Made by a program: the position numbers and the translations under genes
Virus record (IMG/VR): IMGVR_UViG_3300030450_002234
Location: 1 to 23,693 of that record
DNA: 23,693 nucleotides
Direction: 5' to 3' (one strand)
Source: a virus
The notes under the pieces: generated by a model
The model's database searches: none
The model's input: the letters and a program-made list of their open reading frames with translations, nothing else
Told to the model about the DNA's origin: nothing
Shown: in pieces, positions 1-23,693 of the stretch
Numbering within the stretch: position 1 is the stretch's first letter
Layout of the letters: each line of letters begins with the position of its first letter

Positions 1-716
1 TGTATGTTAGCACTTTTATTTGTTTCAGCCACATTAACGACAGTATTAGTCTTTATAATATCATTAACAGGCTCTGTATCTAAATAAGCATATTCAGGTC
101 TACCCTCTCTAAAACACTCTACAAAAGGAAGCATCCCATAGAAATTGGTGTGATCAGGATTATCTGCATCATCATAGATTTTACCATTTCTATCATAGAT
201 GAATGTATTCTCCATATCCCAATATGCAAATAGTTCAGGAGTAGTATCAAGTACCTCTGATTTAGTAGATAGAGGATATGTATAACCAATAGGTCGTAAT
301 GGGTCATCACCAAACATAGGCTCAAAATCATGGATAATATCATAGTCTAATAGACCATTCCTGAATGTTACCTTTACCAGACAACTATCAAGCAGGTTAG
401 TGAACCTTTCTAATCGCTGCATCTTAAAATCTTTCTCAACAAAGTAATCCATAATATCAGGCTTTGTATATTCTCTATTAGGTGCAACCATATATACAAG
501 TGATATTCTATCTATAATTCTCTTGGTTATATTCACATTAGCAATAGGCACTTTATTGGATAACTCTCTTGAAAAATACTTCTGTGTGTATCTCTCTGTT
601 CTTCCATTGTAATAATCCATAGCCATTTCACGTCTATCTCTCCACTTATTCTTGGCTTGTTGTTGTGCGTTCCATTGTGATTGCTTATCTACTAACTCTT
701 GTATTTTAGGTATCAT
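1..716 (-). CDS. Portal protein, SPP1 gp6-like (3' end cut by window)
   Basis: I translated this from 716 downward; it stays open to the window edge, giving 238 codons of the N-terminal part. It starts with an ATG that overlaps the TGA of the large terminase (ATGA), preceded by GGAG. The protein opens with a charged helix (MIPKIQELVDKQSQW), then a segment with MAMDYYNGRTERYT and a stretch VNITKRIIDRISLVYM. This is the usual layout of SPP1-type portals: an early YY(N/K)G segment, then a helix that begins the clip/stem. The portal is the dodecameric ring at the capsid vertex through which DNA is packaged. Its place directly after the terminase pair supports the call. The C-terminal crown and tunnel-loop regions lie beyond the window. 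The family assignment is by pattern only, but context makes it quite secure. Confidence 0.85.
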   Translation of the reverse strand, partial: MIPKIQELVDKQSQWNAQQQAKNKWRDRREMAMDYYNGRTERYTQKYFSRELSNKVPIANVNITKRIIDRISLVYMVAPNREYTKPDIMDYFVEKDFKMQRLERFTNLLDSCLVKVTFRNGLLDYDIIHDFEPMFGDDPLRPIGYTYPLSTKSEVLDTTPELFAYWDMENTFIYDRNGKIYDDADNPDHTNFYGMLPFVECFREGRPEYAYLDTEPVNDIIKTNTVVNVAETNKSANI

Positions 717-1969
717 CTATCTACACTCCATAATTTAGGTTTCTTAACAGGATATAGCCATTCTACTGAATAGCCTAGTGCATCTGTCAAATGCGTTAAT
801 GTTTTATTGCTCTTATCAATTTCTCTTGTGTTTGGTTTGTTTGTTACTCTTTCTAAATCATTAATTAAATCTGTGCATGATGGATCTACAATCATATTAT
901 CCTGTAATGCCCTGTTCATAGCATTCACTCTATTGACCACCAATGGATTGATATGTTTAACTCTTACCTTAAAATGTCTGCGTAATATATCTATATCACT
1001 ATATCTTGCAGAACTATGCTTTGCTCTACCTGTTGCATCAGGATATGAGTAATAAACATTGCTTGGATATTCTTCTTTTATTTGCTGACACAATCTTTCT
1101 GTGAGTAAATCACCCTCCCCTGCGTGGGAAAGTGAGTAGGTTTTGAATACCCTGATATTTGGCTTCTCGTGGTATTCTTGGAACAATACTGCACATAATG
1201 GATCGGTATTAAAGTCCTGACCAATGTGTATGGGTTTTCTAGGATTATATTTGACTTCTTTGACATTTTTCTCCCTGTTGAATGAATGATAAGTGGATAA
1301 TGCAGATAGATTGACAAACTCACCATCTCTATATGCCTTTAATAAGTTCTCATCATAGTTTGATTCTAATAGTTTAACATAGGCTTCTGGAAGATATGTA
1401 TTATCAGTTGTTTTACCCCTAACCAATAACCTATCATCATTATCATCTGTAACAAATATCTTATGCGTATAATGGAATCCCTCTGGTGATGTTACAATAT
1501 ATATCTCACAATTATCAGATCCACGCATTCTACCAATAGCCTTTTTAAACGCCATATCGCAGTTCTTCCAACTCTCTACATCAAACTCATCAAAGCCTAT
1601 GAATGTAAGTTCTGCACCAATAATACGCTGTGGTTTCTGTAACTGATAAATCTTAATATTTCCTGCTGCTGTTCTGAATCTGTGTTTAGATTGATTGTAC
1701 TCATAAGGACAATTCATATTATCTAATAATTCTTTAAATGGCTGTACAAATAACTCCTCTGCAAGATCATAAGTCGGATATATAACCCAACCATTAGATA
1801 ATCCCTGATGATTCGTTCTCTTAAACATATTCAGGAGTGTTTTGCGTATAAAGATATGCGTTTTACCTGCACCATATCCTGCTACTAAACCATTGATTGT
1901 TTTATCAGATGTTAAGAAATCCCATTGGTGTGGGAAATAATCTTCTTTATTGAATCGCAGTTTATACAT
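713..1969 (-). CDS. terL: Terminase large subunit (packaging ATPase/nuclease)
   Basis: This 418-aa protein has the two-domain layout of phage large terminases. The ATPase half shows a Walker A loop GYGAGKT at residues 31-37, a Walker B segment FIGFDEFD at 123-130 with the expected aspartate-glutamate, and a coupling-type TSPEG at 160-164. The nuclease half shows IHIGQDFNTDPL with D252, PDATGR with D311, and a late aspartate in HLTDALGY (D396). These fit the RNase H-like metal-binding acids. It would pump DNA into the prohead through the portal and cut the concatemer. It overlaps the small subunit by 8 bases upstream and the portal by 4 bases downstream, so the three are probably translationally coupled. 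Length is normal for the family. Confidence 0.95.
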   Translation of the reverse strand: MYKLRFNKEDYFPHQWDFLTSDKTINGLVAGYGAGKTHIFIRKTLLNMFKRTNHQGLSNGWVIYPTYDLAEELFVQPFKELLDNMNCPYEYNQSKHRFRTAAGNIKIYQLQKPQRIIGAELTFIGFDEFDVESWKNCDMAFKKAIGRMRGSDNCEIYIVTSPEGFHYTHKIFVTDDNDDRLLVRGKTTDNTYLPEAYVKLLESNYDENLLKAYRDGEFVNLSALSTYHSFNREKNVKEVKYNPRKPIHIGQDFNTDPLCAVLFQEYHEKPNIRVFKTYSLSHAGEGDLLTERLCQQIKEEYPSNVYYSYPDATGRAKHSSARYSDIDILRRHFKVRVKHINPLVVNRVNAMNRALQDNMIVDPSCTDLINDLERVTNKPNTREIDKSNKTLTHLTDALGYSVEWLYPVKKPKLWSVDR

Positions 1970-2273
1970 CTATGAACTCAACACCATCAACAGGATTCTC
2001 CCATTTAACTTCTGACTTCTCAACCTGACCTAATACCTGTTTGCCTAACCATATAAGCATAGTAACATTGCCCTTATCTGCTGCTTTCCATTGCATCTGT
2101 CTTAATCTAATTTTTCCTTTATCCCTACCTTTTGTCAGATTTTCGGAATAACTCTTTCTGATAAGGTCTGTGCTACAACCAAAGAATGATGCAATTTCAG
2201 TATCAGTACAACCGAATGATGCTAACTGCTCAACCTTATCTTTATCTATATCATATTTCTTTGGTCTTGCCAT
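1962..2273 (-). CDS. terS: Terminase small subunit (DNA-binding)
   Basis: This 103-aa protein begins MARPKKYDIDKDKVEQLASFGCTD-. It has a clear helix-turn-helix at about residues 12-42, with TDTEIASFFGCSTDLIRKSY as turn and recognition helix, followed by a helical region rich in K/R and Q (oligomerisation arm). This matches the small, HTH-containing terminase subunits that recognise the packaging site and load the large subunit. The ATG overlaps the TAA of the dioxygenase gene upstream (TAATG), and AAAGGA precedes it. Overlap with terL supports a packaging complex. The recognition site itself cannot be seen from the protein. Confidence 0.85.
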   Translation of the reverse strand: MARPKKYDIDKDKVEQLASFGCTDTEIASFFGCSTDLIRKSYSENLTKGRDKGKIRLRQMQWKAADKGNVTMLIWLGKQVLGQVEKSEVKWENPVDGVEFIDV

Positions 2274-3037
2274 TATTTATCAAATCCTTTCAATGGATAG
2301 AATATCAGGCTATTTCTATAACCACCCTCTGAATGTGGAATGATAGGCGAAACTCCATGAACATTTTTCCAAGCAGGATAACATATCATAGAATTGTCAG
2401 CACATTCAATAGTAAGCCCATAATCTGGAACATCTAAATAACCACCTTCTGAATCAAATCTTTTAGAAAATATAACATTTACTGTATCTTTTAAGTTACC
2501 TGTATCTCTATGATAATTAGCAGATATATTATAATTAGATATTGAACTTGTGAATAGGTCGCTAAACTTCCATTTTTTTGCTGTATTTTCATTCATTACT
2601 TGTTTCTGTTTTTTATATATTTTAGGTAAATGTTTTTTAATTAATGTTTCTGATTCTCTACAAAGAAGCATCATTGCTTTTATAAAGTTTTTTGCTTTTT
2701 TCTTTTGATGAACTGATGATATGCTTGGATAAGGTCGCCTGTTTTGTGGTCTTGGTAATACCGATCCTAATATTGTAGAAAATTGTTTAACCCCATTTCC
2801 CTCTTTTTGTCCAGAAGTTCTGCCCATAACAGATTTAGGAACATTATCACTTCTAAATTCTTTATTTGATATTTCAAGAAGTTGTTTCATCTTACCATTA
2901 ATGCTTTTGATATAAAATCCAACAGGCTCACCATCTATTGTAAATAAAGTATCTTCTGTAATGTTCGCAGTTTTATTGCAACATTTATCTCCTACTTTTA
3001 TATCGTGTTTAATATATTTCATTTCTAACTTATTCAT
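2273..3037 (-). CDS. 2-oxoglutarate/Fe(II) dioxygenase, TET/JBP-like candidate
   Basis: I start this at the ATG at 3037, giving 254 aa. It overlaps the TAA of the FkbM gene by a few bases; a longer frame upstream would run deep into that gene. The C-terminal half reads as a double-stranded beta-helix oxygenase: an HxD motif in NYHRDTGN (H176, D178), then GGYLDVPDYGLTIECADNS, the distal histidine in NVHGV (H227), and an arginine in YRNSLIFYP (R241) placed to bind 2-oxoglutarate. The order of these motifs resembles the TET/JBP group, which oxidises 5-methylpyrimidines in DNA, including phage members acting on 5-methylcytosine. The N-terminal ~150 residues are basic and helical and I do not recognise them. 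Two C5-cytosine methyltransferases lie within 5 kb, which would supply substrate. The oxygenase fold is well supported; the DNA-base substrate is inference, and a protein or small-molecule hydroxylase remains possible. Confidence 0.75.
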   Translation of the reverse strand: MNKLEMKYIKHDIKVGDKCCNKTANITEDTLFTIDGEPVGFYIKSINGKMKQLLEISNKEFRSDNVPKSVMGRTSGQKEGNGVKQFSTILGSVLPRPQNRRPYPSISSVHQKKKAKNFIKAMMLLCRESETLIKKHLPKIYKKQKQVMNENTAKKWKFSDLFTSSISNYNISANYHRDTGNLKDTVNVIFSKRFDSEGGYLDVPDYGLTIECADNSMICYPAWKNVHGVSPIIPHSEGGYRNSLIFYPLKGFDK

Positions 3038-3719
3038 AACAATATACATTATCTGCTTTTGGAAACACCCAATCTGGACATTCGTAATCTGGCAGTTTAT
3101 AAATTCCATTATTATATTTAATATTTTCGTAATGGCTTTTCATTTTATCAACAATATTCCTGTACCTTAACATTCTTTTATCAATATCTAAACTCCATTC
3201 AAATACCATCTTTTCAGGAAATACTTTCATATCTTCTAATATATCCATTTCAGCACCCTCTATATCCATCTTCACAAAAGAATCTTTTTTTATAACTTTT
3301 TCATAATGAATACAATCTACTGAAAATTTTTCATTACCCCAATCTTTATACAGGCTATTCCTCCAAGTTTGGTTATTATTTCCAACATACATTGTCATCT
3401 TTTTTTTATCATTTGCAACTACTGCTCTTTGAAATATGTTAGCATTAAAATTATTTACCTTTAAATTCTTTTCAATCATCTTACAACTGAATGGATCTGG
3501 CTCATAAATATCTACTGTCGCACCTTTTGATAAAGCAAGAACTGCAAAAGCACCTGCATTACCACCAAGATCAATCCAATGATCTCCCCTTTTAATTTTA
3601 AAATCTTTATTTCTTTCATATACATTTCTGACTATAACTTCTTCAAATGTTTTTTCATCAGAAGTTCCCTCTCTGACTAAAAATTTAATATCCTTATTAT
3701 TTTTTTGTTTTATAATCAT
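3030..3719 (-). CDS. FkbM-family SAM-dependent methyltransferase
   Basis: This 229-aa protein shows a Rossmann methyltransferase core. Motif I is DLGGNAGAFA from D50, the acidic end of strand 2 is YEPDP at 72-76, and MDIEGAE at 151-157 is the FkbM hallmark. FkbM enzymes typically O-methylate hydroxyl groups on sugars or natural products. Here it lies between a ParB-like gene and a TET/JBP-like oxygenase and overlaps both, so its substrate may be an oxidised DNA base or a sugar on it rather than a surface glycan. That is inference. A weak AGGG lies before the ATG. Lines I counted by hand in this gene are about 23-28% GC, lower than the terminase genes next door. No glycosyltransferase was seen nearby. 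Confidence 0.85.
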   Translation of the reverse strand: MIIKQKNNKDIKFLVREGTSDEKTFEEVIVRNVYERNKDFKIKRGDHWIDLGGNAGAFAVLALSKGATVDIYEPDPFSCKMIEKNLKVNNFNANIFQRAVVANDKKKMTMYVGNNNQTWRNSLYKDWGNEKFSVDCIHYEKVIKKDSFVKMDIEGAEMDILEDMKVFPEKMVFEWSLDIDKRMLRYRNIVDKMKSHYENIKYNNGIYKLPDYECPDWVFPKADNVYCYE

Positions 3720-4287
3720 TCAAAAACCCTAATATTAATCCACCAACATACTCACCATTTTTTCGTATTTCACCTACAAGTTTATAAGCCTGTTCATAAT
3801 CTTCCAATGTAAATTCTATTTGAATTGCTTTTCTTGTTCCATCAATCATACCATCAATTTCATCATCAAGGCTATCATCATCAAGTGCAGAATAATCCAT
3901 ATCAGTAAATCCTGCTAATTGATTTTCATCAAATCCCCAATCTTTTAATTCTTCCATTTCAAATAAATTTGCTAATATATCATAATCCCAACCACCTGTA
4001 TTCTTATTTAATCTTACATTTAATTCTTTTTCTTTATCATAAGTTAGGTCAATCTCAACGCAGGGAACTTCATCAATGCCCATTGTTCGTGCAACCTTAA
4101 CTCTTTGATGCCCACCAATGATGATGTCTTTTCTGTCTTTGTTTTTATTGATAATAATTGGATCTACTAAACCAAATCTGGATATGCTATCTTTGAGATG
4201 TTTGTATTGATCATCAGACAACTGTCTGGGATTATATTCTGCAAATATTAAGTCGTCTATTGGCTTCTGGATAATCTTTTTAAGCAT
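3697..4287 (-). CDS. ParB/Srx-fold (ParB N-terminal-like) protein
   Basis: This 196-aa protein carries a ParB N-terminal domain in its first ~100 residues: a YNPRQLS segment (N19-P20-R21), then DSISRFGLVDPIII, then a nucleotide-binding box IIGGHQRVKVARTMG with GGHQR at 58-62, and VPCVEIDL. The GGHQR box replaces the GERR of chromosomal ParB and is the form common in phage and mobile-element ParB-like proteins, often beside DNA methyltransferases. The C-terminal part is acidic and then ends with a helical region; no HTH is obvious. It is the first gene of the left block, has AAGGAG before the ATG, and overlaps the FkbM gene. A plasmid-style partition role is unlikely without a ParA gene. A role tied to DNA modification or packaging is inferred from context. 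Confidence 0.85.
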   Translation of the reverse strand: MLKKIIQKPIDDLIFAEYNPRQLSDDQYKHLKDSISRFGLVDPIIINKNKDRKDIIIGGHQRVKVARTMGIDEVPCVEIDLTYDKEKELNVRLNKNTGGWDYDILANLFEMEELKDWGFDENQLAGFTDMDYSALDDDSLDDEIDGMIDGTRKAIQIEFTLEDYEQAYKLVGEIRKNGEYVGGLILGFLNDYKTKK

Positions 4288-4309
4288 TTTGCTCCTTTTG
4301 GCTTGGATT

Positions 4310-4315
4310 ATTATA
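4310..4315 (-). promoter_or_regulatory. Candidate promoter -10 box for the ParB-terminase block
   Basis: The minus strand reads TTTAGTATAATAATCC, which contains a perfect TATAAT. It lies in the only noncoding gap (4288-4359) between the early block and the ParB-like gene. The ATG is about 20 bases downstream, with AAGGAG between. No good -35 is visible at 16-18 bases, so this is a candidate only. In such AT-rich DNA a chance match is possible. Confidence 0.4.
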
Positions 4316-4359
4316 CTAAATCAACTATATGAAAATAACCTTATTTATTTTTCAAGTAA

Positions 4360-4569
4360 TTAACAATTTCTTGTAACTATTCTCTCCACTAAATTAGGTG
4401 ATATAAAAAATTTCCTGCAAATAATTGTTCTTCTTTTTTTATAAGATAAATCTGTATATTTTAAACCTTCCCAGAATGAACGAATAATTGTGTTCCTGAT
4501 TTCAGTATGATTAACTAATTTATCTACATCATAGAATTGATTTGTGTTTATTTCAATTTTTAACTTCAT
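4360..4569 (-). CDS. Small HTH-like protein, function unknown
   Basis: This 69-aa protein starts at the ATG at 4569; an upstream in-frame TTG exists but lacks a better ribosome site. Its start lies inside the end of the RusA gene (17-base overlap). The second half, YKKRRTIICRKFFISPNLVE, followed by RIVTR, reads like a helix-turn-helix with a basic approach helix, similar in style to sigma-region-4 or small phage regulators. I do not recognise the family. Its position at the end of the early block, just before a candidate promoter, would suit a regulator of the following block, but nothing in the sequence proves DNA binding. Confidence 0.6.
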   Translation of the reverse strand: MKLKIEINTNQFYDVDKLVNHTEIRNTIIRSFWEGLKYTDLSYKKRRTIICRKFFISPNLVERIVTRNC

Positions 4570-4987
4570 CTTCTTCAATAATGACTATCTCTGTTCTAGG
4601 TTTATCTGAATAAAGTTTTTCTGCGTATATGGTATATACTTGATTGTCATCAAGGAAGAACCCATTATGACCACTTAAACTATCTAAAACATATTTTATA
4701 AGATTATCAATATCAGGCTTCTTGGTATGTGGGATCTTAATCCATTGGTCTTTAACTATACCCTCATATTTGCCTGTTCTATAATGGCTTTTTGGTCGCT
4801 TCATGTAGAATTTGATGCTTATATGGATTGCGTTTAATAATGGAAGATGATTAAAACTTTTGTTATAGTTATAATCTTTTAATGCTTTTGTTAGAAATTT
4901 TTCTTTATCTTTTTTGCAGGGGTCGTATGTTCCGAATTTGAAGTGTCGGTGTCTTTGTTGTGGAATTGGATTGCCTTGAATTTCCAA
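4553..4987 (-). CDS. rusA: RusA-like Holliday junction resolvase
   Basis: This is a RusA-type endodeoxyribonuclease of about 144-148 aa. Visible hallmarks are the N-terminal strand with GNPIPQQRHR, the central strand IHISIKFYMKRP, the catalytic segment KKPDIDNLIKYVLDSLSG (D92, D94 by this numbering), and FFLDDNQV with D113/D114. These fit the metal-binding aspartates of E. coli RusA. It resolves branched DNA before packaging and works with recombination proteins such as the ERF-like gene upstream. The coordinate given uses a TTG start, the only standard start codon in the open frame. The ribosome site AAGGAG is about 20 bases upstream of it, however, and sits instead 8 bases before an ATC at 4999 (see findings). 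The first strand of the fold would then be complete. The family call is firm; the start is not. Confidence 0.9.
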   Translation of the reverse strand: MEIQGNPIPQQRHRHFKFGTYDPCKKDKEKFLTKALKDYNYNKSFNHLPLLNAIHISIKFYMKRPKSHYRTGKYEGIVKDQWIKIPHTKKPDIDNLIKYVLDSLSGHNGFFLDDNQVYTIYAEKLYSDKPRTEIVIIEEDEVKN

Positions 4988-4998
4988 TACTATTTGGA

Positions 4999-5070
4999 TT
5001 ACTTTATCTCCTTACCGATTAAATAGCCTAAAATGAATGCTAAAACCCAACCAATAATATATACAATCAT
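4999..5070 (-). CDS. 23-aa single-pass membrane mini-protein
   Basis: I read an ATG at 5070 and a TAA at 4999-5001, giving MIVYIIGWVLAFILGYLIGK plus EIK. It is nearly all transmembrane helix with a small-residue face (GWVLAFILGYLIG) and a positively charged end. It lies between a two-helix membrane protein and rusA, and its last codons contain the AAGGAG that probably serves rusA. Its own ribosome site is weak. It may be a real membrane peptide or a leader that couples translation of rusA. Confidence 0.45.
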   Translation of the reverse strand: MIVYIIGWVLAFILGYLIGKEIK

Positions 5071-5088
5071 TATGCTTAAAATCAATTA

Positions 5089-5286
5089 TTAATCTATTCT
5101 CCCATTGAAGAAACTAAAAACCCAATTTGCAATATCTTTTATTAAAAACATTGCTGCGAATACTAATATTAATGAAAATACAAAGATAAATATATATCTT
5201 ATATTCTCAACAAGTAGTATAGTCAATGTCCCTGCTACCAAAAATACTAGAATTAATACTAATGCTCCTATCCATTTTAATATCAT
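5089..5286 (-). CDS. Two-helix small membrane protein
   Basis: This 65-aa protein has two predicted membrane helices: about residues 5-26 (GALVLILVFLVAGTLTILLV) and about 30-50 (YIFIFVFSLILVFAAMFLI). It ends in a short soluble tail with NWVFSFFNGRID. Its ATG overlaps the TGA of the second cytosine methyltransferase (ATGA), with GGGAT upstream. Size and topology would suit a holin or an inner-membrane host-takeover peptide. No lysis enzyme lies next to it, so I do not assign a function. Confidence 0.65.
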   Translation of the reverse strand: MILKWIGALVLILVFLVAGTLTILLVENIRYIFIFVFSLILVFAAMFLIKDIANWVFSFFNGRID

Positions 5287-5894
5287 TTTATCCCTTTCAA
5301 TATTTCTTCACATAATTCTCTTGGAACTTTACTCTTTTCATAAGCATTTTTCATTCCCTGTGTTCCTGATCGAGAACCTCTTGGTGCTATTTCATGATGA
5401 CAATTTCTGTTTCCATTATGACACATTTGTCTTGGAATCCAACACATATCATTTGTCCATATATCTGTGGGTTTCATTCTGTTATCTCCATATTTACAAT
5501 AACATACTGTATTTCTAATTGGTACAGATTGAATTACAGATAATTTTCTTAATTTACCTCTTGGATTTTCAATATAATATTTTGGATTCAATTCATTTAT
5601 TATATCTAATGTTTTTTGCACAATTTTAACACCATGTACTGCTTGAAATGTTTTTGGTGTATGGTCTTTATTCCAATGATGTCCTATTGATGAAACACTA
5701 AAATATGTACAAGGTGGTGATGCCCAAATAATATCAGGCTTAAATGGAATCTTACTTATATCAAAGTCGAATATATCACAGACTTGGTCAATTTTATCAA
5801 ATGCTTTAAAATCACTTGTATATGTTTCATATCCCAATTCTTCTGCAACCTTTGAGAATGACCTGGATCCTGCAAATAATTCTAATACTTTCAT
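5283..5894 (-). CDS. Small C5-cytosine DNA methyltransferase (copy 2)
   Basis: This 203-aa protein carries the core of C5-cytosine methyltransferases. Motif I is LELFAGSRSFSKVAEELGY at residues 4-22, the catalytic Cys motif is ASPPCTYFS with C62, and the ENP triplet (Motif VI type) is at 109-111 in YYIENPRGK. CYCKYGDNRMKPTDIWTN follows, as in small phage Dcm-like enzymes. The C-terminal region is Cys/His-containing (MCHNGNRNCHHE) and could hold a metal. It is about 200 residues, shorter than full Dcm or M.HhaI enzymes, so the target-recognition region is minimal. It overlaps a zinc-ribbon gene upstream and a membrane gene downstream. It would methylate cytosine in phage DNA, evading host restriction or providing 5mC for the dioxygenase at 2273-3037. 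The sequence specificity cannot be read. Confidence 0.85.
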   Translation of the reverse strand: MKVLELFAGSRSFSKVAEELGYETYTSDFKAFDKIDQVCDIFDFDISKIPFKPDIIWASPPCTYFSVSSIGHHWNKDHTPKTFQAVHGVKIVQKTLDIINELNPKYYIENPRGKLRKLSVIQSVPIRNTVCYCKYGDNRMKPTDIWTNDMCWIPRQMCHNGNRNCHHEIAPRGSRSGTQGMKNAYEKSKVPRELCEEILKGIK

Positions 5895-6073
5895 AAATCT
5901 CCATACATTTCTTCATTATAATCTTCAAATAGAAACTCACCAAGCATTTCTAATACAACAAATTCACAATATGGATTGCTGCACTCCAACCCCTCCTCTA
6001 CATCATCTTCTGATACTAAAAACTCTGCTACTTTTAATGGTGATACACATTTAGGACAATTTGGTATATTCAT
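5891..6073 (-). CDS. Zinc-ribbon mini-protein
   Basis: This 60-aa protein has two cysteine pairs, CPKC at residues 6-9 and CSNPYC at 31-36. This is a treble-clef or ribbon spacing for one zinc ion. The C-terminal third is strongly acidic (EFLFEDYNEEMYGDL). ATGA overlaps link it to the membrane protein upstream and to the methyltransferase downstream. I do not know its function. Acidic zinc ribbons in phages often bind host proteins such as RNA polymerase, but that is only a possibility. Confidence 0.65.
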   Translation of the reverse strand: MNIPNCPKCVSPLKVAEFLVSEDDVEEGLECSNPYCEFVVLEMLGEFLFEDYNEEMYGDL

Positions 6074-6231
6074 TTCATACTCCTGTGAAATTCAATATAT
6101 TCTTTCATAATCATATTCTTCAATCTTAATTTAGGTACTAATACCCATAACAATGTTACAATACCCACTTTTACTATAATTGACATTACTTCATTTAGAA
6201 AATAAAGTAAATCTATTAATCCATCTGTCAT
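6070..6231 (-). CDS. 53-aa single-pass membrane protein
   Basis: I translated this by hand from the ATG at 6231. It has an exact GGAGAAACAAATG initiation region that overlaps the stop of the gene upstream. It reads MTDGLIDLLYFLNEVMSIIV and continues with a hydrophobic helix KVGIVTLLWVLVP, then a basic tail KLRLKNMIMKEYIEF. It is a small protein with one membrane helix and an N-out or N-in orientation I cannot fix; positive residues after the helix suggest a cytoplasmic C-terminus. The stop forms an ATGA overlap with the zinc-ribbon gene. Function unknown. Confidence 0.6.
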   Translation of the reverse strand: MTDGLIDLLYFLNEVMSIIVKVGIVTLLWVLVPKLRLKNMIMKEYIEFHRSMK

Positions 6232-6240
6232 TTGTTTCTC

Positions 6241-6423
6241 CTATTTTATGTATTTATCCACTAATTTTTTGCCTATGTATAATACTGCAATAACACCTAC
6301 TATTGATATAATATCTATAAAATGATTTCCTGAATCTGATTCTAATTTTCCTATTGGCGTTTCAATAGATACTTTTTTTGATTGTAATGTTGTGTCTAAT
6401 GTATTAATTGGTTTTGGTTTCAT
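6241..6423 (-). CDS. 60-aa protein with C-terminal membrane helix
   Basis: The N-terminal 35 residues are polar (MKPKPINTLDTTLQSKKVSI), followed by a membrane helix IDIISIVGVIAVLYIGKKL and a lysine-rich end. AAGGAG precedes the ATG, which overlaps the end of the methyltransferase gene (TAA/ATG). The first codons and initiation region repeat those of that methyltransferase (ATGAAACCAAA), which may reflect local duplication. It may be a tail-anchored inner-membrane protein. Function unknown. Confidence 0.65.
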   Translation of the reverse strand: MKPKPINTLDTTLQSKKVSIETPIGKLESDSGNHFIDIISIVGVIAVLYIGKKLVDKYIK

Positions 6424-7019
6424 TTGTTCTCCTTAAAAAATGCTTTTGCAAATCCCTGTGGTGTCATTGACCTTCTCTCTAATCTTGTATATTTACCATA
6501 GTATTCAGGGTGTATTTCTTTACTTTTCATTCTGTCAAATTTAGGCATATCACATTCTATTGGGTTTTTTGTAGGAAAATTAAACCAACCCCATAGACAA
6601 GTTAATTTTTTATAATTATCACCAAAATCATAGGGATTAAATTCATAACAAGGTTTACCCAAAAATCTTTTGAGCAATCCTTTTGGATTCTCTAATGCCC
6701 AAAATTTCAAAGAAGTAGTTTTGGCATAAGGACTAATTAATTCATATTGTGCTTCTGCTATTATTCTCAAACAATGATTAACTATCTCATACGCACTTTT
6801 TAGATCTCTTGGTTTCCCTGTTGTTTTAGCAAAACTAAATTGATCACAAGGTGGTGCTGCCAAGATACCATAAACATTTTTAGGGGGAGTGTAATCTCTA
6901 ACATCATTTTCAGGTAGCGTAATCAATCTAACATCATACCCTGCTTCTTTATATGGCTTACTCCAAGACCCTGTACCACCACATAAATCTAATATAATCT
7001 TATCTTTGTTTGGTTTCAT
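6420..7019 (-). CDS. Small C5-cytosine DNA methyltransferase (copy 1)
   Basis: This 199-aa protein has Motif I IILDLCGGTGSWS (D11 onward), the catalytic PPC loop AAPPCDQFSFA with C58, and WALENPKGLL with ENP at 110-112. NPYDFGDNYKKLTCLWGWF follows, the FGD..KKTCLW signature of phage Dcm-type cytosine methylases. Like its neighbour at 5283-5894 it is about 200 aa and lacks an evident large recognition domain. The two share only the core motifs, so they are distant relatives, perhaps with different target sites. Its ATG overlaps the TGA of the nuclease-like gene upstream. It adds a methyl group to cytosine C5 in DNA. Possible roles are restriction evasion or making 5mC for further oxidation. 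Confidence 0.85.
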   Translation of the reverse strand: MKPNKDKIILDLCGGTGSWSKPYKEAGYDVRLITLPENDVRDYTPPKNVYGILAAPPCDQFSFAKTTGKPRDLKSAYEIVNHCLRIIAEAQYELISPYAKTTSLKFWALENPKGLLKRFLGKPCYEFNPYDFGDNYKKLTCLWGWFNFPTKNPIECDMPKFDRMKSKEIHPEYYGKYTRLERRSMTPQGFAKAFFKENK

Positions 7020-7573
7020 TTGTTATCCCATCTGCTTATCATCTGCATTTTCATATCTACTACACTATTAACAAAATTTAAATATTGATTATCTATTTCA
7101 TACCAATCTGCATCTAATGGTTCACCTTTACCCTTGCCTTGCTGCATAATCATACCTTTTGGATTTAATTTTCTATGTTTTATCGCATCTTCTTTTTTAA
7201 TCCAACCACAAACTGTTAATTCTTTTTTATTGGTATTTATACTACAAAATATATATCCATCAACATCATAATCCATCTGGGATTTTAATAGATTGTTAGT
7301 ATAATAATCTTTGACATCAGTTGTTCTTGACATTGTTTTGACATCATATCTTTTACCATTATGTTTTAAATCAACACCACCATCACAACCTGAACTACCA
7401 TCAATATACTTTAATCCAAACATATCCTTAATTACACATTCACCCATAATACCAATATATTGTTGGCTTTTATTTCCATTGTCTTTGGATCTATTCCCAA
7501 AATTATGATTATCAATTTGCTTTTTACAATGTGCTATTATCTCTGGTTTAATTTTAACATTTAATCTTTTCAT
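7016..7573 (-). CDS. PD-(D/E)XK nuclease-like protein
   Basis: This 185-aa protein carries a restriction-endonuclease-like core: YIGIMGECVIKDMFG with E45, then CDGGVDLKHNGKRYDVKTM with D68 and the D-V-K triad (D77, K79). CSINTNKKELTVCGWIKKEDA gives the following strand and helix. The spacing D-x8-DxK is normal for the superfamily. In many phages proteins of this kind act as small endonucleases or as exonucleases in recombination. It lies between the replication gene and a cytosine methyltransferase and overlaps the latter. A restriction-modification pair is possible but not indicated by more than adjacency. A ribosome site AAAGGAT precedes the ATG. Confidence 0.7.
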   Translation of the reverse strand: MKRLNVKIKPEIIAHCKKQIDNHNFGNRSKDNGNKSQQYIGIMGECVIKDMFGLKYIDGSSGCDGGVDLKHNGKRYDVKTMSRTTDVKDYYTNNLLKSQMDYDVDGYIFCSINTNKKELTVCGWIKKEDAIKHRKLNPKGMIMQQGKGKGEPLDADWYEIDNQYLNFVNSVVDMKMQMISRWDNK

Positions 7574-7600
7574 TATTTTTTATCCTTTTATTTTTAGTTT

Positions 7601-8344
7601 TTATGCTTTTTTGCCTATGCCTTTAATATAATCCATAGTCATCTTTCGTTGATCATCAGGTCTATATGCATTTTCACTTGCTTTTTTTAGATATTCATCT
7701 TGTTCTTTATTTATTAAATCTTGTTTATGTTCTTTATAATACCCATCATAATCATTCTTTGACCAAGTGTTTAATCTCTTATCAATATCAAATGTTTTTT
7801 CCATCTGATATTTCATTTTTTTACCACTACTATTTTTTTCTGTCCAATAATCAACAAATGCTTTCAACATATTATAACCATACTTTTCTAAATATTCTTT
7901 ATTAGTTATTATATTATTTACATTATTATCATTATTTACATTATTGTTTGTATTTGTTCGCAGTTTGTTCGCAGTTTGTTTGTGATTTGTTTGTGGTTTG
8001 TTTGATATTTGTTTATCTTGGTAAGTATCATAATTACATATAGTTATCTGTGTTGATTGCGTGTTGGTTTCGAGCAACAACATTTTATCTTTTTGTAAAA
8101 CTTTTAGGAAACTTCTTAACTTGGAATTACCCCACCTGAACTGTTTACATAACTTCTTTTGTGATGTAATCATACTACCTTTTTTAACCTTAACTAATTC
8201 AGATCCAAGCATGAATTTATTATCTTTATGGTTTGCTTTTAGTAATAACCATATCCACGCTTCAAAGTTAGAATATACCCTGCTGCGATTAAGTATTGGG
8301 TTTTCTAATATCTTCCTGTGTAATGAAATCCAACCATCAATCAT
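7601..8344 (-). CDS. Replisome organizer / DnaD-like replication initiator
   Basis: I start this at the ATG at 8344 (247 aa), which forms ATGA with the regulator upstream and has AAGGTGG as ribosome site. A GTG nine bases earlier is less likely. The N-terminal ~100 residues (GWISLHRKILENPILNR, WLLLKANHKDNKFMLG, KKLCKQFRWGNSKLRSFLKV) form the winged-helix domain typical of phage replication proteins. A Gln/Asn/Thr-rich linker follows at about 115-145. The C-terminal domain has YGYNMLKAFVDYWTEK and KTFDIDKRLNTW. Such proteins bind the phage origin and load the host helicase. No phage helicase, primase or polymerase is in this window, so host replication proteins are probably recruited. The low-complexity linker is AAT-repeat-rich at the DNA level. 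Confidence 0.75.
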   Translation of the reverse strand: MIDGWISLHRKILENPILNRSRVYSNFEAWIWLLLKANHKDNKFMLGSELVKVKKGSMITSQKKLCKQFRWGNSKLRSFLKVLQKDKMLLLETNTQSTQITICNYDTYQDKQISNKPQTNHKQTANKLRTNTNNNVNNDNNVNNIITNKEYLEKYGYNMLKAFVDYWTEKNSSGKKMKYQMEKTFDIDKRLNTWSKNDYDGYYKEHKQDLINKEQDEYLKKASENAYRPDDQRKMTMDYIKGIGKKA

Positions 8345-8505
8345 GGTAACCACCTTTTTATTTGTTTTGCTCTTTTATCTGGAATAGGCATTAACCCATT
8401 GCACCATTTAGATACAGCCATTGCTGATATATCTAACTTCCTAGATAACCACCTTTGGCTTCTCTCATGCTTTTTTAATTTTCTAACTAACATTGCTTTA
8501 TGCAT
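8341..8505 (-). CDS. 54-aa Xre/Cro-type HTH regulator
   Basis: I translated this by hand. It starts at the ATG at 8505 with GGAGG nine bases upstream and ends in a TGA that overlaps the next ATG. The protein is almost entirely one helix-turn-helix: LKKHERSQRWLSRKLDISAM, then AVSKWCNGLMPIPDKRAKQI and a short end. The W-L-S-R-K-L..S..AVSKW.NG...IP pattern is that of Cro/C1-type domains. It overlaps the gene upstream by 8 bases and lies directly before the replication gene, so it could regulate that operon. It is shorter than most Cro proteins (60-70 aa), so dimerisation would need the last helix. Confidence 0.75.
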   Translation of the reverse strand: MHKAMLVRKLKKHERSQRWLSRKLDISAMAVSKWCNGLMPIPDKRAKQIKRWLP

Positions 8506-8872
8506 TAAATAATACCTCCACCTCTTTCTTTGATATGTCTATGCCTACAAATTTTGGGAAAATAGTAATCAAATCCTCCGAAGCAGGTTTATCCCTTAAA
8601 AATGTCTGCGTTATTTCATATTGTGATTCTTCATTATTAAATATATCTAAAAAATCATCTTTTACAATTAGCATTTTATTTGATGCTCTTGCATCTTCAC
8701 CACTAAAAACCTCTATTCTGTCAATAAAAGGTCTAATATCTAATTCTCTTTGTGATTCAAATAACTCTAATCCCCAATGTATTTTAGCATTAAAATATAT
8801 AACATGATCAGGATAATGTTTGCCCATCACATCTACTTGTTCATGATTTAATTCTGTAATAAAAGTTTTCAT
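8498..8872 (-). CDS. Conserved-looking hypothetical protein
   Basis: I choose the ATG at 8872 (124 aa) because GGAG lies seven bases upstream, in the GGAGAAACAAATG initiation region shared by neighbours. A TTG twelve bases earlier is part of that ribosome site. The protein is acidic, mixed alpha/beta, with KTFITELNHEQVDVMGKHYP, IYFNAKIHWGLELFESQREL and FPKFVGIDISKKEVEVLFNA. No catalytic motif or membrane segment is visible and I do not recognise it. It sits between the SpoVG-like gene and the Xre regulator, which suggests an accessory role in replication or recombination. Its upstream gap holds a structured element (8890-8963). Confidence 0.7.
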   Translation of the reverse strand: MKTFITELNHEQVDVMGKHYPDHVIYFNAKIHWGLELFESQRELDIRPFIDRIEVFSGEDARASNKMLIVKDDFLDIFNNEESQYEITQTFLRDKPASEDLITIFPKFVGIDISKKEVEVLFNA

Positions 8873-8889
8873 TTGTTTCTCCAATTTAA

Positions 8890-8963
8890 ATGCAGGGAAC
8901 TACTTGGATACTATCTGTACTGAATATAATAGTATGCAATCCTCCGACAATAGAACCCTGCAT
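8890..8963 (-). other. 74-base structured element before an early gene
   Basis: The gap between two early genes holds nested inverted repeats. The outer arms are ATGCAGGG (8890-8897 on plus) and CCCTGCAT (8956-8963), a perfect 8-bp stem. The inner arms are ATACTAT (8908-8914) and ATAGTAT (8929-8935), 7 bp, extendable by GG/CC with a bulge. The element ends 17 bases before the start codon at 8872. It could be a 5'-UTR fold, a processing site or a small RNA. It does not fit a tRNA. Confidence 0.55.
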
Positions 8964-8974
8964 ATCGTTAGCAA

Positions 8975-9301
8975 TTAAAATGGTAGGTCATTCTTTGCTG
9001 CTTCTACCAATTCTTCAATAGGCTTTTCTTCTACCTGTTCACCATCTGATTCAAATGCTTTTATAGCAAGATTATTCAAGATGTTTCTAGTATCTTTATC
9101 AACCCAAATTGTGTCATGATATTCATCATCATTACCTTTTTGACTAGGCATTCCAACAAATTTACCATTAGTACCCTCAACTAATTTGAATCCTTTTATA
9201 GTCATGTCAAAATGTGATGTCATTCCTACAAATTTAATATCAAAGAATGCTACTATTTTTCCCCAACTACCTTTTCTCATATTATCCACTTTATATTCCA
9301 T
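8975..9301 (-). CDS. SpoVG-like nucleic-acid-binding protein with SSB-type tail
   Basis: This 108-aa protein matches the SpoVG fold: GKIVAFFDIKFVGM (14-27), then MTIKGFKLVEGTNGKFVGMP (33-52) with the central K..EG.NG.FV.MPS signature, KGNDDEYHDTIWVDKDTRN, and the closing helix. Known SpoVG proteins bind DNA and RNA. The C-terminus is acidic and ends NDLPF, the kind of tip that single-strand DNA-binding proteins use to recruit partners. It follows the ERF-like annealing gene with a TAA/ATG junction. A single-strand DNA-binding role in recombination is inferred from this combination. Ribosome site AGGAGG is strong. Confidence 0.8.
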   Translation of the reverse strand: MEYKVDNMRKGSWGKIVAFFDIKFVGMTSHFDMTIKGFKLVEGTNGKFVGMPSQKGNDDEYHDTIWVDKDTRNILNNLAIKAFESDGEQVEEKPIEELVEAAKNDLPF

Positions 9302-9302
9302 A

Positions 9303-9854
9303 TTACTTTTCCTCCTGTTTTTCTATTTTTGGATTTTCGAATAATTTTATCGCTGTTTCCATTGTTTTTAATGCTTTATCAGCAGCAATCTTTGAGTTCT
9401 GTGCATCATAAATCAATGCCCACCAATCATTAGTCTTTTTCTTTTTACCCTCAAAACACTTATGTTTTAATAATTCCTGATATTTATTTTTTTGTTGTTC
9501 AGTAACATTATGTGCTTCTTGTTGGTGTATAGCATTTTTAACTTCATCTGCACTTGCAATAGATCCATCAATACCAATATTTAAAAAACCCAATGCTCTA
9601 CCTACTGCACTTGTTTCACAATTCTCTAATGCTGATGTTTTATTGATTTGTGATGATCCTACCATCTCATAAGCATATGCAGTAAATATTCTCATTCTAT
9701 CTGAAATATCTGGACATATCTCTGCTTTGACTATGAATCTATCTGTGAACTCTACTAAATCAGTTCTAATAGATCCATTTGGATATAACTTATGGAACTC
9801 CTGAACTCTCTCATTTACTAGGACATAGTCCTTACCATGTATCTTGATACTCAC
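9303..9854 (-). CDS. ERF-like single-strand annealing protein
   Basis: This 183-aa protein starts with a GTG at 9854 behind AAAAGGAGAAACAAGTG. Core segments are RFIVKAEICPD (39-49), then YEMVGSSQINKTSALENCET (62-81) leading into SAVGRALGFLNIG (82-94), and IASADEVKNA (99-108). The NKTSALENCETSAVGRALG pattern is typical of the ERF-related recombinases of phages. The C-terminal third is lysine-rich and probably a flexible DNA-binding or partner region. The protein would anneal complementary single strands during recombination-dependent replication, with the SpoVG-like protein and RusA. It is first of a run of replication and recombination genes. The family call is by motif; a RecT-like relationship cannot be excluded. 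Confidence 0.8.
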   Translation of the reverse strand: MSIKIHGKDYVLVNERVQEFHKLYPNGSIRTDLVEFTDRFIVKAEICPDISDRMRIFTAYAYEMVGSSQINKTSALENCETSAVGRALGFLNIGIDGSIASADEVKNAIHQQEAHNVTEQQKNKYQELLKHKCFEGKKKKTNDWWALIYDAQNSKIAADKALKTMETAIKLFENPKIEKQEEK

Positions 9855-9954
9855 TTGTTTCTCCTTTTTTTGTTTTGAAAATGTAAACTAAATATAATTG
9901 TTTTAAATTAAATAAAAAATATTTTATATTACAAATAATCTATTTATTAGAATT
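9855..9954. other. Extremely AT-rich intergenic stretch
   Basis: This 100-base gap upstream of the ERF-like gene is almost devoid of G and C. It contains the palindrome AAAATATTTT at 9916-9925 and several A and T runs. It could hold a promoter or a DNA-unwinding element, but no convincing -35/-10 pair, iteron set or terminator is visible. Confidence 0.4.
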
Positions 9955-10009
9955 AACCCCATATCAAGTTGTCATTTGTTTCTCCAAAAACATACCACAT
10001 GATGGGGTT
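9955..10009. repeat. Inverted repeat AACCCCAT/ATGGGGTT around a 3-codon frame
   Basis: Arms AACCCCAT (9955-9962) and ATGGGGTT (10002-10009) form a perfect 8-bp stem with a 39-base loop. On the minus strand the loop holds the initiation region TTGGAGAAACAAATG, followed by ACA ACT TGA, that is a three-codon frame (MTT). On the plus strand a T-rich run follows the second arm. The role is unknown. Confidence 0.5.
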
Positions 10010-10014
10010 TTTTC

Positions 10015-10134
10015 TTATTTATGATGTTTGCAATTTGGTAATCCATGTAATATATTAATCAATTTTAATTTCTTTTTAACCATTACTGTAAATTTTTTAT
10101 TACACTCTCTACAAGTTAATTTTTCTCTTTTCAT
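10015..10134 (-). CDS. 39-aa zinc-finger-like mini-protein
   Basis: I translated this by hand. ATG at 10134 overlaps the TGA of the membrane mini-protein (ATGA) and has AAAGGAG upstream. The protein reads MKREKLTCRECNKKFTVMVK, then a short basic middle, and ends LPNCKHHK. The pair CREC and the terminal C-x-H-H would make one zinc site. It is very basic, so nucleic acid binding is plausible. I do not recognise a family. Function unknown. Confidence 0.6.
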   Translation of the reverse strand: MKREKLTCRECNKKFTVMVKKKLKLINILHGLPNCKHHK

Positions 10135-10235
10135 TTATTCTCCTTTAAATATTCCCTAACCAACTCATACACCACAAATGTGATAAACATGGCTAGAAAC
10201 ACTATAATATGCCCTAATATGCTATCTTCTATCAT
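10131..10235 (-). CDS. 34-aa single-pass membrane mini-protein
   Basis: I translated this by hand. ATG at 10235 follows AGGAG at a good distance. The protein is MIEDSILGHIIVFLAMFITF, then VVYELVREYLKENK. There is one hydrophobic helix of about 18 residues between acidic and basic ends. It overlaps the zinc mini-gene. It may act on the host membrane, but no function can be assigned. Confidence 0.6.
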   Translation of the reverse strand: MIEDSILGHIIVFLAMFITFVVYELVREYLKENK

Positions 10236-10249
10236 TTAGTTCTCCTATT

Positions 10250-10501
10250 TTACCAAGGTAATATTGAACCACAAGACATTAATTCTTCTTGTAGTTTTTC
10301 AAATAAATTTGCATTAAGAATATTTAATTCATATCCTATTATTTTAAATTTATTTTTTTCATATTCTATTATAGGTGCATTTAATTCATATATTTTTTCT
10401 GAAAAAATACCTTGCTCTACAATTTCCCCATCATCAAAAGTACCATTAGCATAAGCATCTAATTCATTAAAATAATCATATTGTTTTTCAGTTAATTGCA
10501 T
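10250..10501 (-). CDS. Acidic hypothetical protein
   Basis: This 83-aa protein has a strong ribosome site (GGAGAAACAAAATG). It begins MQLTEKQYDYFNELDAYANG and is acidic and aromatic throughout, with a helical C-terminal half (NANLFEKLQEELMSCG). No cysteine pair, membrane helix or catalytic motif is visible. Its small size, acidic charge and place near the start of the early block are typical of phage host-takeover proteins. That is inference. I do not recognise the family. Confidence 0.65.
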   Translation of the reverse strand: MQLTEKQYDYFNELDAYANGTFDDGEIVEQGIFSEKIYELNAPIIEYEKNKFKIIGYELNILNANLFEKLQEELMSCGSILPW

Positions 10502-10511
10502 TTTGTTTCTC

Positions 10512-10706
10512 CTATTTATTTAAAATTTCATAATTATATTCTCTTGCAACATAATTAATATGTTTTGAAGTTGTTACACTCCAATATCCTAATTTAGTAA
10601 CTGTTTTTTTAATATGGTTAATTTCAGCCACTTTTGTTCCATAAGAATAAATAAAGAAATTATCAACCTTTAAATTCTGCTTATATTTTTCCATTTGATA
10701 TTGCAT
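10512..10706 (-). CDS. Small hypothetical protein, first of the early block
   Basis: This 64-aa protein has the initiation region AGGAGAAACAAATG. It contains FIYSYGTKVAEINHIKKTVT and GYWSVTTSKHINYVAREYN. That SYGTKVA...WSVTTSKHINYVA pattern recalls a small, widespread phage protein family whose function I do not know. It is probably a beta-hairpin plus helix. It is the first gene after the probable early promoter region, so it may be among the first made. The similarity is from memory and should be searched. Confidence 0.7.
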   Translation of the reverse strand: MQYQMEKYKQNLKVDNFFIYSYGTKVAEINHIKKTVTKLGYWSVTTSKHINYVAREYNYEILNK

Positions 10707-10733
10707 TTGTTTCTCCTAATTAATTGATATATA

Positions 10734-10752
10734 AGTTTACGAATTATAAACT
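10734..10752. promoter_or_regulatory. Dyad overlapping a TATAAT box, candidate early promoter/operator
   Basis: The minus strand reads AGTTTATAATTCGTAAACT, with perfect 6-bp arms AGTTTA and TAAACT around a 7-base centre. TATAAT (10743-10748) lies inside the dyad. It sits upstream of the first early gene (start 10706), with no other gene between. The arrangement is what a repressor-controlled early promoter would look like. The -35 region is poor. Confidence 0.45.
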
Positions 10753-10802
10753 AATAAAAAAAGGATTATTTTATTTTTTTTTAATTTATAGAGGTGGTAG
10801 GC

Positions 10803-10879
10803 AGGGTGGCTCTACTTAATAATAGTGGATAAGGCTAGTATTATGCTAGATGTCGCTATAAAGACATAAAAGCCACCCT
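10803..10879. repeat. 9-bp inverted repeat spanning the end of the late block
   Basis: Arms AGGGTGGCT (10803-10811) and AGCCACCCT (10871-10879) are perfectly complementary. The loop contains a smaller stem, ATGTC (10850-10854) with GACAT (10863-10867). One arm is inside the membrane protein gene, the other just past its stop. It could stabilise or end the late transcript, but no U-run follows on the minus strand, so it is not a standard terminator. Confidence 0.45.
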
Positions 10880-11027
10880 TAATGTAGGAATGTGTCTTTT
10901 CTACGGAAATAAGTCTTTTATTTAAATGGAAACTAAATTCCTCAATGCGTTCTACTTTTTCTTTTATGAACTCACAATCTTTGGAAATTTGTATTAGCAT
11001 ATATTTTAAATCATCATTTTTGGGCAT
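10812..11027 (-). CDS. XhlA-like small membrane protein (holin accessory candidate)
   Basis: This 71-aa protein has a charged amphipathic N-terminal half (KYMLIQISKDCEFIKEKVER), continuing to about residue 45, then one C-terminal membrane helix, GGFYVFIATSSIILALSTII. A coiled coil followed by a single terminal helix is the XhlA layout, a partner of holins in some phages. The ATG overlaps the TAA of the tail gene upstream (TAATG). It ends the late block, which is a usual site for lysis genes. No endolysin is next to it, so the lysis role is tentative; a tail-associated membrane anchor is another option. Confidence 0.65.
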   Translation of the reverse strand: MPKNDDLKYMLIQISKDCEFIKEKVERIEEFSFHLNKRLISVEKTHSYIKGGFYVFIATSSIILALSTIIK

Positions 11028-12094
11028 TAATAACTCTCACGCAACTTTAATCTTAAATTATACAATTCAGGTGCTTTTTGTTTAATGGGAAAATCTTTCT
11101 GATCAAAACGACATATTGCCCATTGGTCAGGATTATAATTTGGATCTGAATCATTTGGTAGGAATATAAATGGTAAATGTGAACCCTGAACCCTGTTTAG
11201 TACTCTTGCAAAAAATGATTGTGATTCTACAATACTTTTATTATCATTATCTATAAATTCAGTTTGATAATAATCCAAAGATTCAATTTCAGGCATTAAA
11301 TCTGATGGAGATAAATAACTAAAATTCATACTCCAATTTCTTCTGCCTAATGTTCTTTGTTTTGTTCTGTCTGGGTGATTTGCAGAGTAATCCGAACCAG
11401 ACAATTCCCAAGCATAATTATTTGCCCAATATGTCCCACCTCTTGTATATGAAGCATTAGATAATGTTGCTCCACCTTTTGTTTTTATATTTTTAACACC
11501 ATCATATTCTCGTTTCATTTCAAGGGATAAATCTGGACTATGTGGTGGATTCCATTTGCTGCACAATGAAACACACCCTAATTTGACTATGTCATTAACA
11601 GCATCAGAAAATCCTCTTATTCTTATTTTAAAAGCATCTGCAACAATGTCGGTATTATATTTTAATTTTACTATTGAGAATCCATTATAATCAGGTCGTG
11701 CAAAAGAACTATTATAATTTATTATTTCTTCTGTTATTATTGGAGAATACCAAATATCATTATCATAAAGATCCCTCATTTCAATCTCAATACTACAATT
11801 TCTTGTCCTAAAATTATGTCCTAAAATAAATAAATATACAAAGCCATTTTCATCTGCAATCCCTGAATAAGTATAATAATCTTCCAATTCTATTGTATAA
11901 CCTATTTGTGATGTACCCCAATTAAAAAAATCAGGAAATCCTTCACTTGCATTAATGGTATGTGTTTTAGTAGGATTTAATAAATGTACATCATTCCAAT
12001 TATGATTTTGATATTTAATTTGACCAATACTTTGAAGATAATCAAAAATTGGTATAAAAAATGCAGGTTTTTTAGTATTACTATATTTAGCCAT
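11027..12094 (-). CDS. Distal tail / baseplate-like structural protein
   Basis: This 355-aa protein begins MAKYSNTKKPAFFIPIFDYL. It is rich in Tyr, Asn, Ser and Trp, has many short beta strands and no membrane segment. Motifs seen include NWGTSQIGYTIELEDYY, RRNWSMNFSYLSPSDL and FARVLNRVQGSHLPFIFLP. The second half resembles the end of distal tail proteins, where a segment of the kind WSMNFSYL..SD..P.....Y is followed by a final strand. It lies after the tail hub and an unknown tail gene, with a TAATG overlap on both sides and AGGAGG for its start. It is likely part of the tail tip. The exact position cannot be fixed from sequence. Confidence 0.65.
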   Translation of the reverse strand: MAKYSNTKKPAFFIPIFDYLQSIGQIKYQNHNWNDVHLLNPTKTHTINASEGFPDFFNWGTSQIGYTIELEDYYTYSGIADENGFVYLFILGHNFRTRNCSIEIEMRDLYDNDIWYSPIITEEIINYNSSFARPDYNGFSIVKLKYNTDIVADAFKIRIRGFSDAVNDIVKLGCVSLCSKWNPPHSPDLSLEMKREYDGVKNIKTKGGATLSNASYTRGGTYWANNYAWELSGSDYSANHPDRTKQRTLGRRNWSMNFSYLSPSDLMPEIESLDYYQTEFIDNDNKSIVESQSFFARVLNRVQGSHLPFIFLPNDSDPNYNPDQWAICRFDQKDFPIKQKAPELYNLRLKLRESY

Positions 12095-12633
12095 TAATAG
12101 CCACCTCCTGTTTGCATTGCTCTGCTTATTGTTTTTAATCTTCTACTATCTGGGGTTTTACCAAAAATAGAATTTACATCAACCTTTTTCCCATCTTTGT
12201 TGTAGATATTTTTATTTAAAAAAGTTGTCTTTATTTTATTTGGGATTTCTCCATAAATATGATTTTTATTTAAATCCTCAATATTAGTGTTTTCAGAATC
12301 AAAATTATTATCAACTAAATCAAATCTATCATTTCTATATATAGGAATTAATGGTACTTTGTTCATAGCATCTGTAATTGCTTGACAAGACCTTACAAGT
12401 AAACTCCCTGTATATTTTAAAAATGGTTCTTTCCCAAGTTTAGATCCAAAACCAACACCAATAACTCTATTATCATTATAAAACATCATAAAATTATGTA
12501 TATCATAAGATTCTAATTCATAAATTCCTGACAATTCCATATCAAATCCAATTATTGATTCACCCATACGAATACTCATATCCCCATTGTATATATCAAT
12601 AGCCTGTCTTGTATTTATTTTGCTATAACTCAT
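12094..12633 (-). CDS. Tail-associated hypothetical protein
   Basis: This 179-aa protein lies between the hub and the distal tail gene. The first two thirds look beta-rich (IRMGESIIGFDMELSGIYEL, MMFYNDNRVIGVGFGSKLG). The last third is Asn/Lys-rich and ends AMQTGGGY, where the codons form the AGGAGG ribosome site of the next gene. No enzyme motif is visible. By position it should be a small tail-tip or assembly protein. Ribosome site GAGGAAACAATATG is good. I do not recognise the family. Confidence 0.65.
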   Translation of the reverse strand: MSYSKINTRQAIDIYNGDMSIRMGESIIGFDMELSGIYELESYDIHNFMMFYNDNRVIGVGFGSKLGKEPFLKYTGSLLVRSCQAITDAMNKVPLIPIYRNDRFDLVDNNFDSENTNIEDLNKNHIYGEIPNKIKTTFLNKNIYNKDGKKVDVNSIFGKTPDSRRLKTISRAMQTGGGY

Positions 12634-12650
12634 ATTGTTTCCTCATCAAA

Positions 12651-15600
12651 TTAACCATACATTATAAAATTAACCAATAAAACAACATCTTGTATATTTA
12701 ATTCATTATCATTATTATAATCAACTTCTGGATCATATTCTCCATCAATTAACATATTTATAAGAATAAGCACATCAAGTATACCAAGTTGCTGATTAAA
12801 ATCTTCTGGTGGTTGTGTAAGCAACCAAGTAGAAAGATTAGAATAATAAGTTAATTTTAAATCTGACAATGATGTTGGCGTATAATATGGGTATAATTTA
12901 AGTTGAAAATCAAAATGTGATGGGTGTGAAGTATCACCTATAACCCAAAGTAAATCAAGATTGTTCTGGATTCCTGTTGTAGAATTAATAACATAATTAT
13001 CACTTGCATTTGGGTTTGTGTATATTTGGACATAATCCCACAATGGGTTGCTCTTGTACAAAACCCACCCTAATTCAAGTTCTGAACCATTTGCATTAAT
13101 TTGATGTGGAATTTCAACAGTTTCTGGATTAAAAGCATTTGAATCAAATGGCGTAGATTTAATATTTCTTAAAGAATATATATAATGGCTATCATTATTT
13201 TTCATTCTTAATTCCATTGCAACAAAATTACCTATGCTACTATTAGTCCACCCTGTTGTAATTGAACCATATCCACTACCATCTGAATTTTTAGCAGGGA
13301 TTAGATCCTCTAAACGTAAAATATCAAAATTATTAATTGATACTATTTTACTCATATTATTGTGAAAATTACCACCTGATATTATATCACTATCATCAGA
13401 AAATCCCTCTAAATTTTCATTATCAGCAATATAAAAACTTCTTTCATAAGATGATATATAATCAACACCTTCATCTGATGTAAAAGCACTATCATAACCA
13501 ATTAACATTTGTTGTGTATAAGTAGCAGTTGGTGGATCATATATATCAAGAAAATCATAATCCTCATCAGTAAATTCAGAATACATTGGGTCTATCCAAT
13601 TAGCATTTGGGAAAAAACTACCACTCCAAAATGAATTATAATATTTAATATCTACATAAGGATCTGTCAAGTTATATTTAGGAGCATCTAATATATGCAA
13701 CTGATAACAAGATACTTTTATTTTATCTAAACTTCTTTGAACCTCTGTAACTAAAAACAAAGGTAATCTTACCATTCCACCATGTGCAATAGGATTAGTA
13801 TAATCCATTCCATAGGCTTTTAAATTATCTAAAAGTTCATCTTTTGGGAATTTAATAAGTGAACCAACCTCTAATTCATTATATTGTAATGGAAGTTGTA
13901 AATCAACAACTAAATGTTGCACTTTCCCATTCAAATATTTCTTTTTCTTTAATTTTACTGCTGTTTCTTTATCTTGTATATATTTTGTTTCAAAAACAAC
14001 TTTATTATCTTCACTATCATCAATATTATTAAATTTCATTACAGGTTGTCCAGATTCTAAACCCATGTCAGCAATATCACTTTGATCATCAAAATAAGCA
14101 TCTTCTGCTTTTATAATTTTAGAAAGTTTATCTGTTGCATAATCAAAACCATATTGTATATCAAGTTTAGAAATTATGTCATTAGCAGAAGTCAATTTAA
14201 AGTTATAATTGATTATATCAATACTTTCTATTTGTTTTGCATCTACATAATCTTCTTCTAAATATGTTCTCTGTAAAGTTACCCAACCAAAATCTCCATT
14301 ATTCTTTAATCTCGGAAAAGACATGGTTGATTGTGAAATATCTTCTATTAATTTTTTAGAATTAATTTTATCTGTAACTGAAAAAGCAAATCTCCATCTA
14401 TGATGCTCTCTCCATGCTTTAAGATATTCATCACTATCAAACCTTGTTACCCCTAATTCATATCTTAAAATATCCCTCATTATATCTATTGGATTCTCCA
14501 AATAATCTGTTTGTTCTGGTGCATAATTATCATCATGGTCAATATCCAATATAGGAGAAGTCCTCCCATTAACATTTAAAAAATAATCTAATGATTGAGC
14601 CTTGTCATATTCAACTAATGATGTGCAATCTATTTCATTGATATTCATCTCCAAGAAATAATCATAAGTTCTTTGAACAGTCCAATTCCCATAATTATCC
14701 ATTTCACTATAACCTATTCCCAACAAATCAATACAATAATAATTTGCAGGTTGTTTTGCAAAGTTGTTTGAACTCTTTCCCATGTGGAATCGTAAAGCAG
14801 GACAAACGTCCATTGGTATATCATCAACTGAATTAAATTCATTCAATAAATTCTTAAATTTAATTTTAGCATTATCATTCCAGAGATATGATACACTTGA
14901 TAAATTTGGGTTTTCCCAAGTAGTTGGTGGAGTATTAGCATCTTGTCCATGCTTTCCAGACATAGTAAATAATGCTCTTACATCTTCATATTCATTGATT
15001 GAGATTGATTGATGACTTATATCAATATCCTCATGGGGAAAATAATCGTCCTCTCCATGCGTATAATTGTACCAAGAATTGTCAAATTGCTCTAAAAGGA
15101 CATCTCCATTATCTGGTAGAACCCATAATTGATCTTGATTATCCAACCATTTACCATAAGCATTTGGAACAACTGCATCACCGGGAACAGGTAATTTTAA
15201 GCCATCTATTGTCGTGCGTAATAACCTTGAAAATTTTGCATCTGATGGGTTTACTTCCCAAGACAAAATATAAACATGAACAGCATCAGATTTTACGTTG
15301 TGATGTGTACTAAAAATATGCTTAATAAAATATGCTTGGTTATCATCTAAACTGTAACCTGTTGCAGAATCATTGTCTGTCAAACTGAAATAAGCAACAT
15401 CATCAATATAATTTACAGGACCATAAGGAGGCATATCCCCATGCTCATCATACCACCCAAAACCATCAGCACCGGCAGTCCCTTGATATGCACAAGTCCT
15501 TATTAAATTAACTCCACTTGGTTTATCAAAGATTAAACCTTGTATCCTATCTACTGACCACAATAAAGACCTGTTTATTTGTACTGAATTATCTCCACCA

Positions 15601-16538
15601 TGTTTATATTGATACCGAGTTGCATTATCAGATGGTATCGTAATATATTCTTCATTTAATTCTGTTTGATCTTCATCAGTAAATTGTTCTGTTACAAATT
15701 GATGAGCAACATATTTTAATAAACTTACATATCTCCCATCAAATGCTCTAATTGCACCTGTTATCCAACCATTTACAAGGTGTTCTCCCTCTGCTATATT
15801 TTCATTGTCAAAATAATATTCTTCATGTAATTGGCTAACATTCCTACTCCCATCTGCTCTAAATCTTAAATTCCCATCTATATAACTTGCAACAGCAGGT
15901 GCTTTCTCCATTCTCCCATAACACATAGGAATGACTTTACTTTTATATTTATCAGGTACATCATCAGTATCTCCCATGTATTCTGATGGTAAATCTTTAT
16001 GAATTTTTTTCTCTGTTAAATCTTCTAACCCAATAGTAAGTTTCTCATCAGTATGTTTGATTGACCTTATTTTACCAAAATATACATTCAAACAATCACT
16101 AACCCTTAATGTTGGACTAACATTTTGACCTGGCTGATGAACTTGCTGATTTACAGGGGTAATTGTAGTACATGATTGTGATTTTAGATATATAGATACA
16201 TTTTCATTCATTAATAAATTATTAGTAAATAAGTCGGATATTCTTGAACCATTATATTCTATATTGCTCAAACTTAATGTAACAGAAGATATTTGATATT
16301 TCCCTGATTCAATATTAATAGATTCTTTTAATTTTGGTAGATCCATCAATAATGGCTTACAATATATATTCCCACCATTACTTTTTTCTATATCTATATT
16401 GGTTGTAGAAAATCCTGAATAATCATATACATTTAAACCATTATCATCATGACCTATCCATTTTTCAATAATAACAATGGGAACTATTTGTGTATTCTTT
16501 GATAATACATCTTGTTTGAACGTATCAGATATAAACAT
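12651..16538 (-). CDS. Large tail hub/tip protein with C-terminal dockerin-like repeats
   Basis: This 1295-aa protein is the largest in the window. It follows the tape measure gene with a TAATG overlap, the place of the tail hub/tip attachment protein. The N-terminal ~230 residues (FISDTFKQDVLSKNTQIVPI, LPKLKESINIESGKYQISSV, TLRVSDCLNVYFGKI) read like the first domains of siphovirus tail-tip proteins. The middle is Asp/Tyr/Trp-rich and variable. A segment at about 770-940 has the alternating strands typical of hub domains. The last ~52 residues (1244-1295) are two EF-hand-like repeats: the second, DYNNDNELNIQDVVLLVNFI, has D1, N3, D5, E7 and D12 of a dockerin calcium loop; the first is degenerate. 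The protein probably binds the host surface, with calcium at the tip. Tail role firm by position; receptor role inferred. Confidence 0.75.
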   Translation of the reverse strand: MFISDTFKQDVLSKNTQIVPIVIIEKWIGHDDNGLNVYDYSGFSTTNIDIEKSNGGNIYCKPLLMDLPKLKESINIESGKYQISSVTLSLSNIEYNGSRISDLFTNNLLMNENVSIYLKSQSCTTITPVNQQVHQPGQNVSPTLRVSDCLNVYFGKIRSIKHTDEKLTIGLEDLTEKKIHKDLPSEYMGDTDDVPDKYKSKVIPMCYGRMEKAPAVASYIDGNLRFRADGSRNVSQLHEEYYFDNENIAEGEHLVNGWITGAIRAFDGRYVSLLKYVAHQFVTEQFTDEDQTELNEEYITIPSDNATRYQYKHGGDNSVQINRSLLWSVDRIQGLIFDKPSGVNLIRTCAYQGTAGADGFGWYDEHGDMPPYGPVNYIDDVAYFSLTDNDSATGYSLDDNQAYFIKHIFSTHHNVKSDAVHVYILSWEVNPSDAKFSRLLRTTIDGLKLPVPGDAVVPNAYGKWLDNQDQLWVLPDNGDVLLEQFDNSWYNYTHGEDDYFPHEDIDISHQSISINEYEDVRALFTMSGKHGQDANTPPTTWENPNLSSVSYLWNDNAKIKFKNLLNEFNSVDDIPMDVCPALRFHMGKSSNNFAKQPANYYCIDLLGIGYSEMDNYGNWTVQRTYDYFLEMNINEIDCTSLVEYDKAQSLDYFLNVNGRTSPILDIDHDDNYAPEQTDYLENPIDIMRDILRYELGVTRFDSDEYLKAWREHHRWRFAFSVTDKINSKKLIEDISQSTMSFPRLKNNGDFGWVTLQRTYLEEDYVDAKQIESIDIINYNFKLTSANDIISKLDIQYGFDYATDKLSKIIKAEDAYFDDQSDIADMGLESGQPVMKFNNIDDSEDNKVVFETKYIQDKETAVKLKKKKYLNGKVQHLVVDLQLPLQYNELEVGSLIKFPKDELLDNLKAYGMDYTNPIAHGGMVRLPLFLVTEVQRSLDKIKVSCYQLHILDAPKYNLTDPYVDIKYYNSFWSGSFFPNANWIDPMYSEFTDEDYDFLDIYDPPTATYTQQMLIGYDSAFTSDEGVDYISSYERSFYIADNENLEGFSDDSDIISGGNFHNNMSKIVSINNFDILRLEDLIPAKNSDGSGYGSITTGWTNSSIGNFVAMELRMKNNDSHYIYSLRNIKSTPFDSNAFNPETVEIPHQINANGSELELGWVLYKSNPLWDYVQIYTNPNASDNYVINSTTGIQNNLDLLWVIGDTSHPSHFDFQLKLYPYYTPTSLSDLKLTYYSNLSTWLLTQPPEDFNQQLGILDVLILINMLIDGEYDPEVDYNNDNELNIQDVVLLVNFIMYG

Positions 16539-18229
16539 TATATAATTTGACCCCTGCGTAATGCTTCTTTAATATGTGGAACAATCACATCTTCTGTATA
16601 AGATTCTGACATTACATTACCAGAGATTGTAACATTAATATTATTAGAAGTAGACATTGGCTCATCACCTGCATCTAATGGTGTAACAGTTACTAATTCC
16701 TGACCACTTGGATTATCTCCCACCATAATTGATTGAGCGCCTGCTGTTACAAAACTACCACCTTGTGCAAATGACATTTTAGGTGCAGGTATTTGATTAA
16801 TAAGTGATGTTATTAATTCATTCACTAAACCACCTGCTGCTCCTGCTAAAATCAAATTTAATGGAACAGGGAATTGTGCAAGTGCTTTTGCAGCATAACC
16901 TGCAACACCTTCCATGATATAACCCCTGATTGCATTTTGAATCCCTGCTCTTGCTGTTTGAGCGCCTTTTGCTGCATTTGCTATTTTCTTTTTTGTTAAA
17001 TCATCATCAGAATCACCTATTATTTTATTTGCATTTTCTTCTACTTTTGCCTCTTGGACAGGATCACCTTTTGCTTTTTTAATCTTTTTTGCATTATCCA
17101 ATATTGATTTCAACATTGCTTTTGTATCTTCATCTAATTGAGCCATTATTGCAGAAATTTCTGTACTCATATCAGTACCCAAGTCCACAAATGATGTTGA
17201 TAATGCTTCATTACTTGCAATTAGAGAATCAACTTTCTCATTCAGAAAATTTGCAACACCTTCACCGAATAAATCTCTAAACCCATCAATATACATTCTA
17301 ATTTGTGCAAAAAGTAAATCACCAACAGTTGGGAACATGAGATTCAAACCCTCTTTCATGCCTGTAATTAGAACAACACCAAGAATTTGACCCATTGCTC
17401 TTGCTGTAATCCTTGCTAATTCAGTTGCTGTTTCTAAATCCTCACTAATGGCTTGTGCTATATTTTCAAATCCTATCTCTCCTAATTTAGAAAATTCTGT
17501 ATTTATTGCATCTAATTTAGGCTTCAATACTTTTAATAATTCATCACCGATTGCTGCTTTTAATCTATCTACTCCATCTTGAAAATTGGAAACCATACCT
17601 GTCCAAGTTCCGGCCACTTGTGTTGTCATACCTGCGATACCAAGACTTGGATCTATCAAAGCCCTTTCCATTGCATCTCTAAATTCAGGTAATGTTAATT
17701 CACTTACATGTTCAACTCCTGCAAATGATGCTATTAGTGGGAGAACCCCTCTATCTCTCAACATATCTGCTGCACCTGCTCCACCTGCAAATGCTCTACC
17801 AAAAGCAGATGCTGCATCAACTACATCTACTCCCATAAATGCTGCTAAATCTGAAACAGGTTTAATCATTTCTTCTGCATCAGCACCGAATGATTTTAAA
17901 CTTACACCTGCTTCTACAACATTTTGAAGTTGGAATGGTGTTGTGGCTGCAACATCATTAAATGCTTTAAATGCCTGTGTTCCTCTTTGCACAGAACCAT
18001 ACATAACATTCAATCTGACCTTTAACATTTCAAATTGTGCTGCTGTATCAACTGATGCTTTTCCAATATTGAACAATGCTTTTCCTAACCCCATAGCACC
18101 CACAGCAACAGCAGTAGCACCTGCTGCAACAGTTAATCCTTTCATACTCCCAGAAAGTTTACCAATCTTGCTATTAGCAGAACTTAAACCTTTTGTCTTT
18201 GCTTCAATTATAAATGGAACTTTCGCCAT
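16538..18229 (-). CDS. Tape measure protein
   Basis: This 563-aa protein starts MAKVPFIIEAKTKGLSSANS and has a hydrophobic stretch at about 30-60 (GLTVAAGATAVAVGAMGLGK). It continues with the conserved tape-measure segment (QFEMLKVRLNVMYGSVQRG, then AATTPFQLQNVVEAGVSLKS, AFGRAFAGGAGAADMLRDRG). More hydrophobic helices appear near 285-300 and 450-475. It sets tail length and helps form the DNA channel. It follows the two tail chaperone frames (TAATG overlap), as is usual. At 563 residues it is short for a siphovirus; at about 0.15 nm per residue, a general rule, the tail would be near 85 nm. The C-terminal part is Gly/Ala-rich and ends in a beta-like region. Confidence 0.9.
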   Translation of the reverse strand: MAKVPFIIEAKTKGLSSANSKIGKLSGSMKGLTVAAGATAVAVGAMGLGKALFNIGKASVDTAAQFEMLKVRLNVMYGSVQRGTQAFKAFNDVAATTPFQLQNVVEAGVSLKSFGADAEEMIKPVSDLAAFMGVDVVDAASAFGRAFAGGAGAADMLRDRGVLPLIASFAGVEHVSELTLPEFRDAMERALIDPSLGIAGMTTQVAGTWTGMVSNFQDGVDRLKAAIGDELLKVLKPKLDAINTEFSKLGEIGFENIAQAISEDLETATELARITARAMGQILGVVLITGMKEGLNLMFPTVGDLLFAQIRMYIDGFRDLFGEGVANFLNEKVDSLIASNEALSTSFVDLGTDMSTEISAIMAQLDEDTKAMLKSILDNAKKIKKAKGDPVQEAKVEENANKIIGDSDDDLTKKKIANAAKGAQTARAGIQNAIRGYIMEGVAGYAAKALAQFPVPLNLILAGAAGGLVNELITSLINQIPAPKMSFAQGGSFVTAGAQSIMVGDNPSGQELVTVTPLDAGDEPMSTSNNINVTISGNVMSESYTEDVIVPHIKEALRRGQII

Positions 18230-18663
18230 TATTTGTCCTTTTTATTTTCTCTTATGTGATTAACACATTGATTATATTCTTGATCAATAATAAAAAAACT
18301 ATCTTTAATTCTATCAGGGGTATCATCTAATGATTTAAATGGAGGGCAATTAAATAACTTACAAAATTTGTAATCTTTAATACTGTCTTGTATATCTTTT
18401 TTTACTAACAAAGAAAAATCAGCAAAAAATGGTAACTGCGTATATAATGCTTCTCCCAAATCAAATCCCTTTTCTAATGCTTCATCATATAATGAAATCA
18501 ATTCATCATATATATCATCTATATCATTAAACTCTACTTGTTCTCTTATAGATAATTTTAACGCCTTATAAGGAAAACTCACATTGGTAAAAGCAGTTTC
18601 CTGTAATCCTTTGCAACTTATCCAAACATTAAGTCGCAACAAGATTTCTTCTATTTTTTTTTT
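18229..18663 (-). CDS. Tail assembly chaperone, downstream (T-like) frame made by -1 frameshift
   Basis: This frame has no ATG or GTG near its beginning, and an in-frame TAA lies just before the A-run. The open window begins at the A-run itself, so a -1 shift there is the natural way in. The 0-frame ...ANAKKK would continue IEEILLRLNVWISCKGLQ and run to a TAA at 18229, giving a fusion of 231 aa with the gene upstream. The body is helical and acidic (NDIDDIYDELISLYDEALEK, then an aromatic PFFADFSLLVKK). In lambda and many siphoviruses such G and GT products chaperone tape measure assembly, and the tape measure gene follows here directly. A TTG at 18642 could be an independent start but has no ribosome site. 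Confidence 0.8.
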   Translation of the reverse strand, partial: KKKIEEILLRLNVWISCKGLQETAFTNVSFPYKALKLSIREQVEFNDIDDIYDELISLYDEALEKGFDLGEALYTQLPFFADFSLLVKKDIQDSIKDYKFCKLFNCPPFKSLDDTPDRIKDSFFIIDQEYNQCVNHIRENKKDK

Positions 18664-18923
18664 GCGTTAGCAGTTTCAAAAATAGTAGTTGCAATAGCAA
18701 CAATCTCATCAGTAGAATATTTATTCAATTCTTCTTTTTTGAGTTTCGTAAACTTTAAAATAATATCTACCCAGAATGAAAATGATGGATTAGTTCCATT
18801 GTTGTTGATCTCTAACATCATATCATTCAATTCACATCTTTTATCTAAATCAATATCATTTATTTCTAAATCAAATGATTTAAACTCTTGTTGTTCATTT
18901 GGTGCGACTTTTACTAATGTCAT
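18651..18923 (-). CDS. Tail assembly chaperone (G-like)
   Basis: This 90-aa acidic protein begins MTLVKVAPNEQQEFKSFDLE and ends KKEELNKYSTDEIVAIATTI followed by FETANAKKK. The terminal lysines are encoded by the run of ten A just before the TAG stop. The size, helical content and place after the tail tube and before the tape measure are those of the first tail chaperone. AAAGGAT is the ribosome site. The short form is made when ribosomes do not shift. Confidence 0.85.
   Translation of the reverse strand: MTLVKVAPNEQQEFKSFDLEINDIDLDKRCELNDMMLEINNNGTNPSFSFWVDIILKFTKLKKEELNKYSTDEIVAIATTIFETANAKKK
18654..18663 (-). promoter_or_regulatory. Run of ten A: probable -1 frameshift site
   Basis: The message reads GC, ten A, then TAG. 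The 0-frame stop follows directly after GCA AAA AAA AAA. In the -1 frame a TAA lies two codons before the run, and after it the frame is open for about 140 codons. This is the layout of a slippery site that links two tail chaperone frames. Confidence 0.8.
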
Positions 18924-18960
18924 AAGTTATCCTTTGCTTAATTATTCTATAATTTAATAA

Positions 18961-19992
18961 TTAAGATGCTGTTATACTAATAATAGTTGCTGTCGTATTT
19001 GCTGCAAATGCTCTAAATGGAATAGTATGTGTTAAATTAGAACCACCATTATCTAATGTCGCTGCATCAATCATAACATCTGGACAATCAATAGCAAAAC
19101 CACTTGATTCATCAATAGATAAATTAATTCCTGTTGAGTTACCTGCTAAACTTGCAATTAAATCATAAGTATTATCATCTGCTTTAACTGTAACAGAACC
19201 TGTAACTTCCCAAGCACCTGTTTGTGCATAAGCCCAAGGCAAATAATTTGAATAATCTTGTGAACCAACCCTTTCAACAGTTCTTGATATAGTAACTTCC
19301 CAAGAAGTAGGCATTAATTCTTGACCACCTAATTGTAAAGCACCTGCTGTACTATTAGTATTCAAATTAAATATGCTCTTTGGAGCGCCTGTATCAACAG
19401 TATCTGCTGCAATACTATCTGCTGCTTCAACAGGTGGGTATGCTGTCCAGAATGAACTATCTATTGTTAATTGTCCTGCATTTGTCCCTACATCTTCTTT
19501 TAATGTCATAGATTGTAATACTGCACCCCTAACAATTAAATCTTCTGCTGTGTTATCTGTACCACCATTAATAAAATTAACAGTAGCATGATTTTTAGAT
19601 GTTGCACCATGTTTCATTTGCATATCACCTGCTACTCCATTACCGATTCCTATACCTGCTGTTAAATCACAAGCACTTGCACCATCACCAAACGCCCATA
19701 AGCAATTTGCTAATATAGCATTTACTGAACCTAAAAATGAACAATCAAATGTCCAAGTATTTAAATCAGGTCTGTGTCTGCCCTGTGATTCTAATTGTCC
19801 ATATATACCTGCTCTATTTGGTGCAACTTCTAATGCTGCACTATTATAAGGCATAGTGTAAGATATTAATGGTAAATCATAATAAGTATGTGCATCTTCA
19901 TGTGCTGTACCGAGTGCCTGTGCTGTTGAAGCATCAAAACAAAATATAGGCTTAATCTCTGCACTTGATATTGTTTGACTTTCTAACGCCAT
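18961..19992 (-). CDS. Major tail tube protein
   Basis: This 343-aa protein has ALESQTISSAEIKPIFCFDA at the start, LNTWTFDCSFLGSVNAILAN in the middle, then VTISRTVERVGSQDYSNYLP and an end TLDNGGSNLTHTIPFRAFA. It is beta-rich with low charge and with two half-domains that could be tube and surface domains. The place after head-completion genes and before the tail chaperones is that of the major tail tube. The ring forms the tube around the tape measure. It is larger than minimal tube proteins (~150-200 aa), so an added decoration domain is likely. Ribosome site AAGGAG; TAATG overlap upstream. Confidence 0.75.
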   Translation of the reverse strand: MALESQTISSAEIKPIFCFDASTAQALGTAHEDAHTYYDLPLISYTMPYNSAALEVAPNRAGIYGQLESQGRHRPDLNTWTFDCSFLGSVNAILANCLWAFGDGASACDLTAGIGIGNGVAGDMQMKHGATSKNHATVNFINGGTDNTAEDLIVRGAVLQSMTLKEDVGTNAGQLTIDSSFWTAYPPVEAADSIAADTVDTGAPKSIFNLNTNSTAGALQLGGQELMPTSWEVTISRTVERVGSQDYSNYLPWAYAQTGAWEVTGSVTVKADDNTYDLIASLAGNSTGINLSIDESSGFAIDCPDVMIDAATLDNGGSNLTHTIPFRAFAANTTATIISITAS

Positions 19993-20189
19993 TATTTACT
20001 CTCCTTCTTCTTTTTTGTTTTTGGTTTCCCTACTTCATCAAAACAGCCATCAAATTGTTTTGGTACTGTTTCCATATTAATTGGGTGTCCTGCAACTAAT
20101 AACCCATGCTTGCTATCACCACCCAATGATCTAAAATCTTTCTTCTCTCCTAATTTAAAATATTTTTCATTCGCCTTATATTGTCCCAT
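19992..20189 (-). CDS. Small basic hypothetical protein in the tail block
   Basis: This 65-aa protein reads MGQYKANEKYFKLGEKKDFR to begin with and ends in a lysine-rich tail (KPKTKKKKESK). The centre (GLLVAGHPINMETVPKQFDG) looks like a short beta hairpin. GGAG precedes its ATG. Its position between head-closure and tail tube genes suggests a minor tail or assembly protein. I do not recognise it and see no motif. Confidence 0.65.
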   Translation of the reverse strand: MGQYKANEKYFKLGEKKDFRSLGGDSKHGLLVAGHPINMETVPKQFDGCFDEVGKPKTKKKKESK

Positions 20190-20197
20190 ACAAACTC

Positions 20198-20635
20198 CTA
20201 TGTATATACATTATTGTGTGTTATTGATATAACATATTCTGCGATATTCAAATTCGTTTCATCTTCATTTTCTTCATCTTGAATATTATATGTAATTTCA
20301 TCAACTCTTAATTCTGCCCAATTTTTAGATGTATCAACTTGGTTATCTAATAAATGTTTTCTCAACCTATCAATTTTGCCTTTTACAGACTTATTTATTA
20401 ATTCTTGACTTATATCTGCTTTATGGTAATATCTAACGATTAAAGCATATTCTCGTTGCTCTAATGCTCCTGTCTGCATTAATAATGTGGAATTTAATAA
20501 TTCAATCCTAACGCATTCAGATCCAAGCATCTTAAATTCACTTCCAATATATACATTCTGAAATTCTTTGGATATAACACTTCTCAATCCCAATTCAATC
20601 TCATCATATGCTATTTTATCGTATGTTACAGCCAT
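20198..20635 (-). CDS. Tail terminator / head-closure candidate
   Basis: This 145-aa protein begins MAVTYDKIAYDEIELGLRSV. It then has FQNVYIGSEFKMLGSECVRI, YALIVRYYHKADISQELINK and WAELRVDEITYNIQD. The alpha/beta order and length match proteins placed between the adaptor and the tail tube: tail terminators (gpU-like) or minor tail gpZ types. Its start overlaps the stop of the adaptor (TAATG). The late-block order supports a neck or tail-completion role; which of the two cannot be told. Confidence 0.65.
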   Translation of the reverse strand: MAVTYDKIAYDEIELGLRSVISKEFQNVYIGSEFKMLGSECVRIELLNSTLLMQTGALEQREYALIVRYYHKADISQELINKSVKGKIDRLRKHLLDNQVDTSKNWAELRVDEITYNIQDEENEDETNLNIAEYVISITHNNVYT

Positions 20636-21627
20636 TATCTATACAAACTTATATTTCTTGTTACTGAATTTGTTTCTTCCATGCCCTCATTGTACACTTC
20701 TATTTCCCATTGATCATCTGCTGTCATTGAAGAACCTTGAAACCTTACTTGCAATCCACCTAAACCACCCCAATTATCCAGACCACCTGTAACAATTTCA
20801 TCAGTTTCTTCTTCTCCAAACAGTTTATCATTACCATAATATTCAACTTTGCATTTAGCAGTACCATAAGCACCACCTGTTGTGCAAGTAATACGCAGTA
20901 AATCATACCCATTATGCCCACCATAAAACTCTCCTGCTGTTTCTACTAAATACATTGAACCACTTCTAGTAATCTCTCTTATTGAACCTTGACTATCCTT
21001 ATTATCTATCTCAAAAGAAAGTTTAATATGTCCTGCGTTTAATTTATCAACTAATCCTGTACCCTCTGCATTTGTCAGCATATCCATGAAAAACTGTGCT
21101 TCTTCTGACATTGGGTCTTTGGATCTAATCAGATTCGCTGCTGTTAAATAACAAGTTGCTTTAATTATAACAGGGTCATATTCAGGTGCTAAACCACTTG
21201 CTGCACCCTCTTTAATCTGTGTTGATTTAGGTAAAGGCATCTGAAATCTTGCGTCTAATAGGTTATTTAATTCCATAGAAGCATTGACTAATTGTTGGTC
21301 AATAAATGTTGCAAAATCTACACCTGTTTCAAATACTTGTTCATTTATAGTAGTAGATGAATAATTGCTATTATAATATTCTAATTGATTTGTTGCAGAA
21401 GCATAAAACCATTCTCCATTTGAATCAACTGCACCACTTGTTGATTGTGCTGCTGCGATTTCTTCACCATTGATAAACAATGTATCTACATAACCACAAT
21501 CTCTAAATAAATGCAGATTCCCTGATGTTAATGTAGGATATATTTGGGTTTTCTGATCAAAATCACCAAAGTTATTAAAGTAGTTCTTTAAGTCAGATTG
21601 ACTTGCATATTTAAAATTAGTCGCCAT
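20635..21627 (-). CDS. Head-tail adaptor with extra domains
   Basis: This 330-aa protein begins FKYASQSDLKNYFNNFGDFD, has a helical core (FATFIDQQLVNASMELNNLL, DARFQMPLP), and VIIKATCYLTAANLIRSKDP with SEEAQFF. That core is the pattern of head-tail connectors such as the DUF1320/gp36 and gp6 types (YA...DL.., NAS.E.N..LDARF..PLP). Those are usually 100-150 aa. Here a beta-rich insert is seen at about 30-100 and a C-terminal extension of about 120 aa (RITCTTGGAYGTAKCKVEYY, WGGLGGLQVRFQGSSM). It would bind below the portal. It follows the 26-aa basic peptide with the AGGAAA ribosome site inside that gene. Confidence 0.75.
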   Translation of the reverse strand: MATNFKYASQSDLKNYFNNFGDFDQKTQIYPTLTSGNLHLFRDCGYVDTLFINGEEIAAAQSTSGAVDSNGEWFYASATNQLEYYNSNYSSTTINEQVFETGVDFATFIDQQLVNASMELNNLLDARFQMPLPKSTQIKEGAASGLAPEYDPVIIKATCYLTAANLIRSKDPMSEEAQFFMDMLTNAEGTGLVDKLNAGHIKLSFEIDNKDSQGSIREITRSGSMYLVETAGEFYGGHNGYDLLRITCTTGGAYGTAKCKVEYYGNDKLFGEEETDEIVTGGLDNWGGLGGLQVRFQGSSMTADDQWEIEVYNEGMEETNSVTRNISLYR

Positions 21628-21630
21628 ATT

Positions 21631-21711
21631 CTATTTCCTTTTCTTTGGCTTCGTTTTAGGCTTTCTTGGTCTGCCTTTTTTACTTCCATATGTTCCTTTG
21701 CCTTTGGGCAT
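21631..21711 (-). CDS. 26-aa highly basic peptide
   Basis: I translated this by hand. ATG at 21711 follows AAGGAG at five bases. The protein is MPKGKGTYGSKKGRPRKPKT, then KPKKRK and a stop. Thirteen of 26 residues are Lys or Arg. An AT-hook-like GRPRKP is present, so it could bind DNA in the capsid. Peptides starting MPKGKGTYGSK.GRP occur in many phage genomes near virion genes, to my recollection, though their role is not known to me. It stands between a virion protein and the adaptor. Confidence 0.65.
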   Translation of the reverse strand: MPKGKGTYGSKKGRPRKPKTKPKKRK

Positions 21712-21720
21712 AATCTCTCC

Positions 21721-23277
21721 TTATGAGTAAATAACCAATGTTAATTCAGCATCTTTATGAGTATTTGTTGAACGCCCTGAAATGCTCCCAACCATATTAG
21801 AATTGTTTGCTTCTCTTGTTGGTATCCCTGAATGAACTGAACCATAATTAAATGCTGTTTTAAATTCTGCTCTGTATAATCCTGTAATATCAACAATAGC
21901 ACTATCATAATCAATAGTTCCTCTACCAATATCTCCAACCAAATTCCCATTACCATCATCAATTAGCATGTGTTTTGTGTTTTTGATTTTCTTACCACTT
22001 TTGACATCTGTTGTTGTTTCTGTTGGGAATCTTGTTGGTACAGGCGTTTCATGATCACCTGTATCTGGAACATTACCAATACCCCAAGGTTCATTGGAAC
22101 TATCTGCATCATCAACCAATAAAAGAGTATCACCATCAACCCACTTTTTAGCACTAAATCTTACATCACCATTTACAATTTCTACTTTATAATCTAAATT
22201 TGCATCTACAAATGCTTGATTAATTAAAGATATAACCTTACCCCATGATACATCAGAAGAATCTGTTGTAAATTCTATATCAGAAGATGTAGCAGAAGCA
22301 CCTGAAACTTTGTTTGTGATTCTAAAAGCATAAGCAGTAGATGCTACAAGTCCTGTTGAATCTGATGAACTAACAGATACACCTAAATTCTGATATGCAC
22401 CATGTTCTGGAAATTGAATAGCAACAGATCCCGGAACTATCCCTCTTGATGCTGTTCCCTCTGTTGAACCTCTTGGAACTTCTCCACTATCTCCAAGCAA
22501 CATACCTTTAAATCTACCATTAGCATCGGTTCTAATATTTACACCAGTATCATCTTCTGTCCCTTTATTATGTAAATGAGTTCCTGCATACATATATAAA
22601 TCTGCACCTGCTGTCAATGTTTGTGCTGTATATCCTAAAACACCTCTTTCAACTGTTAATGCAGTTGCACTATCTACTGACACAACCTTAAAAACATCAT
22701 CTGTGCTTAAATCAAAAAATACATAATCCCCTGCTCTAAACTTTTCTGCAAAATTATCTACTGCTATTGCAGTTGCTGTTGCATTATCTTCTCCATCTAT
22801 ATTTGCAGTAGTATCACCACCTCTTGCAGATGTTGATGACAATGCTGTTGAAACTTTATCTGATGCTAATGCTAATGCAGAAGTATCTCCCAATGCTGCT
22901 GAATTTAATTCACTATAATTGATTATTCGTAATTGATTTGAGAATATCATTTCACCTGCACCTAATAAAAATGTCATATAAGAAGTTTCATCTATACCAC
23001 TTGCTGTATCTGGTGCATCTGCTGCCCATGCAGTCGTTGTAAATTGTATCTCTGCACCTGTTGTTCCATGATTATAAATACAAAATGCTTTTGGTGCTGC
23101 TGATGAATTTGCTGATTTAGCAGATGGAGAGAATGAGTGCATTTCATAAAATTCACTTGCTACGCCTTGATCAAGAACATATTTTGTTACTTTTTCTTCT
23201 GTATAATTCTTTAAATTGGAAAATGAATTTGTTGTTCCATCTCCTGCTACTGTTAATGTTGTTTTTACATTCGCCAT
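21721..23277 (-). CDS. Virion structural protein (decoration/surface type)
   Basis: This 518-aa protein is rich in Ala, Ser, Thr and Asp and poor in Cys, as virion proteins are. It has beta-strand segments throughout. At about 178-230 there is AEKFRAGDYVFFDLSTDDVF, then KVVSVDSATALTVERGVLGY, a module (GD.v..D....V.SV....LTV.RG..G) seen in many phage structural proteins. The middle (TGLVASTAYAFRITNKVSGA) resembles a tail or capsid fibre domain. The end, AFNYGSVHSGIPTREANNSN, is not recognised. It comes just before head-tail connector genes. A role in head decoration or as a fibre is inferred. Ribosome site AGGGAG is good. Confidence 0.65.
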   Translation of the reverse strand: MANVKTTLTVAGDGTTNSFSNLKNYTEEKVTKYVLDQGVASEFYEMHSFSPSAKSANSSAAPKAFCIYNHGTTGAEIQFTTTAWAADAPDTASGIDETSYMTFLLGAGEMIFSNQLRIINYSELNSAALGDTSALALASDKVSTALSSTSARGGDTTANIDGEDNATATAIAVDNFAEKFRAGDYVFFDLSTDDVFKVVSVDSATALTVERGVLGYTAQTLTAGADLYMYAGTHLHNKGTEDDTGVNIRTDANGRFKGMLLGDSGEVPRGSTEGTASRGIVPGSVAIQFPEHGAYQNLGVSVSSSDSTGLVASTAYAFRITNKVSGASATSSDIEFTTDSSDVSWGKVISLINQAFVDANLDYKVEIVNGDVRFSAKKWVDGDTLLLVDDADSSNEPWGIGNVPDTGDHETPVPTRFPTETTTDVKSGKKIKNTKHMLIDDGNGNLVGDIGRGTIDYDSAIVDITGLYRAEFKTAFNYGSVHSGIPTREANNSNMVGSISGRSTNTHKDAELTLVIYS

Positions 23278-23287
23278 ATTTTCTCCC

Positions 23288-23693
23288 TTAAACTAAATGA
23301 TATTTTACTGTGATATTTATTGAATAATCTGAATTAACTGTTGAATCAGATCTAAAAAATGCTAAAATTACTTTCCCACTTGATACACTTGCTTCATCTA
23401 CTGTCCATGTTGATTTATATGCCTGTTCATTACCTGCATTGGTAACATCTGAATTATGTGCTAACAATTCTCCTCCTGTAAGACAAGATGTTGATCCACT
23501 ATTAAAAGTAAATGATTTTAAGTGCATTCTAGTAGTATCTCCTGTTGCATTGTCAGCACCCTCAAAAGATGTTACTGAATCAATAGAAATATTATCTGGA
23601 ACAAACCATAGCATTGGAACTATTTGTGAAGCATATTGACTACTTGTATTAGCAGTAGTGAATGTATCATCTGGGTCTGTTCCTGTTCCAAAA
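23288..23693 (-). CDS. Virion protein, C-terminal part (5' end outside window)
   Basis: The frame is open to the right edge (134 codons before the stop), reading FGTGTDPDDTFTTANTSSQY at the edge, then VPMLWFVPDNISIDSVTSFE, and ending SDYSINITVKYHLV. An internal ATG at 23614 is probably not the start, because the frame continues upstream without a stop and no ribosome site precedes that ATG. It is Ser/Thr/Asp-rich with alternating strands, as in phage receptor-binding or decoration proteins. The domain after NISIDSVTSFEGAD reads like a small jelly-roll. It lies just before another virion protein gene. The precise role is unknown. Confidence 0.65.
   Translation of the reverse strand, partial: FGTGTDPDDTFTTANTSSQYASQIVPMLWFVPDNISIDSVTSFEGADNATGDTTRMHLKSFTFNSGSTSCLTGGELLAHNSDVTNAGNEQAYKSTWTVDEASVSSGKVILAFFRSDSTVNSDYSINITVKYHLV

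Follow-up and report, generated by a model that had tools for sequence, protein, structure and literature searches.

The locus described here raises the question of which DNA base is modified, and how the modification is finished, when a phage carries a TET/JBP-like oxygenase gene between an FkbM-family methyltransferase gene and the terminase genes. The preliminary description had read it as a cytosine pathway, in which two C5 methyltransferases (C5-MTs) would install 5-methylcytosine (5mC), the oxygenase would convert it to 5-hydroxymethylcytosine (5hmC), and FkbM would either cap the hydroxyl or methylate a sugar. The analyzed stretch of DNA (the window, 23,693 nucleotides) is part of the IMG/VR virus record IMGVR_UViG_3300030450_002234 (30,701 bases). 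Since the ends of this record overlap by 146 bases (92% identity) inside the portal gene, the phage genome is effectively complete at about 30.6 kb. A scan of genome-bin contigs returned four bins only, too few for naming the host. All five genes of the proposed pathway, including one for a ParB-like protein, are present as open reading frames (ORFs) on the minus strand, and are listed here with the terminase genes.

3697-4287, minus strand, ParB_N-domain protein (PF02195, E 1.5e-9, above cut-off)
3030-3719, minus strand, FkbM-family SAM methyltransferase (PF05050, E 1.9e-8, above cut-off; phrog_28597, 1.7e-43)
2273-3037, minus strand, TET/JBP-like 2-oxoglutarate/Fe(II) oxygenase (Pfam Tet_JBP, E 4.2e-8)
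1962-2273, minus strand, terminase small subunit (TerS), overlapping the oxygenase stop (phrog_309, 3.7e-9)
713-1969, minus strand, terminase large subunit (TerL; Terminase_3, 2.7e-6; phrog_2, 3.3e-37)
5283-5894, minus strand, short C5-MT-like protein 1, 203 aa (PF00145, 1.4e-5; phrog_757, 4.9e-32)
6420-7019, minus strand, short C5-MT-like protein 2, 199 aa (phrog_757 "DNA methyltransferase", 8.6e-32)

The genes for ParB, FkbM, the oxygenase, TerS and TerL form a head-to-tail series in which each overlaps the next, and both C5-MT-like ORFs lie 1-3 kb upstream, outside this overlapping block, with RusA and small ORFs in between.

The identity of the oxygenase was examined by profile and by structure. 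Against Pfam Tet_JBP (PF12851) it scores 33.0 bits, slightly below the gathering score of 34.9, and a profile built from 45 relatives had TET2 as its top match in the PDB (6e-4). The best structural matches of its AlphaFold model (pLDDT 93.4) were TET2 (VIA Z 19.1), NgTET1 (18.7), CcTet (17.1) and CMD1 (16.5), followed after these TET-type structures by FTO (14.9), and no prolyl hydroxylase was among the structural matches listed. The HxD motif (H176/D178), H227 and the 2-oxoglutarate-binding R241 are kept in 206 to 207 of the 207 aligned sequences, while N181, Y247 and L249 occupy base-side positions. The TET/JBP assignment made earlier is thus borne out: as judged by profile and predicted fold, the protein is a real member of this family, and oxidation of a 5-methylpyrimidine is predicted. 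RefSeq labels such as "queuine tRNA-ribosyltransferase", like the name of phrog_6059, were set aside as mis-annotations, the proteins concerned being Tet_JBP.

The overlapping order ParB–decorating enzyme–TET–TerS–TerL is conserved, recurring in the Prochlorococcus phages MED4-184, MED4-117 and P-HS2 and in more than 100 viral contigs found from the oxygenase or from FkbM. ParB is the constant upstream partner of the oxygenase, being present in all related loci that are not cut off on that side. The decorating slot, mostly located between ParB and TET, swaps repeatedly between related phages. Its occupants, assigned by Pfam and local profiles, were FkbM (89 loci), a TET-associated glycosyltransferase (TAGT; 86), an amino-acid:DNA transferase (ADDT; 8), an unknown 275-aa protein (4) or none (14), counts that derive partly from FkbM- and TAGT-anchored searches and whose proportions are not natural frequencies. 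In the ADDT-type clusters the transferase is accompanied by a kinase and an amidotransferase, and no locus among those tested carries both FkbM and TAGT. FkbM- and TAGT-bearing oxygenases are up to 90% identical, and the close relative L007, whose oxygenase is 89% identical to that of this phage, lacks FkbM. On a tree of 96 oxygenases, made by a quick method and having many weak branches and a long-branch warning for this phage, no fewer than 12 switches of the FkbM label fall on starred branches.

The occupant of the slot in this phage scores 35.0 bits against a PF05050 cut-off of 22.7 and contains the SAM motif; its motifs include WIDLGGNAGAF and KMDIEGAE, and KMDIEGAE and EWSxDID are conserved. 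Its model (pLDDT 91) matches the generic Rossmann methyltransferase fold, with the FkbM structure 2py6 only at rank 44 (Z 11.9). It is a candidate O-methylation (capping) enzyme. Among 65 strong FkbM-anchored viral loci, 63 have the oxygenase adjoining FkbM, and in the other two the contig breaks off within or at FkbM. A second, distant TET subfamily, which includes the cultured Pelagibacter phage HTVC112P, has the order ParB–TET–FkbM; FkbM adjoins TET in 33 of its 82 loci, and in the others TAGT, a P-loop kinase, amidotransferases (GATase) or another methyltransferase takes its place. The FkbMs of the two subfamilies are homologous and only 28% identical, and the TET–FkbM pairing in the HTVC112P-type subfamily is independent. 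Because of the near-constant adjacency and this independent pairing, FkbM most likely acts on the TET product, in line with the modification role first proposed for it. That it caps the hydroxymethyl group directly, and not a sugar, is the most likely reading, since FkbM and TAGT share one slot and exclude each other, the slot swaps between decorating enzymes, and the second subfamily pairs with FkbM on its own account.

Putting these observations together, we consider it rather probable that ParB–FkbM–TET–TerS–TerL is a late, packaging-coupled hypermodification cassette, in which TET hydroxylates and FkbM adds a methyl cap, with thymine as the favored base. In this model, in which we infer what FkbM acts on, which base is modified, when this happens and that it is protective, the TET/JBP enzyme would act on a pyrimidine that is already part of the DNA and hydroxylate its 5-methyl group. 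FkbM would then methylate this hydroxyl with SAM as donor, and the product would be a methoxymethyl pyrimidine (5-methoxymethyluracil in DNA if the base is thymine). The methyl cap would be placed where sister phages add a sugar (through TAGT) or an amino acid (through kinase and ADDT). The overlap with the terminase genes suggests that the modification is timed just before packaging, and the modified DNA would presumably be shielded from host nucleases. The scheme may extend further, although we put this forward only tentatively and with some doubt: in widespread aquatic phages, TET would oxidize thymine before packaging and a methyl-ether cap would yield 5-methoxymethyl-deoxyuridine, while relatives, using the same gene position, would attach a sugar or an amino acid instead. 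A methyl-capped hydroxymethyl DNA base was not described in the literature searched, which did not reach the founding phage TET papers (Iyer 2013; Burke 2021).

The strongest alternative is the cytosine route itself, in which the C5-MTs make 5mC, TET makes 5hmC, and FkbM caps it to 5-methoxymethylcytosine. Both short C5-MT-like genes belong to this genome and share the strand of the block, and the characterized phage TETs, as related in PMC12730594, work with phage C5-MTs and glycosyltransferases on cytosine. However, the two proteins are only about 200 aa long and are not adjacent to the block. The PF00145 match of protein 1 spans profile positions 4-110 of 324, and protein 2 has no Pfam C5-MT match; both keep the PPC and ENP motifs and are too short for a target-recognition domain, and a PDB sequence search with them gave nothing useful. 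C5 activity on DNA is therefore no more than plausible for these putative enzymes.

Of 50 records that carry the block, 5, this phage included, contain a C5-MT (PF00145 or phrog_757) and 45 lack one; a C5-MT was found in 4 of 26 TAGT-anchored virus records and in none of 34 second-subfamily records, many of the records in these counts being fragments. By contrast, all 16 Melnitz-type cytosine TET records searched with the same model as a positive control had a C5-MT, and a local profile placed one in 66 of the 71 loci of this type, the other five being truncated at the oxygenase. No C5-MT was found in the complete genomes of MED4-184, Tonitrus, Baee, Margaery, Prairie, Ottawa and HTVC112P. We considered whether conserved C5-MTs could have been hidden by a weak model, and rejected this, because PF00145 and phrog_757, a scan of 28 large records for the motifs and an HMM built from Melnitz all left most records without one. 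The two C5-MTs are not part of the conserved block. Therefore, the cytosine pathway as originally drawn stands in part: the TET/JBP oxygenase and its FkbM partner are retained, whereas a role of the C5-MTs as the source of the oxygenase substrate is not supported, their co-occurrence with the oxygenase being near-absent among relatives, which comes close to a condition that the preliminary description had named as refuting it.

A thymidylate-synthase-type hydroxymethylase (PF00303) was likewise not found in the 50 block records. Because C5-MTs are mostly absent and a hydroxymethylase is absent in relatives, the oxygenase is the only recognized source of the hydroxymethyl group, and thymine is favored as the 5-methylpyrimidine that is available without a further enzyme; 5hmU would thus arise without a C5-MT or a nucleotide hydroxymethylase, both of which most relatives lack, while this phage has its two C5-MT-like genes. 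The ADDT, kinase and amidotransferase partners resemble enzymes of thymidine hypermodification via 5hmdU (compared with PMC6449724). TAGT also acts on 5hmC-derived bases, in phage T6 (PMC13216743), so that the base cannot be read from the slot partners by themselves.

The base-side residues may point in the same direction. Leu replaces the base-side His of TET2 (position R+8) in 205 of the 207 aligned sequences, and the Melnitz TET has Asp where these have Asn (N181) and Leu (L249). These departures from 5mC enzymes may argue against cytosine, and are only suggestive, as the HTVC112P-type enzymes differ again. The latter have Asp and Arg at two base-side positions though they also occur without a C5-MT, and we accordingly rejected reading base specificity from single residues. 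It is possible that 5mC is made in this phage by its two C5-MT-like proteins, or that host-made 5mC serves as substrate in relatives. Overall, thymine is more likely than 5mC to be the modified base, and we regard the cytosine route as unlikely.

It is quite improbable, in our estimation, that FkbM is a passenger between ParB and TET with a role away from DNA, such as methylation of the capsid, of the host surface or in metabolism. Its generic fold and its absence from L007 would fit such a role; on the other side stand its adjacency to the oxygenase in nearly all homologous loci, its replacement in the slot by known base-decorating enzymes, and the independent pairing in the second subfamily. 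Hydroxyls of sugars or polyketides are the targets of many FkbM-family enzymes, and the substrate here could be a sugar placed on the hydroxymethyl base by another enzyme, possibly a glycosyltransferase of an unrecognized family; however, this part of the original proposal is the least probable of all, as TAGT (PF20691) is absent from the whole 30,701-base record and from every FkbM-type record tested, no glycosyltransferase was recognized among the larger ORFs scanned in this complete genome, as had been noted for the window, and FkbM and TAGT shared none of the loci tested.

Direct methyl capping of a hydroxymethylated base can be set beside several known systems. The kinetoplastid base J pathway (JBP1/JBP2) begins with the oxidation of thymine in DNA to 5hmU by a TET/JBP enzyme, after which the hydroxyl is capped with glucose. 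If thymine is the substrate here, the likeness, drawn by description, is that 5hmU would be made in DNA and its hydroxyl then capped; the differences are the methyl cap, the lack of the JBP DNA-binding domain and the phage context. Another is the phage TET/C5-MT/glycosyltransferase system of cytosine hypermodification (Burke et al. 2021, PNAS, doi 10.1073/pnas.2026742118, as related in PMC12730594), in which a TET/JBP enzyme likewise oxidizes a methyl-pyrimidine once replication is over and the oxidized base is then decorated by another phage enzyme, whereas in our phage the C5-MT lies outside the conserved block and decoration would fall to a methyltransferase. The TET of the Methylophilales phage Melnitz is also a phage-encoded Tet_JBP domain, but its gene lies directly downstream of a full-length HhaI-like C5-MT gene and has no ParB partner. 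Finally, thymidine hypermodification in phages M6, ViI and phi W-14 uses a 5hmdU kinase and alkylamine transferases, the 5hmdU being made as a nucleotide before replication (PMC6449724). Sister phages of this block carry ADDT, kinase and amidotransferase in the slot in a similar manner, although in block phages no hydroxymethylase was found and the oxygenase is the only recognized hydroxymethyl source.

If the proposed cassette is correct, phage DNA hypermodification would gain a methyl ether among its known end products, and a fixed ParB–TET–terminase chassis would accept interchangeable decorating enzymes. It would further suggest that a large group of phage TETs acts on thymine, like JBP, rather than on 5mC, and would provide new enzymes with which modified bases could be written or protected. 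The chassis occurs in the cultured Prochlorococcus phage MED4-184, and the TET–FkbM pair in the cultured Pelagibacter phage HTVC112P.

The decorating slot, the variable gene position around the TET/JBP-type oxygenase (TET), mostly between ParB and TET, has occupants other than the FkbM-family methyltransferase (FkbM) in several of the compared viral loci:

L415, 1611-2201: SAM methyltransferase other than FkbM, Methyltransf_25 type, about 200 aa, after TET
L040, 450-1274: 275-aa protein, in the order ParB, 275-aa protein, TET

The first, together with a SAM methyltransferase of similar length, likewise not FkbM, in L427, follows a TET of the distant HTVC112P-type subfamily and takes the position held by FkbM in other phages; the type assignment, from Pfam, applies to the L415 protein only. 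The 275-aa protein, also present in L042, L043 and L045, had no Pfam match and is a candidate new base-decorating enzyme; the same holds for a 337-aa slot protein in L071.

In many phages (L046, L052, L058-L060, L212-L288), TET is paired with a TET-associated glycosyltransferase and no recognised C5-cytosine methyltransferase (C5-MT) is present, and therefore their product may be glycosylated 5hmU akin to base J. The marine Melnitz-type TET subfamily (L291, the Melnitz phage, and L299-L369) is a clean cytosine-type control, with an HhaI-like C5-MT immediately upstream of TET in 64 of 71 loci.

One further protein immediately adjoins the second C5-MT-like protein of the window (6420-7019):

Window, 7016-7573: 185-aa protein with a GVD...DVK pattern

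It had no Pfam match and, judged from its sequence, could be a candidate nuclease partnered with that methyltransferase. The pattern recalls PD-(D/E)XK nucleases.

'Queuine tRNA-ribosyltransferase' is a widespread wrong label on TET/JBP oxygenases (NC_020847.1, NC_028742.1 and other RefSeq phages; phrog_6059). A structural gene in the record (L005, 289-1101; contig about 23,288-24,100) contains a run of N, giving four ambiguous residues.

Follow-up and report, generated by a model that had tools for sequence, protein, structure and literature searches.

Dockerin–cohesin pairs are familiar as assemblers of enzyme complexes. The locus described here shares with the type I pairs of cellulosomes (C. 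cellulolyticum, 2vn5/2vn6, and C. thermocellum) the two-repeat dockerin at the C-terminus of one chain and the β-sandwich cohesin fold of the partner. It differs from them in that the two modules occur in a phage tail hub and in the product of the adjoining gene rather than in enzymes and scaffoldins, that the cohesin-like domain comprises about 100 residues compared with about 140 in cellulosomal cohesins, and that binding is predicted. The folds nearest to that of the phage protein include non-cellulosomal cohesins (C. perfringens sialidase 2vo8 and GH84C 2jh2; Archaeoglobus fulgidus 2xdh; Z 8.4–9.4), which are however modules of enzymes or of an archaeal protein and share only 11–15% identity with it. 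Tail hubs of the lambda gpJ and T4 gp27 type have the same hub domain fold as a modeled relative, but in lambda gpJ the part beyond it consists of FNIII-like domains and a receptor-binding tip instead of a dockerin. A further likeness is found in secreted proteins of Neomarinimicrobiota, which possess the same domains in the same order with a short linker and whose cohesin-like domain is strongly matched by the profile of the phage family: These proteins carry diverse N-terminal domains and end in a type A sorting domain of the type 9 secretion system (T9SS), whereas the phage hub terminates with the dockerin, a gene of its own usually encodes the cohesin-like part, and a distal tail gene comes next. 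From phages, an E. coli phage protein has been described whose named structural match is the carbohydrate-binding module of a cellulosome protein (PMC5967307), and gene 40 of a Vibrio phage resembles a dockerin protein (PMC3558961). Our survey of the literature, mainly open-access articles, returned no report of a dockerin–cohesin pair in a phage tail; as it covered few subscription papers, this absence is weak evidence.

The DNA analyzed is a stretch of 23,693 nucleotides (positions 1 to 23,693 of IMG/VR record IMGVR_UViG_3300030450_002234; hereafter the window) from a genome represented by a 30.7-kb fragment; all phage sequences considered in this work are metagenomic. The hub region of the window is composed as follows:

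16538..18229 (−): tape measure protein (PHROG 973 and others)
12651..16538 (−): tail tip or central hub gene, 1295 aa; an open reading frame adjoining the tape measure gene and homologous to hubs with gpJ/gp27/VgrG folds
13584..14507 (−): conserved hub domain, approximately residues 678–985 (alignment A1); gpJ/gp27-type by homology to the modeled relative G024
12654..12809 (−): C-terminal dockerin type I module, residues 1244–1295, two repeats; assigned by the relatives' profile, full dockerins lying at the same place in relatives
12774..12809 (−): first calcium loop PEDFNQQLGILD, degenerate in sequence, as are those of L080/L081 at the same place
12687..12722 (−): second calcium loop DYNNDNELNIQD, residues 1273–1284, canonical by sequence and loop pattern scan

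An initial annotation had proposed that two dockerin-type repeats, one with a complete and one with a degenerate EF-hand loop, end this hub. The last 52 residues, 1244–1295, read PEDFNQQLGILDVLILINMLIDGEYDPEVDYNNDNELNIQDVVLLVNFIMYG (window 12654–12809, followed by the stop codon at 12651–12653) and show the dockerin helix pattern in both repeats; the loop DYNNDNELNIQD keeps every usual EF-hand ligand position, and the ligand positions of PEDFNQQLGILD are lost. A search with PF00404, which the annotation had suggested as a check, yields 13.7 bits (E 0.075) for the window copy and thus remains under the Pfam cut-off of 22.9, so that the segment is unsafe as a dockerin call by itself. We therefore rely on a profile that was built from the C-termini of the relatives without the window sequence and that matches residues 1244–1293 of the window hub with 28.5 bits (E 1.1e-8), while the top score of a shuffle control (n = 200) was 21.9 bits and the second 6.5 bits. 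This score and the occurrence of two-loop dockerins at the corresponding position of homologous hubs raise the window dockerin above chance and confirm, at the level of sequence, that the hub terminates in a degenerate two-repeat dockerin, as proposed.

Relatives were collected via the large terminase, which led to 35 related viral contigs, and homologous hubs were found by a tail-protein search across 25 records. As direct queries of the viral collection, the window hub and the window dockerin retrieved no close relative in the group; none of 50,697 annotated phage records was matched by the window hub, the hub of L103 or two cohesin-like proteins, and a search with conserved hub peptides did not find the hub in GTDB genome contigs. 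PF00404 is matched by nine of the ten hubs in alignment A1 (best E 4e-11), at the position of the window segment, and the Phage-tail_3 family PF13550 by five of them; an example of a full dockerin at the C-terminus of a relative's hub is GDVNEDGLTNVMDVVAIVQSIIGNATLTDEQFELADVNFDGQVNILDTIIIVNRIVG. The same C-terminus, which the annotation had recommended looking for in related tail proteins, is widespread: Scanning the viral collection with a profile provided 54 hub loci, some of them near-copies or from one record, and 45 of the 50 with an intact C-terminus contain a dockerin scoring above 20 bits. According to the loop pattern, two canonical loops are present in 32 of the relatives' loci and one in 13. 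L097/L098 were initially candidates for dockerin-less exceptions and were rejected as such, as their dockerin is shifted to hub residues 110–176. No dockerin was detected in the hubs of L114/L115 and L120, and those of L119 and L124 contain weak traces only. The window and its closest relatives encode the hub as a single open reading frame; in the branch L062–L068 it is divided into two adjacent ones (~600 and 770–1120 aa).

Structural modeling was based on alignment A5; an earlier alignment, A4, split the dockerin repeats and was dropped. In the AlphaFold model of G024, a natural fusion, residues 1–310 resemble the lambda gpJ hub 8xcg (VIA-align Z 13.3), residues 320–376 the C. cellulolyticum dockerin 2vn5_B (Z 9.9, rmsd 1.3 Å, 56/56 residues), and residues 389–488 cohesins (2vo8, Z 9.2 over 99 residues; 2jh2, Z 9.0). 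The conserved domain of the homologous hubs matches the folds of lambda gpJ, T4 gp27 and VgrG. The dockerin fold is hence predicted for this relative, and the modeled hub fold together with the position after the tape measure gene points to a tail hub of the gpJ/gp27 type, which agrees with the earlier claim that the module ends a tail hub. That the segment is merely an EF-hand-like sequence that arose by chance without dockerin ancestry could be argued from the window's own score under the Pfam cut-off; the significant scores of dozens of relatives at the same position and the dockerin fold at 1.3 Å in one of them leave this explanation virtually no probability, and we rule it out.

The annotation further suggested that the dockerin might attach a separate receptor-binding protein, and that a cohesin should be sought in the missing part of the genome or in candidate hosts. 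A cohesin-fold gene, which had been overlooked, instead lies next door at 12094–12633:

12634..12650 (−): 17-nt gap between the hub stop and the next start, with the Shine–Dalgarno-like sequence GAGGAAAC
12094..12633 (−): tail protein of 179 aa with a cohesin fold, proposed as the dockerin's partner (AlphaFold model mc6eb33ae7c5c, PDB matches and conserved adjacency)
12310..12615 (−): cohesin-like β-sandwich core, residues 7–108 (aligned range of the VIA-align matches)
11027..12094 (−): distal tail protein of 355 aa, encoded by the third gene of the cassette, which is conserved; relatives show the same order, and a weak homologue directly follows the dockerin-less hub in Neomarinimicrobiota proviruses

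The model of the 179-aa protein predicts the cohesin fold, that of a nine-stranded β-sandwich: Its best 20 PDB matches are all cohesins (Z 9.4–8.0; 2vo8 9.4, 2jh2 9.2, 5nrk 9.1), and the best non-cohesin match is YcnI (Z 7.9), although Z values of 8–9 are moderate for a small β-sandwich. A PF00963 search of ten members of the phage family gave no match, and neither did a direct hhalign comparison of the family with host cohesins give a significant one. As the connection to cohesins by sequence needs a host domain as bridge (see below), we call the family cohesin-like rather than cohesin. A member follows the hub directly in 47 loci and is fused to it in two more, which amounts to 49 of 49 testable loci; in the fusions, G013 (= L067/L099) and G024 (= L068/L095), it is located right after the dockerin. 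A LamG/ConA-like lectin domain (PF13385, E 1.8e-23) is joined to the cohesin-like tail protein in L109 (5386–6957, +), and other relatives have glycine-rich tails on this protein. The lectin-bearing protein of L109 would fit a receptor-binding adaptor. The annotation's separate receptor-binding protein has thereby gained a candidate in the adjoining gene, whose attachment by the dockerin we infer.

The bacterial dockerins closest to that of L103 belong to Candidatus Neomarinimicrobiota, with up to 61% identity. Seven genomes of this phylum contain 17–112 dockerin matches and 1–7 PF00963 cohesin matches each, so that cohesins are indeed present in the likely hosts. The profile of the phage cohesin-like family has matches in 22 of 245 Neomarinimicrobiota genomes (best E 2.5e-21, up to 13 copies per genome), in none of 296 Bacteroidota genomes, and in none of 13 other dockerin-bearing genomes. 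In each of the ten best host loci, one chain comprises an N-terminal domain, a dockerin, a short linker, the cohesin-like domain and a T9SS-type C-terminus, and the sorting domain (PF18962 and TIGR04183) was confirmed in all six host proteins tested. By hhalign, the phage family is related to the host cohesin-like domain with 99.7% probability (E 5e-26), which in turn is related to Pfam-recognized host cohesins with 86.7% (E 4e-6) and thus constitutes the required bridge. These profile links and the tandem order in the host proteins identify the phage pair with the host tandem, mostly split into two genes. Because the unit is also found in secreted proteins of Neomarinimicrobiota, the phages probably borrowed dockerin and cohesin-like domain from their hosts for the construction or anchoring of the tail tip. 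A tree of the cohesin-like domains from phages and hosts did not distinguish one acquisition from two. Two features of the bacterial proteins may be added. L235, L237 and L239 (Neomarinimicrobiota) combine an intradiol dioxygenase-like domain with dockerin, cohesin-like domain and T9SS tail (PF00775 confirmed in L235), which is an odd cargo for dockerins to carry. L209, L210, L213, L215, L223 and L224 encode, between MurA-like and TrkA-like genes (named by eye), a conserved cohesin protein of ~250 aa with a sorting-like C-terminus, which may serve this dockerin-rich phylum as a surface anchor.

Three Neomarinimicrobiota genomes contain proviruses whose tail cassette is related (hub profile E down to 1.4e-38); among the remaining matches of this profile in the phylum, most align to the dockerin part only. 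In two of the three proviruses, the hub ends at the point where a dockerin would start (...IQLHDLS) and is directly followed by a weak homologue of the 355-aa distal protein of the window, and neither a dockerin nor a cohesin-like gene was detected in any of the three. The pair consequently has the appearance of having been added between the hub and the distal protein. From the shared module and from these proviruses we infer Neomarinimicrobiota as hosts; three terminase matches in the phylum (32–34%) were set aside as host evidence, being not diagnostic by themselves.

How might the phages use the pair? We give somewhat better than even credence to the reading that a host surface-protein module was captured or is shared, and that the cohesin-like subunit is kept in the tail tip by the dockerin of the hub. 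In this siphophage-like tail, every hub chain would end in a calcium-loaded dockerin that grips the subunit, and the subunit in turn would carry or present the distal parts: the lectin-like domain in one relative, the glycine-rich tails in others. Dockerin and cohesin-like partner would have been taken from, or be common with, secreted proteins of Neomarinimicrobiota, in which the pair directly precedes the T9SS sorting domain. Both proteins would accordingly be constituents of the virion and bind each other in a calcium-requiring manner. This reading is derived from the adjacency without exception, from fusion and splitting of the two parts, from their joint retention after the dockerin had moved, and from the lectin of L109. 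It is weakened by the five loci in which the neighbor is kept although the dockerin is missing (L114/L115, L120) or weak (L119, L124), and by the loss of one of the two calcium loops in the window dockerin. Moreover, cellulosomal adaptors that bear both a dockerin and a cohesin usually do not bind themselves; as the host domains adjoin in cis and such adaptors seldom self-bind, the two phage modules need not be each other's partners.

The dockerin of the tail might instead bind cohesins on the host surface, or the phage cohesin-like protein host dockerins, or both, thereby mediating adsorption, a role that the annotation had likewise envisaged for a host cohesin-like protein. The suggestion is kept alive by the likely host phylum, which abounds in dockerins and possesses cohesins, as seen in the seven genomes above, and it is in line with the presence of as many as 13 cohesin-like domains in a genome, with the six loci encoding the ~250-aa cohesin with its sorting-like C-terminus, and with the placement of adsorption proteins at the tail tip. 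It is an alternative to be taken seriously, which we nevertheless regard as unlikely, with the docking hypothetical and the host assignment indirect: A phage-encoded cohesin-fold gene next door in every testable locus would be superfluous for docking to the host, and the dockerins diverge and drop loops in some phages. The gripping of the phage's own subunit and docking to the host can both occur, at different stages.

The cis arrangement of the host domains with their short linker, the persisting fusion in two phages and the degenerate loop of the window dockerin would also suit a captured rigid block or spacer, similar to an X-dockerin unit, in which canonical binding plays no part and calcium is just stabilizing. 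We consider such a purely structural role improbable, as the two parts are separate polypeptides in most phages and so need an interface that holds them, and as L097/L098 have relocated the dockerin within the hub and yet retained both it and the cohesin-like neighbor.

If the pair holds the tail tip together as we favor, and is used in the virion, it would represent a new way of building a phage tail tip from ready-made, calcium-dependent, swappable parts. A broader version, which we put forward tentatively and hold to be rather doubtful, is that a large group of uncultured marine phages employs an exchangeable calcium-dependent tail-tip coupling derived from surface proteins of Neomarinimicrobiota, thereby swapping receptor-binding parts and possibly joining the dockerin–cohesin network of the host when adsorbing. 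The module ties dozens of marine phage contigs to this abundant uncultured phylum and draws attention to the phylum's own large and little-studied dockerin system.

Two observations lie apart from the tail cassette. The viral contig L070 (IMGVR_UViG_3300020470_005312), apparently from a different phage, encodes at 4782–5834 (−) a protein of 350 aa in which a tail of ~60 aa comes after two canonical dockerin repeats; other long cysteine-rich open reading frames are located nearby, the tail-protein search gave no hub match on this contig, and it is apparently a second, separate viral use of dockerins. In the window itself, an FkbM-like gene of methyltransferase appearance and two further methyltransferase-looking genes, recognized by eye only, are located at 3030–3719 (−), 5283–5894 (−) and 6420–7019 (−).
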